This document shows positions 1 to 64,000 of a stretch of DNA of 64,000 nucleotides, piece after piece. The DNA comes from a virus, in IMG/VR virus record IMGVR_UViG_3300035703_000005, positions 62,001 to 126,000 of that record, one strand, 5' to 3'. A program made the translations under genes and the position numbers. Position 1 is the stretch's first letter. Every line of letters starts with the position of its first letter. Below the pieces are notes generated by a model. The model searched no databases. It saw nothing but the letters and a program-made list of their open reading frames with translations, and was not told where the DNA came from.

Positions 1-495
1 AAAATCCCAAGTTGCGGGGAAAAAAATTAATTTACCCTCTTCTGGTTTTATTTTAGTTCCATCTATAAATTCTGTTTCTCCGCCACCCTCTACATCATTT
101 AAATACCAAATAAAAGTTATTCTTCTAACACCATTGCAATCATCTCTACAAAAATCATGATGCCAATTATAAAAACCTTCTCCACCAATAGTTCTTTGTA
201 TTTGATATCCAGTATCGTTGAGATCTAAATCAGTTATATTAGTATATAAATTTTCAAGTAAATATTGTTTATATTCTTTTAATCCATCATTCAAAGACTG
301 GTAAAAGATTTTATCTTCCTTTTCCCAACCAGCCATATGGCTTATTGCAATGTCAGTAGATACTTTTACTTTATTATTAAGTCCACCTAAAGTTTTACCA
401 GAACATTTTCTAAGATCCCTTTCAAATTTATAAATAACATTCTTACAAAATTCACTAGTTAAAGCATTTTGTTTTTCCCATATAAATTTATTCAT
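1..495 (-). CDS. 2OG-Fe(II) oxygenase (prolyl-4-hydroxylase type), partial
   Basis: The C-terminus runs off the left edge of the window; the ATG is at 495. The protein carries the hallmarks of the Fe(II)/2-oxoglutarate oxygenase fold: an HxD-type motif in FYNWHHDFCRD, a following GGGETEFIDG strand, and GKLIFFPATW, which normally precedes the distal iron-binding His. Such enzymes hydroxylate proteins or small molecules and are abundant in cyanophages, but the substrate cannot be told. The start overlaps the stop of the upstream zinc-ribbon gene by 4 nt (ATGA), so the two are translationally coupled. The distal His/Arg pair is outside the window and cannot be verified. Confidence 0.85.
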   Translation of the reverse strand, partial: MNKFIWEKQNALTSEFCKNVIYKFERDLRKCSGKTLGGLNNKVKVSTDIAISHMAGWEKEDKIFYQSLNDGLKEYKQYLLENLYTNITDLDLNDTGYQIQRTIGGEGFYNWHHDFCRDDCNGVRRITFIWYLNDVEGGGETEFIDGTKIKPEEGKLIFFPATWDF

Positions 496-689
496 TCTCT
501 TGGTTTTGGTTTGTTACACTCATTACAATAATAGGAAAACCCAGACTTAAATGACTTTACAACCTGGAAATATTCTATACAAAGTGGTTTAACTTCACCA
601 CATTTACTGCACTTCCTTTTTGTATAACTTACGCACTTTTTTGAGTTCGTTGAGTTCAGTTTTAATATTCTTGTAAGCAGTTTCAGCAT
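492..689 (-). CDS. small zinc-ribbon protein
   Basis: A 65-aa frame with two CxxC knuckles (CSKCGE and YCNECNK) about 27 residues apart, typical of small phage zinc ribbons. The function is unknown; nucleic-acid binding is an inference. The first ~25 residues overlap the next gene upstream by 86 nt and look less protein-like, so the real start may lie closer to CVSYTKRKCSK, although no clear ATG is present there. Confidence 0.55.
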   Translation of the reverse strand: MLKLLTRILKLNSTNSKKCVSYTKRKCSKCGEVKPLCIEYFQVVKSFKSGFSYYCNECNKPKPRE

Positions 690-783
690 CTATTCTTCCT
701 CCCATCTCCATAGCACAAATAATATCAACTCTTGTTCCGAAATACGATAGCGCTTTTTCGAAGGTATCTAAATTTTCATACAT
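604..783 (-). CDS. hypothetical protein, 59 aa
   Basis: Reads MYENLDTFEKALSYF onwards and ends in a Lys-rich helix. The start at 783 is preferred over one nine codons further upstream because it gives the short overlap with the upstream stop seen throughout this operon. No family recognised; it is probably a small helical protein. Confidence 0.55.
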   Translation of the reverse strand: MYENLDTFEKALSYFGTRVDIICAMEMGGRIDAETAYKNIKTELNELKKVRKLYKKEVQ

Positions 784-1030
784 CGTAATCAATCCTGCAA
801 TGTTCTGCAATTATATCTATACGAGCATCCAAAGAGTTCTCAAGACGATAGAGTTCACTTGTAGTTTCAATGTTTTCTTCTTCAAGTCTTTTAATATCTT
901 CAAGTGCTCCTGAATATTTTTCTTCAAGTTGCCTGACTGTAATTTCTAAATCAGACAACCTTTTGTAAACATCATCCATAGGGACTTCATCAATTCCCCA
1001 TTTTCTATGAAACCAGTGCGTTCCAATCAT
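776..1030 (-). CDS. hypothetical coiled-coil protein, 84 aa
   Basis: The central part (about residues 20-70) is Glu/Leu/Arg-rich with heptad spacing (RLSDLEITVRQLEEKYSG, then EDIKRLEEEN), which predicts a coiled coil. No catalytic motif is seen. It overlaps both neighbours by a few nucleotides, as expected for a compact early operon. Confidence 0.6.
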   Translation of the reverse strand: MIGTHWFHRKWGIDEVPMDDVYKRLSDLEITVRQLEEKYSGALEDIKRLEEENIETTSELYRLENSLDARIDIIAEHCRIDYDV

Positions 1031-1248
1031 ATTACACCTACAGATTTTAAATAACGACGATATGCCATAAATCTACCTACACTTGGTTGTCCTGGTATAG
1101 GTCCTAAGCTATCACATATTTCACAATAACACAACCAATCATACCATGGAGTTGTTGGATCCAGAGATGGATGAAGACTTGTTTGTGTGTAATTCTTTAA
1201 GGAGTCGAAGAAGTTCTGGAGTTTCGTCCCATTCCCAAATTGTTCCAT
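1027..1248 (-). CDS. hypothetical protein, 73 aa; N-terminus doubtful
   Basis: The C-terminal half (TPWYDWLCYCEICDSL, then GRFMAYRRYLKSVG) looks like real protein. The N-terminal half overlaps a different frame starting at ATG 1276 that reads MTKRTYTQKDGTIWEWDETP before stopping at 1139, and that frame looks more protein-like over its length. Either two genes overlap by about 110 nt or one gene has been split by a frameshift. Confidence 0.4.
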   Translation of the reverse strand: MEQFGNGTKLQNFFDSLKNYTQTSLHPSLDPTTPWYDWLCYCEICDSLGPIPGQPSVGRFMAYRRYLKSVGVI

Positions 1249-1276
1249 CTTTTTGTGTATAAGTTCGTTTAGTCAT
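1139..1276 (-). CDS. small overlapping frame, 45 aa
   Basis: Begins at ATG 1276, overlapping the stop of the upstream gene, and encodes a start that resembles small conserved cyanophage proteins (KDGTIWEWDETPELL). Its last ~20 residues (Ser/Asn-rich) look non-coding, which suggests the true reading moves into the frame of the 1027-1248 entry. Confidence 0.4.
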   Translation of the reverse strand: MTKRTYTQKDGTIWEWDETPELLRLLKELHTNKSSSISGSNNSMV

Positions 1277-1475
1277 TTTTTTCCAATAATTCTAATTCTT
1301 TTTGATTCTTACAATATTTTTCTATTATTTCTTTTCTTAAGAAAATATAATAAAGTTTATAAGCTGGATGATCATTTTCTGGAGATAATGAAGCAGTAAC
1401 AGCTTGTTTCCATAGAGATTTTAATTTTACATCTGAAATTGATGTAGGGTTATTTAATGGCTTTTCTTCAGACAT
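1269..1475 (-). CDS. hypothetical protein, 68 aa
   Basis: Acidic N-terminus (MSEEKPLNNPTS) followed by helical segments; no motif recognised. It lies between the sulfotransferase-like gene group and the small-protein cluster and overlaps the next ORF by a few nt. Confidence 0.55.
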   Translation of the reverse strand: MSEEKPLNNPTSISDVKLKSLWKQAVTASLSPENDHPAYKLYYIFLRKEIIEKYCKNQKELELLEKND

Positions 1476-1516
1476 AAGAGTAAAAAAATATAATATTATT
1501 CTATTATGTATTTAAG

Positions 1517-2167
1517 TTATAAGTCAAGTCTTTTATTTTTCGATTGTATTCCATTCCAAACTTCTTGATCTAACCAATATTCATCAACATATTTAACATA
1601 TTTTTTATTGGGATCTTCGGTAATAAATTTGAAAATATCTGGATTATCATAATCAATAGGAAAATTTAAAATTTCACCAACCCATTTTAAATAATGTTGT
1701 TTATGTAAAAATAACGCTTCATTATCTAAAAAATGAATTTTAAACCCAGAAGGAATAAGAGTATTATAGTAATAATCTTGTGCAATTGGTGTTGTAATTT
1801 CTTTTCTAACTCTTAGTTGCTGTTGAGAATTAATATTAGAGTCTCTTACAATAATTGCAATTTGAACATTTATTCCAAAAGATTGGACTCGTTCTACAAA
1901 CTCTTTAATTTTTGGAACATATCTAACACCATCATAAAAAAATGGACAACTTACATTTGCTAACCAATGGTCGTATCCATCAAAATCTTTTTCTGTAACT
2001 TCTTCTGGATATACCCAATACTTTGCAAAATATTCTTCATCACTTGGAACCCAATACTTATCTAAAAGACTTTTCCAACCACCAACTTTAGGATGTGTGC
2101 TGAATATTCTACTAAACAAATGATTTCCAGATCCTTGAGGTCCAGTAATAATTAAAAGTTTTTTCAT
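1517..2167 (-). CDS. P-loop sulfotransferase-like protein (copy 1)
   Basis: 216 aa. A Walker-type glycine loop near the N-terminus, ITGPQGSGNHLFSRIF, matches the phosphosulfate-binding loop of sulfotransferases and nucleotide kinases. A downstream IVRDSNINSQQQLRVRKE segment resembles the second (3'-phosphate) binding region. It is clearly paralogous to the gene at 2979-3602: both begin MKK, TGPQGSGNH, HPKV.GWK.LLD.YW. Activity and acceptor are unknown; sulfation of a glycan or protein would fit the sugar genes elsewhere. Its start abuts the stop of the 2167-2982 gene. Confidence 0.6.
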   Translation of the reverse strand: MKKLLIITGPQGSGNHLFSRIFSTHPKVGGWKSLLDKYWVPSDEEYFAKYWVYPEEVTEKDFDGYDHWLANVSCPFFYDGVRYVPKIKEFVERVQSFGINVQIAIIVRDSNINSQQQLRVRKEITTPIAQDYYYNTLIPSGFKIHFLDNEALFLHKQHYLKWVGEILNFPIDYDNPDIFKFITEDPNKKYVKYVDEYWLDQEVWNGIQSKNKRLDL

Positions 2168-2982
2168 TATTTTTTTAGTACATCCATTCTATCAATCCAT
2201 AGATTATACATTTCTGATATTAAATTTCTATTAAATCCGGTTAGATTAAATTCATCATATAAATTTTTTATATTATCAAGTGTGTCTTCTTCATACAAAT
2301 ACCAATTAACGTCCCAAAAATACAAATTATTATGATTATAACTTGATGGTAAATTATTACCTACAAATTTATTAAATTTAAATTTATTAAATTTATTAAT
2401 CAATGAACTTTTAGTATCTTCATTTAAATTCATAAATTGTCTAAAATTTACTGGTAAAATTGGAATTATTTCTCTATGTTTATCATACTTAGTAGATTCT
2501 TCAGATAAAACACAGTTTCTAATTGATTTAAAAAGATTTTGATTAATAAACTGTATAATTCTCACATTTTTACATTCAGAAATTATGGAAAGAAGATCTT
2601 GATTATGATGAACTCGTACAAAATATAAAGATTCATCTTTACAAAGATCTTTCATTTGATGTAAAAATGAAAAGTCGATCCATATACCATCTTCGGCATT
2701 AATATTATTTAATAAATGATTTTTCCACAAAGAAATTTTTTCATTGATGTTCATTCCGTTTATAAAAATATCATCAGATAAGTATAAACAATTCATTAAA
2801 AAATTTCCTCCACTTCCAGAATCATACCAAACAACAATAATTTTATTACTGTTCGCATTAATTTTAAATATTAAACCTTCATCAATTTCTATTTTCGAAT
2901 CTTTATTTGAAAAATTTTTATGAACTATCGTATGTCCAAAATCAGACAAAAAAAGGGAAATATATTTTACATCTTCACTCAT
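2167..2982 (-). CDS. divergent P-loop (sulfotransferase-like) protein
   Basis: 271 aa, AT-rich and Asn-rich. The only recognisable feature is a glycine loop, IIVVWYDSGSGGNFLMNCL, around residues 48-66, comparable in place and spacing to the loops of the two flanking paralogues. It is sandwiched between them with 1-4 nt junctions, so all three are surely one transcript. Family membership rests on this loop and on context; it could be another P-loop enzyme. Confidence 0.5.
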   Translation of the reverse strand: MSEDVKYISLFLSDFGHTIVHKNFSNKDSKIEIDEGLIFKINANSNKIIVVWYDSGSGGNFLMNCLYLSDDIFINGMNINEKISLWKNHLLNNINAEDGIWIDFSFLHQMKDLCKDESLYFVRVHHNQDLLSIISECKNVRIIQFINQNLFKSIRNCVLSEESTKYDKHREIIPILPVNFRQFMNLNEDTKSSLINKFNKFKFNKFVGNNLPSSYNHNNLYFWDVNWYLYEEDTLDNIKNLYDEFNLTGFNRNLISEMYNLWIDRMDVLKK

Positions 2983-3602
2983 GATATTTTTTTTAATGAA
3001 ATTCCAGTTTTATTACAATTATCCAAAAAATATTCTTCTACATGATGAATATACTTATCATTAGGATCATTGGATAAAATTTCATCTACTCGGCAATCAT
3101 CCCATGCAATTGGTATGCCGACATTTAAGCTCTTTAGATAATCCTGTTTATAGAGATACAATAACTCGTAGCTTAAAAATATTGGATTAAAAAAATTTGG
3201 AAGTTGTTTCATGAACAGAGGCAAAGTACTTTCCTTTCTCAAACGATTTTGTTGATGTCTGAGAATATTTTGATCTCTACCGACTACTACTATTTGTGTT
3301 CCAATACCAAGGTTTTCAACTTCATTTACAAATGACATAATGTTTGGTTCCCATTTCTTTTCTTGAATACCAAGAGGGACACTGATACTGGTGAAAAAAT
3401 AATCATAAGTAGACCAATTAAAGTCTTTCAATCGAGATGGATCTTTCCAATACTCACAAAATGGTTCTGCAAATCTATGAGCTTCCCAATAGTTATCGAG
3501 AAGAGTCTTCCATCCAAATACTTTCGGATGTAATGAGAATATCTTAGACCAAAGATGATTACCGGACCCCTGTGGTCCGGTAAGGATTACCATTTTTTTC
3601 AT
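2979..3602 (-). CDS. P-loop sulfotransferase-like protein (copy 2)
   Basis: 207 aa; N-terminal loop ILTGPQGSGNHLWSKIFSLH followed by PKVFGWKTLLDNYW, nearly collinear with the 1517-2167 product. A VVVGRDQNILRHQQNRLRKE segment in the middle corresponds to the IVRD..QQ..RKE segment of copy 1. Overlaps the next gene by 4 nt (ATGA). Enzymatic role unproven; the conserved pair of loops argues for nucleotide or PAPS binding. Confidence 0.6.
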   Translation of the reverse strand: MKKMVILTGPQGSGNHLWSKIFSLHPKVFGWKTLLDNYWEAHRFAEPFCEYWKDPSRLKDFNWSTYDYFFTSISVPLGIQEKKWEPNIMSFVNEVENLGIGTQIVVVGRDQNILRHQQNRLRKESTLPLFMKQLPNFFNPIFLSYELLYLYKQDYLKSLNVGIPIAWDDCRVDEILSNDPNDKYIHHVEEYFLDNCNKTGISLKKIS

Positions 3603-3853
3603 TTAAAAAATAACAAATAGATCAATCCTGGGATGATAATAAGAAACTGAGGAAGGAAGTTCATTACAATTGAAGGTTCTTTCCACTTTATTCCTACATA
3701 AGTCCAACCAGATGCAGCAATTAATTGTAGAATGCTATTCCAAGGGGTTAGTCCCAGTACGTGAAACACCATCGCAATGAGTATCAGACTGGCACTAACC
3801 CATTTAATTATACGAGTTTTATCTTTACTTCTTCGTCTTTCAATTGTACTCAT
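3599..3853 (-). CDS. small membrane protein, 84 aa
   Basis: A basic N-terminus (MSTIERRRSKDKTR) is followed by two hydrophobic segments around residues 18-45 and 62-83, the second running to the C-terminus (FLIIIPGLIYLLFFK). This suggests an integral membrane protein with a cytoplasmic N-terminus by the positive-inside rule. No family recognised. Confidence 0.6.
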   Translation of the reverse strand: MSTIERRRSKDKTRIIKWVSASLILIAMVFHVLGLTPWNSILQLIAASGWTYVGIKWKEPSIVMNFLPQFLIIIPGLIYLLFFK

Positions 3854-3870
3854 AATATAAAAGATTTATA

Positions 3871-4557
3871 TCAGACTGCAATAGCAGTATTCTTGTTACT
3901 AATTTCAAGAAGATCATAACGCATTTGTTCTACCATTGCAAGAATGCGATCTTGAACATCTGCAGCACCTTCTACAAGTTTCTCAAGTTTCCAACCACCA
4001 ATGTTAGCATGGAATCCTTCGTCTTTAGCAATAGCTGCATAACGTGAAGAGATAAACTCATCTTCTACACACTCAGCCATTTCGTTCCATACCGCCTCTG
4101 CACGACCCTCAGCAACGAGTTGATATGCAGCAAGAGCAGCAGGATCGGAAGATGCCCCATACTTGTCTAGGAGGGTGGCACCCTTAGCCTGAGGTGCAAC
4201 GGCTTCTGCAGCAAATGCAGCATCAACATCAACTTTCTCACCAGAAATATGCTCAATAACTTCCTTTACCATACGGAAGTGTTTCGCTTCATCTTGTGCC
4301 TGTTTGGTTAGTAACTCAAGTTCAGTAACATCCATAGATGCAGGAGCAGAAGCAACCTCAGCAGCAATTGCTTTCATGTTCATTGCTTCATTAACCATAC
4401 GACCACGAAAATGTTCGACCATATGTTCTTTACTTGGATTTGAAGCAAAGAAACGACGGACATTCATACGAGACTGATAAAAAAGTTCATCATTCTCTTT
4501 TTTAATTTTTTGTACAAATTCTTTTCCCGAAAGCATTTCAATAAAACTCCTATACAA
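3871..4557 (-). CDS. ferritin-like diiron protein
   Basis: 228 aa, all-helical composition. Two ExxH motifs with spacing right for a carboxylate-bridged diiron site are visible: QDEAKHFRM near residue 89 and KDEGFHANIG near residue 181, each preceded by a Glu-containing helix. This matches the ferritin-like oxidase/hydroxylase superfamily (TenA, MiaE and PaaA-type helical bundles), but I cannot assign a specific reaction. It sits beside sulfotransferase-like genes and has an Ala-rich insert (about residues 113-135). Confidence 0.65.
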   Translation of the reverse strand: MYRSFIEMLSGKEFVQKIKKENDELFYQSRMNVRRFFASNPSKEHMVEHFRGRMVNEAMNMKAIAAEVASAPASMDVTELELLTKQAQDEAKHFRMVKEVIEHISGEKVDVDAAFAAEAVAPQAKGATLLDKYGASSDPAALAAYQLVAEGRAEAVWNEMAECVEDEFISSRYAAIAKDEGFHANIGGWKLEKLVEGAADVQDRILAMVEQMRYDLLEISNKNTAIAV

Positions 4558-4570
4558 TACTTTTACTTAT

Positions 4571-5149
4571 TTATTTAATAAGTGTTACAAGAATATCCGA
4601 AAATGTTTTTTCAACTAAAATGTTTTGATTAAAATTTTTACATATCCATTCCGAAGTAAAATATTCCCATACACAATTATTCAACATCCCAAATTCTAAT
4701 ATACAAGAATTTTGTTTCATAATCTCATTCAACATCATTCCACTATTTTTGTATGCAGAATAATTTGGGTATTGAATTTGAAATCCTCCAGCTTCATGCC
4801 ACCAAGCATAACTAATCATATCTGGACGATAAATCATTATGATCCAATCATCTGGAAACTTTTTACGTATTTTACCTAGATAGTAAGACCACTCATGACT
4901 CTTGATTAGTTTACATCCTTCGAATTCAGCCCATGCTTGATCAATATAATCCCCATCAAGAATTGGTTCAAACTCCATTTCAGGTCCAAAGTATGCACCT
5001 TTGTGTCCAGCATAACTATGATGAACATATTCACGTTCAGGAGTACGATCGGAGATATTCATACCAGACATCGTTTCTAATGTCTGGGCGATACCACTCC
5101 AACGGGATCCAGGAACTCCAGTAAAAAATATTCTCTTAGGTAATTTCAT
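4571..5149 (-). CDS. P-loop sulfotransferase-like protein (fourth)
   Basis: 192 aa. Begins with IFFTGVPGSRWSGIAQTLE, a glycine loop like those of the genes at 1.5-3.6 kb, and has IIMIYRPDMISYAWW in the middle, comparable to the IVRD/VVGRD segments there. Start codons of this gene and the plus-strand methyltransferase share the palindrome CATG at 5147-5150, so the two genes diverge with no intergenic DNA. Confidence 0.55.
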   Translation of the reverse strand: MKLPKRIFFTGVPGSRWSGIAQTLETMSGMNISDRTPEREYVHHSYAGHKGAYFGPEMEFEPILDGDYIDQAWAEFEGCKLIKSHEWSYYLGKIRKKFPDDWIIMIYRPDMISYAWWHEAGGFQIQYPNYSAYKNSGMMLNEIMKQNSCILEFGMLNNCVWEYFTSEWICKNFNQNILVEKTFSDILVTLIK

Positions 5150-5684
5150 GAATCAAGAAAAATTAAATGAATACTTTGCAACAAAATGGAAAAGTAATCT
5201 AAATCAATATCTATACTCTGGGTGGAATCTGATTAATAATATTTCTGATGATGAGTGGGTTTTAGATGTTGGATGTGGACCAAATCCATTTAAAGGAAAG
5301 ATACAAAATTTAATTGGAATAGATCCTGCTTTTGATGAAGCAGATTATAAAGTAACTATAGATAAGTTCAAATCTAACAGAAAGTTTGATGTTGCCTTTT
5401 GTTTAGGTAGTATAAATTTTGGTCCTGGCGATAAAATTGTATCAGAAATAAATTCGTTAGTAAAGTTATTAAAACCTACTGCAAGAATTTATTGGAGATG
5501 CAATCCAGGAAGAAAAGATCATGAAAACAAAGATTGTGAGTTAATAAATTTTTTCCCGTGGACTTTTGAACTTCACAACAAATTTTCAAATCATTTTGGA
5601 TTTGAGTGTACTGATTTAAAATGGGATTATAATCATAGAATTTATGCAGAATGGGTTAGATCTTCCATCTTTAATTCTATATAA
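5148..5684 (+). CDS. class I SAM-dependent methyltransferase
   Basis: 178 aa on the plus strand, one of very few plus-strand genes here. Motif I (WVLDVGCGPNPFKG, about residues 37-50) followed by LIGIDPAFDEAD gives the SAM-binding signature; FDVAFCLGSINFGPGDK is the post-motif strand. Rossmann-fold methyltransferase of unknown substrate. No promoter of its own can be placed, because its start overlaps the divergent gene's start; any promoter must lie inside the 4571-5149 gene. Its 3' end overlaps the convergent 5642-5890 frame. Confidence 0.75.
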   Translation: MNQEKLNEYFATKWKSNLNQYLYSGWNLINNISDDEWVLDVGCGPNPFKGKIQNLIGIDPAFDEADYKVTIDKFKSNRKFDVAFCLGSINFGPGDKIVSEINSLVKLLKPTARIYWRCNPGRKDHENKDCELINFFPWTFELHNKFSNHFGFECTDLKWDYNHRIYAEWVRSSIFNSI

Positions 5685-5890
5685 ATTACTGGAGAAGTAT
5701 CATTCCAGTGTCGGATTACTCCAGCAACAATAAAACAATTAGTAATCAAGTAAGTAATAAAAATAAAGGTACGTATCCAAGCAATAGTATCAGATTCTCG
5801 GTCGCATTTAGATGCCTTTTCCCCGAGTGCTTTAGCCCACCATCTCCATATCGTTCGCTTCTTCATAAATTGATTTTCTGGATTTAACAT
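5642..5890 (-). CDS. small membrane protein, up to 82 aa
   Basis: Likely starts at the internal Met (MKKRTIWRWWAKALGEKAS, ATG near 5866) because the longer form overlaps the upstream gene by 59 nt. One strong hydrophobic stretch (IRTFIFITYLITNCFIVAGV) predicts a single transmembrane helix after a basic head. The tail overlaps the 3' end of the plus-strand methyltransferase. Confidence 0.5.
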   Translation of the reverse strand: MLNPENQFMKKRTIWRWWAKALGEKASKCDRESDTIAWIRTFIFITYLITNCFIVAGVIRHWNDTSPVIYIELKMEDLTHSA

Positions 5891-6089
5891 ATTCCAATTC
5901 TTTCCATTGATTATAGTAACATAAAACCAACAGCCTTTCGTTGCGATGTAAATGACATGCTTGGTAGTTTTGACTGTCTTTAGGTCTAACGGACACTTCT
6001 ATTGTGACATATTCTTTATCTTTAAAATAAATCCAACCCTCAATTCCTTTTGACCACATTACATAATCATTGATTTGAGGCTCATACAT
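5832..6089 (-). CDS. hypothetical protein, 85 aa
   Basis: Compact beta-rich N-terminus (MYEPQINDYVMWSKGIEGWI) and a charged C-terminal helix. It abuts the next gene (stop/start at 6089) in the early small-gene operon. No motif recognised. Confidence 0.6.
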   Translation of the reverse strand: MYEPQINDYVMWSKGIEGWIYFKDKEYVTIEVSVRPKDSQNYQACHLHRNERLLVLCYYNQWKELEYVKSRKSIYEEANDMEMVG

Positions 6090-6304
6090 CAGAGTTTTCC
6101 TCCCACAACTCCTTCATATTTAACAGAATTTGATTCACTCCAACCTTCTTGTTTACCTTTAAGATAAAATCGTGTTGCAGAAATGCAAATTTCTTCAGTA
6201 AGAGAAGTCACAAGACATTTTCCTTCTTTATTATAAGAGTCCCAAGTACCCCACCTTTGTTGTTCAACCCTGAAAGTATCATCAATCCAAGTATAATCAG
6301 TCAT
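6089..6304 (-). CDS. hypothetical protein, 71 aa
   Basis: MTDYTWIDDTFRVEQQRWGT and a C-terminal GK.EGWSESNSVKYEGVVGG. Translationally coupled to the 59-aa gene upstream (ATGACTGA overlap). Unknown function. Confidence 0.6.
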   Translation of the reverse strand: MTDYTWIDDTFRVEQQRWGTWDSYNKEGKCLVTSLTEEICISATRFYLKGKQEGWSESNSVKYEGVVGGKL

Positions 6305-6476
6305 TAGATTTAATAGTCAAAGTGTAATCTTTTTTCTTGAGTTTATGTCTGTCCAAAAACCTATTCACATGTTCTTGACACTCAAACCAACAAACTTTAT
6401 TATCCTTACCTTCTTTTACTTCCAAACGAAAAGTAAAATTTTGATAGGGAAATTTTTCACCAATGGATGAAATCAT
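6297..6476 (-). CDS. hypothetical protein, 59 aa
   Basis: A short gene starting MISSIGEKFPYQNFTFRLEV and ending in a basic segment (RHKLKKKDYTLTIKSND). Its stop overlaps the start of the 6089-6304 gene and its start sits 3 nt after the stop of the next ORF, so the phase of the whole cluster supports it as real. Confidence 0.6.
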   Translation of the reverse strand: MISSIGEKFPYQNFTFRLEVKEGKDNKVCWFECQEHVNRFLDRHKLKKKDYTLTIKSND

Positions 6477-6478
6477 GA

Positions 6479-6637
6479 TTACCTTGGTTGTTCACGACTT
6501 TGAGTATAGACCAAGTTCATGAGCATGTCAAGGACTTCCTGACATTCTCCATAAGTTTTTTTATCAACATTATAAATTTGTTGATATTTTCTCATTGCAA
6601 TCATCATTAATTGATATTGTTCTCTGGTAAAATTCAT
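6479..6637 (-). CDS. hypothetical protein, 52 aa
   Basis: Met/Gln-rich helical peptide (MNFTREQYQLMMIAMRKYQQ). It lies 2 nt from its downstream neighbour, in the same packed operon. No homologue recognised. Confidence 0.55.
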   Translation of the reverse strand: MNFTREQYQLMMIAMRKYQQIYNVDKKTYGECQEVLDMLMNLVYTQSREQPR

Positions 6638-6669
6638 TAGTCGTAAATATTTTGTTCTTGTTGCCTTTT

Positions 6670-6924
6670 TCAGAAAGAGCCATTTCCCAGTCGTTCAAAA
6701 CAAACACTGTTGAATTTTCCTTCTACTCCACGAAGAATGAGTTTTGTATGAGAAGATTTTATAATTAACTCCTGGACATAATATACTCCGCCATGTACTA
6801 AAATATCTTCGGGATCTGTATTATTACCCCAATTAACTTGTTCTCTAGTACACCCAACAAACTTTACATAGTCCCCTTCTCGAATTTCACAAAATGATGG
6901 GTTAATTCTTTTTAGATTTTTCAT
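6670..6924 (-). CDS. hypothetical protein, 84 aa
   Basis: Beta-rich, with EIREGDYVKFVGCTREQVNW and GVYYVQELI, reminiscent of a small SH3-like barrel, but the fold is only an inference. Start overlaps the stop of the 32-aa gene upstream (ATGA). Confidence 0.6.
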   Translation of the reverse strand: MKNLKRINPSFCEIREGDYVKFVGCTREQVNWGNNTDPEDILVHGGVYYVQELIIKSSHTKLILRGVEGKFNSVCFERLGNGSF

Positions 6925-7019
6925 TTTTCTGTAATTGGTTGAGGTTTAGATTTGGTATGATTGGTATAAGAAACTTTTCTGTCTTCCCCATACGTCAAAA
7001 TAAATCCGCATATAAGCAT
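6921..7019 (-). CDS. hypothetical peptide, 32 aa
   Basis: MLICGFILTYGEDRKVSYTN then a Lys/Pro tail. Kept because its TGA overlaps the next gene's ATG exactly as the neighbouring genes do; otherwise too short to judge. Confidence 0.4.
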   Translation of the reverse strand: MLICGFILTYGEDRKVSYTNHTKSKPQPITEK

Positions 7020-7056
7020 TGATACTCTATCATATCATTTAGAATTAGTCAAAAAA

Positions 7057-8106
7057 TTAGTTATTTTTTAAATATTTTTTATACTCCTTTTCCGCATCTA
7101 TAATAATTTTATCCTTATATTTACTAGATAAAAATGTCCACTGAGACCATGTGGAAATATTTACTTTTGAATTGGCTATTGTAAAAAAATCTACTAGTGC
7201 TATTGAACATTTATCTAGTGGATAAAAATATAAATCGTTATTTTTGGAAATAAACTTTTTATCAAAAAAATCCAAAAATTCATCTATATAATTTTTATAT
7301 GTAACAATATTATTTGGATATTTTTCAATATAATGAGAAAGTAACTCTAATGGAACATCTGTACTCAGATAAATTTTTTGATTTTTATTTCTTTTTAAAA
7401 TTTTATCAATCAAATAAAAATAAAAATCATCCGGAAAAACAGATCTTTTTACTATATTATCTTGCATATAATTACTATTATATTCGATTATTTTTCCATA
7501 AAAACTTAATAATTTATCCTTATCAATATAAACGGAAGAAGATTTAATAAATTCTTGAGTTATACTCATACTAAAACCTCTTCTTAAGTGAATGGAAATT
7601 ACATCGGAAAAATTATTTTTAAAATAATCATCTACTATTGCATTTTTAAATTTTATTTCCCTTATCTTGTAAAATAACTCATCCATGCAATGATATCTAA
7701 TTCCCCTTCTAGAAATATTGTTAATTGAAAAATTAAAATAAAAATCAGTTTCAGTATCATCTATGCAATCATTATTGTTCATCAATTTTAAAAAACTATC
7801 AAATTCTATTGAAGAAAATTCTTTTAGTGTATCATAAGATACATTTTCCAATCTTGTATTTGGTAAATCTATGAATAATAATTCTGGCCACCAATATTCG
7901 GGAACAATCAAATCATTTCTTTTAATAAAGAGTGAAACTTGATGGATCATGGCCCAAAAAACTAATCTATCTCCAAAAGCAGTATCAAAGAGATTTATTT
8001 CCGTAAGTTTTTGCCACCAAGGATGGGAACTATATTTTCCATTAAGTTTCAAACCTTTTGACCCACCCTCCATAGGATTAGTCATGTATATTTTATTATT
8101 TTTCAT
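7057..8106 (-). CDS. O-fucosyltransferase-fold glycosyltransferase (copy 1)
   Basis: About 349 aa from ATG 8106 (MKNNKIYMTNPMEGG); a longer frame to 8196 overlaps the upstream gene and is not preferred. Residues around 165 read VISIHLRRGFSMS, the HxRRG nucleotide-sugar signature of the O-FucT/NodZ/GT11 fold, followed later by KIYLSTDVPLELL and a C-terminal WSQWTFLSS that takes the place of the usual acceptor loop. It is AT-rich. It forms a tandem pair with the gene at 8139-9068, which has the same order of motifs. Likely sugar: fucose or another deoxy-sugar. Confidence 0.65.
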   Translation of the reverse strand: MKNNKIYMTNPMEGGSKGLKLNGKYSSHPWWQKLTEINLFDTAFGDRLVFWAMIHQVSLFIKRNDLIVPEYWWPELLFIDLPNTRLENVSYDTLKEFSSIEFDSFLKLMNNNDCIDDTETDFYFNFSINNISRRGIRYHCMDELFYKIREIKFKNAIVDDYFKNNFSDVISIHLRRGFSMSITQEFIKSSSVYIDKDKLLSFYGKIIEYNSNYMQDNIVKRSVFPDDFYFYLIDKILKRNKNQKIYLSTDVPLELLSHYIEKYPNNIVTYKNYIDEFLDFFDKKFISKNNDLYFYPLDKCSIALVDFFTIANSKVNISTWSQWTFLSSKYKDKIIIDAEKEYKKYLKNN

Positions 8107-8138
8107 TATTTTGCAGTAAATAATTTTCCCGTTTAAAA

Positions 8139-9068
8139 TCAAAAAACATTTCCAATAACTGTTTTTTCTTTGTAAATAGATGCAATTTCTGTCCATCCAG
8201 ATTGATTTGTGACCAATATATCAGAATGACATAAAGCAAAAAAATCGAATAAATTTATAAGAACTTGATCAATATTTGTAAAGTAACTATTTTTTACTAA
8301 GTTAATATTATCACTAAAAAAATTTAAGTACTCTTTAAAATAATTTTTTCTTGTCACTATGTTATTTGGATATTTCCTCAAATAATGACCTATAAATTCA
8401 TCAGGTACGTCATAACTTAAATAAATTTTTTGATTTTTATTTTTGCTAATGAGATCTTCTATAATGTTAAAATAATAAAAATCTGGAGTTATATCAAATA
8501 ATGGGTTTGGATTTTTTTCCAAACATTTTTTATAATAAGACTTTATAGTTCTAATATCAAGATAAGTACTTAATTCATCAATATACTTTTTATTAGGTTT
8601 AGTACCTATGCCTCTTCTGATATGAATAGAAGCAACATTAGAAAATGTATTTTCAAAAAATAAATTTATGTTAGAATTTTTAAACTTTAAATTTCTTAGA
8701 GGGTGGAAAAATTTTTCGGGGATTGACTTTTTTCCAAATACATGAGACAATAATTTAATAGAAGGAATGCTTGTATAAAAATTATTATTATTAAATTCTG
8801 AAGTTGAATTTTCAGTAAATAAAGAAATATCGAATAATTTATATTTTTTTATGATTTCATCTTTACTAATTTCAATATCTGTTACAGAGGGCAAAGATAA
8901 AAATAAAAATTCTGGCCAATAATAATCCTGAAGGGTTATAGTTCTATTTGGTACTTTTTTTATATAATAATAAAATATCAATAAGTAGGTAAGTCTTTCA
9001 ACAAAAGAATTGTCTTTTTCATGAGAATTCACAAGAGTTGAAGTTAATAATATTTCTTTAATATTCAT
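8139..9068 (-). CDS. O-fucosyltransferase-fold glycosyltransferase (copy 2)
   Basis: 309 aa, paralogue of the next gene. Shared landmarks in the same order: YYWPEFLFLSLPS, VASIHIRRGIGTK, NKNQKIYLSYDVPDEF, RKYPNNIVTRKNYF.EYLNFF, and SGWTEIASIYKEKTVI at the C-terminus. The HxRRG motif supports GDP-sugar binding. AT content is higher than in the photosynthesis genes, suggesting recent acquisition and duplication. Confidence 0.65.
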   Translation of the reverse strand: MNIKEILLTSTLVNSHEKDNSFVERLTYLLIFYYYIKKVPNRTITLQDYYWPEFLFLSLPSVTDIEISKDEIIKKYKLFDISLFTENSTSEFNNNNFYTSIPSIKLLSHVFGKKSIPEKFFHPLRNLKFKNSNINLFFENTFSNVASIHIRRGIGTKPNKKYIDELSTYLDIRTIKSYYKKCLEKNPNPLFDITPDFYYFNIIEDLISKNKNQKIYLSYDVPDEFIGHYLRKYPNNIVTRKNYFKEYLNFFSDNINLVKNSYFTNIDQVLINLFDFFALCHSDILVTNQSGWTEIASIYKEKTVIGNVF

Positions 9069-9299
9069 TCATTTTCTAAATTCTCTTTCTAATTCTTTTG
9101 CAAGTTTTATCGACTTTCTCCACATCACATACTTGACAATAGGATTTGATGGATTGTTCTTTAACCACCAAATTTCTCTGATTAATCTATTTTTTATTAT
9201 GACAAAAACGTAAACAGATGCATCAACAACATTTTTATCACTCACTATCATATAACCAATAATAGTAAATAGAGTAATCCAAACATAATAGGATTCCAT
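9069..9299 (-). CDS. small membrane-associated protein, 76 aa
   Basis: N-terminal hydrophobic stretch (YYVWITLFTIIGYMIV) predicts one membrane helix, followed by a basic, helical tail ending KLAKELEREFRK. ATG at 9299 chosen; a start four codons upstream would overlap the previous gene's stop slightly more. Confidence 0.55.
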   Translation of the reverse strand: MESYYVWITLFTIIGYMIVSDKNVVDASVYVFVIIKNRLIREIWWLKNNPSNPIVKYVMWRKSIKLAKELEREFRK

Positions 9300-9301
9300 T
9301 C

Positions 9302-9499
9302 TCAATGCCAACGAATGGTGTTTAGATATTCTAAAACAGTGTCTCTGACATCCATAAGTTCAGTATAACATCTTTGATCGTGTGCCGCTTGCCTAAGTTC
9401 ATGATCTGGTTTATGTACACTCTCAATAAAGAGATCCAATCCTCGATTCCATTTATCTTTTTTGGATTGCGCATCATATGTAATATACGGTTCTGTCAT
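9302..9499 (-). CDS. hypothetical protein, 65 aa
   Basis: MTEPYITYDAQSKKDKWNRG and a C-terminal ELMDVRDTVLEYLNTIRW helix. Start overlaps the stop of the 57-aa gene upstream (ATGA). No family recognised. Confidence 0.6.
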   Translation of the reverse strand: MTEPYITYDAQSKKDKWNRGLDLFIESVHKPDHELRQAAHDQRCYTELMDVRDTVLEYLNTIRWH

Positions 9500-9669
9500 G
9501 ATACTTGCTCTAAATCTTCGATAGATGATACTGGTACTTCGTGATTAGCGATTCGATAATAATGTTCCCCTTCCTTTACCCCAATATATTCAATATCATC
9601 ACATCTAAATTCACGCATAAAAGCTTGAAGACGAAGATGCATCAATTCAGATTTACTCGGAACTTTCAT
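9496..9669 (-). CDS. hypothetical protein, 57 aa
   Basis: MKVPSKSELMHLRLQAFMRE then a beta-like segment (YIGVKEGEHYYRIANHEVPV). First gene behind the strong promoter at 9693-9720; stop overlaps the next start. Confidence 0.6.
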   Translation of the reverse strand: MKVPSKSELMHLRLQAFMREFRCDDIEYIGVKEGEHYYRIANHEVPVSSIEDLEQVS

Positions 9670-9692
9670 AAACGAATACTAAACACCAGGTA

Positions 9693-9720
9693 ATTATAGG
9701 ATATTTGGCCTATTTGTCAA
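9693..9720 (-). promoter_or_regulatory. sigma-70-type early promoter
   Basis: On the minus strand, TTGACA (9715-9720) and TATAAT (9693-9698) are separated by 16 bp. Both hexamers are perfect consensus. It lies 24 nt before the ATG at 9669 and should drive the small-gene operon reading toward lower coordinates. Confidence 0.8.
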
Positions 9721-9734
9721 GAAAAAACCGATTA

Positions 9735-10061
9735 TTAATTTTCTCTAACTGGTATAAATTCTACTTCCGTTTTCCATTTAAATCCAGGAGTATCCCAAGT
9801 TTGATTATTATTAAAAATTCTATTATTGTTTTCTCTTTCTTCTTCCGTAATGTCGGATTGATTAGATGGTAAATATTCTGCAAAAGTATTACCAGAGTAT
9901 AACTCATCCATCCTATGTCGTGATGGATAATGTTTCAAAAGAGCTCTGGCGGATAATCTAACTTTTTCTGGAACTCCAGAAATTTTTTTAGGGTCCAGTA
10001 AATCTACGAGAAACTCTCTAGTAGCAATTAAAGAATTGTGTTCTTGTTGAAGCAAAGTCAT
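9735..10061 (-). CDS. BPSL0761-family protein
   Basis: 108 aa. The segment LIATREFLVDLLDPKKI, then VRLSARALLKHYPS and RHRMDEL, is the recognisable core of the BPSL0761 family, small proteins of unknown function found in phages and proteobacteria. The C-terminal 40 residues (Asn-rich then WDTPGFKWKTEVEFIPV) are specific to this version. Confidence 0.65.
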   Translation of the reverse strand: MTLLQQEHNSLIATREFLVDLLDPKKISGVPEKVRLSARALLKHYPSRHRMDELYSGNTFAEYLPSNQSDITEEERENNNRIFNNNQTWDTPGFKWKTEVEFIPVREN

Positions 10062-10064
10062 AAG

Positions 10065-10220
10065 TCATCTAGCATACTGTTCGATAATGAATAATACTTC
10101 ATTTAAATATCTATCTGCAACTTCTTTTAAGTAATGGTCTGTCTGTTCATTATACAAATCATTTTTTAATTTCAAAACTCTAATTTTCATTTCTTGTTTT
10201 GTTAATGCATTTCTTGGCAT
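10065..10220 (-). CDS. hypothetical helical protein, 51 aa
   Basis: MPRNALTKQEMKIRVLKLKN onward, a charged helical peptide (LKNDLYNEQTDHYLKEVADRY) without recognised motif; 3 nt from the BPSL0761-family gene, same strand. Confidence 0.5.
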   Translation of the reverse strand: MPRNALTKQEMKIRVLKLKNDLYNEQTDHYLKEVADRYLNEVLFIIEQYAR

Positions 10221-10305
10221 AATAATTCTGCGACAACATATTTATAAATTATCGTGCGAGAATTTTTTACCGGAAAAATTTTTGGGGTAGAAAGGTAATT
10301 AGAAA

Positions 10306-10497
10306 CTAGTTTTGATTTTTAATTTTACAAGCACCTCTTCCCCAACCACGACTTACACTGCTAATATAGGAACAAATCTTTCCGGATTGTCCACAATACG
10401 GGCACTTGGCATCTGGCGGATCGTTTGCATAAGGATTGTATTGTTCTTTCTTGGGTTTTCTTGCATTCTCCGTTTGTTTATGTTTACGATGATTCAT
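10306..10497 (-). CDS. small zinc-binding protein, 63 aa
   Basis: A Lys/Arg/Asn-rich N-terminus is followed by CPYCGQSGKICSY, half of a zinc knuckle, and GWGRGACKIKN. One CxxC plus two further Cys would complete a four-ligand site. Start overlaps the stop of the next gene by 4 nt. Confidence 0.55.
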   Translation of the reverse strand: MNHRKHKQTENARKPKKEQYNPYANDPPDAKCPYCGQSGKICSYISSVSRGWGRGACKIKNQN

Positions 10498-10814
10498 ACT
10501 CTCACAGGTTCTGCTTGACTCTCCGGCAACTTGATCTGAGGTAGTTTCTCAGGTTCACGAACTTCCCAAGAACCACCCACACCACCATCCATATTGACCA
10601 CGATTTCATTGGTCGGTAGTGACTTTTGGATCTCAATGTCAATCACTGGACTCATCAGTAATTTATTTTTTACAATTTCACGATTTTGTGCATCTAAATG
10701 CAACATCATTCTTGCATCTTCAAAGTCTCCACAATCACAAATCTTTTTCCAAGTTCTTTTTTCCCTTACAGTATAATACACGTCATTATACTTTTTCATT
10801 GTGTTATTTGACAT
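10494..10814 (-). CDS. conserved cyanophage hypothetical, 106 aa
   Basis: Start chosen at MSNNTMKKYNDVYYTV (ATG 10814), which overlaps the upstream stop minimally. Body: REKRTWKKICDCGDFEDARM, an NEIVVNMDGGVGGSWEV turn and a Pro-rich tail (KLPQIKLPESQAEPVRV). I recognise this type as a common small cyanomyovirus protein but know no function. Confidence 0.65.
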   Translation of the reverse strand: MSNNTMKKYNDVYYTVREKRTWKKICDCGDFEDARMMLHLDAQNREIVKNKLLMSPVIDIEIQKSLPTNEIVVNMDGGVGGSWEVREPEKLPQIKLPESQAEPVRV

Positions 10815-11571
10815 TGTTAGTAAATGAGTTATCAATAATAGTTTTTATATGTTCTAAATTTTCGTCTTTATTTTCATAAATCATAAGAAGTTCATTGAAT
10901 GATTTATTAGTCAAATTCGGTAAGGTTGAATATTTTTCTTTCAAACTTAAATAAATTTTATATCTAGTATCAGAAATATTTTTATTTTCTAATGCACCAA
11001 TATGAATTGGATTCATACAAATTTCTTCCAATCCCCTAAACCAAAGATTTTTATGTTTTATATTATAACAAGTTTGTTTAGTATTTTTCAAAAAAGGTGC
11101 AATTATATTAGATAGTATTCCTTTAAAATTTCCATCATTATAATGATCTAAAAATAATGTATCACATGATCCTAAGTATTGAGAGGCATCACAGTGAATA
11201 ATTTCAACATGTTCAACAAATGGAGTCTTATTAACTTTGTGATATTCTATAAGATCTAAATTATTTTCTAAAATAGTTAATTTTGATACATTTTTATTTT
11301 TAAGAAGTAATGTTTCTCTTATTCCTAATCCCAATCCACTACAAATACAGTGTCCCGAAGCAAAATAAAAAAAAGGTAATGCTTCAAAAAAAACTCTCAT
11401 TGTTGTTGAGTCATCAGACATTATCCATTTTTTTCCGATGTATAATGAAATAATATTTGATAATATTATTTTATCGTTTCCAGTTTTAAAAAATGGATGA
11501 GTAAAATTCATTTTACTCATAATATCTAATCTAATATCAAAAGAATTTGTTAAATCATTTTCTTGATACAT
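10804..11571 (-). CDS. SAM-methyltransferase-like protein
   Basis: 255 aa. A Rossmann pattern is visible: CICSGLGLGIRETLLLKN as the SAM glycine loop, LTILENNLDLIEYH as the acidic strand, HCDASQYLGSCDTLFLDHYND as motifs II-III. It is therefore likely a class I methyltransferase or a spermidine-synthase-like fold. Substrate unknown; AT-rich like its accessory neighbours. Confidence 0.55.
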   Translation of the reverse strand: MYQENDLTNSFDIRLDIMSKMNFTHPFFKTGNDKIILSNIISLYIGKKWIMSDDSTTMRVFFEALPFFYFASGHCICSGLGLGIRETLLLKNKNVSKLTILENNLDLIEYHKVNKTPFVEHVEIIHCDASQYLGSCDTLFLDHYNDGNFKGILSNIIAPFLKNTKQTCYNIKHKNLWFRGLEEICMNPIHIGALENKNISDTRYKIYLSLKEKYSTLPNLTNKSFNELLMIYENKDENLEHIKTIIDNSFTNNVK

Positions 11572-11572
11572 G

Positions 11573-11785
11573 TTATTTAAAACCTTTATCTTTTTTTGAG
11601 ATACGAATAGAACGATCTAATACTTCTACATAATTCAAAAACTGTCCTGGAGTTTCCCACCAAGTTCTTCTTAAATCTTCATAGTTATCAAATATAATAG
11701 ATTTTCCACTGGAAAAAATTAATTTATAATCATGTCGATCATAAGGTTTATTACAAGTTTGTTCAAAGTCCTTTGGTAGGTTCAT
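11573..11785 (-). CDS. hypothetical protein, 70 aa
   Basis: MNLPKDFEQTCNKPYDRHDY then SIIFDNYEDLRRTWWETPGQ; ends RISKKDKGFK. Resembles small conserved cyanophage proteins; no motif. Confidence 0.55.
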   Translation of the reverse strand: MNLPKDFEQTCNKPYDRHDYKLIFSSGKSIIFDNYEDLRRTWWETPGQFLNYVEVLDRSIRISKKDKGFK

Positions 11786-11888
11786 GATTTTTTTCTTTAT
11801 TATACTCTTTTTTTATAGGTTTGTAAAGTTGAGGCCAAGTATCTCTAATAATATTAGCGAGTTTATGTGGTGTTTCTGAACTAATCAT
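11763..11888 (-). CDS. hypothetical peptide, 41 aa
   Basis: MISSETPHKLANIIRDTWPQ then a Lys-rich tail. Overlaps the next gene by 23 nt and starts 3 nt after the stop of the upstream oxygenase-like gene. Weakly supported. Confidence 0.4.
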   Translation of the reverse strand: MISSETPHKLANIIRDTWPQLYKPIKKEYNKEKNHEPTKGL

Positions 11889-11890
11889 AA

Positions 11891-12451
11891 TTATTTTTCT
11901 ATATACTCCGATAATATTTCTAATGCATCATCCCACAAAACTCTAGTTTTATCAAAATAAAAAAGAGCCAAAGTGATTGAAAATCTCGATTCATTTGTTG
12001 GATTATGTGAACTGTGTAATGGACCTACATTAACTAAACTTGAAGTTCCAATTTCCACTTCATATTCCAATGAAGAATCTTGAGGTTCTGAAATTAATAT
12101 TTTTCCATATCCAGTATCATGATTTATAAACTTTTCTGATGTCCACCACCTCATGGTACTTCCTTTTGCTCCATATTGAAAAATAATTTTTGCCCAATTT
12201 TCGTAATTACTATTATCGGAATGAATAAGACTATCACTATTTGAATCTGTATGAAAAACTTGTATCCAGTTGCTTGTCAAATTATGACTATGAAGAAATT
12301 CAACTAATTTTGGATTATTTAATTGTTCCAATCCAAGAGTTTTAAAATTATGCCATTCCCATGTATTTGAAAACCATTTAGAAAAATCTACTTTAGGTGA
12401 GTATTCTTCCGTAAGTTTCAAGTATCTATGGTATTTGTTAATATTTTTCAT
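11891..12451 (-). CDS. cupin/2OG-oxygenase-fold protein (aspartyl-hydroxylase-like)
   Basis: 186 aa. IHSDNSNYENWAKIIFQYG gives an HxD pair, and SLVNVGPLHSSHNPTNESRF gives a distal His plus the Arg that holds 2-oxoglutarate, the layout of aspartyl/asparaginyl beta-hydroxylase-type double-stranded beta-helix enzymes. The iron triad is therefore plausibly complete (His, Asp, His). Substrate unknown. It sits behind the terminator that ends the psbD transcript. Confidence 0.6.
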   Translation of the reverse strand: MKNINKYHRYLKLTEEYSPKVDFSKWFSNTWEWHNFKTLGLEQLNNPKLVEFLHSHNLTSNWIQVFHTDSNSDSLIHSDNSNYENWAKIIFQYGAKGSTMRWWTSEKFINHDTGYGKILISEPQDSSLEYEVEIGTSSLVNVGPLHSSHNPTNESRFSITLALFYFDKTRVLWDDALEILSEYIEK

Positions 12452-12511
12452 ACAAATAAGTTAAAATTATTTTCAATAAAAATAAATTTTAGTATAATAT
12501 ATTTAATCATA

Positions 12512-12535
12512 ATAAAAAAAGACCCTTTCGGGTCT
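12512..12535 (-). terminator. rho-independent terminator after psbD
   Basis: On the minus strand, AGACCC-GAAA-GGGTCT is followed by a run of T. It starts 7 nt after the psbD stop. Confidence 0.85.
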
Positions 12536-12541
12536 ACAAAA

Positions 12542-13603
12542 TCAAAGAGCGTTACCTCTTGGCAAGACCTCCTCAGGAAACACAAAGTTCTCGTGAGGTT
12601 GATCAGTGGGTGCCATCCAGGCACGAAGACCTTCATTCAGAAGGATATTTTTCGTGTAGAACGTTTCAAACTCCGGATCTTCTGCTGCACGAATTTCCTG
12701 TGATACGAAATCGTATGCTCGAAGGTTAAGAGCCAACCCAATAATTCCAATACTAGATGTCCACAGACCCATAACAGGTACAAACAACATAAAGAAATGG
12801 AGCCAACGCTTATTACTAAAAGCGATACCAAAAATTTGAGACCAATACCTATTCGCTGTAACCATTGAATAGGTTTCCTCTTCTTGAGTGGGTTCAAATG
12901 CCTTAAAAGTATTTGATTTTTCCCCATCTTCGTAGAGGGTGTTTTCAACTGTTGCACCATGAATAGCACAGAGTAGAGCACCTCCTAGTATACCAGCAAC
13001 TCCCATCATATGGAAGGGGTTGAGGGTCCAGTTGTGGAAACCCTGAAGGAACAGAAGGAACCTGAAGATTGCTGCAACACCAAAGGATGGAGCGAAGAAC
13101 CAACTGGATTGACCCAGAGGGTACATCAAGAATACAGAAACAAATACTGCAATAGGACCAGAGAATGCAATTGCATTATAAGGACGAATGCCAACTAATC
13201 TAGCAATCTCAAACTGGCGAAGCATGAATCCAATCAGAGCGAAAGCTCCGTGGAGCGCCACAAAAGGCCAGAGTCCCCCAAGTTGGACCCAGCGGACGAA
13301 ATCCCCTTGAGACTCAGGACCCCAAAGTAGAAGAAGAGAATGACCCATAGCGTCAGCAGGCGTTGACACAGCTGCCGTGAGAAAATTAGCCCCTTCAAGG
13401 TAACTAGACGCCAACCCGTGGGTGTACCAACTTGTAACAAACGTTGTGCCAGTAAGCCAGCCACCAAGGGCCAAATAAGCAGTGGGAAAAAGAAGTAATC
13501 CAGACCAACCCACAAAGACAAAGCGATCTCGTTTAAGCCAGTCATCCAAGACATCAAACCATCCTCTCTGCGAAGTTTGTTGTGAAAGTGTAGAAGATAC
13601 CAT
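12542..13603 (-). CDS. psbD: photosystem II D2 protein
   Basis: 353 aa, full length. Diagnostic sequences include [20 protein letters not shown] at the N-terminus, [40 protein letters not shown] (quinone/iron-ligand region) and the C-terminal [21 protein letters not shown]2 pairs with D1 in the PSII reaction centre of thylakoids. Cyanophage copies keep PSII working as host proteins turn over under light. It is preceded 3 nt upstream by a 61-aa membrane protein gene, driven by the promoter at 13824-13857, and closed by a terminator. GC content is higher than in neighbouring accessory genes, consistent with host ancestry. Confidence 0.99.
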
Positions 13604-13606
13604 AGT

Positions 13607-13792
13607 TTACTTTACCTTACCGTAGATTGAAGTGTCACCATAGTCACGGTGAGTTTTATAACCAACCACAGCACCTTTGGTATTCATCAGTGCAGGCATA
13701 AAAACAATTGTGAAGAATACTGATGGTGCTCCGATAATAAGTGCTCCCGCAATAACATAACCAATTAAGATTTCAACGATTGTGTGATCCAT
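13607..13792 (-). CDS. small membrane protein upstream of psbD
   Basis: 61 aa. One long hydrophobic segment (VEILIGYVIAGALIIGAPSV, continuing FFTIVFMPAL) followed by a soluble tail (KGAVVGYKTHRDYG). It is the first gene of the psbD transcript and is separated from psbD by only 3 nt, so it should be made with D2. I do not recognise it as any standard small PSII, cytochrome or NDH subunit, though size and topology fit such a role. Confidence 0.65.
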   Translation of the reverse strand: MDHTIVEILIGYVIAGALIIGAPSVFFTIVFMPALMNTKGAVVGYKTHRDYGDTSIYGKVK

Positions 13793-13823
13793 AATTTTTT
13801 CAATCTTTCATTAAGATTTGTAA

Positions 13824-13857
13824 TATTTATGTTACCATATCTTAACAAAGAAGTCAA
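13824..13857 (-). promoter_or_regulatory. psbD promoter, early and late elements superimposed
   Basis: TTGACT (13852-13857) and TAACAT (13829-13834) are spaced 17 bp, and the -10 runs into CATAAATA (13824-13831), the T4-type late promoter octamer. Both reading programmes could start here, about 30 nt before the 61-aa gene. Confidence 0.65.
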
Positions 13858-13870
13858 TGAGTGTTCCTAC

Positions 13871-14419
13871 TCAATTCAAAAGTCCCTTAAGGAGATGAGT
13901 GGCTTCTGAAAATCTATCAACATAGTGAATGAGTTTGATTTCTTCATTACTCATAAATCCATTATCTAACATTTCTTCTTCAATCCAATGTTTGAATGTT
14001 CTCCACATTCTGCCAACACAAATGATTGGTTTTTTGTCCATATGATCTACCTGAACCAACTGATAAATCAATGCCATTTCTAGAAGTGTACCAATACCAC
14101 CGGGAGTAACTATAAAAGCATCGCAATCCGTGAAAGTCTTTAGACGAGAATAAAAAGTTTTATGTTTCTCATATTCCTGGACATAAGGATTTACATCTTC
14201 TTCAAAGGGTAGGTAGATCGCCTGTGCGATAGAACAAAGTTTTTCATCACCACAGACACTCATCGCACCCTTATTCGCTGCCTCCATCGTTCCAGGCCCT
14301 CCGCCAGTGACCACAATCCATCCTTGTTCCGCGATATTGCGTCCGAGTTTCTCCACGGCATTATAGAGACCAGAATCGGGTTTGGTACGAGCAGATCCAA
14401 AAATTGCTACTTTCTTCAT
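13871..14419 (-). CDS. LOG-family nucleotide phosphoribohydrolase-like protein
   Basis: 182 aa, full length for the LOG (lonely guy / TIGR00730) family. It shows GWIVVTGGGPGTMEAANKGA and TPGGIGTLLEMALIYQ, the GGGxGTMEA and PGGxGTxxE motifs that bind the phosphoribosyl and base of nucleoside 5'-monophosphates. Family members hydrolyse N6-modified AMP or AMP itself to base and ribose-5-phosphate. In a phage this could feed nucleotide scavenging; that is inference. Confidence 0.85.
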   Translation of the reverse strand: MKKVAIFGSARTKPDSGLYNAVEKLGRNIAEQGWIVVTGGGPGTMEAANKGAMSVCGDEKLCSIAQAIYLPFEEDVNPYVQEYEKHKTFYSRLKTFTDCDAFIVTPGGIGTLLEMALIYQLVQVDHMDKKPIICVGRMWRTFKHWIEEEMLDNGFMSNEEIKLIHYVDRFSEATHLLKGLLN

Positions 14420-14450
14420 ATTTTTTTGTATAAACCATTAATAGTTATAA

Positions 14451-14573
14451 TTATCCCCAATAGATTAAACTGAGAGTGAATATAACAAATATAAGAACTG
14501 TAAATATCATAATTCCCACTCCTGCCCATATAACCCAGGGCTCCATAGGTTCGTGTTGTGGTTTATGAGACAT
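14451..14573 (-). CDS. small membrane peptide, 40 aa
   Basis: MSHKPQHEPMEPWVIWAGVG, then IMIFTVLIFVIFTLSLIYWG: a soluble head and one strongly hydrophobic helix reaching the C-terminus. Placed between the LOG gene and the homing endonuclease. Confidence 0.5.
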   Translation of the reverse strand: MSHKPQHEPMEPWVIWAGVGIMIFTVLIFVIFTLSLIYWG

Positions 14574-14574
14574 A

Positions 14575-15282
14575 TTATTGATGCTTTTGTATAAAATTAA
14601 TAACTTCTTGAGTTGGTAAAGTATCTATAAAGTGTTCGGTCATTCCACGACCCATACTCATTTCATTTAATGGTGCCTTATATTGTGAAAACTCTTTAAG
14701 AACTTTCTTTTCCAAGTTCCAAATATCTATGGATTTCCCAGACCATTCACCAAGAAGTTCTGCTGTTTCTTTTTTACGATACAACCAACCTTTATAAGAC
14801 CTACCAACTTTATATTTTCCATTATGGAGTTTTATAAAATAAAGTTTATCTGGACGGTCAGGTTCCTTACAAATCCAACCAACTGATTGTGGAAAAGGTT
14901 TTCCTTTTTTTGGACTTGGTTTACCAGTGTTTGCTCTTTTGGTTGCTTCTATTGACTTTTGAGAGCAAGTCTTTCCATAATTTGGATTATTTTCTCCACT
15001 ATAACTTCTCCTCTTACTCAATACTCTTTTATAAAAATCGGGTGTTTGTGCGGGGTTTCCATAATCATTTTTAATTCTTATCTTAACATTATTTTTTTCT
15101 AAAGATTTTTTTATCCAGACCAATCCACATCCAAGAATAGATTTTATCTCTTTCATAGTTTTACCTTCTTGGTAAAGAGATACTATTTTTTCTGGTGGAT
15201 ATTTTTCTATAAGTTTTTTCTCTCTTTCTTCATTTAGTTTAGAAAGGGCATCTATACATTTTTTACTTGTTCCTCTACCCAT
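14575..15282 (-). CDS. homing endonuclease, GIY-YIG-like with NUMOD3 motif, next to psbA intron
   Basis: 235 aa. N-terminal helix-turn-helix-like region (KIVSLYQEGKTMKEIKSILG), a central NUMOD3 DNA-binding signature (GENNPNYGKTCSQKSIEATK, then ANTGKPSPKKGKPFP), and a C-terminal domain, LYFIKLHNGKYKVGRSYKGW, that resembles a GIY-YIG/T5orf172-type nuclease core. It lies just downstream of intron-containing psbA in the same orientation, the place where phage S-PM2 carries F-CphI, an enzyme that promotes intron homing. Whether this is an orthologue of F-CphI I cannot say. It has its own late promoter. Confidence 0.75.
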   Translation of the reverse strand: MGRGTSKKCIDALSKLNEEREKKLIEKYPPEKIVSLYQEGKTMKEIKSILGCGLVWIKKSLEKNNVKIRIKNDYGNPAQTPDFYKRVLSKRRSYSGENNPNYGKTCSQKSIEATKRANTGKPSPKKGKPFPQSVGWICKEPDRPDKLYFIKLHNGKYKVGRSYKGWLYRKKETAELLGEWSGKSIDIWNLEKKVLKEFSQYKAPLNEMSMGRGMTEHFIDTLPTQEVINFIQKHQ

Positions 15283-15312
15283 TTACAATAACCTCTATTC
15301 CAAACTCATTAC

Positions 15313-15320
15313 TATTTATA
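15313..15320 (-). promoter_or_regulatory. late promoter TATAAATA
   Basis: T4-type late octamer on the minus strand, 30 nt before the ATG of the homing endonuclease at 15282 and directly behind the psbA terminator. Confidence 0.7.
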
Positions 15321-15345
15321 AAAAAAGAGACCCAGAGGGTCTCTT
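15320..15345 (-). terminator. psbA terminator
   Basis: AGAGACCC-TCT-GGGTCTCT stem followed by seven T on the minus strand, 15 nt after the exon 2 stop. Confidence 0.85.
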
Positions 15346-15359
15346 AATTATATCACATC

Positions 15360-16693
15360 TTAACCAATTGTGGGAGCAGTGAGAGCAACAGGAGTTGCTT
15401 CTGCTGCAGCAAGGTCAAGAGGGAAGTTGTGGGCGTTTCTTTCATGCCGTTATTGTTATCGTAAAGACTCTTTATTCTTTACTTCTCTATGTCACCATAG
15501 AGTCCAGACTATCTCTTCATCCGTTCTGGATGCTGGGCATTCGTGGGTAGATTATTGTTGGAACTCACTACCTAGTCGTTAGACCTGCCGAAGAACCTAT
15601 GTCCTCTTCGGATTGGTACGGGATTGTCTACTTGAGAGTTTCCCCGTTTAACCCAGTTTCGTCAAGGAATATTCCTATTCCAGGGTGACTACATTTAAGA
15701 AATCACTTCCATGCCGAGTCCAGCACGGTTCAGGACATCTGCCCAAGTATTGAGGACACGACCTTGACTATCCAGAATACTCTGATTGAAATTCAGTCCG
15801 TTGAGATTAAAAGCCATCGTAGAAACACCAAGAGCGGTGAACCAGATACCTACAACAGGCCAAGCGGCGAGGAAGAAGTGCAGCGAACGAGAGTTGTTGA
15901 ACGAAGCGTATTGGAAGATAAGACGACCAAAGTAACCGTGTGCAGCAACAATGTTGTAGGTCTCTTCTTCTTGACCGAACTTGTAACCATAGTTCTGAGA
16001 TTCGTTCTCAGTGGTCTCACGGACTAGCGAAGACGTGACCAAACTTCCGTGCATAGCACTAAAGAGAGAGCCACCAAATACCCCAGCAACCCCAAGCATA
16101 TGGAACGGATGCATAAGAATATTGTGTTCTGCTTGGAAGACGAGCATGTAATTAAACGTTCCCGAGATTCCAAGAGGCATTCCATCAGAGAAGGAACCTT
16201 GACCGAAAGGATAAACAAGGAACACCGCAGAAGCAGCAGCAACAGGAGCGGAGTAAGCAACACAGATCCAAGGACGCATACCAAGACGGTAGGAAAGTTC
16301 CCACTCACGACCCATGTAGCAGAAGATGCCGATGAGGAAGTGGAAAACAACGAGTTGGTAAGGACCACCATTGTAGAGCCATTCATCTAGAGACGCAGCC
16401 TCCCAAATAGGATAAAAGTGCAAGCCGATGGCGTTGCTTGAAGGAACTACAGCACCAGAAATGATGTTGTTTCCGTACATGAGTGAACCAGCAACTGGTT
16501 CGCGGATGCCGTCAATGTCTACAGGAGGTGCAGCAATGAAGGCGACGATGAAACATACAGTAGCAGCAAGCAGTGTAGGAATCATCAGAGTACCGAACCA
16601 ACCAACATAAAGGCGGTTGTTCGTTGAAGTAACCCACTCGCAGAATTGTTCCCAAGTGGAAGAAGATCGTTGTTGAGCAATTGAAGCAGTCAT
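15360..16693 (-). CDS. psbA: photosystem II D1 protein, interrupted by a group I intron
   Basis: Exon 1 is 15702-16693 and exon 2 is 15360-15447; joined they give 360 codons, exactly full-length D1 (359 aa). Exon 1 carries [20 protein letters not shown] and [20 protein letters not shown]; exon 2 supplies [20 protein letters not shown] and ends TAPTIG. The junction restores GTG ATG CAT (Val-Met-His), with exon 1 ending in T as group I introns require. Unspliced, translation would add only Ile-Ser and stop at 15695. D1 turns over fastest in light; phage copies maintain PSII. Promoter at 16863-16896, then a leader of about 170 nt. Confidence 0.97.
15448..15701 (-). ncRNA. group I intron in psbA (254 nt)
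   Basis: Contains group I core elements in order on the minus strand: AACGGGGAAACTC with a matching GACAATCCCGT (P4-P6 region), ACGACTA and the later GATAGTCT that can form P7, and a final G before exon 2. It has no internal reading frame, so mobility must depend on a protein in trans, presumably the 14575-15282 enzyme. The insertion lies in the codon between Val and His near the D1 C-terminus. S-PM2-type phages also have a psbA group I intron. Confidence 0.88.
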
Positions 16694-16862
16694 TTGTTTT
16701 AAAAGGGTAAGTATAAGTCCAGGGGGTTCTGGATGTTACAGTATTCCCCACAACACCCTCCATTGTGGGTATGAGAGACGTAATTTATACACCCTAGAGG
16801 TCTCGGTTTACGGGGTGTTACAAAGATTAAGAATTATGAGGAATCCTTAACATTTGTTTACC

Positions 16863-16896
16863 TATTTATCATACCACTGCTATAAAACCCTGTCAA
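16863..16896 (-). promoter_or_regulatory. psbA promoter, early and late elements superimposed
   Basis: TTGACA (16891-16896), 17-bp spacer, TATGAT (16868-16873); the -10 overlaps GATAAATA (16863-16870), a late-promoter octamer. The ~170-nt leader from here to the ATG at 16693 holds several GC-rich inverted repeats (GTAACACCCC and GGGTGTTGTGGGG) that could be regulatory; no ORF is seen in it. Confidence 0.75.
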
Positions 16897-16904
16897 GAGC
16901 CCCC

Positions 16905-17753
16905 TTACCCCAATTCGGATTTTATTAATTTATATATTTTTTTTGCAGCATTAAAATTGTCTATTCGACCACGATGAATAAGATCTCTCGATTTATTACT
17001 TAAATTAAAATCATTAGATGAAAACAATTTATGACAAAAAATATTATAGTCTATTTTATTCACAAATTCACTCGTTAAATGATATGGTGTAAACTCCTTA
17101 TAGATTACGTCATTTTTCCACAAATTTCTAAACATTTTAATATGCATTAAATTTCGACAAATTGTATCAATTGACGAAAATTTTTCATCAGAATTCCAAT
17201 CACCATAATGAGTTATTTGATTTTTACCATAAATTTGATAACGGTTTAAGTTTGTCCAAACAGGTATTACAACTTTAGGCGTTGGATATTTGGAATCTTT
17301 TAGTATTAAACCATTATGTAAAACGGTTTGGATAGATGATCCTGCATATCCAAAATTAACCACTGGTCTACCAGAAATCTGTTCTAAAAAATAAGGAATG
17401 GTATGCGTATCATCAACACCGATTCCAAATACATGAGAGCACCCAAACATCACAATAGATTCTTTCCAATTAATTTTATAAAATTCTTCAGTCCGGTAAC
17501 CGTATGAATTTAATGTATAATTAACTGAATGTGTTCTATAATACCAATTCTCGGGTTGTGATTTTAAATTTATTTCAAATAATTCTTTTGTATCTGATGG
17601 AACAAATTGGAGAATATATTTTCCATTCTTCTTATAATCATTAACATTACATATGTTTAGTGTTAAATCACAATTACAAAAGTCATTATTAAAAATTCTT
17701 GAAAAAGTGTTATCACATTTTAACTGGTCAAAGCTAACAGATTCCTCTGTCAT
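16905..17753 (-). CDS. SGNH/GDSL-hydrolase-like protein (copy 1)
   Basis: 282 aa. SIVMFGCSHVFGIGVDD (about residues 96-112) is the GxSxxxGxG block that places the catalytic Ser of SGNH hydrolases, and RPVVNFGYAGSSIQTVLHNG is the block II Gly/Asn region. A DLIHRGRIDN segment near the end is in the place of the DxxH pair, but H follows I rather than xx, so catalysis is uncertain. Paralogue at 19300-20181. Likely an O-acyl esterase or acyltransferase acting on a glycan beside the carbamoyltransferase. Confidence 0.6.
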   Translation of the reverse strand: MTEESVSFDQLKCDNTFSRIFNNDFCNCDLTLNICNVNDYKKNGKYILQFVPSDTKELFEINLKSQPENWYYRTHSVNYTLNSYGYRTEEFYKINWKESIVMFGCSHVFGIGVDDTHTIPYFLEQISGRPVVNFGYAGSSIQTVLHNGLILKDSKYPTPKVVIPVWTNLNRYQIYGKNQITHYGDWNSDEKFSSIDTICRNLMHIKMFRNLWKNDVIYKEFTPYHLTSEFVNKIDYNIFCHKLFSSNDFNLSNKSRDLIHRGRIDNFNAAKKIYKLIKSELG

Positions 17754-17756
17754 ATT

Positions 17757-17861
17757 TTATTTGTATATGAAAGGATCTTTAAAATCAAGAGCTTTTTTTA
17801 AAAGTGCATCTTGTCTTCTTGATTTTATCTTTAAAAAAATTTTTCTAATAAATTTAAACAT
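17757..17861 (-). CDS. hypothetical basic peptide, 34 aa
   Basis: MFKFIRKIFLKIKSRRQDAL and a short tail; strongly basic amphipathic helix. It fills the gap between the SGNH and carbamoyltransferase genes with 2-3 nt margins. Confidence 0.4.
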   Translation of the reverse strand: MFKFIRKIFLKIKSRRQDALLKKALDFKDPFIYK

Positions 17862-17863
17862 TT

Positions 17864-19288
17864 TCAATTAAAAACCTTTACGCCATATTTATTTTCCCAT
17901 TCTTTACAATCTTTCTCATCATTCGCCATAGGTTTTCCTTTAATATTCAAACTAGTATTCAATAACATGGGACAACCAGTTTTTTCATTCCACAATTTCA
18001 AAAGATCATAAAGTTCTGTATTCTGCTGTCTATTTACGGTTTGAACTCTACTTGTCTTATCTATATGAACAATCGCAGGGAACTTTTTAGAGTATCTACA
18101 TTTCACTGCATACTGCATATATGGTGAAGAATTCGTAGGCATCCTAAAATAATCATGCACATATTCCTCCATAATTACAGGAGCAAATGGTCTGAACTGT
18201 TGTCTCTGTTTTATATCGTTGACCATTGACTTGATCTTTGGATCTCTAGGATCAGCAAGCAAACTACGATTACCTAATGCCCTAGGACCAAACTCTGCAC
18301 GACCTCTGGCGACCCCACAAAGACCATGATCCATCAAGTGATTAACAATTTCTTCGTTTGATGCAACTGGTTTAATATGATATCCAAGATAAGGTCCATG
18401 CCAATCAATATGTTTCTTTTTGTGTGCAAGCACAGCACCAATTGCAGATCCATTATCTCCAGGCGCAGGCATAATCCACACATTATCATAATAATAATAT
18501 GCAATTGGATTTGCAACACAATTCAATGCACATCCACCCATTAATACTAAATTTTTACTTTTTACTTTACTAGATGCCACTTGCATGATATCTCTAAACA
18601 TTGTTTCATAAATGCTTTGAGTTGCAGCGGCAATATTAAAAGTGTTTTTAATGTCTGGTCTCCAATCAGAACATCCTCTATGTAAATTTTTAGTAAATGT
18701 AGCCGTTCTATATCCTATAAAATCATCATAGATTGCATCTTCACAGACTCTTTTGTCCCCATAAGCAGACATGCCCATGAGAATATATTCTTCTTCATTT
18801 GGTTTTAGTCCACACCTTTGGGTCATTGCAGAGTACCAAAGTCCGACGCTGTGTGGATATCTACGTTGAAATTTAAGTTTTAGTTTATTACCTTTTGCTT
18901 CCCAGATTGTAAGTGTTTGAAATTCTCCTATAGCATCAATAACCACCACGCAACACTCGTCAAACTGACTGGTGAAATAACCAGCACAAGCATGAGTATA
19001 GTGATGATCATAATACTTGATCGGAGCATCAACATACTTCTTGACATTTTGAATCCATCCTTGACCTGCAAGAAGTTGTCTAAGTGTTTTCTTGTATGGA
19101 TTCTCATACCAACAGACCAGTTCTGGTTTTCCAAATTTTAATGCATAGTTAATTATGCCATCATTTAACTGAGGATCATTTTTGATACCACTAAATCTTT
19201 CACTTTCACTTGCAAAGACTAATGTATCATTAACAAATACGGAAAGTGCGGCATTATGACTTTCTGATGATATTCCCCAGGTTATCAT
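17864..19288 (-). CDS. carbamoyltransferase, NodU/CmcH family
   Basis: 474 aa. N-terminal Kae1-like domain: WGISSESHNAALSVF, YYDHHYTHACAGYF (metal/ATP-binding His cluster), MGGCALNCVAN and MPAPGDNGSAIGAVL. C-terminal domain: GRAEFGPRALGNRSLLADPR, FRPFAPVIMEE and LNTSLNIKGKPMAN. Family members transfer carbamoyl from carbamoyl phosphate via carbamoyl-AMP to a hydroxyl on a sugar or antibiotic. It is shorter than typical NodU/CmcH proteins (550-600 aa) but all motifs are present. Flanking SGNH paralogues suggest a set of glycan decorations. Confidence 0.9.
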   Translation of the reverse strand: MITWGISSESHNAALSVFVNDTLVFASESERFSGIKNDPQLNDGIINYALKFGKPELVCWYENPYKKTLRQLLAGQGWIQNVKKYVDAPIKYYDHHYTHACAGYFTSQFDECCVVVIDAIGEFQTLTIWEAKGNKLKLKFQRRYPHSVGLWYSAMTQRCGLKPNEEEYILMGMSAYGDKRVCEDAIYDDFIGYRTATFTKNLHRGCSDWRPDIKNTFNIAAATQSIYETMFRDIMQVASSKVKSKNLVLMGGCALNCVANPIAYYYYDNVWIMPAPGDNGSAIGAVLAHKKKHIDWHGPYLGYHIKPVASNEEIVNHLMDHGLCGVARGRAEFGPRALGNRSLLADPRDPKIKSMVNDIKQRQQFRPFAPVIMEEYVHDYFRMPTNSSPYMQYAVKCRYSKKFPAIVHIDKTSRVQTVNRQQNTELYDLLKLWNEKTGCPMLLNTSLNIKGKPMANDEKDCKEWENKYGVKVFN

Positions 19289-19299
19289 GTGTTTAACTT

Positions 19300-20181
19300 T
19301 TATACATTATAAGATTTTAAAATTTTTGCTAATTGTGAAGCAGCATGTTTATTTAAAATTTCTCCTGGATGATGCAAATCTCTTGCGGAAAAAAGTAACA
19401 TATTTTCCTTAGATAATTCTCGATGTCTATTCCAATCAATGTAATGAGTTTCACAATCGGGAAGTGTTTTTTTGATAAAATCAAATTCAAGTCGATTCCA
19501 AGAAAAATCAATGTATACTGTTTTATGTTTCCACATATTTTTTACAGATAACATTGAAGTCATATTTTGAATTGTAAAATCAAATTCATGTCTTTCAGAA
19601 TATTTTTCTTTGTACCAATTACCATAATGAATAACAGTATTTGGATAATATCCAGTATGTCTCGATAATCCACAATAACCATGTATTACAGCTCTAGGAG
19701 TTGGATAAAAACTTGATAAAATTGTGGAGTTATGTAAATGAAAATTATTTGATGATCCAGCAATACCCATATTAATGACTGGTATTCCCAGTTCTTGTTC
19801 TAAAAATGAGGTTACTGTATGTTTATTGTCTACTCCTACACCACAGACAAAAGAACATCCAAAAATTACTATCGAATTAGCCCAATCTATTTCATCAAAT
19901 TGTTTAGTTCGATATCCAAAAGAGTTTACAGTGTAATTTACAACTTTATCCTTATAACGCCAATTAGTATCTTTATATTTTTTAAGATTCTCAGAAAATG
20001 TAGTTGAATTATCTCCCGCATTAAATTTCCAAGTAGTATATCCACTTTTTTTTAATTCCGAAACAGATTTGTGCCTAAATTTATCATATAAATTATCCTC
20101 CTTATTTTCATTCATAAATGAAGGATCAGGTATGGGAATAAAGCATTTTTCTGTAAAAGATTCTATAATTCTTGAATACAT
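19300..20181 (-). CDS. SGNH/GDSL-hydrolase-like protein (copy 2)
   Basis: 293 aa; SIVIFGCSFVCGVGVDNKHT holds the nucleophile Ser in the same frame as copy 1, and PVINMGIAGSSNNFHLHNST is block II. SARDLHHPGEILNKHAASQL at the C-terminus supplies a convincing D-x-x-H catalytic pair, so this copy looks more likely to be active than copy 1. A segment near residue 70 (YRDTNW.YK..V.YTVNSFGYRTKQFDEI) matches the other copy closely, confirming duplication. Confidence 0.65.
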   Translation of the reverse strand: MYSRIIESFTEKCFIPIPDPSFMNENKEDNLYDKFRHKSVSELKKSGYTTWKFNAGDNSTTFSENLKKYKDTNWRYKDKVVNYTVNSFGYRTKQFDEIDWANSIVIFGCSFVCGVGVDNKHTVTSFLEQELGIPVINMGIAGSSNNFHLHNSTILSSFYPTPRAVIHGYCGLSRHTGYYPNTVIHYGNWYKEKYSERHEFDFTIQNMTSMLSVKNMWKHKTVYIDFSWNRLEFDFIKKTLPDCETHYIDWNRHRELSKENMLLFSARDLHHPGEILNKHAASQLAKILKSYNV

Positions 20182-20193
20182 TTTTTAAACACA

Positions 20194-20217
20194 TAAAAAA
20201 AGGAGGGGGCCCTCCTC
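20194..20217 (-). terminator. terminator after peroxiredoxin
   Basis: GGAGGGCCCCCTCC stem with seven T following on the minus strand, 10 nt past the peroxiredoxin stop; closes the hli-prx operon. Confidence 0.8.
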
Positions 20218-20227
20218 AAAATATTTA

Positions 20228-20761
20228 TTAAACAATTACGGGAATTGTAGATTTTACATATGTAAGAACTTTTTCTGGAGTAGACCATTCATAAGGATCA
20301 GTGTCTGCATTATCGCGTTTGCCATCTTCCATGAAGAGTTGTTCAATCACTCCATCATTGATGATTGCTGCATAACGCCAAGAACGAAGAGCAAATCCAA
20401 GATTACGTTTCTGAACAAGCATATCCATACCCTGAGTAAATTCCCCATTTCCATCAGGAATCATTTTCACATTGGTAATCATTTGATCTTTAGCCCAAGC
20501 GTTCATAACAAAGGCATCATTGACAGACAAACAATAAATTTCATCAATACCAACTTCCCTAAATTCAAAGTACTTTTCTTCAAAACCCGGAAGTTGGTAC
20601 GCAGAACAGGTTGGAGTAAAAGCACCAGGAAGTGCAAACAGAACCACTTTTTTACCACCGAAAAGTTCATCAGTGGAACGAGTCACAAATTCACCATTCT
20701 CACGGAACATAAAGTCTACGGAAGGAATATTTACGATTTCTTCGGGAGCAAGTTGAGGCAT
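20228..20761 (-). CDS. peroxiredoxin (Prx5-like)
   Basis: 177 aa. LFALPGAFTPTCSAYQLPGF contains the PxxxT(S)xxC peroxidatic motif, with Arg later in FALRSWRYAAI completing the active site. The length and GIDEIYCLSVNDAFVMNAWA match the Prx5/AhpE-like class. It reduces peroxides. Lying at the end of an operon with two high-light-inducible proteins, it likely protects the photosynthetic apparatus from photo-oxidative damage during infection. Confidence 0.9.
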   Translation of the reverse strand: MPQLAPEEIVNIPSVDFMFRENGEFVTRSTDELFGGKKVVLFALPGAFTPTCSAYQLPGFEEKYFEFREVGIDEIYCLSVNDAFVMNAWAKDQMITNVKMIPDGNGEFTQGMDMLVQKRNLGFALRSWRYAAIINDGVIEQLFMEDGKRDNADTDPYEWSTPEKVLTYVKSTIPVIV

Positions 20762-20765
20762 AATT

Positions 20766-21056
20766 TTAATTAATAGAATGTTGTTGTTTAAGTTCAGGGT
20801 TTGGTTGGGAAGGTACTACAGGATTCTTAGATTTGTTCTTAATCACAATGAACGCATCATTTTGATAAGAAACTGTTCCAAATGGTTTAGCCCATTTTGG
20901 ATTTGCATCTGGATGAGTTGCAGTTCCTGTTACCGCAACTCCACCGATTTCAACTGAAAGTTTATCACTAATATCCCAGGTTCCAGTTTCCAATAATGTT
21001 TGTAGGACAACATTAAGTTGACTTAACATATCTTGATGATTATGTTCTGTCACCAT
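20766..21056 (-). CDS. hypothetical protein, 96 aa, between hli and prx
   Basis: MVTEHNHQDMLSQLNVVLQT then TWDISDKLSVEIGGVAVTGT and a Lys/Pro/Gln-rich tail. Overlaps the hli start-stop junction (ATGGTGA) and is 4 nt from the peroxiredoxin gene. Unknown function; context suggests a stress role. Confidence 0.6.
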   Translation of the reverse strand: MVTEHNHQDMLSQLNVVLQTLLETGTWDISDKLSVEIGGVAVTGTATHPDANPKWAKPFGTVSYQNDAFIVIKNKSKNPVVPSQPNPELKQQHSIN

Positions 21057-21172
21057 ACACCAGGAATAATTTGGCCAGTAGTGAGATAAGCGCCAACAGC
21101 GGCGACGAATCCAAGCATAGCGAGACGACCATTCAGGCGTTCAGCTGTTTCAGTAAATCCAAAGTTTTTCAT
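21050..21172 (-). CDS. hli: high-light-inducible protein (HLIP), 40 aa
   Basis: MKNFGFTETAERLNGRLAML followed by GFVAAVGAYLTTGQIIPGVW: the ExxNGRxAMxGF chlorophyll-binding motif of HLIP/CAB proteins with one membrane helix. HLIPs bind chlorophyll and carotenoid and protect PSII assembly under high light. Second hli of the operon, overlapping the 96-aa gene by 7 nt. Confidence 0.93.
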   Translation of the reverse strand: MKNFGFTETAERLNGRLAMLGFVAAVGAYLTTGQIIPGVW

Positions 21173-21183
21173 TTGATTTTTCC

Positions 21184-21270
21184 TCAATAAGTTTCAGATA
21201 GTTTTTCTACAGAATAACTCAGAAGCACAAAGAAGGCAACTGAAGTTAGAGTAAAGATTAGTTCAGTCAT
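21184..21270 (-). CDS. 28-aa single-helix membrane peptide between hli genes
   Basis: MTELIFTLTSVAFFVLLSYS then VEKLSETY: a short hydrophobic helix with an acidic/basic tail, the size of small photosystem or cytochrome b6f subunits. ATG overlaps the stop of the upstream hli (TGATGA). I do not recognise it as a named subunit. Confidence 0.5.
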   Translation of the reverse strand: MTELIFTLTSVAFFVLLSYSVEKLSETY

Positions 21271-21464
21271 CAGAAGATGCCGAAGAAGAACTTACCAGTG
21301 ATAGCATAAGAAATAAACCCAGCAATAATACCGACCATTGCCCAGCGTCCATTGATGCGCTCCTTTACTTCTGTGGGGGAATACATCCCATAATTCTCAT
21401 AATACATCTGTGGTTCTTTAGCAAACATATTTTGCTGACCACGTTCATTAGTCGTTACTGTCAT
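21270..21464 (-). CDS. hli: high-light-inducible protein (HLIP), 64 aa
   Basis: N-terminal soluble extension, then VKERINGRWAMVGIIAGFIS, the ExxNGRxAMxG helix of the CAB/ELIP/HLIP family, and a C-terminal TGKFFFGIF. First gene behind a near-perfect promoter (21490-21518). Expected to sit in thylakoids with newly made D1. Confidence 0.93.
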   Translation of the reverse strand: MTVTTNERGQQNMFAKEPQMYYENYGMYSPTEVKERINGRWAMVGIIAGFISYAITGKFFFGIF

Positions 21465-21489
21465 TTCGTTTATTACGAATTGTTACACA

Positions 21490-21518
21490 ATTATATAGGA
21501 AAAATAAAGGGGTGTCAA
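21490..21518 (-). promoter_or_regulatory. promoter of hli-prx operon
   Basis: TTGACA (21513-21518), 17-bp spacer, TATAAT (21490-21495) on the minus strand, 26 nt before the hli ATG. Perfect consensus implies strong early expression by unmodified host polymerase. Confidence 0.88.
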
Positions 21519-21556
21519 GCACCCCCCAGTATTATCCGATACTTTTTTGTCAGAAA

Positions 21557-22525
21557 TTACTGACCGATACGATTTACAGCAAGTCGTGAGCGATTCAAAA
21601 TGCTTCCAGAAAGAGGGACATAACCCAAGTCATCAGCAATTCCTTGTGCCTTACCACTCAAAGCATAATTGATGGCAGCACGAATATCACTTGTTTTAGC
21701 ACCATTACCATTCTTATAAGCAAGAATCCAAGTCAGAGTTGAGATTGGATATGCATTTGCACCAGAAGGATTTGGGTCTTCACCAGCAAGAGTTACGGGA
21801 TCAAGTTTGATGTTATTCAATGCTGCAGCACCAGACTTTGCGGTAGGAAGAACAAACTTACCTGCCTTATTTTGAATTGCTGCTGCCTGAAGACGATTTA
21901 CCTTCACAAATCCAGTATTCACATAACCAATGGCACCAGGAGTTTGTCGGATGTTTCCAGCAACACCTTCGTTACCTTTTCCACCAACACCAACAGTCCA
22001 CTTGACTGCCTTACCTACACCAGGACCCCAACCACCAAAAGCGTCCAGAGAATTAGTGAATGCAAAAGTAGTTCCAGACCCATCAGAACGATATACGACC
22101 CTCATCGGACCTGCAGCACAACCGACTTGTTTCCAGTCCTTAATACGACCAGAGAAAATATCAACGGTTTGCTTTTGAGTCAGTTTCAATTTACAACCAG
22201 GTTTGTTATAAGCAACTGCAATCGTTCCTCCGACCATAGGAATTTGAACGACACCACGCTTGACCTTTGCTGCTTCTGATGCCTTGATAGGTTCATCAGT
22301 AGCACCAAAGTCAACAGTTCCTGCAATATATTGACGGACACCAGCACCAGAACCTACTGACTGATAATTCACACGATTACCAGTTTGTTGTGAGTATTCT
22401 TGGAACCAACGTTGGTAGATAGGTGCAGGAAAAGTTGCGCCAGCACCATTCAGAGCAGGTCCAGCAAGTGCGGCAAAAGGTGCAGTAGCAAAAGTAATAG
22501 CAAAAATTTTAGTAGTGAGTTTCAT
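21557..22525 (-). CDS. pstS: periplasmic phosphate-binding protein
   Basis: 322 aa. Signal peptide MKLTTKIFAITFATAPFAAL-A; mature start GPALNGAGATFPAPIYQRW is classic PstS. Phosphate-binding motifs follow: YQSVGSGAGVRQYIAGTVDF, VYRSDGSGTTFAFTNSL and RQTPGAIGYVNTGF. It captures phosphate for the host PstABC transporter, a known cyanophage strategy in phosphorus-poor water. Expression is likely taken over by the host PhoB regulator through the Pho box immediately upstream (22564-22588). Confidence 0.98.
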   Translation of the reverse strand: MKLTTKIFAITFATAPFAALAGPALNGAGATFPAPIYQRWFQEYSQQTGNRVNYQSVGSGAGVRQYIAGTVDFGATDEPIKASEAAKVKRGVVQIPMVGGTIAVAYNKPGCKLKLTQKQTVDIFSGRIKDWKQVGCAAGPMRVVYRSDGSGTTFAFTNSLDAFGGWGPGVGKAVKWTVGVGGKGNEGVAGNIRQTPGAIGYVNTGFVKVNRLQAAAIQNKAGKFVLPTAKSGAAALNNIKLDPVTLAGEDPNPSGANAYPISTLTWILAYKNGNGAKTSDIRAAINYALSGKAQGIADDLGYVPLSGSILNRSRLAVNRIGQ

Positions 22526-22548
22526 AAAAATTGAGAGACTACGAAAGA

Positions 22549-22588
22549 ATTATAGTATATGAAAGTTAAAAGATAGTTAAGTGTTAAG
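22549..22588 (-). promoter_or_regulatory. Pho box and promoter of pstS
   Basis: On the minus strand, three TTAAC repeats lie at starts spaced 7 and 11 bp (+ strand GTTAA at 22583, 22576 and 22565), then TATAAT at 22549-22554, about 10 bp after the last repeat. The 11-bp period and position in place of a -35 fit PhoB-activated promoters. Confidence 0.85.
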
Positions 22589-22594
22589 GAATCA

Positions 22595-22623
22595 TAAAAA
22601 AACCACCCTAGAAAGGGGTGGTT
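22595..22623 (-). terminator. porin terminator
   Basis: AACCACCCC-TTTC-TAGGGTGGTT stem followed by T-run on the minus strand; it lies between the porin stop and the pstS Pho box. Confidence 0.82.
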
Positions 22624-22645
22624 CCACTCAAGATATGAGTAGTTA

Positions 22646-24124
22646 TCAGAAGGTAAACTTCGTCTGAATCACGCCACCAACATTGCTGGAAGCACCAGAG
22701 AATGCTTGGTTGTTGGAGACATAGAACAGAGCGGGAGTGACACTGATATTATCACTTACGCGATAACGATAGAACACTTCCCACATCGTTGCGTTTGCAG
22801 GGAGTCCCTGTGCGTTGCCAGGTTGTCCGATAGCAAATCCAGCAGCATTACCCTTCGCAAAGACATCGCTCCACTGAAGACCTACCATCCAGGTTTGAGA
22901 GTTGGTTGCATTGGTAGGAGTAGAAGGTCCTGCAACATAGTTCCAACCATAAGCAGCAGAAACAGAAGGAACCCAACCACTCTGCAGAGGTTGCCAGTAA
23001 GCATTGATTGCATAACCGTTAGAACCCTGATTTCCAGCAAGAGTTCCAGTAGCACCATTCAGACCATTGAAGGTACGAATACGAGTGCCTTGAGTGCCGT
23101 AACGATAACCGAAAGCAACACCCCAGTTAGGAGCACGATAACCAAGTTGTGCCAGAGTATTCAGACCACCAGTGGAGTTGAATACACCAGTCGAACTATT
23201 GTCACCATCTTGAGCAATATAGTTAAGACCAGCAACGATACCACCTTTCTTACCAGGTTGGACATACTGAATACCGAAACCTTGACCAGTTGCCTTGTTG
23301 TAGACACCAGGAGCACCAGCAACAGCAAAGAAGTCTAGAATGTCTGCCTTATAAGCAGAAGGAATCCATGCCATCTCAGTGTTACGAACCAGAGCACCAG
23401 CAGTCAGAGTTACACCCTTAGCAAGGGCAGGGAAACTGTAGTATAGACGGTCAATGATTACACCATCGGCAGTGGTTTCTGCCTTATCCAGTTTAAAGAG
23501 TGAACCAGAGGAACCAAAAGGTTGACTGGAGAAATTACCACTACGCAGACGAGTGCGAAGCAGATCCTTACCAGTAAACGAAGTATCAAAATTCAGACGG
23601 AGGTCATAGTTGAAAGCAGTGTTTCCAACTTGAGTTCCATTACGAAGTTGAGCACCACTTACACCACCAAGAATGAAGTTTGCTTCACCACGAAGTTTGG
23701 TAGTAGTGGAGAACTGTTGTGCTTCCAGAACACCAACTTTCTTTTCCAGACCATCAACGCGACCACGAAGGACAGCAAGTTCCGATTGGAATTCGTTAAG
23801 TAGACGACGAAATTCGTCAGTGGTTTCAGTCACACGTTCAAGGCAAGCATTCAGAAGTGCTGCTGCCTCAAAACGAGTCATTGCCTTTCCACCACCAAAA
23901 GTTCCGTTAGGGTAACCAGCAACACACCCATAACGCTCTACAAGGTTAGAAAGTGCCTGATATGCCCAATCGGTAGGTTGGACATCAGAGAATTGTGAAA
24001 CACTCGTAACCTGACTCTCAGAGTATTGATTGACTTCTACCATATTCAGATCTGCGGCATTCGCAGCAACAGGAGCAACCATTCCCAGAGCAACAGGTGC
24101 GAGCATCAGTTGTTTGAGTTTCAT
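22646..24124 (-). CDS. SLH-domain porin (cyanobacterial Som/OprB type)
   Basis: 492 aa. Signal peptide MKLKQLMLAPVALGMVAPVAANA, then an SLH domain (SDVQPTDWAYQALSNLVERY, GCVAGYPNGTFGG, MTRFEAAALLNACLE at about residues 45-95), a coiled coil (ELAVLRGRVDGLEKKVGVLE) and a C-terminal beta-barrel (OprB-like) ending in Phe (GGVIQTKFTF), as outer-membrane proteins do. The SLH domain anchors to peptidoglycan-linked polymer; the barrel is an outer-membrane pore. The codon and base composition look host-like. It presumably changes nutrient permeability or receptor display during infection. Confidence 0.93.
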   Translation of the reverse strand: MKLKQLMLAPVALGMVAPVAANAADLNMVEVNQYSESQVTSVSQFSDVQPTDWAYQALSNLVERYGCVAGYPNGTFGGGKAMTRFEAAALLNACLERVTETTDEFRRLLNEFQSELAVLRGRVDGLEKKVGVLEAQQFSTTTKLRGEANFILGGVSGAQLRNGTQVGNTAFNYDLRLNFDTSFTGKDLLRTRLRSGNFSSQPFGSSGSLFKLDKAETTADGVIIDRLYYSFPALAKGVTLTAGALVRNTEMAWIPSAYKADILDFFAVAGAPGVYNKATGQGFGIQYVQPGKKGGIVAGLNYIAQDGDNSSTGVFNSTGGLNTLAQLGYRAPNWGVAFGYRYGTQGTRIRTFNGLNGATGTLAGNQGSNGYAINAYWQPLQSGWVPSVSAAYGWNYVAGPSTPTNATNSQTWMVGLQWSDVFAKGNAAGFAIGQPGNAQGLPANATMWEVFYRYRVSDNISVTPALFYVSNNQAFSGASSNVGGVIQTKFTF

Positions 24125-24245
24125 AAAATTTGTTTTTTAGTACTAAACGACATTGTACTTTAGAGTTACTTGAACTCCTAGTATTTTAAACCACATAATA
24201 GCGCGAGTAGTTGGGGCGCCTCTCATGCGTCTCTATTTAGAGAGT

Positions 24246-24300
24246 CTTAAGAAAGACTTAAGATTTCACATATATTACTACGATTTTGACAATCTGTCAA
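24246..24300 (-). promoter_or_regulatory. porin promoter with CTTAAG operator repeats
   Basis: TTGACA (24295-24300), 17-bp spacer, TAATAT (24272-24277). Downstream lie two CTTAAG hexamers, at 24257-24262 and 24246-24251, exactly 11 bp apart, close to the cyanobacterial Pho-box repeat (YTTAAYY) and followed by CTAAATA near 24234. The leader to the ATG at 24124 is about 140 nt with no ORF. Confidence 0.65.
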
Positions 24301-24311
24301 CTAAGAACAAG

Positions 24312-25118
24312 TTAAGAAGTTTGTTGTTGAGCCTCGGATGTTCTTCCCAAATAAGGATCATAGTCCATAAGTTTTTCAATTTCTAAGTCAGAACCACGAG
24401 TTTCCCAAAGATTACGAAGACCATCGTGAGATCCACGATGAAAAATTTCAATGTGTTCTGGGTGAATAGAAGAACCCAATTCAATTTTATAAAGGAAAAG
24501 AGGAATAGCAAAAGTATTTCCAGAATTATAAATCAAGTCATCAGCAACTGCACGAGGTTTGATTGCATAATCAAGTTTATATTTTTCTCCACGACAATGG
24601 AACTTTACAACTTTTTCAGCATGATGACGAGTAATTATATAACAAGCTGTAGAAAAGTCGTTTACAAATCTACGATGAAGATTTACATGTAAAGTTCCTG
24701 GACAAATGATTGCAAGTTGAACTACATCATAATCATATGGAAGTCGTGCAATGAATTGATTCCAAGTGAAGTTCCAATACTTTGCAACACTAATGTCAAC
24801 ATCGTCTTCCATAACAATACAATATGGAGAATCGGATGTTTCCAAATAATGTTTAAGAAGTTTAAGGTGCGAAGTCACACAACCAATCTCACCCGAACTC
24901 ATATTTTCCGGATATCTCCCATGAATAATATCACTTAGATCATCATTTCTACCATCATAAGCAGAAATACGTTCATAATTCTCCACTTCCCAATAAGAAA
25001 ACATATCTTCCATATATTGTTTTCTTTCTGGTTGATCATCCAGATTAATATAATAGATAGGGCCCATGCCCTTAAGTTTATAAGAGGCTTTGTTTTTATC
25101 CATTACAAGAGATTCCAT
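24312..25118 (-). CDS. glycosyltransferase family 25
   Basis: About 268 aa from ATG 25118, which overlaps the upstream stop by 1 nt (TGATG). GPIYYINLDDQPERKQYMED is the GT25 N-terminal signature, SSGEIGCVTSHLKLLKHYLE the conserved central block, and YCIVMEDDVDIS the DxD-type metal site. GT25 enzymes add galactose or glucose in LPS and collagen-like glycans. Last gene of a ten-kilobase glycan operon, just upstream of the porin promoter. Confidence 0.9.
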   Translation of the reverse strand: MESLVMDKNKASYKLKGMGPIYYINLDDQPERKQYMEDMFSYWEVENYERISAYDGRNDDLSDIIHGRYPENMSSGEIGCVTSHLKLLKHYLETSDSPYCIVMEDDVDISVAKYWNFTWNQFIARLPYDYDVVQLAIICPGTLHVNLHRRFVNDFSTACYIITRHHAEKVVKFHCRGEKYKLDYAIKPRAVADDLIYNSGNTFAIPLFLYKIELGSSIHPEHIEIFHRGSHDGLRNLWETRGSDLEIEKLMDYDPYLGRTSEAQQQTS

Positions 25119-25972
25119 CAGATAACTTCCCATCCTTCACAATAAAGATCATCAGTAATCTTGTCCGCATAAGCAGGACCAAACCACATCTTAGGTGCTA
25201 CAATCTTACCAACACCACGTTGCAACCAAGCACCCCACCAAGACAATGAAGAGTTGGCGATAATACCACCCTTACAATTTGACATAATACACAAATCAAC
25301 ATAAGGAGTATAAGATCCATCAGGATACTTTTCCTCTGGAGTAGAAACATAAAAACGATCTGGTTTGAAGAGTTCTTGTTCAAGAACCCACTCAGGAGAA
25401 TCTGAAACTATTACAACTTCTTGATCCTCAGGGAAGAGTTTCAAAGCTTTTTCATAATACTCAATAGGTTGTGGTGGATGTTGATCCGAACACTTGGTAT
25501 AAGACCACTCAAATCCACGAGCATCTACAAGGTTAGGATCGCCGCGACGAACATGAAGAAAAATTGGATCTTTAAGTTCATCAAGAAATCCTTTTACTGG
25601 AATCATCAAGTCATCATGAAAAGTAAAATCTTTAAAAATTTCGTCTTTGATGTGTTCAAAGTATTTTTCTGTTTGAAAAAATCCTTGAATAGATACATCA
25701 TTAGGACAAAGTTCGAGAAGTTCTTTGTCAAAATGAAACTGTTTTTCTTGAACAATGGGTGCAAATCCTCTATCAAGAATATACAAATTTGTCGGTTTTA
25801 CAGACTCAAGGGTAAAACAATTTGATAAACTATAATTATCAATTCTACGAGTATTGTATGGAGGGATACACCAGTCATATCCTTTTGCAGCTGCAATACC
25901 CCGTAGTGCTGCATACTGAAACATCTGGTTTCCTAAACGACCAATGTTTCCTAGTTCATTAAACGCTAACAT
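25118..25972 (-). CDS. alpha-1,2-fucosyltransferase-like, GT11 (copy 1)
   Basis: 284 aa. GRLGNQMFQYAALRGIAAAK at the N-terminus, DPIFLHVRRGDPNLVD (the HxRRGD GDP-fucose motif, about residues 133-148), VVIVSDSPEWV, and GIIANSSLSWWGAWLQRGVG near the C-terminus are the four GT11 motifs. Transfers fucose from GDP-fucose to a galactose-type acceptor. One of three diverged paralogues in this operon, so the phage likely builds a multiply fucosylated glycan. Overlaps the next gene by 14 nt. Confidence 0.93.
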   Translation of the reverse strand: MLAFNELGNIGRLGNQMFQYAALRGIAAAKGYDWCIPPYNTRRIDNYSLSNCFTLESVKPTNLYILDRGFAPIVQEKQFHFDKELLELCPNDVSIQGFFQTEKYFEHIKDEIFKDFTFHDDLMIPVKGFLDELKDPIFLHVRRGDPNLVDARGFEWSYTKCSDQHPPQPIEYYEKALKLFPEDQEVVIVSDSPEWVLEQELFKPDRFYVSTPEEKYPDGSYTPYVDLCIMSNCKGGIIANSSLSWWGAWLQRGVGKIVAPKMWFGPAYADKITDDLYCEGWEVI

Positions 25973-26780
25973 TTAATTGTTCTCCTCTCTTTTTAACGTA
26001 CTCTTGTTGTTGATAGTATTGTAATAATTTAGGTGCATCCCAAGTTCTAATATTTTGCCAGAGATTATGATTATCCATAAACTTTGGATTGTGATAATGA
26101 GAATTGAAAGTTCTACCGTGTTCAAAATGATAGATGTCTTCATTCACTCTGGCAACTTTAAATCCAAAAGAGTTTAACCTAAAATAAAACTCACAGTCTT
26201 CTGCTCCCCAAGATATAAAGTTTTCATTCCAAAGACCAGCCTTAATTTGAACTTCTTTTTTTAACATTTGACCCCAACCAATAGAAGAGGCAACTCTAAA
26301 CTTAGAATCGTTTAAAACATTAAAATTGAAATTAGAATCTAAAAATTCAAATAAAAGTTCTTCAGAATAATTTACTGCCCATTGATATACTCCGCATCCA
26401 AAGGGGTATACGACATCTACATTTTCAGAAATTATTGCATCATATGCAATTTCATAACTACGTTTTGGTAGTATGATATCTACATCATGATTATAAATGA
26501 TTTCAGTCTCAGAAGCAACTAGTAAATCATTTAAAATTTTTGTTTTATGAAAAAACTTTTCGTCACTCTCTTCGAAAATATGTGTAAGATTTTTAGTATC
26601 TGCATATTTGGCAATAACTGGCAAAGCTCTAAACTTGAACTTAGAGTGACTATCAACTTCTTTAAGTATTATTTTTGATTCTGGAAAATTTTTTAGAAGA
26701 TATGTAACTGAAGTAACTACATTTTTAAGTCTATCTTCAGACTCAATACGACATGGTAATAAAAACGTTAAATTTTTCAT
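25959..26780 (-). CDS. GT2-like glycosyltransferase (GT-A fold)
   Basis: 273 aa. LTFLLPCRIESEDRLKNVVT at the start, IIYNHDVDIILP as the DxD-type metal site near residue 95, and ENFISWGAEDCEFYFRLNSF as the galactosyltransferase/GT2 ED motif preceding the catalytic base. This resembles the N-terminal domain of chondroitin-polymerase-like enzymes. Sugar specificity unknown; it sits between two GT11 paralogues with overlaps of 4 and 14 nt. Confidence 0.82.
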   Translation of the reverse strand: MKNLTFLLPCRIESEDRLKNVVTSVTYLLKNFPESKIILKEVDSHSKFKFRALPVIAKYADTKNLTHIFEESDEKFFHKTKILNDLLVASETEIIYNHDVDIILPKRSYEIAYDAIISENVDVVYPFGCGVYQWAVNYSEELLFEFLDSNFNFNVLNDSKFRVASSIGWGQMLKKEVQIKAGLWNENFISWGAEDCEFYFRLNSFGFKVARVNEDIYHFEHGRTFNSHYHNPKFMDNHNLWQNIRTWDAPKLLQYYQQQEYVKKRGEQLNVSV

Positions 26781-27673
26781 GTTTCTGCGGGAACTGGAGA
26801 TGGGTCATTATAAATTTTTATCCACCTTTCAGGGATCATATCTTTCATATTATAGTGAGCGTAAGCAGGTCCAAACCATGGTTCAGGAGCAATTACTTTA
26901 CCTGAATCATTTTGTAACCATGCGCCCCACCAAGAAAGAGAAGAGTTGGCGATAATTGCACCACCACAAAGAGACATAAGACAAAGATCAATGTAAGGGA
27001 CTGAAGCACCGTCTCCGAAGGTCTCATAAGAAGAATCGGAAAAATGGAAACGATCTCCTTGCAACCAATCTTGACGTTTACACCAGTCAATAAGATCGGA
27101 AACTACAATAACATTCTTGTCTTCTGGAAATTGTTTCAGGGCTTCAAGATAATAATCAACTTTACAAAGTGGGTGATATTCTTGTACCATCTGATAAGAC
27201 CACTTTTCGCCTCTTCTGCCAGTCAGATTAGGAGATCCACGACGAACATGAAGGAAGATACAATTTTCTCTACCACCTAATGAATCAATGTATTCCTGAC
27301 AAGGTTCCAGATAATAACTCTTAAAAGTAAAATCTTCTCGAATACTATCAGCAATAGCCTCAAAATATTTCTCTGTCTGAAAGTTACCTGAAAAGTTTGT
27401 ATTGTCCTCACACTTATTGAAGATTTCTTCATTGAAGTGCATATCACGATACTCTACAGTCTTGTAGAATGGTTCTCCAGTATTCTTTTCTAGATCACAA
27501 TTAGTTAATTCAAATGCATCAAACAATCCATAATTGTCTAAACGATCTGCATCTGGTCCAGGAACCACCCAATCAAATCCTCGATTTGCAGCAAGACCGC
27601 GAATAAATGCGTATTGAAACATTTGGTTTCCAAGGCGCCCCTCGTTACCAAGTCCTTTAAATGAAACAGCCAT
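26777..27673 (-). CDS. alpha-1,2-fucosyltransferase-like, GT11 (copy 2)
   Basis: 298 aa. Same motif order as copy 1: GRLGNQMFQYAFIRGLAANR, CIFLHVRRGSPNLTGRRG (Ser replaces the usual Asp after HxRRG), NVIVVSDLIDWC and AIIANSSLSWWGAWLQNDSG. It lies adjacent to copy 3 with a 1-nt junction. The substitution in HxRRG[D/S] may alter donor or acceptor preference but the fold should be intact. Confidence 0.92.
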   Translation of the reverse strand: MAVSFKGLGNEGRLGNQMFQYAFIRGLAANRGFDWVVPGPDADRLDNYGLFDAFELTNCDLEKNTGEPFYKTVEYRDMHFNEEIFNKCEDNTNFSGNFQTEKYFEAIADSIREDFTFKSYYLEPCQEYIDSLGGRENCIFLHVRRGSPNLTGRRGEKWSYQMVQEYHPLCKVDYYLEALKQFPEDKNVIVVSDLIDWCKRQDWLQGDRFHFSDSSYETFGDGASVPYIDLCLMSLCGGAIIANSSLSWWGAWLQNDSGKVIAPEPWFGPAYAHYNMKDMIPERWIKIYNDPSPVPAET

Positions 27674-28533
27674 TACTTACTCCACTCTTGAATAATCCAA
27701 CGATCAGGTACGATATCTGAAGTATCTAGGTGAGTCATTGCAGTACCAAACCACTTCTTAGGATCTGGAGCAACTATCTTACCTCTATCGTTCTGTAACC
27801 ATGCACCCCACCATGAAAACGATGAGTTTGCAATGATAGCGCCAGAACAAAGACTCATTAGACACAGATCAACCTGTGGTAAAAGAGTATTCTGCATTTG
27901 GCCAGTACCATCAATAGTACGGTACGTATATCTACCATTACTTTCATTAAACAAGAAACGATCTTGTTTGAAGAACTCTTGGGATTTGCACCATTTAATA
28001 TCGTCTGTGAATACGAAACACTGAGTATCATCAGACCAATTACTCAACGCTTCTTCAAAAAATGAAATTGGGAGAATTGGATGGTATTGTTCTCTTCCGA
28101 TATTATCACTTTGTCTAATATGAAGAAAAATAGGAGGAGTATCCAAAGAATCAATGTACTCTTTACAAGGAGTAAGGTAATCCTTTTTAAATGTAAAATC
28201 TTCACGAATCTCTTTATCAATATGACTGAAATATTTTTCAGTTTGAAAATAACCATCAAGACTTACATTATCTGGACATTCGTCAAAAAATTCTGGAATA
28301 AAACAATGATCATTCTCCTGAATGTACTCACCATTCACAAATCCAATATTTAGAGGTTTAACATTTGTAAGTTCAAATGTTTCAAAAAGACCATAATTAT
28401 CTTTATGATCATAAGTATCAGGGGGAATGCACCAATCATATCCTCGTTTTGCAGCAATACCTCTGAGTGCTGCATACTGGAACATTTGATTACCTAGGCG
28501 ACCATTACTTCCTAGTCTATTATAGCCAATCAT
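27673..28533 (-). CDS. alpha-1,2-fucosyltransferase-like, GT11 (copy 3)
   Basis: 286 aa. GRLGNQMFQYAALRGIAAKR, PIFLHIRQSDNIGREQY and AIIANSSFSWWGAWLQNDRG. In this copy the HxRRGD motif has become HIRQSD, losing the second Arg, and VVSD is FVFTDDIKWC. The Arg is important for GDP-fucose binding in characterised GT11 enzymes, so this copy may use another donor or be catalytically weak. It overlaps the UDP-sugar dehydrogenase gene by 4 nt. Confidence 0.88.
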   Translation of the reverse strand: MIGYNRLGSNGRLGNQMFQYAALRGIAAKRGYDWCIPPDTYDHKDNYGLFETFELTNVKPLNIGFVNGEYIQENDHCFIPEFFDECPDNVSLDGYFQTEKYFSHIDKEIREDFTFKKDYLTPCKEYIDSLDTPPIFLHIRQSDNIGREQYHPILPISFFEEALSNWSDDTQCFVFTDDIKWCKSQEFFKQDRFLFNESNGRYTYRTIDGTGQMQNTLLPQVDLCLMSLCSGAIIANSSFSWWGAWLQNDRGKIVAPDPKKWFGTAMTHLDTSDIVPDRWIIQEWSK

Positions 28534-29675
28534 AAATTAATTGCAATTGTTTTGATATCTTCAGGTGGTTTACCAAACTTGACTCTATCACCATACTCTC
28601 CAGTCAAAAATTCTTTTACTTGAGAAATAATAGAATCAACATCATCAATGTATACAATGTATCCTGCATCTAAAAGATCTTGGCACAAAATATATTGTTG
28701 ACTCTCGGTAAGAATATCAGTTCCTTTCTTATATGAAATATAACTGAAATAGTAGGGACGATTATCTTTATTCTTTTCTACAAAATACTTTTTAAGAAAC
28801 TTGGAATGTTCGTAGTTAAAGTTATCCGTAGTTTCTCCTAGATTATAAGTTAATCCAAGTTTTTTCGCAAATGCAGCAAAAGATCTGTTATCCCTTGGAA
28901 GACATGGACCACCGAATCCATATCCATATCTGAGATATTTAGTTCCTACTCTAGAATCGTTTCCAATTGCATTTAAAACAATCTCAATCTCTTCTTCCAT
29001 TCCAGCCATGGTCATCACTTCACCAACCATATTTGCATAACTGATCTTGGTTGTGAGATAACAATTAACCGCAAGTTTCACAAGTTCTGCAGCAGTCAGA
29101 GACATGCGACTAATTTTGGGTTTGATAACCTGAATCTTTTTATACATCTCGGAGAGATAATCCATTACCTCTTCATTATCCCCACCAATCAGAACCATAT
29201 CCGCATGAGTGAGATCTTTAATAATTGAACCTTGAGCAATAAACTCAGGATTATAAATTACACTCACGCCATAAGGACGAAGTGTATCTTGGAATCTTTC
29301 ACAATCTCCTGGATTTGTAGTGCATCCAACAACTAAAGTTTTACCTTGAACATTTGAAGATTCTTGGAAATCACGAACAACATCCCACACAGAACTTACG
29401 TCATAAGATCCATCAGGAGAAGATGGAGTTGCAACAAGAGTAAAGACAATATCACACTCCGCAATAACTTTCTTATTGTCAGTAGTTGCTTCAATATTCG
29501 TTGCTTCTTTTAAGTGTTCAGTAACATGCGGTTCTGCAGTTTGAATAATTTTTTTATTGAGGCTATCTACATAATCCTCACGAATATCAGAGACAAGGAC
29601 ATCATATCCTGCATTTTCCATGAGAAGTGCAAGACAAATTCCAAGTCTTCCTGCGCCGATTAATCCAATTTTCAT
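28530..29675 (-). CDS. UDP-glucose/GDP-mannose 6-dehydrogenase family
   Basis: 381 aa. GLIGAGRLGICLALLMENAG is the NAD-binding loop; VGCTTNPGDCERFQDTL, IYNPEFIAQGSIIKDL and GYGFGGPCLPRDNRSF are family motifs, the last containing the catalytic Cys. It oxidises a nucleotide sugar to the uronic acid with two NAD+. The exact substrate (UDP-Glc, UDP-ManNAc or GDP-Man) is not decidable by eye. It is followed upstream by an NAD synthetase gene that could replenish the cofactor. Confidence 0.92.
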   Translation of the reverse strand: MKIGLIGAGRLGICLALLMENAGYDVLVSDIREDYVDSLNKKIIQTAEPHVTEHLKEATNIEATTDNKKVIAECDIVFTLVATPSSPDGSYDVSSVWDVVRDFQESSNVQGKTLVVGCTTNPGDCERFQDTLRPYGVSVIYNPEFIAQGSIIKDLTHADMVLIGGDNEEVMDYLSEMYKKIQVIKPKISRMSLTAAELVKLAVNCYLTTKISYANMVGEVMTMAGMEEEIEIVLNAIGNDSRVGTKYLRYGYGFGGPCLPRDNRSFAAFAKKLGLTYNLGETTDNFNYEHSKFLKKYFVEKNKDNRPYYFSYISYKKGTDILTESQQYILCQDLLDAGYIVYIDDVDSIISQVKEFLTGEYGDRVKFGKPPEDIKTIAINL

Positions 29676-30463
29676 AGTTTGAATGTAGGAATTTCCGTCA
29701 TTTTATGTTTATTTTGCATATGAAACTTCTGATACACGTTAATTGCATTGATCTGTTCTTCACTCAAGAACATTGGATCTTCATGTAATCCCTTTTCCAT
29801 GACCCATTCTAACATTGAATAGGAAGTTCCAATTTGGTCTTCATCCGTTCTACCATCATCCCACAAACCATCTGTAGGAGGTGCAGAAATAATTCTTTCA
29901 TCTACTCCAAGATGTTCACCAAGCATCCATACTTCGGTCTTATAAAGATCTGCAATAGGAGCAATATCAATACCACCATCACCATACTTAGTGTAGAAAC
30001 CTACACCATAATCTTCAACCTTATTACCAGTACCAACAACAATACCATTTACGGAAGTTGCAATCTGATAAAGAGTTATCATGCGAAGTCTTGAACGAGT
30101 ATTAGCTTGTGCAAGTTTATTTGTTGCAAAGTTTTCCCCAATATCATTAGAAATTGTCTGGAGAAAAGAATCATAGACCGAACTCATATCAGTCTTGATA
30201 AAAGTTACATTATTAAATTTTTTAGTTAGTTGTTCGCCATGAGCATCAGAAAGAGACTCCTGATTCTCAAGTTGATTAATAGGCATTCCAACCACATAAG
30301 TTGGCATACCAGTCAAAGCACAAAGAGTAGAAACCACGGAAGAATCAATTCCTCCAGAAATTCCCACTACAAGACTCTTGATTTTGGGATGAGTAAGACA
30401 ATACTCAGAAATCCATCCTACAATGCGATCTTCTAACTCATCATAGTCTTTGATACGATTCAT
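29672..30463 (-). CDS. nadE: NH3-dependent NAD synthetase
   Basis: 263 aa. SLVVGISGGIDSSVVSTL is the PP-loop of the N-type ATP pyrophosphatases; NGIVVGTGNKVEDYGVGFYT and KYGDGGIDIAPIADLYKTEV are NadE blocks, as is the SAPPTDGLWDDGRTDEDQIG loop. There is no glutaminase domain, so it uses ammonia. It converts deamido-NAD to NAD+. Position inside a glycan operon beside a 2-NAD+ dehydrogenase is suggestive of cofactor support. Confidence 0.93.
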   Translation of the reverse strand: MNRIKDYDELEDRIVGWISEYCLTHPKIKSLVVGISGGIDSSVVSTLCALTGMPTYVVGMPINQLENQESLSDAHGEQLTKKFNNVTFIKTDMSSVYDSFLQTISNDIGENFATNKLAQANTRSRLRMITLYQIATSVNGIVVGTGNKVEDYGVGFYTKYGDGGIDIAPIADLYKTEVWMLGEHLGVDERIISAPPTDGLWDDGRTDEDQIGTSYSMLEWVMEKGLHEDPMFLSEEQINAINVYQKFHMQNKHKMTEIPTFKL

Positions 30464-31239
30464 GATTCTTTTACCTTGGCGAGAATTACAGTGTTTTCGT
30501 AATCTTTATTCGTGGTGAACTCAAATCGTTCACTCATCCTTTCGGTAAACTTATTATAGTAGAAATCATTAAAGTTGACAAGATTGTAGATAATGTAAGC
30601 AAACTTAGAATTGGATACCAATTTATCATAATAATTTACTTGAGTTTCATAATCACACTCGGAAAGAGCATAATTACTAATAAACAAATCTACATCCTTT
30701 ACCTCTTCAAGTTCATCACAAGGAACAAATTTACACTTTGCATAAAGTTCAGGAAAGTTTTTGAGATACTTTTCTTGAACTGCAACAGCTTCTGGGAGAT
30801 CAACTAAAATATATTCATCAAAATCACAGACAACACTCAAGGTCTTACAAAGTCCGCCATACCCGCCACCAACTTCAACTACACGACTAATAGGATATTC
30901 TCCAAGAAGAGTCGCCATCTCAAATACATTTTTAATGTATCGGATTGTAGTGGGAGAGATTTTACCCGTTTCTGGATAAGAGAACCTATCGGGAGTCCCG
31001 ATAGTATCGTTCTCTTTAAAAGCTTCTAGATTTTCAAATAGTGCATCTTCAGCCATTTCCATGGCAACTTGAAGATACTCTGTACCTTGTCTAGGAGTTA
31101 CGTGTTCAAGAATATTTTTATATCCTTGAAGTGATTTAAATTTTGCAAATATTTCATCATCAGCAACTGCACTGCGGCAAGTCTCTAGATAATCAATTGC
31201 AATTTGTTCTTCGGCTTCCCAGCCTTTATAAGTACTCAT
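30460..31239 (-). CDS. putative sugar O-methyltransferase
   Basis: About 259 aa from ATG 31239 (MSTYKGWEAEEQ), whose ATGA overlaps the upstream stop. ISRVVEVGGGYGGLCKTLSV is motif I, EYILVDLPEAVAVQEKYL motif II. The long helical N-terminus and the LFISNYALSECDYETQ segment match the TIGR04371-type putative sugar O-methyltransferases found in polysaccharide clusters. It would cap or decorate sugars. Confidence 0.8.
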   Translation of the reverse strand: MSTYKGWEAEEQIAIDYLETCRSAVADDEIFAKFKSLQGYKNILEHVTPRQGTEYLQVAMEMAEDALFENLEAFKENDTIGTPDRFSYPETGKISPTTIRYIKNVFEMATLLGEYPISRVVEVGGGYGGLCKTLSVVCDFDEYILVDLPEAVAVQEKYLKNFPELYAKCKFVPCDELEEVKDVDLFISNYALSECDYETQVNYYDKLVSNSKFAYIIYNLVNFNDFYYNKFTERMSERFEFTTNKDYENTVILAKVKES

Positions 31240-32036
31240 TTCCAATAAGTCTCGTATAGGTAATCTTCTGCTACTGGCAGATTGTTTGCGCGTTCAAAGT
31301 TATCTTTAATCGCATCCATTTTAGAATAATATAAGTCTTCTGTCAATGTGGAAACATCAAAGTCGTCATCCAAGAATATGATTCCATCCTCGTTGAAATA
31401 CTCTGTTACTCCCCTACAACCGTAGAAGATGGGAATTGTTCCAGTAGCGAAACAATCCGTAAGTTTCTCTGTAAAGTATGTATCATAGACGGCATTCTCC
31501 ACGGCAATAGAAAACATATAATCTTTCAAACCTTCTTCTTTTCTAGGAAGATCACGAAACCCACGACCATAAAGATGAACTTGATCCTTAAACTTATCAA
31601 CAAACTCAAGTCTCTTTCTATGTCCAGGGACCATAGATTTATTAGAAGAAATCATAGAAACAAGTTGAGTTTTTTCATAGATTTCTCTTTCCTCAATCCA
31701 TGGTGCAGCATTAGTCAGAGAATAAATGAACTTTGGGTATTTTTCACAAAGTTCACGATCACAACTAAAAATACCATCCACTCTAGAAGAAACAAATTCA
31801 TAATTTTCCAGAATCCAATCATAAACATTTTGAATAATTTGTTTTGATTCTAGGAGCCAAATGTACTTAGGAGTTGATGAAACATCTTGAAGTACAGCTA
31901 AAGACTTTTGATTCACATAAAGACTTACAGAACCCGATCTATCATAAACCCATTCAGTAAACTTAGAAGTATTTTTATCTGAGGTTGAAGGGAGAAGAGA
32001 ATCGTTACAGTATAGATTAATTTTGAACTCTCTCAT
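31236..32036 (-). CDS. alpha-1,3-fucosyltransferase-like, GT10
   Basis: 266 aa. The GT10 C-terminal signature is clear: YMFSIAVENAVYDTYFTEKL then DCFATGTIPIFYGC, which binds GDP-fucose. The preceding KDQVHLYGRGFRDLPRKEEG is also typical of bacterial GT10. Together with three GT11 paralogues this gives four probable fucosyltransferases in one operon. Overlaps the epimerase gene by 20 nt. Confidence 0.88.
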   Translation of the reverse strand: MREFKINLYCNDSLLPSTSDKNTSKFTEWVYDRSGSVSLYVNQKSLAVLQDVSSTPKYIWLLESKQIIQNVYDWILENYEFVSSRVDGIFSCDRELCEKYPKFIYSLTNAAPWIEEREIYEKTQLVSMISSNKSMVPGHRKRLEFVDKFKDQVHLYGRGFRDLPRKEEGLKDYMFSIAVENAVYDTYFTEKLTDCFATGTIPIFYGCRGVTEYFNEDGIIFLDDDFDVSTLTEDLYYSKMDAIKDNFERANNLPVAEDYLYETYWK

Positions 32037-32874
32037 TCTTCATAGCCTCAAATACTTTAGCAATACCTTGGTCAATGTTTGTTTTAGGAATCCACCATTT
32101 GGTCAAATATGTGTCCGGTTTATTTCTTTTATCAAGTTGAACACTATCCTTTTCTGAAGATGGTTGCAATTTAACATTATACATACCCATCAAATTGAAT
32201 TGCCCCATAATTATGTTTGCAACATCAATGATTTTTGTAGAGTGGAAACTGGTGATGTGAAGATTGTCTTCTGAAGTAAAGTCAGTGTAATTTTCCATGA
32301 TCGTTTCAAGTGCATCGCAGCAGTCTTCTGCGTATAGAAACTCTCTCTCTTCTTGACCATCAGTAAGCATGTCAATAACACCAGTTTCAAAACCCTTGCG
32401 GATAAAATCTGTAATTGCATGGGATTTTTCGTGATCTTTTTCGATTCCATAAACATTCCAGAACTTAACAATAAGACCATTCAATGATTTTGTATAAAGT
32501 TCACCAACATTTTTAAGAACTCCATAAGGAGAATAACTCATGTTACTCATCTGAGATGACGCAAAGATGAACCTCTTGTTATACTTTTGAAGATATCCAA
32601 AAGCATTTGCCATCAGACGAGTATTGTTATTAATAAACTGGAAAGTATGTTGATACTTTTTGAGATAACGAGAACCACCAACATCAAATGCAAGGAAGAA
32701 TACAAAATCGGAATCTTGTATTGTCATTTCCAATGTTGAATTGGGAATTCTGGTCATATCTTGTTCAGGACCATTAACAACATCAATCTCATGAACAATG
32801 TGACCTTTATTACGAAGATATTCTGTTAAGTAGGCACCGATCTGCCCACTGGAACCTAGTACTGTAATTTTCAT
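32017..32874 (-). CDS. NAD-dependent epimerase/dehydratase (extended SDR)
   Basis: 285 aa. ITVLGSSGQIGAYLTEYLRN is the GxxGxxG Rossmann loop; FIFASSQMSNMSYSPYGVLK contains the catalytic Ser and YxxxK; LIVKFWNVYGIEKDHEKSHA is the next SDR block. A nucleotide-sugar epimerase, dehydratase or reductase of unknown specificity. Its start overlaps the stop of the methyltransferase gene. Confidence 0.85.
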   Translation of the reverse strand: MKITVLGSSGQIGAYLTEYLRNKGHIVHEIDVVNGPEQDMTRIPNSTLEMTIQDSDFVFFLAFDVGGSRYLKKYQHTFQFINNNTRLMANAFGYLQKYNKRFIFASSQMSNMSYSPYGVLKNVGELYTKSLNGLIVKFWNVYGIEKDHEKSHAITDFIRKGFETGVIDMLTDGQEEREFLYAEDCCDALETIMENYTDFTSEDNLHITSFHSTKIIDVANIIMGQFNLMGMYNVKLQPSSEKDSVQLDKRNKPDTYLTKWWIPKTNIDQGIAKVFEAMKNERVQN

Positions 32875-33443
32875 CAGACAATAGTAATTTCGTGTGCATT
32901 TCCAAAGTTGACGATACCAGTTCCACTCATATGAGCAATATCAGTAACATCAAACTTTTCTTCAGGAATTTCATCCCACATTAGTTGAATATCAGGCCAA
33001 TCTGGACCAATATCATCATGGATCATGATACCCTTCCAACCTTTTTCCCTCAACCAATCCATCATGACACGTTCTTGAGAACCATCATGAGGATCAACAT
33101 CAATCATAACGATTGAAACATTATCCCAATCAATCTCTTCATCTTCCATGAAGTCTTGGATTTTCCAAGTAATATTATCTTTTTGAATAGAACTTGCACC
33201 TTGTTCTACCAAATCATAACTGATGACTTGGTTATTTGGATTATAAGAAAGTGCAAGAGCGGACCCACCAGTACGAGTACCAATATCCAAAATAGTAGTT
33301 TTATTGAAAAACGTAGAAAGATAAGCATAAAGTCTATACTCACTTTGTCCAGCAGGAAGCCAGTCATTGTCATTAAGAGAAATATCCCTTAAATGACCAA
33401 CATCCAAATTTTTTACATGATCCTTAATAATTTCAATTTTCAT
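32874..33443 (-). CDS. class I methyltransferase-like protein
   Basis: 189 aa using ATG 33443 (MKIEIIKDHVKNLDVG); a longer frame would overlap the upstream gene by 70 nt. TTILDIGTRTGGSALALSY is motif I, NNQVISYDLVEQG motif II, SIVMIDVDPHDGSQERVMMD the metal-binding/DxDxxD region, GIMIHDDIG the later strand. This pattern resembles the macrocin/cephalosporin-type or TylF-like O-methyltransferases acting on sugars. Confidence 0.72.
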   Translation of the reverse strand: MKIEIIKDHVKNLDVGHLRDISLNDNDWLPAGQSEYRLYAYLSTFFNKTTILDIGTRTGGSALALSYNPNNQVISYDLVEQGASSIQKDNITWKIQDFMEDEEIDWDNVSIVMIDVDPHDGSQERVMMDWLREKGWKGIMIHDDIGPDWPDIQLMWDEIPEEKFDVTDIAHMSGTGIVNFGNAHEITIV

Positions 33444-34494
33444 TATTCTTCTTAGCAATTTGTTCAGAAATCCATGCGTATGTCTTACGAATACCCTCTT
33501 CAAGTGTTTGAGAATAATCCCAACCGAGTTCTCTGCGGACTACATCATTATTAGAGTTGCGTCCACGAACACCAAGAGGAGCGTCTAATTTATGTTGTTT
33601 AGTAACAGTCTTACCAGAAACTTTTGCAGCAGTTTCAACAAGTTGGTTAATGGTAACCATTTCTTCAGATCCAATATTCACAGGACCAATGAAATTAGAA
33701 TCCATCATACGACGAGTTGCTTCAATGCACTCATCAATGTAAAGGAATGAACGAGTTTGTTTTCCGTCACCCCAAACTTCAATAGTACCACCTTGTTCTG
33801 GAAGATAAGCTACTTTACGACAGATTGCTGCGGGAGCTTTTTCACGACCACCTTCCCAGGTTCCTTCGGGGCCAAAGATATTATGATAACGAGATACACG
33901 CACAGGTATGCCGTAATTCCTATGATATGCGAAGTATAGTCTTTCAGAAAAAAGTTTTTCCCAACCATATTCCGAATCTGGGTTGGCAGGGTAAGCAGAT
34001 TCTTCACGGCAATCAGGATTATCGGGATCTAGTTGATTATGTTCTGGATACATGCAAGCAGATCCAGAATAGAAAATTCTAGTTTTATTTACTCCTTTGG
34101 ACTCATTAAGTTGTCTCTGAGCCTCAAGAACATTTAAGTTAATGGTTACGGAATTGTGCATGATATCTGCATCATTCTCACCAGTGAAAACAAATCCTGC
34201 ACCACCCATATCAGCGGCGAATTGATAAATCTCATCAAATGTATCAATATATTGATATGGTACAGAATTATAAAAATTTGCGTATGGTCCTTTGTATTGA
34301 AGGACTCTTTCTACGAAATGAAGATCTCTCAAATCTCCTTGAATGAATTCATGAGCTTCTGTGGGAGAAAATTCAGGTCTTTTAAGATCTACACCACGAA
34401 CCCAATATCCTTCAGATCGCAGTCTCTTTACCATATGACTTCCGATAAAGCCACCTGCACCGAGAACAAGTGCAGTCTTAACGTATTGACTCAT
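33433..34494 (-). CDS. GDP-mannose 3,5-epimerase-like SDR
   Basis: 353 aa from ATG 34494 (MSQYVKTALVLGAGGFIGSH); upstream extension lies over the promoter. Highly characteristic blocks: FAADMGGAGFVFTGE, FYSGSACMYPEHNQLD, NPDSEYGWEKLFSER, RYHNIFGPEGTWEGGREKAP, WGDGKQTRSFLYIDECIEAT and GVRGRNSNNDVVRRELGW, matching plant and bacterial GDP-mannose 3,5-epimerases (GME). The product is GDP-L-galactose or GDP-L-gulose, a donor that fucosyltransferase-like enzymes can also use. First gene of the glycan operon. Confidence 0.9.
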   Translation of the reverse strand: MSQYVKTALVLGAGGFIGSHMVKRLRSEGYWVRGVDLKRPEFSPTEAHEFIQGDLRDLHFVERVLQYKGPYANFYNSVPYQYIDTFDEIYQFAADMGGAGFVFTGENDADIMHNSVTINLNVLEAQRQLNESKGVNKTRIFYSGSACMYPEHNQLDPDNPDCREESAYPANPDSEYGWEKLFSERLYFAYHRNYGIPVRVSRYHNIFGPEGTWEGGREKAPAAICRKVAYLPEQGGTIEVWGDGKQTRSFLYIDECIEATRRMMDSNFIGPVNIGSEEMVTINQLVETAAKVSGKTVTKQHKLDAPLGVRGRNSNNDVVRRELGWDYSQTLEEGIRKTYAWISEQIAKKNNEN

Positions 34495-34538
34495 ATTTTG
34501 ATCAAAAATAATAATCTCAATAGTATATATTATACTAA

Positions 34539-34564
34539 AAAAGGTGGGTTTATGCAACCCACCT
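34539..34564 (-). terminator. terminator preceding the glycan operon
   Basis: AAGGTGGGTT-GCAT-AACCCACCTT followed by T on the minus strand, then TATAAT near 34527-34532 starting the glycan operon. Confidence 0.8.
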
Positions 34565-34684
34565 TTGGTAACTCAGGCTCGCCACTTGTTTTGAGTACGA
34601 GAAAACAAGAAACTCGGCGGGGTTTCCCCATCCACACCAGTCGGCATATTTAATGTCCAATCCGACGAGGACAAAATGGGTCAT
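34550..34684 (-). CDS. possible 44-aa peptide or structured RNA
   Basis: An ATG frame reads MTHFVLVGLDIKYADWCGWG onward and ends inside the terminator stem. The DNA also folds locally (GGGGAAACCCC and a TTGTTTTC/GAAAACAA pair). No homologue recognised; it could equally be a leader or non-coding RNA. Confidence 0.3.
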   Translation of the reverse strand: MTHFVLVGLDIKYADWCGWGNPAEFLVFSYSKQVASLSYQRWVA

Positions 34685-34696
34685 TGACTCCACCAC

Positions 34697-34930
34697 CTAG
34701 TTTGTCTTAACTAGGAAAAGATGGGTTAACTTTGATATTTCGGTGATACCAAAGAATGCACATAAGAATAGTACATCCCAAAGTTTAAGTTTGATAGCAA
34801 AAGGAACTGTAAGAAGACCTCCAATAACTTTAATCATCAAACCGTGTTTAAAATCTCCCCATAACATAGTTTGATAACCAATTACGAGAAGAAGATTCCC
34901 AAGATATCTTAGGATACTTGTCTTTGACAT
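34697..34930 (-). CDS. small membrane protein, 77 aa
   Basis: Two to three hydrophobic segments (LGNLLLVIGYQTMLW, IKVIGGLLTVPFAI, LWDVLFLCAFFGI) separated by charged turns, ending KLTHLFLVKTN. Predicted integral membrane protein; resembles conserved small cyanophage membrane proteins of unknown role. Confidence 0.6.
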   Translation of the reverse strand: MSKTSILRYLGNLLLVIGYQTMLWGDFKHGLMIKVIGGLLTVPFAIKLKLWDVLFLCAFFGITEISKLTHLFLVKTN

Positions 34931-34957
34931 AAGGGGTTTGCTCCCGACCAGTTTTTT

Positions 34958-35452
34958 TTACGACTCTCCATGTCGCTCTAACTTTTTTCTTTTCCAATAT
35001 TCTTTTTTTGCGAGAGATAATTTTAACCTTGTTTCGGAAGAAAAACTTTGGGGGTTTTTCTTTTTTGTTTCTTTTATTTTATTTTTGTGTTCTTCAGTTA
35101 GAGGTTTTCCATAAAATGGATGATTTTTTCCACTTACAGATTCTGATATTTTTCTTTTAGATTCTTCCGAATGTTTTTTACCAGTCCATGAAGGTGGGTT
35201 ATTATATTTTCCACCATCATTTATATTTTCTAATAATCCACCTTCAGATTTTTTTCCAAATAAAAATATCATATATTTTTCATGAATAAATGCTTCTTCT
35301 TCTGTTAAGTTATCTTTAAGAATAAGAATTCTGTCTTTCGGAGGGACAGAAACATTATCATGAACATGGTATGCTCTACGCCCAGTTCCTTTTCCTACGT
35401 AATAGGGAACGTTATTTTTATCAAAATAACAATAAGTATAAAACTTGGACAT
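34958..35452 (-). CDS. GIY-YIG homing endonuclease with NUMOD3 repeats
   Basis: 164 aa. N-terminal GIY-YIG core: MSKFYTYCYFDKNNVPYYVG then KGTGRRAYHVHD and EAFIHEKYMIFLFG with a conserved Glu. C-terminal NUMOD3 DNA-binding repeats: GKKHSEESKRKISESVSGKN and GKPLTEEHKNKIKE. A free-standing mobile endonuclease like T4 Seg proteins. Preceded by its own late promoter at 35476-35483. Confidence 0.9.
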   Translation of the reverse strand: MSKFYTYCYFDKNNVPYYVGKGTGRRAYHVHDNVSVPPKDRILILKDNLTEEEAFIHEKYMIFLFGKKSEGGLLENINDGGKYNNPPSWTGKKHSEESKRKISESVSGKNHPFYGKPLTEEHKNKIKETKKKNPQSFSSETRLKLSLAKKEYWKRKKLERHGES

Positions 35453-35475
35453 AACTACCTTACTTAATCTATTAA

Positions 35476-35483
35476 TATTTATA
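35476..35483 (-). promoter_or_regulatory. late promoter TATAAATA
   Basis: Late octamer on the minus strand, 23 nt before the ATG of the GIY-YIG endonuclease. Confidence 0.7.
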
Positions 35484-35497
35484 ATAGACCAGTGCTG

Positions 35498-35758
35498 TTA
35501 TAGACCATCCGTGTCTTCATCATCTCTAACATAACATGGCACACGATCTGGATCTAACCATTTCGCATACTCAATATCTTCCATTGCAGTAGAACATTGT
35601 AGAACATTATCAAAAAGATAAATGTCATTCCAGCGTTTGGTATAAGGATCTTTTTTCTGCATTCTATAATCAGGCATACCATTAAGTTCAATGATACCCT
35701 TTTGAACAAACCTGTATCCTTCTCGTTCGAGAAGAACTTTAGGAAGTGTTTCAATCAC
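35498..35758 (-). CDS. hypothetical protein, 86 aa
   Basis: MIETLPKVLLEREGYRFVQK, NDIYLFDNVLQCSTAMEDIE and an acidic C-terminus (RDDEDTDGL). Overlaps the upstream stop by 4 nt. Conserved-looking cyanophage small protein without a motif. Confidence 0.55.
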   Translation of the reverse strand: MIETLPKVLLEREGYRFVQKGIIELNGMPDYRMQKKDPYTKRWNDIYLFDNVLQCSTAMEDIEYAKWLDPDRVPCYVRDDEDTDGL

Positions 35759-35976
35759 GATACAAGAGCTCCTTCGGATTCAAGATCACTATAGATATAT
35801 TCCATAAGAATCTCGTAGTCATCCAAAGGATCTCCAGAAAAAATTACACCATTAGATTCATAAAACCTACGAACTTTTTTATAAAGTTTCGGATTCTTTA
35901 CATCAAGATAAGACTCTCCGTTCGCGGCAGACTTCAGAGTTTGAATGTCTTTTTTGAATTTAGCAGTGAGTGACAT
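35755..35976 (-). CDS. hypothetical protein, 73 aa
   Basis: Starts MSLTAKFKKDIQTLKSAANG (ATG 35976); a longer frame would cross the promoter. Helical N-terminus and acidic C-terminus (DPLDDYEILMEYIYSDLES). Promoter 36001-36029 lies immediately upstream. Confidence 0.65.
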   Translation of the reverse strand: MSLTAKFKKDIQTLKSAANGESYLDVKNPKLYKKVRRFYESNGVIFSGDPLDDYEILMEYIYSDLESEGALVS

Positions 35977-36000
35977 TTGTTTGAATTTGTTTACCTTGTT

Positions 36001-36029
36001 ATTATAGGGGTTAGACTTGAAAAAGTCAA
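36001..36029 (-). promoter_or_regulatory. sigma-70-type promoter
   Basis: TTGACT (36024-36029), 17-bp spacer, TATAAT (36001-36006); 25 nt before ATG 35976 and just after the tRNA-CAU gene. Confidence 0.82.
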
Positions 36030-36053
36030 GAAGGACAGTTGTTGAAGTGTCCA

Positions 36054-36126
36054 TGCTCGATGAGAGGATCGAACTCTCCTGGGACCGATTATGAGTCGGG
36101 TGCTTTCACCAGATAGCTAATCGAGC
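36054..36126 (-). tRNA. tRNA-Met/Ile2 (CAU)
   Basis: Full cloverleaf: acceptor GCTCGAT/ATCGAGC, anticodon loop CTCATAA, T-loop TTCGATC, A73. Elongator Met is likely; Ile2 cannot be excluded without identity analysis. Lies 1 nt after the stop of the 36128-37240 gene. Confidence 0.93.
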
Positions 36127-36127
36127 T

Positions 36128-37240
36128 TTATTCAAATGTCCATTGTGGATGCGATGATGAAGACCAATACCAATATTTTTTGTGTTTTATCCAAGGAAGT
36201 GGGTGACTATAATCACAAATTGGTTCATATAAATTATTAATACCCATTGCATCTGATGTCTGTTTATTTTGATATCCCCTTAGAATATTAATTCTTTTGG
36301 AGTATGTAGATTGGTATGTGCCATAAAATAATTCAGAATTTACACATATTAACTGTTCAATGATTGATTTATCCAATCCCTGATAACAATCATAAAAATC
36401 ACTAAAAAAATAAATGTTTTTATGAGTTCCCAATTTATCAAAAAATTTTAAATCTTTTTCATCAGTAGATATGTATAGAGGTTTATTTTCTTTAAAAAGA
36501 TATTTTATCGAAAATAGTAATTTTTCTGGTGTAGATACTGATGAAATATCTTCAGATTTGAGGTCTAAGAAATCAGTTCTACGAATATGAACAGAATCAT
36601 ATGGGCCCAAAATATCGTATACTTTTTTAGATATATCTAAAAATTTAGAGTCATATAAGAGACAAGAATTTATTTTTTGTTTTAGTTGATTTCGTTTAAA
36701 AGAATTACCGGGATAAATTGAATACCAATATTGTGCAAAAAGATTAGCTTCAAAATGCAAAAATTTTTCATCAAAATTTAAATTTATAATTTCAGTTCTT
36801 TTACCACAAAATTTAGAAAAATCTAAATCACTTTCAATTTGTCCACAAAATAAAACAATTTGAGTATCCGCAAGTCTACAATTTTCAGCAAATGTAATTT
36901 TTTTTAAATCATTAATACAATTTTCTATATTTCCAGTATATGAATATATGCATTCTGAAGTTTCTTTTTTTTCTATCTTAGAAAAAAGTTCTGAAAATTC
37001 AGGAACATCATAAAAATCAATACAATTAAAATTAGAATAAATGGATTCTTTGTTTAAGAATTTCAATATGTCAACAAAATGTTCTTTTCCAAATCCTTCT
37101 GATACATCAAAACACCAAAAATTTGGAGGAATAATTAAGGTTCTTCCTGTTATTTCACTCAAGGCCAAAGCGACCTCTAAACTCATTAATATATTAATTA
37201 GTCCTGCTTGGTGAGTTGAAAATGATATATATTTACTCAT
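36128..37240 (-). CDS. O-fucosyltransferase-fold glycosyltransferase (copy 3)
   Basis: 370 aa, AT-rich. N-terminal ISFSTHQAGLINILMSLEVA is the GDP-binding GG-type region; YDSVHIRRTDFLDLKSED holds the HxRR signature (Thr in place of Gly); KPLYISTDEKDLKFFDKLGT is the D-E region typical of POFUT/NodZ-like proteins; ELFYGTYQSTYSKRINILRG is the C-terminal block. Likely a fucosyl- or related sugar transferase, far from the main glycan operon and squeezed between two tRNA genes. Confidence 0.7.
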   Translation of the reverse strand: MSKYISFSTHQAGLINILMSLEVALALSEITGRTLIIPPNFWCFDVSEGFGKEHFVDILKFLNKESIYSNFNCIDFYDVPEFSELFSKIEKKETSECIYSYTGNIENCINDLKKITFAENCRLADTQIVLFCGQIESDLDFSKFCGKRTEIINLNFDEKFLHFEANLFAQYWYSIYPGNSFKRNQLKQKINSCLLYDSKFLDISKKVYDILGPYDSVHIRRTDFLDLKSEDISSVSTPEKLLFSIKYLFKENKPLYISTDEKDLKFFDKLGTHKNIYFFSDFYDCYQGLDKSIIEQLICVNSELFYGTYQSTYSKRINILRGYQNKQTSDAMGINNLYEPICDYSHPLPWIKHKKYWYWSSSSHPQWTFE

Positions 37241-37248
37241 TTAAAAAA

Positions 37249-37419
37249 TTATGGTGCTTCATTATTCAAATCAGTATACATGCATATAAGTTCATCGTCT
37301 ACAGGGATCATTACATAAGTATTTTTTCCGTTAGTTATACCTATATGTTCTCCGTTTTCCACTCTTCCAATCATTTCATCCCAACGTTCTTGAAATTGTT
37401 CCACCGTGTAGATTTCCAT
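37249..37419 (-). CDS. Phd/YefM-like antitoxin-type protein
   Basis: 56 aa from ATG 37419: MEIYTVEQFQERWDEMIGRV, then ENGEHIGITNGKNTYVMIPV. The pattern of an N-terminal helix followed by a short beta hairpin ending in VMIP resembles the dimerisation domain of Phd/YefM antitoxins (type II TA). No toxin gene is adjacent. It may act as a repressor or neutralise a host toxin. Confidence 0.6.
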   Translation of the reverse strand: MEIYTVEQFQERWDEMIGRVENGEHIGITNGKNTYVMIPVDDELICMYTDLNNEAP

Positions 37420-37438
37420 AGTTGTTGTATTTATTAAG

Positions 37439-37512
37439 TCGGAACGATAGGACTTGAACCTACGACTTCCAGCTCCCAAAGCAGGCGCTCTACCAAACTG
37501 AGCTACGTTCCG
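37439..37512 (-). tRNA. tRNA-Pro (UGG)
   Basis: Acceptor CGGAACG/CGTTCCG, anticodon loop TTTGGGA, T-loop TTCAAGT, A73. First of two Pro-UGG genes; own promoter 37546-37574. Confidence 0.95.
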
Positions 37513-37658
37513 TTTTTCTTTTCATCTTTGGTTGAATGTACATACATTATACCCAATGTAGGAACGACTGTCAACCCCATACCAATGATAAAAATTGATA
37601 TGGGATTATTTAGTACAAATTCCACAAACTTAAATACCAAATTAGTATGTGGTTCCAT
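37503..37658 (-). CDS. small membrane protein, 51 aa
   Basis: Starts MEPHTNLVFKFVEFVLNNPI, one hydrophobic helix (SIFIIGMGLTVVPTLGIM), then a Lys-rich tail (HSTKDEKKNGT). Its stop TAG lies inside the tRNA-Pro acceptor/D-arm junction, so gene and tRNA overlap by 10 nt. Confidence 0.5.
   Translation of the reverse strand: MEPHTNLVFKFVEFVLNNPISIFIIGMGLTVVPTLGIMYVHSTKDEKKNGT
37546..37574 (-). promoter_or_regulatory. promoter of tRNA-Pro, inside a small CDS
   Basis: TTGACA (37569-37574), 17-bp spacer, TATAAT (37546-37551) on the minus strand, 34 nt from the tRNA 5' end and inside the 51-aa coding frame. Confidence 0.85.
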
Positions 37659-37663
37659 TCCTT

Positions 37664-37831
37664 TTATGCAAATATTCCTGGAATATAATTAATTCTTTTA
37701 CTAATTTCATCAAGAATAACACCATATTCTTTGAATCTTCTATCACCTGCGATGAAACGTCGTTGTCTCATCCAAACAGCATCTGCTAAAAGTTTTAGTT
37801 CGTAATCCGAAAAATCTTTGAACCTTTCCAT
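37664..37831 (-). CDS. hypothetical protein, 55 aa
   Basis: Start MERFKDFSDYELKLLADAVW (ATG 37831) with RRFIAGDRRFKEYGVILDEI; helical, charged. The longer frame overlaps gnd and is not preferred. Confidence 0.6.
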   Translation of the reverse strand: MERFKDFSDYELKLLADAVWMRQRRFIAGDRRFKEYGVILDEISKRINYIPGIFA

Positions 37832-37841
37832 TGAGTAGCTC

Positions 37842-38876
37842 CTATCTAACGTGATGTCCACCGAACATGTATCGCATACCATTTAAAATTTTGGCTGCGA
37901 AAGTGCCCAGATTGCGTGAATTAAATCTTTCATAAAGCGCAGTGGTGATGACAGGAGCGGGAACCCCCAGGTCCACAGCGGCAGTAACTGTCCAGCGACC
38001 CTCACCGCTGTCGGATACACCTCCAGAGAATTGTTTAAGCTCAGTATTGCCGCGTAACACATCAGCAGTAAGATCCAATAACCAAGAACCAACAACGCTA
38101 CCACGACGCCATAACTCAGCCACCTCAGCAACGTCAATATCATAACAGTAACTTTCTGGGTCTGCCATTGGGGCAACCTCTGCATCCCCTTCCCTAACAT
38201 ACTTGGCACCTGCATTGGCATTTTTTAGGATATTGAATCCTTCTGCATATGCTTGCATTATACCATACTCAATTCCATTATGAACCATCTTTACGAAATG
38301 TCCTGCACCAGGTCCGCCACAATGCAACCAGCCATACTCTGCAGAAGTTATGTCTGAGTCAAATTGAGTCCTGGGGGCAGCGTCGATTCCTGGAGAGAGG
38401 GCATTAAAAATACGCGAACAAGTGGCGACTGCAGTATCTCCGCCACCAACCATAAGACAGTATCCACGATCCAAACCATAAACACCGCCGCTAGTGCCGC
38501 AATCAATATATTGGATACCCATCTTTGCCAAACGTTCTGATCTTTTCCTACTGTCTTTAAAATTGCTATTGCCATGATCAATAATAATATCTCCTTCACC
38601 ACAAAATCGTAGTAACTCATTGATAGTCTCCTCTACTGTTTCTGCAGGTACAACCATTTGGAAAATTCCTGGTTGTGTTCCTCCTTTATTATTCTGTTTA
38701 ACTACTTTAACAAGATTTTCAATAGTAGTTGCAACTCCATTAATATATCCCTTTTCATAAGCTTCTTGAGCCTTTTCATAATTTCTCCTATAACCCCAAA
38801 CTTCTATTCCTGATTTCATCATACGACGGGACATTCCTTCTCCCATCCTTCCAAGTCCAATTAATCCTACTTTCAT
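37842..38876 (-). CDS. gnd: 6-phosphogluconate dehydrogenase
   Basis: 344 aa, the shorter GntZ/YqeC-type of the family rather than the 470-aa form. VGLIGLGRMGEGMSRRMMKS is the NADP loop, with RRN following the second strand (NADP rather than NAD preference); YIDCGTSGGVYGLDRGYCLM and GPGAGHFVKMVHNGIEYGIM supply the substrate site Lys/His/Asn. It oxidatively decarboxylates 6-phosphogluconate to ribulose-5-phosphate and NADPH, feeding ribose and reducing power to phage dNTP synthesis alongside talC two genes upstream. Confidence 0.95.
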   Translation of the reverse strand: MKVGLIGLGRMGEGMSRRMMKSGIEVWGYRRNYEKAQEAYEKGYINGVATTIENLVKVVKQNNKGGTQPGIFQMVVPAETVEETINELLRFCGEGDIIIDHGNSNFKDSRKRSERLAKMGIQYIDCGTSGGVYGLDRGYCLMVGGGDTAVATCSRIFNALSPGIDAAPRTQFDSDITSAEYGWLHCGGPGAGHFVKMVHNGIEYGIMQAYAEGFNILKNANAGAKYVREGDAEVAPMADPESYCYDIDVAEVAELWRRGSVVGSWLLDLTADVLRGNTELKQFSGGVSDSGEGRWTVTAAVDLGVPAPVITTALYERFNSRNLGTFAAKILNGMRYMFGGHHVR

Positions 38877-39083
38877 TCAACCCTCCCAAGATTCGTATTG
38901 TTCTCTAAAATATCTATCAACTTTATTTAAATCATCAAGATGAATATCACACATATAATTATGATCGTCACACCACTGTAAGGCAAATGCGTGAAATCTC
39001 TCTTGTTTTTTTATTGTAGGAACACCATAAGTTCTAGCAAAAGAAGACATTATGAAATGCCAACACATATTTTCTGGTTTCAT
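38877..39083 (-). CDS. hypothetical protein between gnd and talC, 68 aa
   Basis: MKPENMCWHFIMSSFARTYG, HAFALQWCDDHNYMCDIHLD and an acidic/aromatic tail. Coupled to both neighbours (1 nt from gnd, 4-nt overlap with talC). No motif recognised. Confidence 0.55.
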   Translation of the reverse strand: MKPENMCWHFIMSSFARTYGVPTIKKQERFHAFALQWCDDHNYMCDIHLDDLNKVDRYFREQYESWEG

Positions 39084-39739
39084 TTTTGATCTTTCATAAC
39101 TTGTTCCCAGTCCTTCTGGAATAACTCAAGACCCTTATCAGTCATAATGTTCTTATACATTGACCAAAATACAATGGGAGGAATTGTAACTACATCTGCA
39201 CCACAAAGAGCAGACTGTTCTACCTGTCTTACATCACGAAGAGATGCTGCAAGAATTTGTGTAGATGTTCCCGAATAATCAAATGCTTTACGAATGTTCT
39301 TAATGAGTTCGATTCCATCAATCGAATTATCCATCCAACGACCAACAAAAGGTGAAATGAATGTTGCTCCTGATTTAGATGCAAGAATTGCCTGAGCGAC
39401 TGAGAATACAAGAGTTACATTGACTTGAATTCCTTTATCAGTCAAAAATTTACAAGCCTTAAGTCCTTCTACTGTACAAGGAACTTTAATTGTAACTGCT
39501 GGTGCAATTGTATAAAATTGTTGTGCTTGTGAAAGCATTTCTTCTGCAGTATCGGCAACAACTTCTGCAGAAATACTTTCTAGTTTTGAAAAAGACTTTG
39601 ATATTTCTTCGATAACTTCATGAAGTTGTCTACCACTTTTAAGAATTAAAGTGGGATTTGTAGTAACTCCATCCAATAGTCCAGTCTCGTATGCTGGACT
39701 AATCATTGAAACATCTGCGGTATCTAAAAAAATCTTCAT
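39080..39739 (-). CDS. talC: transaldolase (TalC type)
   Basis: 219 aa, the short TalC/fructose-6-phosphate-aldolase-like form carried by cyanophages. MKIFLDTADVSMISPAYETG, GVTTNPTLILKSG, AVTIKVPCTVEGLKACKFLT (Schiff-base Lys in IKVP) and SGATFISPFVGRWMDNSIDG. It moves a dihydroxyacetone unit in the pentose phosphate pathway and, in infected cyanobacteria, helps redirect carbon from the Calvin cycle toward ribose-5-phosphate and NADPH. Confidence 0.97.
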   Translation of the reverse strand: MKIFLDTADVSMISPAYETGLLDGVTTNPTLILKSGRQLHEVIEEISKSFSKLESISAEVVADTAEEMLSQAQQFYTIAPAVTIKVPCTVEGLKACKFLTDKGIQVNVTLVFSVAQAILASKSGATFISPFVGRWMDNSIDGIELIKNIRKAFDYSGTSTQILAASLRDVRQVEQSALCGADVVTIPPIVFWSMYKNIMTDKGLELFQKDWEQVMKDQK

Positions 39740-39748
39740 ATAGTACTC

Positions 39749-39838
39749 CTATTGTGGATAAGCGTTATTTAATCCCCAAGTTATAAAAAGCATGATTGAT
39801 CCAAATATACAAATTGTAGAGAAAGTTAGTCTGTGCAT
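39749..39838 (-). CDS. small membrane peptide, 29 aa
   Basis: MHRLTFSTICIFGSIMLFIT plus WGLNNAYPQ: a single hydrophobic helix. 1 nt from the 41-aa peptide upstream; part of a run of five tiny genes. Confidence 0.4.
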   Translation of the reverse strand: MHRLTFSTICIFGSIMLFITWGLNNAYPQ

Positions 39839-39839
39839 C

Positions 39840-39965
39840 TTACCCCCCACTACCGTTTCTGAAACCTATCATATATCCAATCAATAATCCACACATAAAT
39901 GACACAAACATGTAAAGGACATGAGACGTAAACTCAATAAATTCAATCCATTCTGTATTCTTCAT
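39840..39965 (-). CDS. small membrane peptide, 41 aa
   Basis: MKNTEWIEFIEFTSHVLYMF then VSFMCGLLIGYMIGFRNGSG: one transmembrane helix. Overlaps the stop region of the acidic 40-aa peptide upstream. Confidence 0.45.
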   Translation of the reverse strand: MKNTEWIEFIEFTSHVLYMFVSFMCGLLIGYMIGFRNGSGG

Positions 39966-40065
39966 CGTCCTCATAAGTAGATGGTTCTTCAAAAAGTTCA
40001 TCCATTTTTTGTTGTAGAACTCTTTGTTGCAGTTCTTCTAAATCCTCTTCTGTAAGAATTATCAT
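39943..40065 (-). CDS. acidic peptide, 40 aa
   Basis: MIILTEEDLEELQQRVLQQK, then an acidic C-terminus (EEPSTYEDDEEYRMD). Helical; overlaps its neighbours by 3-23 nt. Confidence 0.45.
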   Translation of the reverse strand: MIILTEEDLEELQQRVLQQKMDELFEEPSTYEDDEEYRMD

Positions 40066-40241
40066 TTGTCCTTAAGTAATTCCTCTATTCGTTTACGCAT
40101 GTTTGTACTTTCTTGTTTCATATAATCTCTGAGAGAATATCCTCTTTGACCTTTCATAATACAAGTTCCTTGATAGAACATTGTAACGGCAAATACCAAT
40201 AATAAAACTATACCAATTATTTCAGAGTAATGTTGAGCCAT
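40062..40241 (-). CDS. small membrane protein, 59 aa
   Basis: MAQHYSEIIGIVLLLVFAVT then MFYQGTCIMKGQRGYSLRDY and a basic tail (RKRIEELLKDK). One N-terminal transmembrane helix. Stop overlaps the start of the acidic peptide (ATGA). Confidence 0.5.
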   Translation of the reverse strand: MAQHYSEIIGIVLLLVFAVTMFYQGTCIMKGQRGYSLRDYMKQESTNMRKRIEELLKDK

Positions 40242-40420
40242 GGCAGTAAAGGTGGAATGATACCAATTAATCGGAGAAGTCCCTCAGCAAATAAAGCAAG
40301 AACCACCCAACCAACACACATAGAAATAATGGAAGCATTCCTATTGTGCCTTCGTATAGAAGCATCAATCATCTCCTGTACTTCAGAACGACTTACGGAT
40401 TCAGCATTATCAATATCCAT
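40217..40420 (-). CDS. small membrane protein, 67 aa
   Basis: Start MDIDNAESVSRSEVQEMIDA (ATG 40420), one hydrophobic segment (SIISMCVGWVVLALFAEGLL) and a second shorter one. Predicted inner-membrane protein; unknown role. Confidence 0.5.
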   Translation of the reverse strand: MDIDNAESVSRSEVQEMIDASIRRHNRNASIISMCVGWVVLALFAEGLLRLIGIIPPLLPWLNITLK

Positions 40421-40568
40421 TTTTATCATCTCCAAGATATTTCGATAAAGGATCTTTTTTGGTTTTGACAATCTCACACGCTCTTTTATAGAACATATTA
40501 TCCGTATTACCAGAGGCTTCAAAAGTAGCCTTGATCTTCACCCAATTACCGTAGGTGTGGTCGTCCAT
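40410..40568 (-). CDS. conserved cyanophage hypothetical, 52 aa
   Basis: MDDHTYGNWVKIKATFEASG then TDNMFYKRACEIVKTKKDPL and SKYLGDDKNGY. I recognise the pattern as a small conserved cyanomyovirus protein; no function known. Promoter at 40595-40622. Confidence 0.65.
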   Translation of the reverse strand: MDDHTYGNWVKIKATFEASGNTDNMFYKRACEIVKTKKDPLSKYLGDDKNGY

Positions 40569-40594
40569 GAGGTTATTAACTTGTACATAATTAT

Positions 40595-40622
40595 ATAATA
40601 ATCACGGAAGCTATAACGTCAA
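40595..40622 (-). promoter_or_regulatory. sigma-70-type promoter
   Basis: TTGACG (40617-40622), 16-bp spacer, TATTAT (40595-40600), 27 nt before the ATG at 40568. Confidence 0.65.
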
Positions 40623-40671
40623 CCTTATGTGTTCATATCGTAACACTGATTAAGCAAATATTAAAATAAAA

Positions 40672-40756
40672 CGGAAAGGAGAGGATTCGAACCTCCGGAT
40701 GCTCTCACATCGACTGTTTTCAAGACAGTTGCCTTAAACCACTCGGCCACCTTTCC
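40672..40756 (-). tRNA. tRNA-Ser (UGA)
   Basis: Class II tRNA with long variable arm; acceptor GGAAAGG paired to CCTTTCC, anticodon loop CTTGAAA, G73 as expected for Ser. Confidence 0.96.
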
Positions 40757-40759
40757 ATA

Positions 40760-40848
40760 CGGAGAATGTTGGATTCGAACCAACGGAGAAGCATAAACTC
40801 CTCAAGAACTTAGCAGGTTCCCGCCTTAAACCACTCGGCCAATTCTCC
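40760..40848 (-). tRNA. tRNA-Ser (GCU)
   Basis: Class II; acceptor GGAGAAT/ATTCTCC, anticodon loop CTGCTAA, long variable arm, G73. Its first base is the last base of the stop codon of the 40848-41099 gene. Confidence 0.96.
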
Positions 40849-41099
40849 TATCGGATTTCGAAATCCAGTTTACGAACCTTACGAGCTCGTCTGGACTCCT
40901 GGAAAGCAAGTTCAGATGGACTGAACACACTATCCCTTTTGTTTTCTTTAATTGAGTTTAACATAACTACTTGATTTAAGTCAACAGCAGTGATAGTGTC
41001 TCCTTTTACAAGTGTCATATTATCACACCCACAGCATACCGATTTAGTTGGATGCGACTCCAACTCGGTGTTACACACTTTGCATCTTACTCTTAACAT
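40848..41099 (-). CDS. zinc-ribbon protein, 83 aa
   Basis: MLRVRCKVCNTELESHPTKS then VCCGCDNMTLVKGDTI: two Cys pairs forming an N-terminal zinc ribbon, then a beta region and a basic C-terminus (RRARKVRKLDFEIR). Ends in TAG whose G begins tRNA-Ser(GCU). Confidence 0.65.
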   Translation of the reverse strand: MLRVRCKVCNTELESHPTKSVCCGCDNMTLVKGDTITAVDLNQVVMLNSIKENKRDSVFSPSELAFQESRRARKVRKLDFEIR

Positions 41100-41115
41100 T
41101 GTCTTATACCTTTAA

Positions 41116-41637
41116 TTAATCTTCAGTTGTTTCTTCTACTTGAATTTCAGATTCTTCTTGTTCTTCAATTTCTTGAACTTCTTCTTTTGCGAGTCCAGGA
41201 GAGGATTCAAGATACGATCTCAACATCCAAACAAATTTTCCATGAGACTCATTTAGATCATCTATAAGATTTGAAGTTGCTCTGGACTTCTGAGCATCAG
41301 CTTCCTCAGCAACTTCAGTAAATAGATCACACAAATCTTGATTTGATTTTAACAGATCTCTTACCATTTTATGGCAATCTGTTGTACTTTGTCCAGTTTT
41401 GACTTTGGAAACTTCTACAATTCTTTCTAAACTATTAAGTGGTTTTACATTTAGAAACCTCATGTGTTCAGAGATACGATCGATCTCCTCAAACATTGTT
41501 TCATACTGATCACCAAAAAGAGTATGAAGTTGTGGAAAATCTTCTCCAATTACATTCCAATGATACGCCCATGTCTTATGAAATAAGACAAATAGGGATG
41601 CTTGTGCATCACTTAGTAGTTTAAAAAGTGTTTCCAT
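41116..41637 (-). CDS. Dps-like ferritin
   Basis: 173 aa. HKTWAYHWNVIGEDFPQLHT followed by LFGDQYETMFEEIDRISEHM contains the Dps ferroxidase pattern (His-Trp-Asn...Asp...Glu...Asp). Four-helix composition; the C-terminal 25 residues are Glu-rich (EEQEESEIQVEETTED). Dps protects DNA from iron/peroxide chemistry. With the diiron protein at 3.9 kb and peroxiredoxin, it adds to the oxidative-stress functions. Confidence 0.82.
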   Translation of the reverse strand: METLFKLLSDAQASLFVLFHKTWAYHWNVIGEDFPQLHTLFGDQYETMFEEIDRISEHMRFLNVKPLNSLERIVEVSKVKTGQSTTDCHKMVRDLLKSNQDLCDLFTEVAEEADAQKSRATSNLIDDLNESHGKFVWMLRSYLESSPGLAKEEVQEIEEQEESEIQVEETTED

Positions 41638-41668
41638 TATACAGATACTTTTTCAAGTATTTATAAGT

Positions 41669-41739
41669 GGGCAATATCGGATTCGAACCAATGACCAACT
41701 GCGTGTAAAGCAGCTGCGCTACCGCTGCGCTAATCGCCC
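41669..41739 (-). tRNA. tRNA-Val (UAC)
   Basis: Acceptor GGGCGAT/ATTGCCC, anticodon loop TTTACAC, T-loop TTCGAAT, A73. Confidence 0.95.
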
Positions 41740-41950
41740 GTGGGGGTGGTGAGATTCTGTCATACTCACAATCGGGAAGGTTACACTGACAACGTATTTC
41801 CCAACACTTAGGTTCTTCTTGGTGAGAAGTTCTATACCTTTGATTTCTCAACGATACAGCGGGCACCACCCCTAACCTATTACATTATCCCGTGAGTAAC
41901 CACAAGGATTGTTCTGTCACACCCAGAGAACTCCCGTCGAAGTTCTCAAG
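41740..41950 (-). other. spacer within RNA island
   Basis: About 210 nt without a firm gene. A frame reading leftward from GTG near 41865 (CWEIRCQCNLPDCEYDRISP) looks protein-like but runs into tRNA-Val, so it may be a decayed gene. A hairpin GAGAACT...AGTTCTC lies at about 41918-41950, just upstream of tRNA-Gly. Confidence 0.35.
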
Positions 41951-42022
41951 AGCGGAATACCGGATTCGAACCGGTGACATCCAACTTGGAAGGATGGCGT
42001 TCTACCACTGAACTAATTCCGC
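41951..42022 (-). tRNA. tRNA-Gly (UCC)
   Basis: Acceptor GCGGAAT/ATTCCGC, anticodon loop CTTCCAA, U73; one U-U mismatch in the anticodon stem. Promoter 42032-42060. Confidence 0.92.
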
Positions 42023-42031
42023 AATAAGACA

Positions 42032-42060
42032 ATTATAGAGTAGTTGAGTATAATTGTCAA
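42032..42060 (-). promoter_or_regulatory. promoter of tRNA-Gly
   Basis: TTGACA (42055-42060), 17-bp spacer, TATAAT (42032-42037): perfect consensus, 10 nt upstream of the tRNA. Confidence 0.85.
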
Positions 42061-42061
42061 G

Positions 42062-42144
42062 TGCTCCAGAGAAGATTTGAACTTCCACGCTTTTTAAGGC
42101 GGCGGATTCTAAGTCCGCTGTGTCTACCGTTCCACCACTGGAGC
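42062..42144 (-). tRNA. tRNA-Leu (UAG)
   Basis: Class II; acceptor GCTCCAG/CTGGAGC, anticodon loop CTTAGAA, long variable arm, A73. Confidence 0.96.
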
Positions 42145-42262
42145 TAATTTTTAATTGATGAGTAGTGAGTGCCCACCACTCGCAGAAGACACTTTCTGCA
42201 ATTTTCACTGCATTAGAGGGCAGTGATGATATGAAAGAATCGGAAATTTCCAACCCTTCCAA

Positions 42263-42335
42263 CTCCCCCAGTCCGACTCGAACGAACAACCCCAGAGTTA
42301 ACAGCTCCGTGCTCTGCCAATTGAGCTATAGGGGA
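42263..42335 (-). tRNA. tRNA-Asn (GUU)
   Basis: Acceptor TCCCCTA/TGGGGGA, anticodon loop CTGTTAA, G73 as expected for Asn. The 118-nt spacer to its 3' side (42145-42262) holds no firm gene. Confidence 0.95.
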
Positions 42336-42386
42336 ATATAGGGGAAAGGAGAGCTCTTGGGCGAACCCGCAGGATCACTTTCCCAG

Positions 42387-42459
42387 TGGAGAATAGGAGA
42401 CTCGAACTCCTAACCTTTGCCTTGCAAAGGCACTGCTCTACCAATTGAGCTAATCCCCC
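42387..42459 (-). tRNA. tRNA-Ala (UGC)
   Basis: Acceptor GGGGGAT/ATTCTCC with two G-U pairs, anticodon loop TTTGCAA, A73. Confidence 0.92.
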
Positions 42460-42465
42460 ATTTGG

Positions 42466-42537
42466 TGGCGGGGGGTGGAATTGAACCACCTACCTGAAGC
42501 TTATGAGACTTCTGTGCAACCGTTACACTTCCCCACT
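42466..42537 (-). tRNA. tRNA-Met-like (CAU), atypical acceptor
   Basis: Anticodon loop CTCATAA with intact D, anticodon and T arms. The acceptor reads AGTGGGG/CCCCGCC, leaving an A1-C72 mismatch, and position 8 is A rather than U. A 1-72 mismatch is an initiator feature, but the anticodon stem lacks the three G-C pairs of initiators. Confidence 0.82.
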
Positions 42538-42540
42538 ATA

Positions 42541-42776
42541 AGGCCGCTTTTCACGGCACCGTAACACTTTCTTTACAGGGCTGTTATCACCCCGTCTCTC
42601 TATACTAGGGCAGTAGTCTTACTGCGAGAGAATGCAACAATGTTGTTTGCGTTTGTTTTTTGTCCCGTCAACAGATACAACCTTACCACCTCGTCGAAAC
42701 CTTGGCAACCCCTAGTTATGGAGTTGTGGGGAGTCGAACCCCAGTCCGAAGCAACAGACTTTGCATCCTCTTGAAC
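42541..42776 (-). ncRNA. ssrA: circularly permuted two-piece tmRNA
   Basis: Transcript order on the minus strand: acceptor piece (TTCGGACTGGGGTTCGACTC then CCCACAACTCCA, ending near 42719), a 6-nt linker (42713-42718), then the coding piece starting GGGGTTGCCAAGGTTTCGAC. GGGGTTG (42706-42712) pairs with CAACTCC (42720-42726) to rebuild the acceptor stem; TTGTATC (42674-42680) pairs with GATGCAA (42761-42767) as P2 between pieces. The tag frame 42600-42650 reads ANNIVAFSRSKTTALV-stop, homologous to the cyanobacterial ANNIV-tag. A CTCTC/GAGAG stem and GGGGTGATAACAGCCC follow. tmRNA rescues stalled ribosomes and tags the nascent protein for proteolysis. Confidence 0.9.
42600..42650 (-). CDS. ssrA: tmRNA proteolysis tag, ANNIVAFSRSKTTALV
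   Basis: Resume codon GCA at 42648-42650, stop TAG at 42600-42602. The first five residues ANNIV match cyanobacterial tags (ANNIVPFARK...VAA), but the tag ends Ala-Leu-Val instead of the usual Ala-Ala that ClpXP recognises. Confidence 0.88.
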   Translation of the reverse strand, partial: ANNIVAFSRSKTTALV

Positions 42777-42783
42777 ATAGTAT

Positions 42784-42812
42784 ATAGTATACTAAAATTA
42801 TTCAGTTGTCAA
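42784..42812 (-). promoter_or_regulatory. promoter of the tmRNA
   Basis: TTGACA (42807-42812), 17-bp spacer, TACTAT (42784-42789). It starts between tRNA-Ser(GGA) and the acceptor piece, giving tmRNA an independent transcript start. Confidence 0.75.
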
Positions 42813-42813
42813 G

Positions 42814-42900
42814 CGGAGAGAGAGGGATTTGAACCCTCGGTGAAGTTACCCCCACACAGACTTTCCAGGTCTGCTCCTTAAGCCACTCGGACACCTCTCC
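42814..42900 (-). tRNA. tRNA-Ser (GGA)
   Basis: Class II; acceptor GGAGAGG paired with TCTCTCC, anticodon loop CTGGAAA, G73. Third Ser isoacceptor. Confidence 0.96.
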
Positions 42901-42909
42901 AACATAAAC

Positions 42910-42937
42910 ATCATACCATAATTACGGAAGATGTCAA
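42910..42937 (-). promoter_or_regulatory. promoter of tRNA-Ser (GGA)
   Basis: TTGACA (42932-42937), 16-bp spacer, TATGAT (42910-42915); abuts the 3' end of tRNA-Arg. Confidence 0.75.
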
Positions 42938-43011
42938 CACTCTCTGCAGGATTTGAACCTGCGACACATCGGTTCGTAGCCGATTGCTCTAGTCCACTGA
43001 GCTAAGAGAGT
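42938..43011 (-). tRNA. tRNA-Arg (ACG)
   Basis: Acceptor ACTCTCT/AGAGAGT, anticodon loop CTACGAA, T-loop TTCAAAT, G73. A34 is normal for Arg-ACG (inosine). Confidence 0.95.
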
Positions 43012-43014
43012 AGG

Positions 43015-43086
43015 CGAAGGGCCAGAGACTTGAACTCTGATCTTTGGTTTTGGAGACCAAGATGCTACCAATTGCACCAACCCAAC
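43015..43086 (-). tRNA. tRNA-Trp (CCA), damaged acceptor stem
   Basis: Anticodon loop CTCCAAA, T arm CAGAG-TTCAAGT-CTCTG and D arm intact, G73. The acceptor reads GTTGGGT/GCCCTTC with U-U mismatches at 2-71 and 3-70. Confidence 0.85.
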
Positions 43087-43090
43087 ATGG

Positions 43091-43164
43091 TATCCGTGAG
43101 AGGATTTGAACCTCCAACAAATAGATCCTTAGTCTATTGCCTCTTCCAATTGGGCTACACGGAC
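43091..43164 (-). tRNA. class I tRNA with anticodon AAG (Leu by code)
   Basis: Acceptor GTCCGTG/CACGGAT, anticodon arm ATAGA-CTAAGGA-TCTAT, 5-nt variable loop TTGTT, T-loop TTCAAAT. The anticodon AAG would read CUU (Leu), yet the short variable loop is not Leu-like; identity doubtful. Confidence 0.8.
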
Positions 43165-43167
43165 AAA

Positions 43168-43839
43168 CTATAAGATTCCGAAAAGTTTACATCTTTTACG
43201 AATAGCATTATCAGAAACTCCAAACATTTTACCAATAGAAACTAAAGAATAAGAAGCAAGAAGTTTTTGAAGTTCTTCTTTAGATACTTCAAATTTTCTT
43301 TTTCTTGGAATTGAAATTCTAGGTTTTTTAACCCTTTTTACATTCCTACCAGCAAATGTATCAGTTTGACTATTGCAGTTTGGACATAAAAATCTTAGAT
43401 TTTCTAATCTATTATCATTAGGAATTCCATTTATATGATCTAAAACCATAGATAAAGGATTTCCATTCCATTTAGGTTCCAATCCACAATTGAAGCAAGA
43501 ATAAGAAATAATATTTTCTTGTATTAGTCTTGCCCTAATAACACTCCTAGAAGTGCTACTATTTTCAACAAATAGTATATTATTTGGAATTTTATTTTTA
43601 CTAGGACCAAATTTTTTTCCTTTATTGGAATCAAGTCCTTTTTTTATATGAGAAGTATCAATTTTTTCATATTCTATTCTTCTTTTTAGTGTGTTTATAT
43701 TAGAACCTTGAGAAAATATATTAAGTTTTCTCAAAATCTCAGAATAAGAAGAACTATCAGAAACAATTAATTCTAGTTGTTTTTTTGGAACAGACCATAA
43801 GATACTTCTTTTTTTTCTGGATTTATTTTGATTTGACAT
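43168..43839 (-). CDS. HNH homing endonuclease in tRNA array
   Basis: 223 aa. Central HNH module: CFNCGLEPKWNGNPLSMVLD, HINGIPNDNRLENLRFLCPN, CNSQTDTFAGRN, with the DH, N and CxxC zinc ligands visible. The C-terminus has a helix-turn-helix (EELQKLLASYSLVSIGKMFG, VSDNAIRKRCK) for DNA binding; the N-terminus is basic. Free-standing mobile gene inserted between tRNA genes, with own late promoter. Confidence 0.92.
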   Translation of the reverse strand: MSNQNKSRKKRSILWSVPKKQLELIVSDSSSYSEILRKLNIFSQGSNINTLKRRIEYEKIDTSHIKKGLDSNKGKKFGPSKNKIPNNILFVENSSTSRSVIRARLIQENIISYSCFNCGLEPKWNGNPLSMVLDHINGIPNDNRLENLRFLCPNCNSQTDTFAGRNVKRVKKPRISIPRKRKFEVSKEELQKLLASYSLVSIGKMFGVSDNAIRKRCKLFGIL

Positions 43840-43859
43840 AGTAATTATTCTTTATTAGT

Positions 43860-43867
43860 TATTTATA
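43860..43867 (-). promoter_or_regulatory. late promoter TATAAATA
   Basis: Late octamer on the minus strand, 20 nt before the HNH endonuclease ATG. Confidence 0.7.
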
Positions 43868-43911
43868 ACACATAAAGTCAAAAAATACTAGTCTTACCAT
43901 TATAAATCCAA

Positions 43912-43986
43912 ATCCCAAGGCAGGCTTCGAACCTGCAAAAATTCTCCTTCAAAGGGAGATAGCTTTACCAGTTTGCTCACTTGGGA
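43912..43986 (-). tRNA. tRNA-Gln (UUG)
   Basis: Acceptor TCCCAAG/CTTGGGA, anticodon arm TCTCC-CTTTGAA-GGAGA, T-loop TTCGAAG, U73. Confidence 0.93.
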
Positions 43987-43992
43987 ATTAGG

Positions 43993-44068
43993 AGTTCAGG
44001 GTGGGATTTGAACCCACGGTGAAAGAAGTTTTGCAGACTTCCGCATTCGACCACTCTGCCACCTGAAC
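43993..44068 (-). tRNA. tRNA-Cys (GCA)
   Basis: Acceptor GTTCAGG/CCTGAAC, anticodon loop CTGCAAA, U73 as required for Cys. Confidence 0.95.
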
Positions 44069-44101
44069 ATTTGAACTATCTGGAATTTCCAGATAATTGA
44101 G

Positions 44102-44172
44102 AGCCCAATAACAGAATTGAACTGTTCTCTGCAGTTTACTAAACTGCTGCATCACCACAATGCTTATCGGGC
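44102..44172 (-). tRNA. tRNA-Thr (AGU)
   Basis: Acceptor GCCCGAT/ATTGGGC, anticodon arm GCAGT-TTAGTAA-ACTGC, U73; A at position 8. AGU anticodons are rare in bacteria. Confidence 0.87.
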
Positions 44173-44174
44173 GG

Positions 44175-44246
44175 GGTGCCATATGAGATTTGAACTCATC
44201 TACCCAGTTTCACAAACTGGTTCCTTAACCACTAGGATAATGGCAC
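44175..44246 (-). tRNA. tRNA-His (GUG)
   Basis: Acceptor GTGCCAT/ATGGCAC, anticodon loop TTGTGAA, C73 as in His. The genome encodes T, not G, at position -1, which is unusual for bacterial tRNA-His. Confidence 0.92.
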
Positions 44247-44247
44247 A

Positions 44248-44319
44248 AGGCAGTGGGTAGAATTGAACTACCGACATAGAGGGTATGAATCTCTTGTTCT
44301 ACCACTGAACTACACTGCC
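44248..44319 (-). tRNA. tRNA with CAU anticodon (Met or Ile2)
   Basis: Acceptor GGCAGTG/CACTGCC, anticodon loop TTCATAC, U73. A31-C39 mismatch opens the anticodon stem. Third CAU tRNA of the window; one may be Ile2 (lysidine-modified). Confidence 0.88.
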
Positions 44320-44323
44320 AAGT

Positions 44324-44413
44324 AGGGAGAGGGTGGAATCGAACCACCATTGCCAATGGACGGAATCGAACCGTCTCTGATACCGTCGTATCCACCATCC
44401 AAGGTGCTCTCCC
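44324..44413 (-). ncRNA. aberrant tRNA-like structure with two T-arms
   Basis: A 7-bp acceptor GGGAGAG/CTCTCCC encloses a row of hairpins: CACC-TTGGAT-GGTG, GATAC-GACG-GTATC, GACGG-TTCGATT-CCGTC, CATTG-G-CAATG and GTGG-TTCGATT-CCAC. Two TTCGATT T-loops are present and no canonical 7-nt anticodon loop. Possibly a decayed or recombined tRNA, or a tRNA mimic. Confidence 0.6.
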
Positions 44414-44426
44414 ATATCGTAGGTGT

Positions 44427-44509
44427 ATCATTTGAGAGGATTCGAACCTCCATTGCCGCCTCCAAAACGCAAGTGCTATGGCGGAGTGTTACCGTTACAC
44501 TACAAATGA
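44427..44509 (-). tRNA. tRNA-like gene with expanded anticodon loop
   Basis: Perfect acceptor TCATTTG/CAAATGA, U8 A9, D arm GTGT-AACGGTA-ACAC, T arm GGAGG-TTCGAAT-CCTCT. The anticodon stem CCGCC/GGCGG encloses 19 nt (ATAGCACTTGCGTTTTGGA) instead of 7, so the anticodon cannot be assigned. Confidence 0.7.
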
Positions 44510-44511
44510 TA

Positions 44512-44725
44512 TCCTTACGTTGCTTACTCCTAGATTCTACTCATCAGATTTACTTGTTGGACCTAATCGTTGGAATACTCGCTGCGTTCAACTTATTACC
44601 CTGTCTCGACTTGAACGAGACTGTTTTCTATAGCCTTTGCGTTTGTTAGTAATAAGCATACTGACAGGTTTCTTTTACCTTTCAGTTTTCCGTTCAACCC
44701 AACTTTGGAATAAAGTTTGGGCAAG
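44512..44725 (-). other. spacer within RNA island
   Basis: Holds an isolated T-arm-like hairpin (GTCTCG-TTCAAGT-CGAGAC at about 44606-44626), a 22-aa basic frame over the same place, and a CCCAAACTTT/AAAGTTGGG hairpin near 44698-44724. Looks like tRNA debris; no firm gene. Confidence 0.4.
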
Positions 44726-44797
44726 TGGAACCGACAAGATTTGAACTTGTGACCGCTCGGTTATCAGCCGAGTGCTCTACCACTGAGCTACGATTCC
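44726..44797 (-). tRNA. tRNA-Ile (GAU)
   Basis: Acceptor GGAATCG/CGGTTCC, anticodon arm CTCGG-CTGATAA-CCGAG, A73. Confidence 0.96.
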
Positions 44798-44917
44798 ATC
44801 AAGGTAGGAGTCGATATCAACAACCTACCAGTTTCAGTTTTCGGACTGAAAAACCTATCACTAACCAACCGAAGTTTCATAACGGAGAAAGTGAATCTCC
44901 GTGACCATAAGGTCAAG

Positions 44918-44991
44918 AGGGAACAATCGGATTTGAACCGATAACACCATGATCTTCAATCATGTGCTCTACCAATTGGAGCTATGTTCCC
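44918..44991 (-). tRNA. tRNA-Phe (GAA)
   Basis: Acceptor GGGAACA/TGTTCCC, anticodon arm CATGA-TTGAAGA-TCATG; residue 73 is U rather than the usual A. Confidence 0.93.
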
Positions 44992-44994
44992 AAG

Positions 44995-45068
44995 TCCAGA
45001 TGAAAGGATTTGAACCTCCGACTTCTCCGCCCCAAACGGAGCGCTCTACCAAACTGAGCTACACCTGG
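44995..45068 (-). tRNA. tRNA-Pro (UGG), second copy
   Basis: Acceptor CCAGGTG/CATCTGG, anticodon arm CTCCG-TTTGGGG-CGGAG, A73. Same anticodon as the gene at 37439 but different stems. Confidence 0.94.
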
Positions 45069-45072
45069 ATGG

Positions 45073-45144
45073 TAGTCCTAACGGGATTTGAACCCGTGTC
45101 TTCACTGTGAAAGAGTGATGTCCTCACCACTAGACGATAGGACC
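45073..45144 (-). tRNA. tRNA-Glu (UUC)
   Basis: Acceptor GGTCCTA/TAGGACT (G1-U72), anticodon arm TCACT-CTTTCAC-AGTGA, A73. Confidence 0.94.
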
Positions 45145-45323
45145 AGATGGGAGGGGTATCCCACACGAAGTTACTTACGGATTACGCTTCGTAGCCTTAT
45201 GAATCCTGCCATCATCCGATGGTGGCTAGAAATCCCTCCCCAATTCCAGTTATTACTACAACATTCTTCTGCAAACTGGCAACCTCTGAAGAATGCGTGG
45301 AGATTCGTACTGATGATCTCCAA
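45145..45323 (-). other. spacer within RNA island
   Basis: About 180 nt between tRNA-Glu and tRNA-Asp with no convincing frame on the minus strand; a GAAGTTAC...GTAATCC region and a CACCATCGGATGATGG repeat are the only local structure seen. Confidence 0.3.
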
Positions 45324-45397
45324 CGACCCATAGGGGATTTGAACCCCTGATCTCCTCTTGGACAGAGAGGCGCGTTAGACCGCTACGCTAATGGGCC
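45324..45397 (-). tRNA. tRNA-Asp (GUC)
   Basis: Acceptor GGCCCAT/ATGGGTC, anticodon arm CCTCT-CTGTCCA-AGAGG, G73 as expected for Asp. Confidence 0.96.
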
Positions 45398-45443
45398 AAG
45401 AGCACAATCCACTACCAATGGTATCATTGGGCAGATCATGCAG

Positions 45444-45534
45444 TGAGAGAGGAGGGAATTGAACCCCCGATGGTTCTTATGTACGTGTTTTACAGACACG
45501 GACTACACATATTGCCGACAGTAGCCACTCTCCC
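45444..45534 (-). tRNA. tRNA-Tyr (GUA)
   Basis: Class II; acceptor GGGAGAG paired with CTCTCTC, anticodon arm CGTGT-CTGTAAA-ACACG, A73. Its first base is the last base of the upstream gene's TAG stop. Confidence 0.95.
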
Positions 45535-45929
45535 TAGATTTTATACTGCAAATAATTTTCACCAAGATTGATTGAGTTTTTATTATCTTTTATGATGTCT
45601 TTGGGAATAAGATACTTATCACCATCAGCAGTTAGTATGAATAACTGGTCATAAAAGATTTCAGTATTGAGTTTATTGACAAAATTAGATTTACTATTTC
45701 CACCAGTAATCCTCAATCCCACTACATATTTTCCACTAGAAGATTTGGAGTTAGTTGTCTTTACTTGTATTTTTTGTAATCCAAGTTCAGGAAACTCAAC
45801 AATCAAATCGTAATCTTGACTATCTGTTAATGGGATAGAAACAGTATATCCAAGACCACAAAAGTGGGCAATACAAATACCCAATCCAACATCACCTTGT
45901 TTCTTGGTGTTTTTGCAGTTATGGAACAT
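45534..45929 (-). CDS. PD-(D/E)XK-type homing endonuclease-like protein
   Basis: 131 aa. KKQGDVGLGICIAHFCGLGY, SQDYDLIVEFPELG then LQKIQVKTTNS give the ordered E/D...D...QxK pattern of restriction-fold homing nucleases such as I-SspI. KYLIPKD and the acidic/hydrophobic C-terminus agree. It is free-standing between tRNA-Lys and tRNA-Tyr, targets probably a tRNA gene, and its stop codon is fused to tRNA-Tyr. Confidence 0.8.
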   Translation of the reverse strand: MFHNCKNTKKQGDVGLGICIAHFCGLGYTVSIPLTDSQDYDLIVEFPELGLQKIQVKTTNSKSSSGKYVVGLRITGGNSKSNFVNKLNTEIFYDQLFILTADGDKYLIPKDIIKDNKNSINLGENYLQYKI

Positions 45930-45954
45930 ATCTTATAACGGAGTAATACTCTGT

Positions 45955-45962
45955 TATTTATA
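45955..45962 (-). promoter_or_regulatory. late promoter TATAAATA
   Basis: Late octamer on the minus strand, 25 nt before the endonuclease ATG at 45929. Confidence 0.7.
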
Positions 45963-45978
45963 AGAGTTATGTTCCATA

Positions 45979-46051
45979 TGGGTCTGGTGGGACTCGAACC
46001 CACGATATACTGGTTAAAAGCCAGGTGCATTAGCCGCTATGCAACAGACCC
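45979..46051 (-). tRNA. tRNA-Lys (UUU)
   Basis: Acceptor GGGTCTG/CAGACCC, anticodon stem CTGG/CCAG around CTTTTAA, A73. Confidence 0.96.
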
Positions 46052-46053
46052 AA

Positions 46054-46082
46054 ATAATATAGGATAAATATTCGGTTGTCTA
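46054..46082 (-). promoter_or_regulatory. promoter of tRNA-Lys
   Basis: TAGACA (46077-46082), 17-bp spacer, TATTAT (46054-46059), 2-3 nt before the tRNA 5' end. Confidence 0.6.
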
Positions 46083-46176
46083 GGTTCGGTGTGGTCTCTC
46101 TCAACCACTCGATTAGAATACCACCATTTGAACTCTGATTGGAGGATGGTGGACACTTGGGAAACTGTCACAAGCA

Positions 46177-46219
46177 ACAAAAAAGGGGAGGAAACTTTTG
46201 GTTTCTCTCCCCTTCTTTT
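46177..46219 (-). terminator. terminator after 33-aa gene
   Basis: AAGGGGAGAGAAACC...GGTTTCCTCCCC followed by T on the minus strand, about 20 nt past the 46240 stop. Confidence 0.75.
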
Positions 46220-46239
46220 GCTTTTATGGATTAAACATC

Positions 46240-46341
46240 TTACATATGTCTTTCCATATCCGCAAACAGGGGAGCACCCTCAATATGCCAATAGCGGCAA
46301 TCGAGAATACTAAACTGTTTTGTGGGCATTGGGTAAGACAT
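46240..46341 (-). CDS. hypothetical peptide, 33 aa
   Basis: MSYPMPTKQFSILDCRYWHI then EGAPLFADMERHM. Supported by a dedicated promoter and terminator. No family recognised. Confidence 0.5.
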   Translation of the reverse strand: MSYPMPTKQFSILDCRYWHIEGAPLFADMERHM

Positions 46342-46362
46342 TGTTTTCGACCTAAGTGTTTT

Positions 46363-46393
46363 TATTTATAAGACTTTTTTGTTAAAAAGTCAA
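46363..46393 (-). promoter_or_regulatory. promoter with overlapping late octamer
   Basis: TTGACT (46388-46393), 17-bp spacer, TATAAA (46365-46370) that is also part of TATAAATA (46363-46370). Confidence 0.65.
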
Positions 46394-46394
46394 G

Positions 46395-46467
46395 CACCCC
46401 TGGTAGGATTTGCACCCACGACCAACGGCTTAGAAGGCCGATGCTCTATCTACTGAGCTACAGGGGC
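46395..46467 (-). tRNA. tRNA-Arg (UCU)
   Basis: Acceptor GCCCCTG/CAGGGGT (G1-U72), anticodon stem CGGC/GCCG around CTTCTAA, G73. T-loop is TGCAAAT: the conserved pseudouridine-55 position is G. Confidence 0.93.
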
Positions 46468-46484
46468 ATGTTTGGTATGAAGTT

Positions 46485-46513
46485 ATTATAGTGGGGGAAG
46501 GGTTTTCTGTCAA
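46485..46513 (-). promoter_or_regulatory. promoter of tRNA-Arg (UCU)
   Basis: TTGACA (46508-46513), 17-bp spacer, TATAAT (46485-46490); perfect consensus, 18 nt before the tRNA. Confidence 0.85.
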
Positions 46514-46534
46514 CCCCTCCCTCCTATTTAATTG

Positions 46535-47182
46535 TTAAACTTCTACCTTGATCAGACGGGATGCATAATCATAAGCATAAGATGTGCGAGCACCATGATG
46601 CCCCCATCCAATCCAACTATACGCATAGTCCATATAACGATTGATAGACTTACCAGGAATTTTCATTCGGTCTTCAATCTCTTTCCATTGGACTTCATTT
46701 GTTAGATAACGAAGTTGCGTGTGAAGTGATGATGGTGAACCACCAAACTTCCTAGCAAAATCACCCAATCCATAATAACGATTGGCAGATGTCCATTGAA
46801 TCAGTCCGTAACCACCATCGCAGTTACGCCAACTGGTTCTGCTACCACCTTCGCAAATGTTAGGAATAAAAGTTGATTCCTGACGAATATTGCCCATAAT
46901 GGTAGCAAGGGCGTTTCTGTCTTTAATACCACGATCCTGGAAGTATGCCAGGGTAGCATTCTCATGTTCATTACACCCTTTACAAATTAACCTTAACTCT
47001 TTAGGTTTTTCGGGAGCAACCTCGCGGATTGCTGTCTTTGATGTAGGCTCCTCTTGAACAATTGCGAAAGGTGGTTTTGAAGGACCATTCACGGGTGGAG
47101 GAGGAAACACTGAAGGCAGTGATGCCGTTGTGGTTGTAACCGTTGCCAAAAGAGGCAGGGTTACTGTAAAGAAATTTTGCAT
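46535..47182 (-). CDS. phage tail lysozyme (Phage_lysozyme2-like)
   Basis: 215 aa. Possible signal or membrane segment at the N-terminus (MQNFFTVTLPLLATVTTTTA) and a Pro-rich linker. The catalytic domain (about residues 75-210) reads NALATIMGNIRQESTFIPNI, with Glu in RQES as catalytic base, GGYGLIQWTSANRYYGL and YAYSWIGWGHHGARTSYAYD. This is the lysozyme-like tail-lysozyme family that cuts peptidoglycan at genome entry or exit. The exported N-terminus is unusual for a tail protein. Confidence 0.75.
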   Translation of the reverse strand: MQNFFTVTLPLLATVTTTTASLPSVFPPPPVNGPSKPPFAIVQEEPTSKTAIREVAPEKPKELRLICKGCNEHENATLAYFQDRGIKDRNALATIMGNIRQESTFIPNICEGGSRTSWRNCDGGYGLIQWTSANRYYGLGDFARKFGGSPSSLHTQLRYLTNEVQWKEIEDRMKIPGKSINRYMDYAYSWIGWGHHGARTSYAYDYASRLIKVEV

Positions 47183-47283
47183 TTAAATTAATTGAACTCT
47201 ACATCCTAATAGAGAAAGCGCACTTCCCCTTTCTCAAGGGGCAATCTCCTAGGCTCTAATTGTCACTTCAAACTCTCATTACA

Positions 47284-47308
47284 AGAAAACCCACATAAGT
47301 GGGATTTT
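47284..47308 (-). terminator. terminator after 48-aa gene
   Basis: CCCAC-TTAT-GTGGG followed by TTTTC on the minus strand, about 35 nt after the stop at 47344. Confidence 0.7.
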
Positions 47309-47343
47309 TCATTATAAGTTAATATTTAGTTTTTTGCAAGCCG

Positions 47344-47490
47344 TCACATGTTAGTGCTTAGAATCTCTTCACGAAACTCTTCATAAACCGCACAAGCATT
47401 CAAATAATCTCCCATTTCTGCGAGATAATGAAGTCGGTCAATAACACTATCCTTCAGATCTTCAACGTTGTCAATGAGCTGATGTTCCAT
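47344..47490 (-). CDS. hypothetical protein, 48 aa
   Basis: MEHQLIDNVEDLKDSVIDRL, HYLAEMGDYLNACAVYEEF: a helical peptide with repeat-like hydrophobic spacing. Start overlaps the upstream gene's end by about 20 nt. Confidence 0.55.
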   Translation of the reverse strand: MEHQLIDNVEDLKDSVIDRLHYLAEMGDYLNACAVYEEFREEILSTNM

Positions 47491-47908
47491 GAAAGTAATC
47501 CTTCCTGTAGTAACGACCGAGTACATTGCTATTGTAGTACCGAGGTTCCCCAGTGTCAAGGGCCTCTGTCAGGACATTATTTAGGAACAACTGACGGGTC
47601 TCCTCATAATTCGTTTTACCTACAGTATCGTGTAGAGAAATTATGAATCTTCTGAACTTATCTTTTCCGTATTTCTTAATATCATCTTTGAGTTCTGGAC
47701 AGGATCCGTAATACTTTTTCCAATCAGACTCCTGTTTAGATCTTCGAGTTGCACCCTTTTTCTTTCGGAAGCTCCAGAAATACTTTCTCCCAAAGTAACT
47801 CCGATTATTTTCAAGGCAGTCAATACGATAAACAAAACCAAAATGATCCTGAATATGATCTGACTCAAAAACCTCTCCATTATAAGTCCAAGGGTTTTCA
47901 TAGCTCAT
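47471..47908 (-). CDS. GIY-YIG-like nuclease domain protein
   Basis: 145 aa. FVYRIDCLENNRSYFGRKYF supplies the two short strands (xVYxI and YxGRKY) of a GIY-YIG fold with its Arg; ESDWKKYYGSCPELKDDIKK and NYEETRQLFLNNVL (catalytic-type Glu) follow. Resembles small T4-like endonucleases such as the Seg group. It may be structural-gene linked rather than mobile. Confidence 0.65.
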   Translation of the reverse strand: MSYENPWTYNGEVFESDHIQDHFGFVYRIDCLENNRSYFGRKYFWSFRKKKGATRRSKQESDWKKYYGSCPELKDDIKKYGKDKFRRFIISLHDTVGKTNYEETRQLFLNNVLTEALDTGEPRYYNSNVLGRYYRKDYFHGTSAH

Positions 47909-47935
47909 AAAGCTTTAAAATTCACTAAGCTTTAT

Positions 47936-48460
47936 TTAGTTAGAACGATCTAAAATTAAAAATAAATTTCCAAATCCACTATCCCATTTATAATCTGTCA
48001 TACTAAACTTTGTTTGTGTAGAAACAAATCCTTTTTCTAGAAATTTTAATTTAAAAATTTCTACAACATTATTAGCTGATATTGATATTCTATCATATAT
48101 TAAAAATTCAAAATTAATATTTAAAATTATTCTAGATTCTTTTTTTAAATAAGAACTATAATTTAATACTTTTTCAATAATTTCCAAATGAGTACAATAT
48201 TTAAATTCAGAGTTATTTACTAATATTAAAGTACTATAATTATTATGTTTCGGAATTACATCAACATTAATAATATTTTTATAAATTTGACCTAAACAAT
48301 TTAAAGCCAAAACTGGAAAATTTTTAACAGAATCTAAAACAAATTTATCTAATGGTAAAATTACTTTATCATCATTTTTTTTATTATGAACAAAAGATAC
48401 CCATCTTTCTCCATAATGTTGTTGAAGATACAACAATTTGAAATATTGATCTTTATTCAT
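47936..48460 (-). CDS. hypothetical protein, AT-rich, 174 aa
   Basis: MNKDQYFKLLYLQQHYGERW, DVIPKHNNYSTLILVNNSEF and a C-terminal WDSGFGNLFLILDRSN. No motif recognised. Base composition much richer in A/T than its neighbours. Pairs with the next gene (8-nt overlap) inside a segment flanked by ~32-bp near-repeats. Confidence 0.55.
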   Translation of the reverse strand: MNKDQYFKLLYLQQHYGERWVSFVHNKKNDDKVILPLDKFVLDSVKNFPVLALNCLGQIYKNIINVDVIPKHNNYSTLILVNNSEFKYCTHLEIIEKVLNYSSYLKKESRIILNINFEFLIYDRISISANNVVEIFKLKFLEKGFVSTQTKFSMTDYKWDSGFGNLFLILDRSN

Positions 48461-48938
48461 TTTTTTTAAATATCATTTGTGTAACTGGATATATAAAATT
48501 ACCCAAATTACCTATATCATCTGATCTGGATTTACTATAAACTAAAGTAAAATTTGAAATATTACTAAAATATTCAATGAGTTTTTCATCAAAATCTAAA
48601 AAATTACTTTTAAATTCTAAATTATTTTTGTTATAAATTAAAAATTTATTTAAAGAAATACAAAAATATACATTAGAAAATTTACTAAAATTATTTAATA
48701 ATATTTTTACATCTTCCGTTGAAATAAAATTATCTGGATTAATTACTAACACTATACAAATATAATTTCTATCTGGAATATCAAAGTTTTTATTAACGTA
48801 AAAAACATCTTCAATTGATTTTAAATTTAAAAATTTTTTAATCAATTCTTCTTGAGGAAATGGCCCAGGATTTTGCATTAAAAATGGATTTATTCTATTC
48901 TTAATTGGTAAATTATCTACATACGATATTTTAACCAT
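48453..48938 (-). CDS. hypothetical protein, AT-rich, 161 aa
   Basis: From ATG 48938 (MVKISYVDNLPIKNRINPFL); mixed alpha/beta look with repeated NPD/NKNFD turns and SDDIGNLGNFIYPVTQMIF. No motif recognised; AT-rich. May share a fold with its downstream partner. Confidence 0.55.
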   Translation of the reverse strand: MVKISYVDNLPIKNRINPFLMQNPGPFPQEELIKKFLNLKSIEDVFYVNKNFDIPDRNYICIVLVINPDNFISTEDVKILLNNFSKFSNVYFCISLNKFLIYNKNNLEFKSNFLDFDEKLIEYFSNISNFTLVYSKSRSDDIGNLGNFIYPVTQMIFKKNE

Positions 48939-49046
48939 AAAGCTCTTAAAATCACTGAGCATTATTTATCCTTTGAACCCGGACAGAGTTATTATAGTCA
49001 CAAAAAAGGGGGTTAGTCAACCCCCCAAGTTATATTTTAATTGTTC

Positions 49047-50126
49047 TCAACGAACATTAGCACGATACCACTTCTCAAAATCTTCTCTACGCTTATCACC
49101 TCTTGGTGGCATAGGAGTTTTTTCTCCACGAACTTTTTCATACTTTCTATCTTCCTTCTCACCCTTCTCGGGATCACGCTGATAACCTTCGGTTTCTAGT
49201 TCCTCTGGAAGAGAACCACTTCTTAATCTTGAAGGAGGTCTCTTTGCCATTCTACGCTCAATCTCACCATGTTTACCCTTTGTTGGGGGTTCATAAGACA
49301 TTGTTTTTGATTTGGCAAATCTTTTCTTATTTCCCTCAATTCTATCTCTTTCTTTTTGATGTTTCATAATTTCTGCTTCAGTGAGTCCCATGATGATGGA
49401 CTCTCTCCACTCTTTACTCATGTTTGCCATCATTACGAGTGCATTCTCTTCGGTCTCTGCATATCCTTCATCTAGAAGGTGACCTTTGACTAGATCAAAG
49501 ATATCAACATCAGCAGCAAGATTTACACCCTTCTTAGCAAGGTCAAAACCCGTCTTTGCGGTTGATGCTGCAGGAGCCTTAGGTGCAGGCATAGAAGACT
49601 TCGTATCCTTCATAAGAGGATTGGTGGTTGCACTAGTTCCTCTTGTGCGATCTCTCTCTGCCTTTGCAGCAGCAAGTTTTGGATTTGCTTTTGCCCATTG
49701 ATCCATCGCAGATCCTGCGGGTTTTGCAGGAGCTGGAGCAGCTGGTTTTGGTGCAGTAGTTGCAGCAGGTTTTGGAGTAGTTGCAGGAGCTGAGGAAGCA
49801 GGTTTTGATCCTACAACTGAAGAACCTTTAATTTTTGAAGCTTTTGCAAATGCAGCATCACGAGCACCAGCAAATCTAGATTTATATGGTGTTGCAGATG
49901 GTTTTGATGAAGAAGTTGGTACTGGAGCTGCGCCTCTTCTTGATCCAGAACCACTTGGAGTTGGTCTAAAAACAGTTGAAGTTTGTCCAGTTGATCTAGC
50001 TCCAGCTTGACCCATTTCATCAATCTGTTCTACGTTTTCTTCAACGACTTCTTCACTGAGAACTTCGGGAGTCTCATGAACCTTTGAATAGGCCTCCATG
50101 AGACCCTTGATTTCTTCTGCTCTCAT
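49047..50126 (-). CDS. virion structural protein, Ala/Pro/Ser-rich
   Basis: 359 aa. N-terminus RAEEIKGLMEAYSKVHETPE, a long low-complexity Ala/Pro/Lys/Ser linker (about 45-210), then ADVDIFDLVKGHLLDEGYAE and TEENALVMMANMSKEWRESI, which resembles the C-terminal module of several cyanomyovirus structural proteins, and a basic tail. Probably a particle-associated or assembly protein. Tandem AATAAATA/GATAAATA late elements lie at 50156-50167, about 30 nt upstream. Confidence 0.65.
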   Translation of the reverse strand: MRAEEIKGLMEAYSKVHETPEVLSEEVVEENVEQIDEMGQAGARSTGQTSTVFRPTPSGSGSRRGAAPVPTSSSKPSATPYKSRFAGARDAAFAKASKIKGSSVVGSKPASSAPATTPKPAATTAPKPAAPAPAKPAGSAMDQWAKANPKLAAAKAERDRTRGTSATTNPLMKDTKSSMPAPKAPAASTAKTGFDLAKKGVNLAADVDIFDLVKGHLLDEGYAETEENALVMMANMSKEWRESIIMGLTEAEIMKHQKERDRIEGNKKRFAKSKTMSYEPPTKGKHGEIERRMAKRPPSRLRSGSLPEELETEGYQRDPEKGEKEDRKYEKVRGEKTPMPPRGDKRREDFEKWYRANVR

Positions 50127-50155
50127 TTTCCTGCAATAAAAGTACTTTATATTGT

Positions 50156-50167
50156 TATTTATTTATC
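50156..50167 (-). promoter_or_regulatory. late promoter, tandem octamers
   Basis: GATAAATA and AATAAATA overlap by 4 nt on the minus strand; they cover the end of the 50159-50596 gene. Confidence 0.6.
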
Positions 50168-50596
50168 TTCAGGTTTCCAAGAACAATCAATTCCCTCAAA
50201 AACTGGAGAACAAATTCTCATAGGTGGTGCAAGTTGTTTACAATCCTCAGAATAACATAATGATTCATCATTCGTCTCTTCAAGGTATCGTGGTTTATAT
50301 TTTTTATCCGACTCTACAATAATACGATCATATTCCTTTGTTACATCTTTTATAGCGTTATCAACATCTCTGACAACCCTACGGTTTACTTTGTCAGGAT
50401 CTTGTAGTATAATCTCATTAAGAACACCTTGCGGGAAATACTTTCTTTGAATTTCGTCCAATAAGTTCCAAAGTCCATTTTCTGATATTCCTGTACATTG
50501 TGAAAGAGCTGCAATTATAGTTGATACTACCACTCCAACTATAATTAGTTGTTTTTTATTTGATTTCTTTTTACCAAATTGAAAATTGAATTGCAT
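50159..50596 (-). CDS. hypothetical membrane-anchored protein, 145 aa
   Basis: Basic start (MQFNFQFGKKKSNKKQL), a transmembrane segment (IIVGVVVSTIIAALSQ), then a soluble domain ending with four Cys (SLCYSEDCKQLAPPMRICSP...DCSW) that could form disulfides if periplasmic. It could be spanin or holin-accessory-like; unproven. It ends where the plus-strand structural gene promoter region lies downstream. Confidence 0.5.
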   Translation of the reverse strand: MQFNFQFGKKKSNKKQLIIVGVVVSTIIAALSQCTGISENGLWNLLDEIQRKYFPQGVLNEIILQDPDKVNRRVVRDVDNAIKDVTKEYDRIIVESDKKYKPRYLEETNDESLCYSEDCKQLAPPMRICSPVFEGIDCSWKPEDK

Positions 50597-50631
50597 GATT
50601 TGAAATCATTCTATTAATAGTTATAATCATC

Positions 50632-50639
50632 AATAAATA
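50632..50639 (+). promoter_or_regulatory. late promoter AATAAATA (+)
   Basis: Plus-strand late octamer, 29 nt before the ATG at 50668, with GAGGAA-type RBS between (near 50657). Confidence 0.65.
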
Positions 50640-50667
50640 TAAAATAGGGAAAGACTGAGGAACATTA

Positions 50668-51219
50668 ATGTCTAGACTCGGGATCAATACTGGTGCAAAT
50701 CCTAATGATGGTCAGGGAGATCCATTGAGAATTGCAATGGGTAAAATTAATAGTAATTTCCAAGAAGTTTATACTAAATTTGGAGATGGATTTGACTTAG
50801 TAAGTTATGCAAGCACTGCAGGAATTTCCACTCTTTCTAGAAACTTAACAGGAAATCCTATTATCAGTGTTTCTGGAGTTTTAAATGCAGGAATTACAAC
50901 AACAGAACATCTAGAAGTAAGAAATATAACTTCAACTGGTGTAGTTACTGCTACTCAATTTGTAGGTGATGGAAGTCAACTTACAAATGTGACTGCTCTT
51001 GTTGGTGGATTGGAAGTTTTAGATAATAATGTAAGAAAAGGTGTTGCAAGAGAATTAAACTTCGGTGATAATATTACATCAACTGGACCCGATGGGGTCG
51101 GAAGAATAACCATTGGCGTATCCACAGTGATATTGACTTCCCCAAATGGAAGTAGATATAGATTAAATGTAGATAATAATGGTAATTTAAGTACAACTTT
51201 GGTAAACTTTATTCCATAA
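50668..51219 (+). CDS. tail fibre/baseplate-type structural protein
   Basis: 183 aa. The start SRLGINTGANPNDGQGDPLR, IAMGKINSNFQEVYTKFGDG is a module I recognise from many cyanomyovirus virion proteins; ITSTGVVTATQFVGDGSQLT is the repeat unit found in their tail-fibre-like proteins. Beta-rich with Gly/Thr/Ser. Late-expressed from 50632. Confidence 0.75.
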   Translation: MSRLGINTGANPNDGQGDPLRIAMGKINSNFQEVYTKFGDGFDLVSYASTAGISTLSRNLTGNPIISVSGVLNAGITTTEHLEVRNITSTGVVTATQFVGDGSQLTNVTALVGGLEVLDNNVRKGVARELNFGDNITSTGPDGVGRITIGVSTVILTSPNGSRYRLNVDNNGNLSTTLVNFIP

Positions 51220-51231
51220 TATAGAGGGTTT

Positions 51232-51423
51232 ATGCCACGAGAATGGAACACTCCAGAACGTGAGTGTTGGAATGCACCCATTCATCAGATCCTAAAAGCA
51301 ATCGATAATCATACTCGATTGTGGATGGAAACTGGAGATTATTGGCATGAAAATCAAGCAAATATATTAAGAAACTATCTATACGAACTTAAGAATTGGA
51401 TTCATCGACAAGAAGAACGTTAA
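51232..51423 (+). CDS. hypothetical protein, 63 aa
   Basis: MPREWNTPERECWNAPIHQI, helical, Trp-rich, ending ELKNWIHRQEER; 12 nt after the fibre-type gene on the plus strand, so cotranscribed. Ends 4 nt into the convergent lysozyme gene. Confidence 0.6.
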   Translation: MPREWNTPERECWNAPIHQILKAIDNHTRLWMETGDYWHENQANILRNYLYELKNWIHRQEER

Positions 51424-52034
51424 GACTTCCAAAGTTTTCCTTCCGCTTTTCTTCTGCGTAAAAGTCCAAGTTCAACTTTACTACCTGGATTACGATAAAG
51501 TTCTAATGCAGATGGAACTTCACTCCACTTTTTTTCTCTGAGAACTCTAGATATTGTACTAAATCCAGAAGAATTATAAAAATTAGCTCCAAGATTATAA
51601 GCAAATGATAAAAGTGCGCCTTGTTGGTTTTCACTCATTTCATTCCAATAAGGAATTTTTTGCAAAGAAGGAAGGAACTCACGACGTAATTGATGATAAA
51701 GCAAATCATCCGCTTCATCTTGCGTAATTGAATTGCCAATCATAAAACTAGAACCATCCTTTCTACGGGTACTTCCCCACCCAATTGTTATGGGAAGTCC
51801 TCCAGTATGAGGATCATAATACGCTTTTAATTTGCATCCTTCAAATTCCTTGATCAAATCAACCCCAGAAAGGGGAAGTCCCTCAAGAGTTGGCTCTACT
51901 TTTTGATTTCTATAGAGTCTTGCAAATTCATCAAGAATTTCCTTATGTACTGATGCTTGAAGAAATTCCCACGCCTTATTCTGGTGTGGGAGATCTTTGT
52001 AATTTTTTACCGCATCGATAAATTTTATAGTCAT
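51420..52034 (-). CDS. lysozyme, GH24 endolysin type
   Basis: 204 aa. Catalytic domain (from about residue 55): LIKEFEGCKLKAYYDPHTGG, LPITIGWGSTRRKDGS holds the Glu...Thr pair (E at EFEG, T in TIGWG) of T4-lysozyme-like GH24 enzymes; SENQQGALLSFAYNLGANFY and SALELYRNPGSKVELGLLRR are further blocks. A 45-residue N-terminal module (FIDAVKNYKDLPHQNKAWEF) resembles that of the adjacent protease-like protein. Confidence 0.88.
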   Translation of the reverse strand: MTIKFIDAVKNYKDLPHQNKAWEFLQASVHKEILDEFARLYRNQKVEPTLEGLPLSGVDLIKEFEGCKLKAYYDPHTGGLPITIGWGSTRRKDGSSFMIGNSITQDEADDLLYHQLRREFLPSLQKIPYWNEMSENQQGALLSFAYNLGANFYNSSGFSTISRVLREKKWSEVPSALELYRNPGSKVELGLLRRRKAEGKLWKS

Positions 52035-52711
52035 GAGAAAATTCTACCCCAACCATCATTGCCGGCAGGGCACCATCTACGAGAAAGTTCTGAACGCTTA
52101 TATACTGCGCCTCTACCATTTGAGACGGGTCCAGTATATCCATCATTAAGACTTCCATATGGATCATTTACGACATAATCTCCGGATGGAGTTTTGCCAA
52201 TCACTACGAGTATATGACCCCCAGTAGGAGAAGATAAAGGACCACGATGGAGTATCCCAATACAAACGGGTCTCCCAGCAGATAACTCACGATCAAGATC
52301 GGCAAATGTAAGATTATACCTAAACTCAGACTTAATACCATAAGATTGTAAAGTGCGGGTCTGAACCGAGTGATCTGTTGTGTCACCCACTGAGAACACT
52401 TTGCGAATGTATGCATCATCGCCTTTTGGTCCTACGAGTGTACCTGGTTTAAAATACTCAAGGCACATTGCGCAAGATGAAGAATTACAGGTTCTTTGCG
52501 CATCCCTATAATTATCTGTTTGTGGAAACCAAGGAACTGGGAGAACGTTTGTTTTTGGTGGTTCCACTTTTGTTCTGTAAACTTTCACCCATTCCGAACT
52601 ATCTTCAAGAAATAATCCAGGTAAAGTATCCTCTAAAATCTGAACTGCTTTAACATGATTTTGGTTTTTTTCATCGTAAAATTTAAAAAAACTATGAAGG
52701 TCTATTTTCAT
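52031..52711 (-). CDS. C39-like papain-fold peptidase
   Basis: 226 aa. TCNSSSCAMCLEYFKPGTLV holds a candidate catalytic Cys, TGGHILVVIGKTPSG the His, YVVNDPYGSLND the Asp/Asn, in the order of C39/papain-like peptidases. The N-terminal ~40 residues (HSFFKFYDEKNQNHVKAVQI) look like the module at the start of the neighbouring lysozyme. Such peptidases can cut peptidoglycan crosslinks, so the pair probably forms a two-part wall-degrading kit. Confidence 0.7.
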   Translation of the reverse strand: MKIDLHSFFKFYDEKNQNHVKAVQILEDTLPGLFLEDSSEWVKVYRTKVEPPKTNVLPVPWFPQTDNYRDAQRTCNSSSCAMCLEYFKPGTLVGPKGDDAYIRKVFSVGDTTDHSVQTRTLQSYGIKSEFRYNLTFADLDRELSAGRPVCIGILHRGPLSSPTGGHILVVIGKTPSGDYVVNDPYGSLNDGYTGPVSNGRGAVYKRSELSRRWCPAGNDGWGRIFS

Positions 52712-52732
52712 ATCATTTACATATTCTACGGA

Positions 52733-52740
52733 TATTTATG
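52733..52740 (-). promoter_or_regulatory. late promoter CATAAATA
   Basis: Octamer on the minus strand 22 nt before the ATG at 52711. Confidence 0.6.
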
Positions 52741-53302
52741 ATCTACCACCCCATTGAATATCCGGATATGCATCTGAAACATTTTGTTTAGAAATACTAT
52801 ACTTTGTTTGTAACTTTTTATCTTTTACAAGCATAAGAATCTCAGCCTCAAGAGGGTGCAATCCCTCAAGAATACTAATAAACATAGTCTCTCGTTTCAT
52901 ACTAGAGAGTCTATCATTACCACCTTTAACAAAATTATAAAAATAAGTATATTCTTTACGGATTGAAGTTCGACCTTGGTCTTGAGATCCAATAGAATTA
53001 GATCCAAGTTCATCCATCATTTGAACAGATCGTTCAATATTATCACTTAGATTTCCGGAACGAACATTCTGTTGTCCAACGCTTGCATAGGGAACTAATC
53101 CCTCTGGAAGCATTGATATGATCGTATCATCAAAATTCCAAATTAAGATAGTTTTTAATGATGGATCAGAGTATTTTTGTAGGATTTCTGCCTTTTTTGC
53201 ATTTGATTTTTGTTTTGCAGCAAGTGCAAGAACTTCAAAAGTAAAAGGATTGGAGGGTAGTTCCTCAGAAACCACCCTCGGAATTTGAGTTTGAGTAACC
53301 AT
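52736..53302 (-). CDS. DUF6433-type cyanophage protein
   Basis: 188 aa. The KKAEILQKYSDPSLKTILIW, NFDDTIISMLPEGLVPY block and LSSMKRETMFISILEGLHPL, EAEILMLVKDKKLQTKYSIS match a conserved T4-like cyanophage family of unknown function (DUF6433). N-terminus is a flexible linker. Confidence 0.7.
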   Translation of the reverse strand: MVTQTQIPRVVSEELPSNPFTFEVLALAAKQKSNAKKAEILQKYSDPSLKTILIWNFDDTIISMLPEGLVPYASVGQQNVRSGNLSDNIERSVQMMDELGSNSIGSQDQGRTSIRKEYTYFYNFVKGGNDRLSSMKRETMFISILEGLHPLEAEILMLVKDKKLQTKYSISKQNVSDAYPDIQWGGRS

Positions 53303-53339
53303 GAAACTTATTTCAAGTCAGTTGTTATTATTATTTAGA

Positions 53340-54485
53340 TCAAAGTTTGAACCCAGCAAAAGTATCCTTTTTAACGTCTTGTTTAATGCCACCAACAACA
53401 TAAGATTCAACTTCTGTTTCTTGAGGTGCTACCTGAAGACCCTTAGAGGAAATCCAATGTTCAGTCCAAGGAAGAGGATTGTTCTTTGCAGGAATATCAT
53501 ACAATGGGCGAAGTCCAATAGCCTTCATACGACGATTTGCAATCCACTCAACATAGTTATTGAGAAGTTTATCATTAAGACCAATCATGGAACCATCTTT
53601 AAAAAGATATTGAGCCCAAGTTTTTTCCTCATTGACACAATTTTCAAAAGCATTTACTACCCAATCTTCCTCTTCTTGAGCAATTTTTTGCATTTCTGGA
53701 TCATCGCCTTCACGCCATTTGTTGAGGATGTTTTGAGTAATGACAAGGTGCTGATTTTCATCTCTTGCGATGAGAGAGATAATTTTAGCGGATCCTTCCA
53801 TAAGTTTGAGTTCACCAAACGCAAACGAGCAAGCGAATGAGACATAGAATCTGATACCTTCGAGAATATTGACATTGGCAATTGCACGATAAAGTTTTCT
53901 TTTTAATTCAATACGATCTTCTCTAGAATGACCTGCACCTTCTTGAGCAAACTTCCATGCATTAGAAGTGCCATATTCTTGTGCAGAATTAATGAAATCA
54001 TCATAAGCACCTGTTACAGTTTCAGCTCGACTGACAATTTTTTCATCATCTAAAATCGTATCAAATACTTCTGCGGGATCAGAATACACATTTTTGATGA
54101 TGTATGTGTATGAACGTGAGTGAATCATTTCCATGAATCCCCAAACTTCCATACATGCTTCCAATTCGGGAAGTGAACAATATGGAATGAATGCCATTCC
54201 TGGTCCGCGACCTTGCACAGAATCCAACATGATCTGATACTTCAGGTTGGAAGTAAAGATATGTTTTTGTTCTGGACGAAGAGTTTGATAATCTGAACGA
54301 TCTTTTTGAAGAGAAACTTCTTCAGGTCTCCAAAAATATCCCAGTTGTTGTTGAGTCAACTTATCAAAAACTGGATATTTGTATTGATCATAACGCTGTA
54401 AACCTAATGGTTGACCAAAAAACATTGGTTGTTTACGGGTATCAACATCGGTACTGGTGTTAAATACAGTCATTTTTTCTATCAT
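53340..54485 (-). CDS. nrdB: ribonucleotide reductase, small (R2) subunit
   Basis: About 381 aa from ATG 54485 (MIEKMTVFNTS), which has AGGAG at good spacing. Diiron ligands are visible: EQKHIFTSNLKYQIML, EACMEVWGFMEMIHSRSYTY (ExxH), IARDENQHLVITQN (ExxxH), plus FAFGELKLMEGSA. With NrdA it reduces ribonucleoside diphosphates to deoxy forms. The stop of nrdA overlaps this start region by 20 nt. Confidence 0.97.
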   Translation of the reverse strand: MIEKMTVFNTSTDVDTRKQPMFFGQPLGLQRYDQYKYPVFDKLTQQQLGYFWRPEEVSLQKDRSDYQTLRPEQKHIFTSNLKYQIMLDSVQGRGPGMAFIPYCSLPELEACMEVWGFMEMIHSRSYTYIIKNVYSDPAEVFDTILDDEKIVSRAETVTGAYDDFINSAQEYGTSNAWKFAQEGAGHSREDRIELKRKLYRAIANVNILEGIRFYVSFACSFAFGELKLMEGSAKIISLIARDENQHLVITQNILNKWREGDDPEMQKIAQEEEDWVVNAFENCVNEEKTWAQYLFKDGSMIGLNDKLLNNYVEWIANRRMKAIGLRPLYDIPAKNNPLPWTEHWISSKGLQVAPQETEVESYVVGGIKQDVKKDTFAGFKL

Positions 54486-54504
54486 TAGAGACTCCTTTGT
54501 TTTG

Positions 54505-56814
54505 TTAGATTTTACAGCTTTCACAATCTTCCTCACTTGCATTCATAATGTCATCAATAAGTTTATCCAATTCTTTTTTTGTAGTTTCCTCCTTAACTTC
54601 ATCAGATTTTTGGTCGTGAGTGTTCTGATAATATGAAGTTTTCCATCCATATTTGTATGTTCTCAAAAGATCTTGAGCCATTACCGATACGGGAACTTCA
54701 TTATCTGGATAGTTTTCTGGATTATAAGACCAGTTTCCGGAAATAGCCTGATCAAAGAACTTTTGCATTACAGCAACAACATTAATATACCCAGTGTTAT
54801 CAGGCATATCCCACAAAAGCGTATAATTGTTTTTGAGGGCATTATATTGAGGAACAATTTGTTTAAGTGGTCCTTTTTTAGATTTCTTAATGGACAAGTA
54901 CCCTCTAGGTGGTTCGATTCCATTAGTTGCGTTTGACACAACGGAACTGCTCTCCGATGGCATCTGTGCGGACAGTGTTGAGTGCCTGAGACCGTGTTCC
55001 AAAATGGATGCTCTAAGTGTTTCCCAATCATAGTTAAGGTGGTGTAATACAATTTCGTCTACATCTCTCTTATATGTATCGATAGGAAGAATACCAGTAG
55101 AATATTTGGTCCTATTGAAATCTACACACTGACCTTTTTCTTTAGCAATTTGATTAGAAGACTTTAGTAGATAATACTGAAATGCTTCTGTAAGTTCATG
55201 AACAATACTCCAAGCCTCATTAGAATCATATTTTACACCATTCTTTGCAAGATAGTGTGCAAGACCAATATATCCAATACCAAGAGATCTGCGAGATTTT
55301 GTTGCAACCTCAGCCGCATGAACAGGATAATCTTGATAATCAATTAGTTCCTCAAGTGCGCGAACAGAAAGATCGCACAATTCTTCCAGATCATCAATAT
55401 GCTTTAGTTTTCCTACATTAATTGCAGAAAGAATACAAAGAGCAATCTCACCATCAATGTCATCGATATGCTGAATGGGATCTGTTGGTAGAGTAATTTC
55501 TTGGCATAAATTACTCATCCAAATTTTATCAATAAAAGAACTATGAGAATTGCAATGGTCAATATTCATGATGTAAATACGACCGGTTTCCGCACGTTCT
55601 TTTAGGATGTCCAGAATAAGTTCTTGAGCTCTGACAGTTTTTCTTGGAATAGACTCATCTCGTTCTGCAGCCAAATAGAGATCATCAAACTCAGGAAGCC
55701 CGAAAGAATCAGAAACTGATGGAACGTCATGAGGTGAGAAGAGGGACATTTCTTCATCATTGATGAATCTTTCATAGAAAAGTTTGCTGATTTGAATTGA
55801 ATAATCAAGTTTACGAACACGGTTATCTTCAGTTCCTTTGTTGTTCTTGAGAACAATGATGTCTTCTATTTCTTGGTGCCAGATTGGAAAGTGGACAGTA
55901 GCACTTCCACCGCGAATCCCGTTTTGTGTACAACATCTGACAGTTGATTCAAACTTTTTGAGGAATGGGATAACGCCTGTATGAGTAACTTCTCCCCCTC
56001 TGATTTTGCTGTTGATGCCACGGATGCGACCTGCGTTGATGCCGATACCCGCCCTTTGTGCAACGTATCTGCCAATAGCCATATCACTAGTAAAGATACC
56101 ATCGAGGGTGTCATCAACATCAACAAGCACACAGCTAGCGAATTGTCTAAGTGGCGTTCTAACTCCTGCCATGATGGGAGTTGGAATGTTGATTCTGTGT
56201 TTTGAGATTGCATTGTAATATTTACGAACGTAATCTAGTCTGGTTTCTTTTGAATATTCTGCAAAAATAGTTGCAGAAATTAACATGTACATGTATTGTG
56301 GAGTTTCATAAACTTTTCCACTACTACGATCTTGAACCAAATATTTATCTACAACTTGTCGTAGACCTGCATAAGTGAAAAGAAAATCACGATCATGATC
56401 AATCCAAGAGTTAATCTTGTCCCACTCATCACTGCTATATTTTGCGGGGAGATGTCTATCGTAAATATTACTGCAAGCTCCATGTACTAAGTGATCGTAA
56501 ATGTGAGGAAATCCCTGATTCCAAGATGGGCCAAAGACTTGCTTGTATAGTCCAAACAAAAGAAGTCTAGCAGCAACAAATTGATAATTTGGAGTTTCAA
56601 GATCAATTAGATCAGAAGCTGAACGAATCAAAATTTCTTGAATCTCTGATGTAGTAATACCATCATAAAATTGAATACCTGATTGCATTTCAACCTGAGA
56701 TGCAGAAACTCCCGCGAGACCTTCGCAGGCACTTTCTACCATTTTATGAATTTTGTCTAGGTTCAGGTTTTCGGTATTTCCGTTTCTTTTTACAACTTTA
56801 GTCCCGTTACTCAT
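54505..56814 (-). CDS. nrdA: ribonucleotide reductase, large (R1) subunit
   Basis: 769 aa from ATG 56814 (MSNGTKVVKRNGN), coupled to the primase stop by ATGA. An N-terminal ATP-cone (about 1-95) gives activity control; FASCVLVDVDDTLDGIFTSD, IRGGSATVHFPIWHQEIEDI, NLCQEITLPTDPIQ (catalytic thiyl Cys), LCILSAINVGKL (partner Cys) and the C-terminal CESCKI redox pair are present. Makes dNDPs for phage DNA, fed by gnd/talC-derived reductant and ribose. Confidence 0.98.
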   Translation of the reverse strand: MSNGTKVVKRNGNTENLNLDKIHKMVESACEGLAGVSASQVEMQSGIQFYDGITTSEIQEILIRSASDLIDLETPNYQFVAARLLLFGLYKQVFGPSWNQGFPHIYDHLVHGACSNIYDRHLPAKYSSDEWDKINSWIDHDRDFLFTYAGLRQVVDKYLVQDRSSGKVYETPQYMYMLISATIFAEYSKETRLDYVRKYYNAISKHRINIPTPIMAGVRTPLRQFASCVLVDVDDTLDGIFTSDMAIGRYVAQRAGIGINAGRIRGINSKIRGGEVTHTGVIPFLKKFESTVRCCTQNGIRGGSATVHFPIWHQEIEDIIVLKNNKGTEDNRVRKLDYSIQISKLFYERFINDEEMSLFSPHDVPSVSDSFGLPEFDDLYLAAERDESIPRKTVRAQELILDILKERAETGRIYIMNIDHCNSHSSFIDKIWMSNLCQEITLPTDPIQHIDDIDGEIALCILSAINVGKLKHIDDLEELCDLSVRALEELIDYQDYPVHAAEVATKSRRSLGIGYIGLAHYLAKNGVKYDSNEAWSIVHELTEAFQYYLLKSSNQIAKEKGQCVDFNRTKYSTGILPIDTYKRDVDEIVLHHLNYDWETLRASILEHGLRHSTLSAQMPSESSSVVSNATNGIEPPRGYLSIKKSKKGPLKQIVPQYNALKNNYTLLWDMPDNTGYINVVAVMQKFFDQAISGNWSYNPENYPDNEVPVSVMAQDLLRTYKYGWKTSYYQNTHDQKSDEVKEETTKKELDKLIDDIMNASEEDCESCKI

Positions 56815-57815
56815 GTTTTCTTCCAACTAGTAAGTTTTGTTTTAGCTTGTAATCCACTATAGACATTTGATTCTATCACAGACTGGACATTAAGTCCAGA
56901 TAAAATCATATCATTAATGTCTTTTTCGTTGATAGTATCTGGCCAAATAACTATTGGAAATTTCCAATCTATTGACTTTTCCATCCTATCAACAATTTGT
57001 TTATTTCGTTTTTCATTATCATAAACCATCACAAAATTTGTTTCAAAGTTTGAGATAAAAAACGATTTATCAAAATCGGCACCAACCATTGCGATAGAGT
57101 TTTCAATAAACATACTATCAAATGGGCCTTCTACAATATAAACTGTTTTATTCCAGTCAACCTTATCCAAACCATAAATCTTGGGGTTGTTGTCATCCAA
57201 AATAATTGTAATGTACTTAAGTTTTGATTTTGGATTAAGCGATCTCCCCTGGAACCCAAATATTTTTTCTTTATTTTTTAGGGGAATAATGATTCTTGGT
57301 TCGTCATTCTTTAAGTTATCGAAAGTATATTTTTGGGAATTAGTCCATTCCTTAAAATTTTCGGCGAAGTAAAGTTCGCCCAGATACTTAACGGGAATTC
57401 TTCGGTTGTCTAAAAATTTTCTTGCGGGGTGTGTTGTATTTAGTTCTGAAATTTTTGGTAGATCAAAATCTTTTTTTGAAAAATCTGGTTTCTCAAATTT
57501 GAATTTTTTTGGTTCAGGAGTATTTGATCCACGTCCTGTAGCCCCCGTTTTATACCTCTCAAAGACGTACTGATCATGTAGAGATGGATCAATGTCTTTT
57601 AAAAAGTTTGTAAAGGTTCTAGAGGCGCCGCAGTTATGACACTTAAAGTTATGATCATTCTTTAGACGATATAAGTAACCTCTGGCTTTATTTTTATGTC
57701 TTTCAGAATCACCACAATAGGGGCAACGAAAATTATATAATCCTTCCTTCTTTTTTGAAAATTTCTGGAGTTTAAGTGAAACTAATCCAATGTATTTGGT
57801 GTCAATAAGACTCAT
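56811..57815 (-). CDS. 61: DNA primase, T4 gp61-like
   Basis: 334 aa, the size of T4 gp61 (342). An N-terminal zinc ribbon (NFRCPYCGDSERHKNKARGY, then FKCHNCGAS at about 28-62), central RIIIPLKNKEKIFGFQGRSL, and a TOPRIM core (VYIVEGPFDSMFIENSIAMV, FVMVYDNEKRNKQIVDRMEK) with E and DxE-type acids. It primes lagging-strand synthesis with the gp41-type helicase. Confidence 0.9.
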   Translation of the reverse strand: MSLIDTKYIGLVSLKLQKFSKKKEGLYNFRCPYCGDSERHKNKARGYLYRLKNDHNFKCHNCGASRTFTNFLKDIDPSLHDQYVFERYKTGATGRGSNTPEPKKFKFEKPDFSKKDFDLPKISELNTTHPARKFLDNRRIPVKYLGELYFAENFKEWTNSQKYTFDNLKNDEPRIIIPLKNKEKIFGFQGRSLNPKSKLKYITIILDDNNPKIYGLDKVDWNKTVYIVEGPFDSMFIENSIAMVGADFDKSFFISNFETNFVMVYDNEKRNKQIVDRMEKSIDWKFPIVIWPDTINEKDINDMILSGLNVQSVIESNVYSGLQAKTKLTSWKKT

Positions 57816-58234
57816 TTTGTAGTATTTTGGATCTGAGTAGATCCATTGTACTGCACCTGCACAATGTTGTCAATAAAAGGAACTAGTAAACTTGTAGCAA
57901 AAGCGATTACTCCAACAATAGCTAGAGATTGCCACTTAAATTTTGATAGTTCAGATATATCTTTCTCTACAGTTTCCAATCTCTTGACAACTGTAAGATG
58001 TTCTTTAGAATTTGATTCTTTAACATCTTCAATCATTCTGATAATTAACTCATCAGTTTTAATACTTTGTTCTATACGTTCATCATGTTTTGTAAGAATC
58101 ATTGCTATACGATTATTTCCTTCGGAAATTTTTTCCACAGCTGCTTCCAACTTAGATAACATTTCGCGGGATAGCTCTTCATAAATGTTGAGTTTGGATT
58201 CAAGAACCGCTAGTTTTGATTCTTGCGAGAACAT
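57812..58234 (-). CDS. coiled-coil membrane protein, 140 aa
   Basis: Long N-terminal coiled coil (LAVLESKLNIYEELSREMLS, LKRLE..VEKDISELSKF) and a transmembrane helix near residue 105 (WQSLAIVGVIAFATSLLVPF), then a short periplasmic tail. The layout resembles XhlA/holin-associated or tape-type accessory proteins, but no assignment is certain. Coupled to primase by 4 nt. Confidence 0.55.
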   Translation of the reverse strand: MFSQESKLAVLESKLNIYEELSREMLSKLEAAVEKISEGNNRIAMILTKHDERIEQSIKTDELIIRMIEDVKESNSKEHLTVVKRLETVEKDISELSKFKWQSLAIVGVIAFATSLLVPFIDNIVQVQYNGSTQIQNTTK

Positions 58235-58235
58235 T

Positions 58236-58448
58236 TTATTTCTTCCTATTTGTTAAATGTTTACTATATTCTATAGGCAATCTTTTCATAATCTTTGTAC
58301 GTCTATCCAATTTAATAGGAGGATCGAACCCAGCAACAGGACCTTTTGGATCTGCAGAGCCAGTGAATCCACCAGATCCAACAACCATACCATCTTCCAT
58401 AAGATTACGAATAATTTTAATAGAATTTTCTAAAATATGGTCTTTCAT
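58236..58448 (-). CDS. hypothetical protein, 70 aa
   Basis: MKDHILENSIKIIRNLMEDG, MVVGSGGFTGSADPKGPVAG, FDPPIKLDRRTKIMKRLP: a Gly/Pro-rich loop between charged helices; typical small conserved cyanomyovirus protein of unknown function. Confidence 0.6.
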   Translation of the reverse strand: MKDHILENSIKIIRNLMEDGMVVGSGGFTGSADPKGPVAGFDPPIKLDRRTKIMKRLPIEYSKHLTNRKK

Positions 58449-58816
58449 ATTGTGTTGAGATCTTTAAGACAATTTTCATCCATTGGTATATCGTGCAAAG
58501 CAGACTTTGGATATTCCGGAAGTCTACCAAGATAAACGACGAATGTTTTAACTACAGACCACAACTCACGATCGATCTTGAAAAAAAGCAGTGGCGTTGT
58601 GGCCTCTCCGAAAACATTATAAAGAATTATAAAGTGATTAATGAGTAAATGTGACTTTAAAACACCAGTGGTTTGATATCTCTTTAAAAGTCTTTTTATC
58701 CATTTAAATCTTTTCATATCTTCATTAAAATCCTCTTGAGTTACGGCATGAGGATTTTCATAATGTTTTATAGCAAACATTATATAATTATTTTCGTTCA
58801 ATTCATCAAATCTCAT
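58445..58816 (-). CDS. hypothetical protein, 123 aa
   Basis: MRFDELNENNYIMFAIKHYE, NEDMKRFKWIKRLLKRYQTT, LINHFIILYNVFGEATTPLL, LGRLPEYPKSALHDIPMDEN. Helical, compact. I recognise this as a conserved cyanophage protein type but know no role. Overlaps its downstream neighbour by 4 nt. Confidence 0.6.
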   Translation of the reverse strand: MRFDELNENNYIMFAIKHYENPHAVTQEDFNEDMKRFKWIKRLLKRYQTTGVLKSHLLINHFIILYNVFGEATTPLLFFKIDRELWSVVKTFVVYLGRLPEYPKSALHDIPMDENCLKDLNTI

Positions 58817-58831
58817 AATCTATTTTAAATA

Positions 58832-59395
58832 TCAAGTGGTTGTAACGCCAACAGTAGTTGTAATTCCACTACCACCAGCACCAGTTACTTCAGTAGAAAC
58901 AAAGATCTTATCAGAAGCAACAGAAGTTGAAGTATCGGTAATAATTCCAGCAATTGTCTGGCCAGGAATTACAAGAGTCTGTGCGGCCGCAGGAGTTGTA
59001 AATGCAAATCCGACTCTCTTGTTTCCAGTTGTAGTTGTTGCATAAGCAACCAAAGTACCGTCAATGGAACCAGTTACATTAAGAGTTGCAGCAAGATTCT
59101 GGACATCTACTTTTTCATTATACTGAACGTAAACTGTTCCAGTAGAAGATGTAGAATAACCAGTTGCACCAAAATAAACACGAACGATAGTCGCATTTCC
59201 AAGACCAGCTGCAGTAGAACCAGCACCAGCTAGTCCACCAATTGCAACTAAAACTTCTTCATTACCATCAGCGTGTCTAATCACCCAACCTCTCTCATCA
59301 GCAAAACACTCGTTGAGATCATTAGCTGGTTTATCACCTTCTCTTAACCAGGTTGGTCTTTTTTCGTCTGAAGTAGAATTTCCCCAAAGAGGCAT
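58832..59395 (-). CDS. virion structural protein (MPLWG type)
   Basis: 187 aa. MPLWGNSTSDEKRPTWLREG is the start of a common cyanomyovirus virion protein, followed by ANDLNECFADERGWVIRHAD, then Thr/Ser/Gly-rich beta strands. Probably a head or neck decoration protein. Late promoter TATAAATA at 59429-59436. Confidence 0.75.
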   Translation of the reverse strand: MPLWGNSTSDEKRPTWLREGDKPANDLNECFADERGWVIRHADGNEEVLVAIGGLAGAGSTAAGLGNATIVRVYFGATGYSTSSTGTVYVQYNEKVDVQNLAATLNVTGSIDGTLVAYATTTTGNKRVGFAFTTPAAAQTLVIPGQTIAGIITDTSTSVASDKIFVSTEVTGAGGSGITTTVGVTTT

Positions 59396-59428
59396 TGGTT
59401 TTCTCCAAATATGTTCTTTTACTAAAGA

Positions 59429-59436
59429 TATTTATA
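59429..59436 (-). promoter_or_regulatory. late promoter TATAAATA
   Basis: Octamer on the minus strand about 34 nt before the ATG at 59395, immediately after a terminator stem. Confidence 0.65.
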
Positions 59437-59468
59437 AAAAAAGGAGAAGTAACATTACTTCTCCTTTG
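59436..59468 (-). terminator. terminator after 59-aa gene
   Basis: AAAGGAGAAGTAA-TG-TTACTTCTCCTTT followed by T on the minus strand; the stem includes the preceding gene's stop codon. Confidence 0.8.
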
Positions 59469-59634
59469 ATTTATTTTTACTTGTTACAGCAATTAAAAAG
59501 TGATGAATGAATTGATATAAAGTGTTTTCTTTTATATTTGGATTTCTTCCAATATACTCAGATAATGCATAAAGTATTGCGAATAATACAGTTAATCCAC
59601 TATTTAATACTAGACAACTATACCAAGTAATCAT
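59455..59634 (-). CDS. small membrane protein, 59 aa
   Basis: MITWYSCLVLNSGLTVLFAI, LYALSEYIGRNPNI and HHFLIAVTSKNKSKEK: one N-terminal membrane helix, basic tail. Stop lies in the terminator stem. Confidence 0.5.
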   Translation of the reverse strand: MITWYSCLVLNSGLTVLFAILYALSEYIGRNPNIKENTLYQFIHHFLIAVTSKNKSKEK

Positions 59635-59637
59635 TTA

Positions 59638-59817
59638 TTATTGGCAATTCTTGAGAAGAGCGTTTCTTACTAATTCTACAAGTTTATCATCAACATCATT
59701 GTCAGTACTCTTAGAATACTTTTCTAAGAGATATACTACGAACTTTTTAACTTCGCAGCTTTGCCAGAACCATCCTACAACTACTTCACCGCCTTTGCGT
59801 AGTAAATTCAGATCCAT
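59638..59817 (-). CDS. hypothetical protein, 59 aa
   Basis: MDLNLLRKGGEVVVGWFWQS, CEVKKFVVYLLEKYSKSTDN, DVDDKLVELVRNALLKNCQ: a helical small protein with a conserved look; TAA abuts the next start. GAGGAAG-type RBS precedes the ATG. Confidence 0.55.
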   Translation of the reverse strand: MDLNLLRKGGEVVVGWFWQSCEVKKFVVYLLEKYSKSTDNDVDDKLVELVRNALLKNCQ

Positions 59818-59857
59818 TATTCTTCCTCCTTATGGAAGTATCTGAGATATTTATAAT

Positions 59858-60001
59858 TTATTGTTTATCGATATCATGAAACTCGGATATTTCATCTTTC
59901 ATCTCCAAATATGCTAGTCGAAGTATGTAATAAATTGTCCCACTAGTGAAAATTAATCCACATAAAAGAATAATAAAAACGCCCAAAGGAAATTCATTCA
60001 T
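59858..60001 (-). CDS. small membrane protein, 47 aa
   Basis: MNEFPLGVFIILLCGLIFTS, GTIYYILRLAYLEMKDEISE: one strong transmembrane helix and a charged tail. Start overlaps the end of the structural gene upstream by 4 nt. Confidence 0.5.
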   Translation of the reverse strand: MNEFPLGVFIILLCGLIFTSGTIYYILRLAYLEMKDEISEFHDIDKQ

Positions 60002-60732
60002 AATTCATTTTTTATTAATAATAAATCAAAAGCAGCGGTATATCTTCCATTATTACTTCTTGTAGTAAGTCTTATATCAATATCTGAATGCTGTGGAATT
60101 TGTTGCGGAAAAGCAAATTTATAAACATACTCTCCACCAGAACCACTAACTTCAAATGTATGGCCTACTCTAAATGCTTGTCCAACTGTATTATATCTAA
60201 TCATCATGAATCCAGTTGCGTCTGCAAGTGCTTGGGCACTGCATACACCTTGATATAAGTACGCAGTATATCCATTTGGAACTGTGTAGATAGCCATTAG
60301 AGTTTGTCCGAGTCCGGCATTAATCCTAAGAACTTCAGTTCCATTTCTAGAGAAATTTATTTGTCCTACATTTGTAGATCCAGTTTTTACATAACCACGA
60401 AAAACTCTCTTAAAAGTTTTAGTTCCAGTAACAGTCCCGGTACTAGATAATGTAAAATCTTCTTCAATTAAATCCCAATTCGAGTCCAATCCAACAATAG
60501 TTATAACTTTATCATTGTCATCAGCACCAACTTGCGCTCCCACAAGAACTCCAGGAATATCAAAAGCACTCCAAGGATAAAGAGTATTTTCCTTATCCCA
60601 AACGGTTGCAGTCGTATTAGTTGATTGAGATGGAGTTGCACCAAACTTATGAATTGTTGATGCTCCACGAGTTTTTCCACGGGCAACGTTCAATTCAAAA
60701 TTTTCATCCCAAATATAATTTTTAAAACCCAT
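59998..60732 (-). CDS. virion structural protein, 244 aa
   Basis: From ATG 60732 (MGFKNYIWDENFELNVARGK). Beta-rich with GSTNVGQINFSRNGTEVLRI, GYTAYLYQGVCSAQALADA and DIDIRLTTRSNNGRYTAAFD, a pattern I associate with jelly-roll-like phage particle proteins. Coupled to its upstream neighbour by 2-4 nt in the late structural cluster. Confidence 0.65.
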   Translation of the reverse strand: MGFKNYIWDENFELNVARGKTRGASTIHKFGATPSQSTNTTATVWDKENTLYPWSAFDIPGVLVGAQVGADDNDKVITIVGLDSNWDLIEEDFTLSSTGTVTGTKTFKRVFRGYVKTGSTNVGQINFSRNGTEVLRINAGLGQTLMAIYTVPNGYTAYLYQGVCSAQALADATGFMMIRYNTVGQAFRVGHTFEVSGSGGEYVYKFAFPQQIPQHSDIDIRLTTRSNNGRYTAAFDLLLIKNEL

Positions 60733-60734
60733 AA

Positions 60735-61049
60735 TCACTCACCCCAAGTCAATCTTTCTGGTTGATATCTCTGTGCGTTTTTGATTTTTATAGAACTGGT
60801 TGAGTTTGGATAAATGTTATGAACGATTGCACCTGGATATTCATCTTGCAGTTGTTCTGCAAGTTCATTCTTACTCACCATCTTACCTTCAACTTCCATA
60901 CGATAAATCTTACCTTGCCAAACTACATCAGCAAGAAAAGATTCTTTGACTGGTTCTGATTCAGTTTCGGAACCATTAATGTAAAGATTTCCGTTGAAAT
61001 CTCCAGCAATGTTGATACTCTCTGATAAAAATTGTTTAAAGGATTTCAT
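60735..61049 (-). CDS. structural-cluster protein with MKSFKQFLSE start
   Basis: 104 aa from ATG 61049 (MKSFKQFLSESINIAGDFNG). The MKSFxxFLSE start recurs on several cyanomyovirus virion proteins. The rest (MEVEGKMVSKNELAEQLQDE then YPGAIVHNIYPNSTSSIKIK) is compact alpha/beta. Overlaps the stop of the 61049-63370 gene by 1-3 nt. Confidence 0.65.
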   Translation of the reverse strand: MKSFKQFLSESINIAGDFNGNLYINGSETESEPVKESFLADVVWQGKIYRMEVEGKMVSKNELAEQLQDEYPGAIVHNIYPNSTSSIKIKNAQRYQPERLTWGE

Positions 61050-63370
61050 TAGTTGCAGTTCCAACGACGAAGGGCTTTGTTGATTCTAGAATCTGGGTCT
61101 CTTGCAGTTTCTGTTGAAGTGAGTTTCTTCTTCATTCCACTCATTCTACGGCAAAAGGACTGACGACGTTCAGCTCTTTTGCCCGTAGGCTTTTTTTCGG
61201 TTACTGCAGTTTGTAGTTTTGAACCTGGATTTTCTCTACGATATGCATCAACGGCTTTCTGACTTAAACCATCAGTTTTATCTTTGCGATTTACAGATTG
61301 CCAATCTTCCTTTACCTCATCAGTAGAAACCATCACAATAGGATTTTTAACCCCCATTGATCTAGCTTTTGTTCTAAGGAGATTAACTTTAGTTGGAAGA
61401 TCTCTCATATCCTTTTTTGGGTTCTCTTCCATTTTCTCCTCATCTTCACATCCACAAGCTTCACTCATATTTGGATTAATTTCAATTTTGTTTTTCTTTT
61501 TTGAAACATCAATTACTTTTTGTTGTGGGTCTTTTGGGGTAGATTGATCATCTACTTCAAAAATAAATTCCTCTCTCCAGTTGAAGAATTCTTCATTATT
61601 TTGATTCAATGTACTTTCATTTTCCTTTTTTCCTTGTCTTTTTATTTTAGCAATATCATAAGCAGCCTTTCCAGCCTTTGCGATTGAAACTAAACCAGAT
61701 CCAATATTTGATAGTGTTTTTTTGGCAGCAGATCCAGTCGGTTCTTTATGAGAAATCGACTGCATTTTTGGTCCAGTTACACTACTTGCTTTTTTTTCTA
61801 TCTCCGATTTTCTTTGTGTTTCGGCTTGTTTTTTGAGAGATTCTTTTTGTTTTTCAACCTTTGCAATAGCTTCAGCTTCTTTTCTTTTTTCTCTCATCTT
61901 TCTTATTCGGTCCAACTTTATTCTTTCTCTCGCTCTCTCTTTCTTAGATTCCTCTCTAGCTTGTTTTTTAGCCTCAATTTTTTCTCTCTCAGTTTGTTGA
62001 AGAATTTTAGCAGCCTTTACTCTAGTTGCACCACGAACTCTCTCAGCTTTCTCAGTCGCAGTTAAACCTTTTTTTGGATTTTCTTCAGTTTTTTTTGGCT
62101 TTTTTTCAGTTTTTTTTGGCTTTTTTTCATCATCACCATCACCACGAATATCCGCAAGAAGATCATCTAACTTTCCCTCAGACAATGGAGAGAATTCCAA
62201 AATCATTTTTTGAACTAAAGAAACTTTCTCTTTAACTTCTTCTTTCTTTTTTTCAGGAAGACCTTCATGTTTTGTCTTTGCAAAGTCTCTTGCTGCCTTC
62301 TTGCTCATACCTTCAGCAGCCTTTGCAACCTCAGGAGATGCAGGAGTTCCTCCCTTCTTTGCAGCATAAACCATTCCCATAAATCTTTGTTGCGCTCTAC
62401 TTAAAGCCTTTTCTTCAATGTATTCTTCCTTAGTAAGTTCTCCAGTTGCTTTTGCTTTACGAATCTTCTTTGGATTCTTTAACTTACCGCCTGGATACAT
62501 ATCCTCTTCATCGTCACGATCATAGTCAGGATCCACATTCGCACGATGTCTTGCTGCTCTCTCTGGAGATGCCTTATCGTCATGAATACCTGATCTACGA
62601 AGAGGTGAAGTCTTTTCTGCTTCTCTCTTATCCTTTTGCTTTTGACGACTACGGTTCTTCTTGAAGTCCTTCATCGTCATGCCTTCTTCAACCATTTCAC
62701 CTTCTAGATCATAAGATTGACGAAGTTGTTTCATTGCATCATTCAATGCATTATTTCTCTTCTGCATTCCATATGCAGCACCTGCAATACCTGTTCCAGG
62801 ATTCTTGATATTTTGGCCTTTATTTGCAGCACTTACACCAGAGTCTGCAGCTTTTTTCGCTCTATTAATAGCTGCACCAGCAAGTGCAGCACCACCAGCA
62901 GCAAGCCCAGCAGCAACTAATGGTGCAATTTCATCAAGTTGTTCAGTTTCTTCCTTCATCTTTTCACGTTTTGCCTTTGTCTTAGCAAGAAGTCTTTCAC
63001 GAGCAGCTTCCTGTTCAGACTTAGAAATATTAAACATATCCCTATCGGTTTTAAGTCTCTCCTGGGGAGGAATAACTTTAGCTCTAACTTTTCTACGATT
63101 TAGAAGATACTTATCTGACTTATCGTGATCTCCGTCGTTATCAATATCCTTATCTTCCTTACCAACAGGATCTAAAGCTTCTTCTACCTTCTTCTTTTTA
63201 TCGGCAGCAATCTCGGCACCGACAATCGCTCTCCTCTTCTTTAAATAACTATCGGAAGAATCCGAATCACCATCATTATCCACATCGTCATCTTCTTGAC
63301 CGATAGGATCTAGTTTTTTAGGTGTTTTAGCTTCTGCAACAATACGTGAAAATTCTTCCCAACTAGCCAT
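61049..63370 (-). CDS. large charged structural protein with DxDNDGD repeats and DUF6321 tail
   Basis: 773 aa. Two N-terminal calcium-loop-like repeats (DDDVDNDGDSDSSDSYLKKR and DKDIDNDGDHDKSDKYLLNR, about residues 26-95), an Ala/Gly-rich segment (LVAAGLAAGGAALAGAAINR), then several hundred residues of Lys/Glu-rich coiled coil, and a C-terminal RRQSFCRRMSGMKKKLTSTE, ARDPDSRINKALRRWNC block that matches the DUF6321 domain of T4-like cyanophages. Probably a virion or assembly scaffold protein. Late octamer at 63397-63404. Confidence 0.75.
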   Translation of the reverse strand: MASWEEFSRIVAEAKTPKKLDPIGQEDDDVDNDGDSDSSDSYLKKRRAIVGAEIAADKKKKVEEALDPVGKEDKDIDNDGDHDKSDKYLLNRRKVRAKVIPPQERLKTDRDMFNISKSEQEAARERLLAKTKAKREKMKEETEQLDEIAPLVAAGLAAGGAALAGAAINRAKKAADSGVSAANKGQNIKNPGTGIAGAAYGMQKRNNALNDAMKQLRQSYDLEGEMVEEGMTMKDFKKNRSRQKQKDKREAEKTSPLRRSGIHDDKASPERAARHRANVDPDYDRDDEEDMYPGGKLKNPKKIRKAKATGELTKEEYIEEKALSRAQQRFMGMVYAAKKGGTPASPEVAKAAEGMSKKAARDFAKTKHEGLPEKKKEEVKEKVSLVQKMILEFSPLSEGKLDDLLADIRGDGDDEKKPKKTEKKPKKTEENPKKGLTATEKAERVRGATRVKAAKILQQTEREKIEAKKQAREESKKERARERIKLDRIRKMREKRKEAEAIAKVEKQKESLKKQAETQRKSEIEKKASSVTGPKMQSISHKEPTGSAAKKTLSNIGSGLVSIAKAGKAAYDIAKIKRQGKKENESTLNQNNEEFFNWREEFIFEVDDQSTPKDPQQKVIDVSKKKNKIEINPNMSEACGCEDEEKMEENPKKDMRDLPTKVNLLRTKARSMGVKNPIVMVSTDEVKEDWQSVNRKDKTDGLSQKAVDAYRRENPGSKLQTAVTEKKPTGKRAERRQSFCRRMSGMKKKLTSTETARDPDSRINKALRRWNCN

Positions 63371-63395
63371 TTATTTTGTAGAAATACTGCTAGTT

Positions 63396-64000
63396 TTATT
63401 TATTCTTTTTGCCCTTGCGGAATTTATCATAAATTGAAGTAATCTTAACTCCAGTATAACTCTTAACTTCTTGACCTGGAGTTAATGATTGAACATATTC
63501 CCTATATTCATCTGTTCCAATTTCGTGAGGATTCTCTACAAGATCTTTCAACCATGACTTAAACATTACGTCATCTTCAGTTACACAAATGACATAATTT
63601 GTTCCTCTACGAATTACCTCTCCTCTGAGTCCGGTATTCATATTTTCAACAAGATTACCAACCTCATAGATATGATCTACAAGATATGCATCTCTCATAC
63701 CTTCCTCATCGAGTTTAGGAGCTATTTCCCATACTTCAGTTCCTTCTTCAATATTCATAGATCTACGAAGGACATTAAATAATTCCTTTTTCTGCATATT
63801 ACCAAGAGTATCTGGAACACCCTTAGCAAATTTTACAAAATCTCCTTCTGCAGCCGCAAGTCTCAACTTAGATGCAGACATTCCAGTTACATCATCCGAA
63901 TCAGGATCTCTTTCTCCAGCAGAAACTACTTCAAGTTGATCATAGTTATAAAGCTCTCCATTATACTTATGACTTAAACCTTGAAATTCACCAAGTCTAT
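63396..64000 (-). CDS. cytidylyltransferase-like protein, partial (N-terminus beyond window)
   Basis: The frame continues uninterrupted through 64000, so the annotated piece is the C-terminal ~200 residues. VVSAGERDPDSDDVTGMSAS then KLRLAAAEGDFVKFAKGVPD holds the SxSKxR version of the ISTTxxR nucleotide-binding motif of the nucleotidyltransferase superfamily, as seen in cyanophage proteins called nicotinamide/glycerol-3-phosphate nucleotidyltransferase-like. The C-terminal 100 residues form an additional beta domain (GLRGEVIRRGTNYVICVTED). Function uncertain; it neighbours structural genes. Confidence 0.65.
   Translation of the reverse strand, partial: RLGEFQGLSHKYNGELYNYDQLEVVSAGERDPDSDDVTGMSASKLRLAAAEGDFVKFAKGVPDTLGNMQKKELFNVLRRSMNIEEGTEVWEIAPKLDEEGMRDAYLVDHIYEVGNLVENMNTGLRGEVIRRGTNYVICVTEDDVMFKSWLKDLVENPHEIGTDEYREYVQSLTPGQEVKSYTGVKITSIYDKFRKGKKNK
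63397..63404 (-). promoter_or_regulatory. late promoter AATAAATA
   Basis: Octamer on the minus strand, 27 nt before the ATG at 63370, overlapping the end of the upstream gene. Confidence 0.55.

Follow-up and report, generated by a model that had tools for sequence, protein, structure and literature searches.

The window (the whole stretch of 64,000 nucleotides that was analysed) has, at about 42543-42777 (-), a tmRNA gene that is complete and circularly permuted, and the tag that it encodes ends in valine, an end characteristic of cyanophages and not of phages in general. Judged from its sequence, the locus is almost certainly a real tmRNA of functional type. The reading that we favour, and consider moderately likely, is a working phage two-piece tmRNA that would serve ribosome rescue with attenuated proteolysis.

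Identification of the gene and its source

ARAGORN called a permuted tmRNA at 42509-42808 (-) with the tag ANNIVAFSRSKTTALV. When the covariance model for the permuted cyanobacterial tmRNA (Rfam cyano_tmRNA, RF01851) was run over the locus, it matched 42543-42798 at full length (model positions 1-288) with 105.8 bits and an E value of 8.5e-29, the gathering score being 70 bits. Rfam tmRNA_permuted (RF04321) matched the same gene at 78.3 bits, and a scan of the whole 248,835-base IMG/VR contig gave this single RF01851 match. A degenerate or chance match has a negligible probability: we ruled out a chance match or pseudogene on the score and E value of the RF01851 match, together with a covariation score above that of 500/500 shuffles.

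The same 248,835-base record encodes a T4-type gp23 major capsid protein (E 2.5e-154) and, by its sequence, comes from a T4-like phage. Genes near the tmRNA include 6-phosphogluconate dehydrogenase and transaldolase, and the tmRNA region matches Synechococcus phages. Taken together, these features make a Synechococcus-like cyanobacterium the very probable host. The array that holds the tmRNA gene has about 28 other tRNA genes (ARAGORN). The original prediction, of a phage-encoded permuted tmRNA of cyanobacterial type in a tRNA array, is thus upheld by ARAGORN, RF01851, gp23 and covariation in agreement. Its parts, in order along the minus strand, are as follows.

42813-42900 (-): tRNA-Ser (GGA), upstream neighbour (ARAGORN, Rfam)
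42784-42812 (-): predicted promoter, TTGACA 42812-42807, 17-nt spacer, TACTAT 42789-42784 (consensus scan, 10/12)
42719-42777 (-): acceptor piece, the tRNA-like 3' half (RF01851 and sequence)
42761-42767 (-): P2 5' strand GATGCAA, partner 42674-42680 (covariation)
42727-42743 (-): T arm TGGGG-TTCGACT-CCCCA (covariation)
42720-42726 (-): acceptor stem 3' strand CAACTCC (7/7 pairs)
42713-42718 (-): linker TAACTA, 6 nt, predicted to be removed in maturation (length comparison)
42543-42712 (-): coding piece, the mRNA-like half, G1 at 42712, 3' end approximate (RF01851 lower bound, ARAGORN)
42706-42712 (-): acceptor stem 5' strand GGGGTTG, carrying G3 of the alanine identity pair (sequence)
42674-42680 (-): P2 3' strand TTGTATC (covariation)
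42661-42673 (-): candidate short hairpin UGUU-GACGG-GACA at the place of the host PK1 region (paired in 17/17 genes)
42600-42650 (-): tag frame ANNIVAFSRSKTTALV, resume codon GCA 42650-42648, stop TAG 42602-42600 (ARAGORN, homologous frames)
42603-42605 (-): last tag codon GTA (Val), where the host end is Ala-Ala (tag comparison)
42596-42630 (-): hairpin spanning the tag-frame end, CUCUC/GAGAG outer and GCAGUA/UACUGC inner (fold of tag tail)
42543-42557 (-): 3' terminal hairpin GCCGTGAAAAGCGGC, no T run after it (last RF01851 helix)
42463-42537 (-): tRNA with CAT anticodon, downstream neighbour (ARAGORN, Rfam)

The 5' end of the acceptor piece is predicted at about 42777 from the promoter spacing and a conserved TTCAAGAGG start. 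Its mature 3' end is the discriminator A73 at 42719, CCA not being encoded; this position and 42712, the two mature ends given in the original prediction, coincide with A73 and G1 as read from the sequence. After GGGGTTG the coding piece continues with GGTTTCGACG and then the 3' strand of P2. The tag codons proper occupy 42650-42603 (-), and the end of the terminal hairpin near 42543 falls six bases before the next tRNA.

RNA structure and conservation of the predicted promoter

We aligned 17 related phage genes and scored five helices. Cells forming standard pairs made up 98.4% of the total, against a mean of 88.8% in shuffled controls and 48-58% when the partners were slid by 1-3 columns. 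Ten pairs had changes on both sides, and the covariation score was reached by 0/500 shuffles. Across these 17 genes P2 was paired in 98.3% of cells, with three pairs changed on both sides, and the T arm in 100%, with both-side changes at 4/5 pairs. The rebuilding of acceptor stem and P2 by the permuted gene order, as proposed earlier, is borne out by these data, all seven acceptor pairs (7/7) being formed and the helices covarying.

Alanyl-tRNA synthetase needs a G3:U70 pair and a discriminator A. The third acceptor pair of this gene is G3:U70, the alanine identity element, and A73 is present; the seven acceptor pairs, G3:U70 and A73 are kept in 64/64 viral and 113/113 host genes. The host PK1-region sequence, on the other hand, is absent, with CUGUUGACGGGACAAA in its place. 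Throughout the phage class that includes this gene, the replacement reads CUGUUGACGGRACAAA, which can form a four-pair hairpin in 17/17 genes aligned and at least four pairs in 23/24 class members. Alternatively it may extend P2: RNAalifold favours a longer P2 that uses part of the short hairpin, rather than the hairpin itself.

The predicted tmRNA promoter stands directly after tRNA-Ser. Most related phage genes have TTGACA before the 5' piece, despite differing flanks, together with TACTATATA or, depending on the clade, with CTATAAATA, a sequence similar to the T4 late promoter motif. In one subgroup of relatives the 5' piece abuts a tRNA instead. This conserved arrangement of predicted promoters suggests controlled expression.

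Linker length and expected two-piece maturation

The 6-nt linker had earlier been called remarkably short, with the question of whether the two pieces are cut apart. The description does not hold, since six nucleotides is the commonest length both in picocyanobacterial host genes (64/113) and in viral genes (46/64). Northern blots covering four picocyanobacterial strains showed that Prochlorococcus tmRNA consists of two molecules (PMC1242208). Host linker lengths and these blots rule out the short linker as a sign of uncut pieces; because the linker here equals that of hosts whose tmRNA is found as two molecules, we expect, by analogy, that this precursor too is cut into two RNAs.

The tag ends in valine in most cyanophage copies

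The tag of this gene ends SKTTALV and not in the Ala-Ala of hosts, an end which is a host property and not a criterion of the RF01851 family. Pattern scans of virus and genome collections yielded cyanobacterial-type genes readable by ARAGORN, 113 from picocyanobacterial hosts and 64 from viruses. Host tags, 14 of them different, ended in Ala-Ala in 113/113 cases, whereas 52/64 tags at the viral loci ended in valine. Among 29 different viral tags, 21 ended in valine (LV, AV, TV or SV); the remainder comprised six AA ends and one each of AL and TA. That of phage S-SSM7, ending TA, is a thirtieth. As a check for bias of tag-based patterns, a scan that ignored the tag gave the same picture, with 28 valine and 8 alanine ends.

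Other viral tmRNA calls served as a control, and of their 66 different tags 54 ended in AA and one in V. The valine end is thus a mark of cyanophages more than of phages at large. Fisher p values for it are 8e-6 against hosts and 4e-13 against other phages, both overstated as unique tags are not independent draws. All valine-ending examples come from uncultivated virus contigs. Among cultured phages the Ala-Ala end is retained in S-CAM1 and S-CAM3, the tag of S-SSM7 having TA and that of S-CRM01 AAL as its end, and further searches for isolates with tmRNA queries found no cultured phage with a valine-ending tag.

Evidence for selection on the tag end

We built a tree without the tag tail from 173 alignment columns; with so few columns and phage tmRNAs that appear mosaic, any number of independent changes read from it is uncertain. 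The sampled host genes formed one supported group (98/99), with all phage genes outside. A strongly supported branch had valine ends to either side of it, in two phage clades, and the AU test rejected a single valine clade (p 3.6e-6, for a group named after seeing the data). Two routes to valine can be proposed from the tags: the change of SAPVAA to SAPVAV looks like one substitution, and QTALV may be the Prochlorococcus end QTALVAA minus two alanines.

Last codons among the valine-ending rows were GTT (27), GTA (9) and GTG (1). Positions -3, -4 and -5 had each changed 9-11 times in these rows, and few changes led away from valine at the last position. The RNA context of the valine codon differed by clade: it falls in an internal loop of the tag-end hairpin in this gene and its nearest relatives, and elsewhere in a hairpin loop or a stem. 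Between two of the stem-context loci, L129 and L134, a C-G pair has become U-A and GTG has become GTA, valine being kept, while the partner codon has changed from Ala to Val. Given these differing contexts, we reject the explanation that a shared RNA pairing fixes the valine codon. Because valine ends occur in two clades, a single clade is rejected, synonymous codons vary and RNA contexts differ, the peptide end looks selected, and we consider selection on the tag end in phages likely.

The opposite view is that only ribosome rescue matters: the C-terminus would drift under relaxed selection, degradation of tagged proteins being irrelevant within one infection. This would agree with tag tails that differ greatly in sequence and length (14-31 aa) and with the existence of AA, TA and AL ends. 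Drift, however, predicts many different last residues, and valine ends 21/30 different tags in more than one clade; the synonymous codon changes, the few departures from valine and the L129/L134 pair, in which valine survives a stem change, also speak against it. We hold relaxed selection to be unlikely, though it deserves some weight.

The tree bears equally on the gene's origin. That it was acquired from a host, as originally suggested, is possible; a recent capture is not supported by the tree, with no phage gene within the single sampled host group. The gene might otherwise be a plain copy of a host gene, with host function, kept for dosage and with a tag difference that has no effect. Its tRNA-like determinants are all the same as those of hosts, and its position among the other tRNA genes of the array would fit general translation support. 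A plain copy is nevertheless improbable, given that a valine end occurs in 0/113 host genes and that the phage genes are not close copies of the sampled host genes.

Proposed mechanism

Once loaded with alanine, a tmRNA joins SmpB in entering stalled ribosomes, where it adds its tag, the Ala-Ala end of which is read by ClpXP. In the mechanism that we propose, the gene's own promoter would give a precursor transcript, which host RNase P would cut before G1; host enzymes would also trim the 3' end of the acceptor piece and add CCA to it, and P1 and P2 would keep the two pieces joined. With host alanyl-tRNA synthetase, EF-Tu and SmpB, the molecule could then free ribosomes that stall on broken mRNAs in the course of infection. 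A search of 41 viral records with such genes, this one included and many of them fragments, found no SmpB gene. In most cyanophage copies, including this one, terminal valine replaces the Ala-Ala that ClpXP reads, which would make a weaker degron, the phage keeping ribosome recycling while slowing the destruction of tagged products.

Compared with LVA, tags ending AAV and ASV act more weakly in Synechocystis (PMC3446811) and also in Salmonella, where their degradation is ClpXP-dependent (PMC11003136). From these weaker degrons we propose that the valine-ending cyanophage tag is a weaker degron as well, a step based on engineered AAV and ASV ends where the cyanophage ends are ...ALV or ...TLV. 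By this analogy, the chances that the valine end acts by weakening ClpXP degradation are about even. Roles suggested for viral tmRNA are help for hijacked translation or the tagging and degradation of host proteins (PMC9004378). The original prediction, too, raised the tagging of host proteins; tagging for destruction fits poorly with the changed tag end, on which that prediction had not remarked.

The valine end might instead send tagged products to another protease or receptor, such as a PDZ-domain Deg/HtrA or Ctp protein. Some PDZ domains prefer hydrophobic C-termini, and valine itself appears favoured here, not merely a non-AA end. We judge this retargeting distinctly improbable: a search of 27 records found no phage-encoded ClpP family protease, and AAV and ASV tags depend on ClpXP in Salmonella (PMC11003136). 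Still less probable is a decoy that inhibits host trans-translation through SmpB or ribosome binding, the role suggested for a tmRNA without a tag in mycobacteriophage DS6A. Expression of DS6A-like molecules in E. coli does inhibit tmRNA (PMC4131195, PMC11915505), but the relatives of this gene keep the resume codon, a tag frame with its stop and the hairpin at the tag, none of which a decoy would need.

That cyanophages have repeatedly rewritten the degron to valine, for rescue without rapid destruction or for delivery to a different protease, falls a little short of an even chance. Were rescue with attenuated proteolysis to be true, the virus would have separated the two halves of trans-translation, ribosome release being wanted without fast proteolysis. 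It would show which half of the process a virus needs whose hosts are among the most abundant photosynthetic cells, and it would offer natural graded degrons for cyanobacterial work.

Comparison with known tmRNAs

The two-piece tmRNA of Prochlorococcus, marine Synechococcus and Cyanobium (RF01851; Gaudin et al. 2002) shares with this gene the gene order, G3:U70, A73, unencoded CCA, T arm and P2, a 6-nt linker in many hosts, an ANNIV/ANKIV tag start and a hairpin over the tag end. The host tag ends QxAPVAA, in contrast to SKTTALV here; the phage gene also differs in having CUGUUGACGGGACAAA at the PK1 region and a predicted promoter of its own in a phage tRNA array, in a record that has no SmpB gene.

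Engineered weak ssrA degrons AAV and ASV are alike in that a C-terminal valine replaces alanine; they are artificial, whereas the cyanophage valine end is natural and recurrent. The tmRNAs of mycobacteriophages Bxz1 and Wildcat and of Bacillus phage G, unlike this one, are not permuted. These one-piece tmRNAs are, like it, the products of phage-borne ssrA genes (PMC4131195). The two-piece tmRNA of Methylophilales phage Melnitz and of pelagiphages is likewise permuted and from marine phages, for which ribosome maintenance or protein tagging was proposed, but it is of alphaproteobacterial type and comes with a glutamine riboswitch (PMC9004378).

Phage-borne two-piece tmRNA, cyanophage ones included, is already a published kind. 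A 2021 phage database held 53, of which 50 were marine or aquatic, and a cyanobacterial group shared with phages was drawn in the tmRNA tree (PMC9004378); a 2025 tmRNA database has 79 unique phage sequences (PMC11915505). The text of the former paper does not discuss the tag end (PMC9004378). Literature on phage tmRNA and tags, few subscription papers among it, yielded no discussion of the cyanophage tag end, which is weak evidence of novelty; as far as we searched, the recurrent valine end is undescribed.

Homologous, permuted, phage-borne tmRNAs related to this one occur in Synechococcus phages S-CAM1, S-CAM3, S-CRM01 and S-SSM7 and in Marine virus AG-345-P14, with 77-80% identity over about half of the query in all of these except S-SSM7. 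Their tags end STVAA, SLVAAL, DELVTA or QLATA, none in V, unlike the tag here. The records of the four Synechococcus phages have no tmRNA feature at the locus, and that of AG-345-P14 is without annotation. Hypothetical proteins BOW87_gp053 of S-CAM3 (L125 2497-2637) and SSSM7_025 of S-SSM7 (L316 1485-1703) overlap the permuted tmRNA and are probably miscalls. The S-SSM7 tmRNA (L316 1443-1794) has an unusually long tag of 31 aa, AKSSDTAANNIVAFSRILTREFARTDELVTA.

Nearly identical tags (ANTSDxAANNIVAFSRSTVAA) are found in L085, L307 and L310 on the one hand and L122 and L125 on the other, with two different 5' and PK1-region classes, which suggests recombination inside phage tmRNA genes. Virus contigs L300, L303 and L315 have a host-like tag end (ANKIVRFSRQxAPVAA) with an N-terminal extension AKNI; L315 also carries a Nol-like carbamoyltransferase gene.

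Other features of the tRNA array

A strong match to the manA RNA (RF01745, 109.3 bits) lies at 41739-41946 (-) between tRNA-Gly and tRNA-Val, abutting tRNA-Val; downstream of it, at 41116-41637, is a ferritin-like (Dps-type) gene. Before the manA match, between tRNA-Leu (TAG) and tRNA-Gly, stands a perfect sigma-70 consensus promoter (TTGACA, 17, TATAAT) at 42032-42060 (-). Endonuclease genes, HNH-like (just under the Pfam cut-off), PD-(D/E)XK and GIY-YIG (SegE-like), are in or beside the array:

43168-43839 (-): HNH-like endonuclease gene
45534-45929 (-): PD-(D/E)XK endonuclease gene
47471-47908 (-): GIY-YIG (SegE-like) endonuclease gene

A34 is unusual in bacteria outside tRNA-Arg ACG. ARAGORN reported tRNA-Leu with anticodon AAG at 43088-43164 (-) and tRNA-Thr with anticodon AGT at 44101-44172 (-), and gave a two-base anticodon (gc) for the tRNA at 44425-44510 (-).

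Follow-up and report, generated by a model that had tools for sequence, protein, structure and literature searches.

The tRNA genes of phages are usually read as suppliers of codons. In canonical tRNA (RF00005), a 7-bp acceptor leads straight onto a 5-bp T-arm, the D-type loop carries GG and the anticodon arm has a 7-nt loop. The G19-C56 pair belongs to the tRNA elbow, which ribosomal sites, RNase P and T-boxes recognise (PMC4810234). Other described RNAs share some of these features. The tRNA-like domain of tmRNA, including the permuted form (RF04321, cyano and alpha tmRNA), lacks an anticodon arm, and the tRNA cluster of phage T4, a distant relative, contains two stable RNAs that are not tRNAs (species 1 and 2, rnaC and rnaD).

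The element described here lies on the minus strand at 44324-44413 of the window, a 64,000-nt stretch of a 248,835-base virus record with cyanophage relatives. A preliminary description of this DNA had placed a 90-nt tRNA-like structure there (discriminator-position base included), in line with tRNAs, and this proved correct; its reading of the strand is amended, the RNA running on the minus strand as its tRNA neighbours do. Like canonical tRNA, the element has its acceptor set directly on a T-arm, GG in a D-type loop, a pairing of predicted G19-C56 type and a position in a tRNA array. Unlike it, the element has two T-arms, a GG linker, a hairpin loop of only 4 nt and no anticodon loop. From 5′ to 3′ it comprises the acceptor strand GGGAGAG (44407-44413, pairing with 44325-44331); the D1 hairpin CACC-TTGGAT-GGTG (44393-44406), in whose UUGG loop G 44399 corresponds to G19; the H2 hairpin GATAC-GACG-GTATC (44379-44392), with a GACG tetraloop in the place of the anticodon arm; AGA; T-arm 1 (T1, GACGG-TTCGATT-CCGTC, 44359-44375), where C 44368 corresponds to C56; the linker CATTGGCAAT (D2, 44349-44358), whose GG is common to all members examined; T-arm 2 (T2, GGTGG-TTCGATT-CCACC, 44332-44348), which abuts the acceptor without a spacer; the acceptor strand CTCTCCC (44325-44331); and a T at the 3′ end. 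The perfect 7-bp acceptor, the two T-arms with TTCGATT loops and the lack of a 7-nt anticodon loop, all reported previously, were found again. The minimum free energy fold of the minus strand contains the same helices (-37.8 kcal/mol, z -2.6). ARAGORN labels the element tRNA-Leu(CAG), a miscall; RF00005, which matches the neighbouring tRNAs, does not match it at cut-off.

The element stands in a minus-strand tRNA array running from ∼46.5 kb down to ∼40.7 kb. It is flanked by an odd tRNA at 44427-44509 and tRNA-Met at 44248-44319; CCA is not encoded in the window copy, nor is there space for an encoded CCA in its close-packed neighbours. The odd tRNA falls outside the element's family (Rfam tRNA model, 49.2 bits) and has a normal acceptor, D-arm and T-arm, with an anticodon loop of 19 nt and no readable anticodon (ARAGORN ‘gc’); it is near-identical in the L001 contig, where the copy has one more G. 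A likely tRNA-Tyr missed by ARAGORN is located at ∼45445-45536 (GGGAGAG..CTGTAAA..TTCAATT..CTCTCTC), with an unusually long D-arm region and a 5′ acceptor strand identical to that of the element. ARAGORN also reported two tRNAs with A34 anticodons, Leu(AAG) at 43088-43164 and Thr(AGT) at 44101-44172; relatives of the latter have GGT instead. The array further includes a permuted cyanobacterial-type tmRNA at 42543-42798 (RF01851, 105.8 bits; RF04321, 78.3 bits), separate from the element, its RF04321 match covering 42617-42768. Three other Rfam motifs occur on the minus strand of the same record: manA (41739-41946), wcaG (34571-34674) and PhotoRC-II (16733-16830).

When viral contigs were scanned with exact and degenerate patterns and isolates were searched by BLAST, the element turned up in many contigs of cyanophages. 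Synechococcus phage S-CREM1 has a copy with 87.8% identity (OP535465.1, 44482-44571) and phage B23 a diverged one, with no annotated feature under either match. Across 20 distinct cyanophage copies, standard pairs occupy 99.2% of paired positions, and changes on both sides are seen in 10 of the 26 pairs and in each of the five helices. The 34 double-change cells compare with 9.6 ± 2.2 in shuffles, none of 500 shuffles being as high, and RNAalifold returned the same structure from this set without structure input. Double changes affect three of the seven acceptor pairs and three of the five H2 pairs in cyanophages, and all seven and all five in the broad family, where all four D1 pairs also covary. 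T1, T2 and the 3′ acceptor strand show covariation in both sets. This comparison across related phages, suggested as a check in the preliminary description, yielded compensatory changes in all helices; the relatives are neither normal tRNAs nor decayed sequence, and the finding survives. As evidence against chance, the comparative support is far stronger than folding energy. We hold it as nearly certain that the element represents a conserved structured RNA family, and its predicted fold is well supported.

A wide pattern specifying only two close T-arms returned many other phage loci. The test set consisted of 79 non-cyanophage elements picked solely by the T1..GGNNA..T2 sequence pattern. Of these, 16 had the complete arrangement (an acceptor paired 7/7, a hairpin with a TGG loop and a second hairpin adjoining T1), against 0 of 1,580 shuffled-upstream trials and 0.25% when acceptor strands were swapped between elements; taken by itself, a 7/7 acceptor was present in 39%, against 3.7%. 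R1, a covariance model built on the cyanophage set, picked up distant members. In alignment A2 (30 diverse R1 matches, four of them cyanophage copies), 23 of 26 pairs had double changes, and double-change cells numbered 283, the shuffles giving 78; these counts lean towards the R1 structure because A2, like A3, was fitted to the model and carries that structure. Despite this fit, the effect size is far beyond the controls, and the signal was gone when partners were slid. A second alignment gave 320 double-change cells against 98 in shuffles.

The broad covariance model R2, with the line for membership drawn above 40 bits, recognised at least ∼75 distinct phage loci, ordinary tRNAs reaching ∼37 at most; E-values for R1 and R2 are rough. 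The window copy, with acceptor, D1, H2, T1, GG linker and T2 in that order, belongs to the double-T-arm family at 97.7 bits, a score obtained as a training member. Among the best matches outside the training loci were L234, L238, L224, L237 and L228, all fetched by T-loop pattern, the elements of L238 and L237 being identical to those of training loci L172 and L197. Minimum free energy folds of unrelated members gave the same cloverleaf. The T-loops were fixed in the search patterns, so the sequence conservation of T1 and T2 is partly by construction. When three distant representatives were compared with isolate phages by BLAST, one matched S-CREM1 only and two matched nothing. Two loci retrieved with the T1-variant pattern (L251, L240) are not family members, and short T-arm matches in Mycobacterium, Microbacterium and Enterococcus phages are ordinary tRNAs or other tRNA-like pieces. 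The scans also brought up two diverged double-T-arm RNAs in tandem with no tRNAs nearby (L006, 569-657 and 691-779, minus strand), and a locus with D1, H2 and T1 in which T2 and the 3′ acceptor strand are missing, either a decayed member or another RNA (L131, 11318-11381). Genes of ∼60 nt with a tRNA-like acceptor and T-arm were seen in a Microbacterium phage (L222, 766-826) and in a Mycobacterium phage (L223, 758-825), the latter encoding CCA and annotated as tRNA-Undet.

Phage B23 carries TGA for TGG in its D1 loop together with TTT for TTC in its T1 loop, and this joint change prompted a search for T1 loops in which another base replaces the C. Genuine variants were L278 (D1 TGA, T1 TTT) and L265/L255 (D1 TGT, T1 TTA), the D1/T1 variants having come from these searches or from BLAST. 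The aligned D1 G and T1 C columns read GC in 24 cases, AU in two, UA in one and another combination in one (L080, where the loop is shifted by one); with L080 left out, each position is the other's highest mutual-information partner. Once four automatic misassignments had been read by eye, every member with C in T1 had GG in the D1 loop. T2 retains TTC in the three D1/T1 variants, which indicates T1, rather than T2, as the partner of D1; a D1:T2 pairing was rejected, since the T2 C stays while D1 and T1 change together. Judging from this covariation, the D1 loop G and T1 loop C are predicted to form a Watson-Crick tertiary contact equivalent to G19-C56 of the tRNA elbow. The D-loop/T-loop pair of canonical tRNA thus has its counterpart in D1 and T1, and not in T2, whereas the canonical anticodon arm has none: the H2 loop is 4 nt long and its stem covaries.

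The linker carries GG in 75 of 75 cases, the search pattern itself having required GG, and a scan for T2 loop variants with a changed linker GG found no family member among the matches listed. Since the T2 loop and the linker GG are invariant in the family, a second elbow-type contact between the two is plausible rather than proved. The preliminary description had counted five hairpins inside the acceptor. Four stand, all of them covarying, and the fifth, CATT-GGC-AATG in the linker, is not conserved as a hairpin: shuffling did not make linker hairpins of at least 3 bp any rarer. Where the linker is longer, in the subset L098, L141, L142, L143, L160 and L226, a genuine hairpin does form, with the GG in its loop, and would resemble a second D-arm; such a hairpin is unsupported in most members, the window copy included.

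The pattern CTGG..T1..T2 was found in at least 31 viral-contig stretches, against two matches in 257 Gb of bacterial and archaeal genomes. One of these two (L225) consists of two tRNA pieces. The other (L224) is a genuine member (R2, 69.2 bits) adjoining genes for a DnaB-like helicase and a RecE-like exonuclease, and its contig is therefore phage-like; an R2 search of 148 other genomes from its phylum gave no match. The family is mostly phage-borne and almost absent from bacterial genomes. A tRNA lies within 500 nt in 40 of 78 copies; the closest one shares the strand of the element and is in many cases only 2-9 nt from it. Most of the remaining copies have no tRNA nearby. In L153 the element (1246-1332) sits within a permuted tmRNA match (1180-1448), exactly in the intervening segment of this phage tmRNA, with the CCA end on one side and the 5′ end of the tRNA-like domain on the other; in L230 it adjoins a permuted tmRNA. 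The discriminator position after the acceptor is variable, and CCA follows in at least eight members (L047, L078, L171, L206, L219, L226, L227 and L229). Stand-alone copies are flanked by differing genes (terminase, ssDNA-binding protein, DNA polymerase, RusA, ribonucleotide reductase), and cis-regulation of one particular gene was rejected on this ground. As neighbouring genes are not common to the copies, the role would be one in trans, and the varied context favours a trans-acting RNA from tRNA-type processing over a cis-regulator.

The preliminary description had offered two readings, a recombinant relic of two tRNAs or a stable tRNA mimic that might tie up ribosomes or processing enzymes. 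A functionless relic would fit the location in a tRNA array, the fusion-like duplication of T1 and T2, and the sequence GGCAATGG plus T-arm, whose likeness between the element and its neighbour at 44427 had been reported and was seen again. This reading is already contradicted by covariation, however: compensatory changes keep every helix, the D1 and T1 loops change in coordination, and unrelated phages carry the same architecture, about half of the copies lying away from tRNAs. We regard a relic as exceedingly improbable. An aberrant decoding tRNA-Ser(NGA) would have T1 as its anticodon arm (TTCGATT, anticodon CGA), T2 as its T-arm and H2 as an extra arm. ARAGORN does call several members tRNA-Ser(CGA), and in the T1 variants TTT and TTA the anticodons would be UGA and AGA, likewise those of Ser. 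However, position 37 would mostly be U, the stem ends in two GG/CC pairs of the T-arm type, and the long variable arm of bacterial tRNA-Ser is absent from the element. The supposed anticodon moreover covaries with the D1 loop, which fits an elbow and not decoding, and makes a decoding tRNA-Ser very unlikely.

Two further explanations keep a modest share of probability, each being unlikely to about the same degree. The element might be a signal that spaces or flags cleavage sites in tRNA or tmRNA precursors, the excised RNA having no role, as the many members 2-9 nt from tRNAs and the one in a tmRNA intervening segment would suggest; yet some half of the copies have no tRNA near them, and an internal elbow with two T-arms exceeds the needs of a spacer. 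Some tRNA-dependent ligases use aminoacylated RNA as an amino-acid donor outside decoding, and the element might be such an acceptor RNA, or else a ribosome-rescue partner of the tmRNA/SmpB type. The tRNA-like acceptor/T helix, the CCA encoded in several members and the copies inside and beside permuted tmRNAs are compatible with this, but the discriminator position varies, the acceptor pairs vary freely with no conserved identity pair, and no neighbouring gene is conserved.

The other reading of the preliminary description, a stable tRNA mimic, agrees with our results in its form, given an acceptor and T-arm of tRNA type, a D1:T1 contact like that of the elbow, and locations in tRNA arrays and a tmRNA segment. 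In the computed structure, acceptor and T2 make up a tRNA-like outer helix of 12 bp, with D1, a stubby arm and T1 inside. Regarding function, which we infer, a non-decoding mimic that is processed like a tRNA and acts in trans as a decoy or competitor is the explanation we put forward, giving the mechanism as a whole slightly less than an even chance. RNase P and 3′ processing would excise the RNA from transcripts of tRNA type; it would then probably receive CCA, and may be modified in its T-arms. Being unable to decode, it is proposed to work in trans: with the putative second elbow formed, it could offer its acceptor and elbow surfaces to tRNA-recognising machinery and so compete during infection. 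The ribosome, RNase P, T-arm enzymes and tRNA-directed host defence factors are guesses at its targets. More tentatively still, the family may be a widespread class of phage RNA with two elbow modules (D1:T1 and GG:T2), evolved to capture host factors that recognise tRNA through elbow and acceptor, e.g., ribosomes, RNase P or tRNA-directed defence nucleases.

In Rfam 15, no family matched the element at cut-off under gathering and E-value thresholds. The best hits fell short: the tRNA-Sec model (RF01852) gave 21.4 bits against a cut-off of 47, and YrlA (RF02553) gave 22.7 bits against 69 in a match spanning T2 and the next tRNA; SpF41 was likewise below its cut-off. YrlA, a Y RNA-like ncRNA of bacteria, also mimics tRNA and has T- and D-like arms, but the order of its arms differs. 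Unlike tmRNA, the element has no tag-coding part or tmRNA core; no tmRNA model matched the element itself, and the tmRNA match of L153 skips it as an insert. A literature search outside most subscription journals and preprints found no description of a double-T-arm RNA, which, with the absence from Rfam, suggests that the family is apparently undescribed. Annotation tools wrongly label these genes tRNA-Leu or tRNA-Ser. An RNA that is conserved, is carried mostly by phages and has tRNA recognition surfaces minus decoding would mean that phages also make tRNA mimics. With its covariance evidence and two isolates that carry it (S-CREM1 and B23), the family offers a handle on tRNA mimicry in infection. 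The yjdF riboswitch, T-box Stem I and plant-virus tRNA-like structures also mimic or recognise the tRNA shape or elbow; these are cis-regulatory or belong to RNA-virus genomes, and their arrangement is unrelated (PMC9142559, PMC4810234, PMC5723415). The T4 RNAs are comparable in being stable non-tRNA products of a tRNA cluster, and rnaC also ends in a T-arm. However, at 139 and 119 nt, rnaC and rnaD have other predicted folds, rnaC has a single T-arm, no model matches, and the R2 score at rnaC (23.1 bits) is at tRNA background level. They were therefore rejected as homologues, and can be seen as a functional parallel only.
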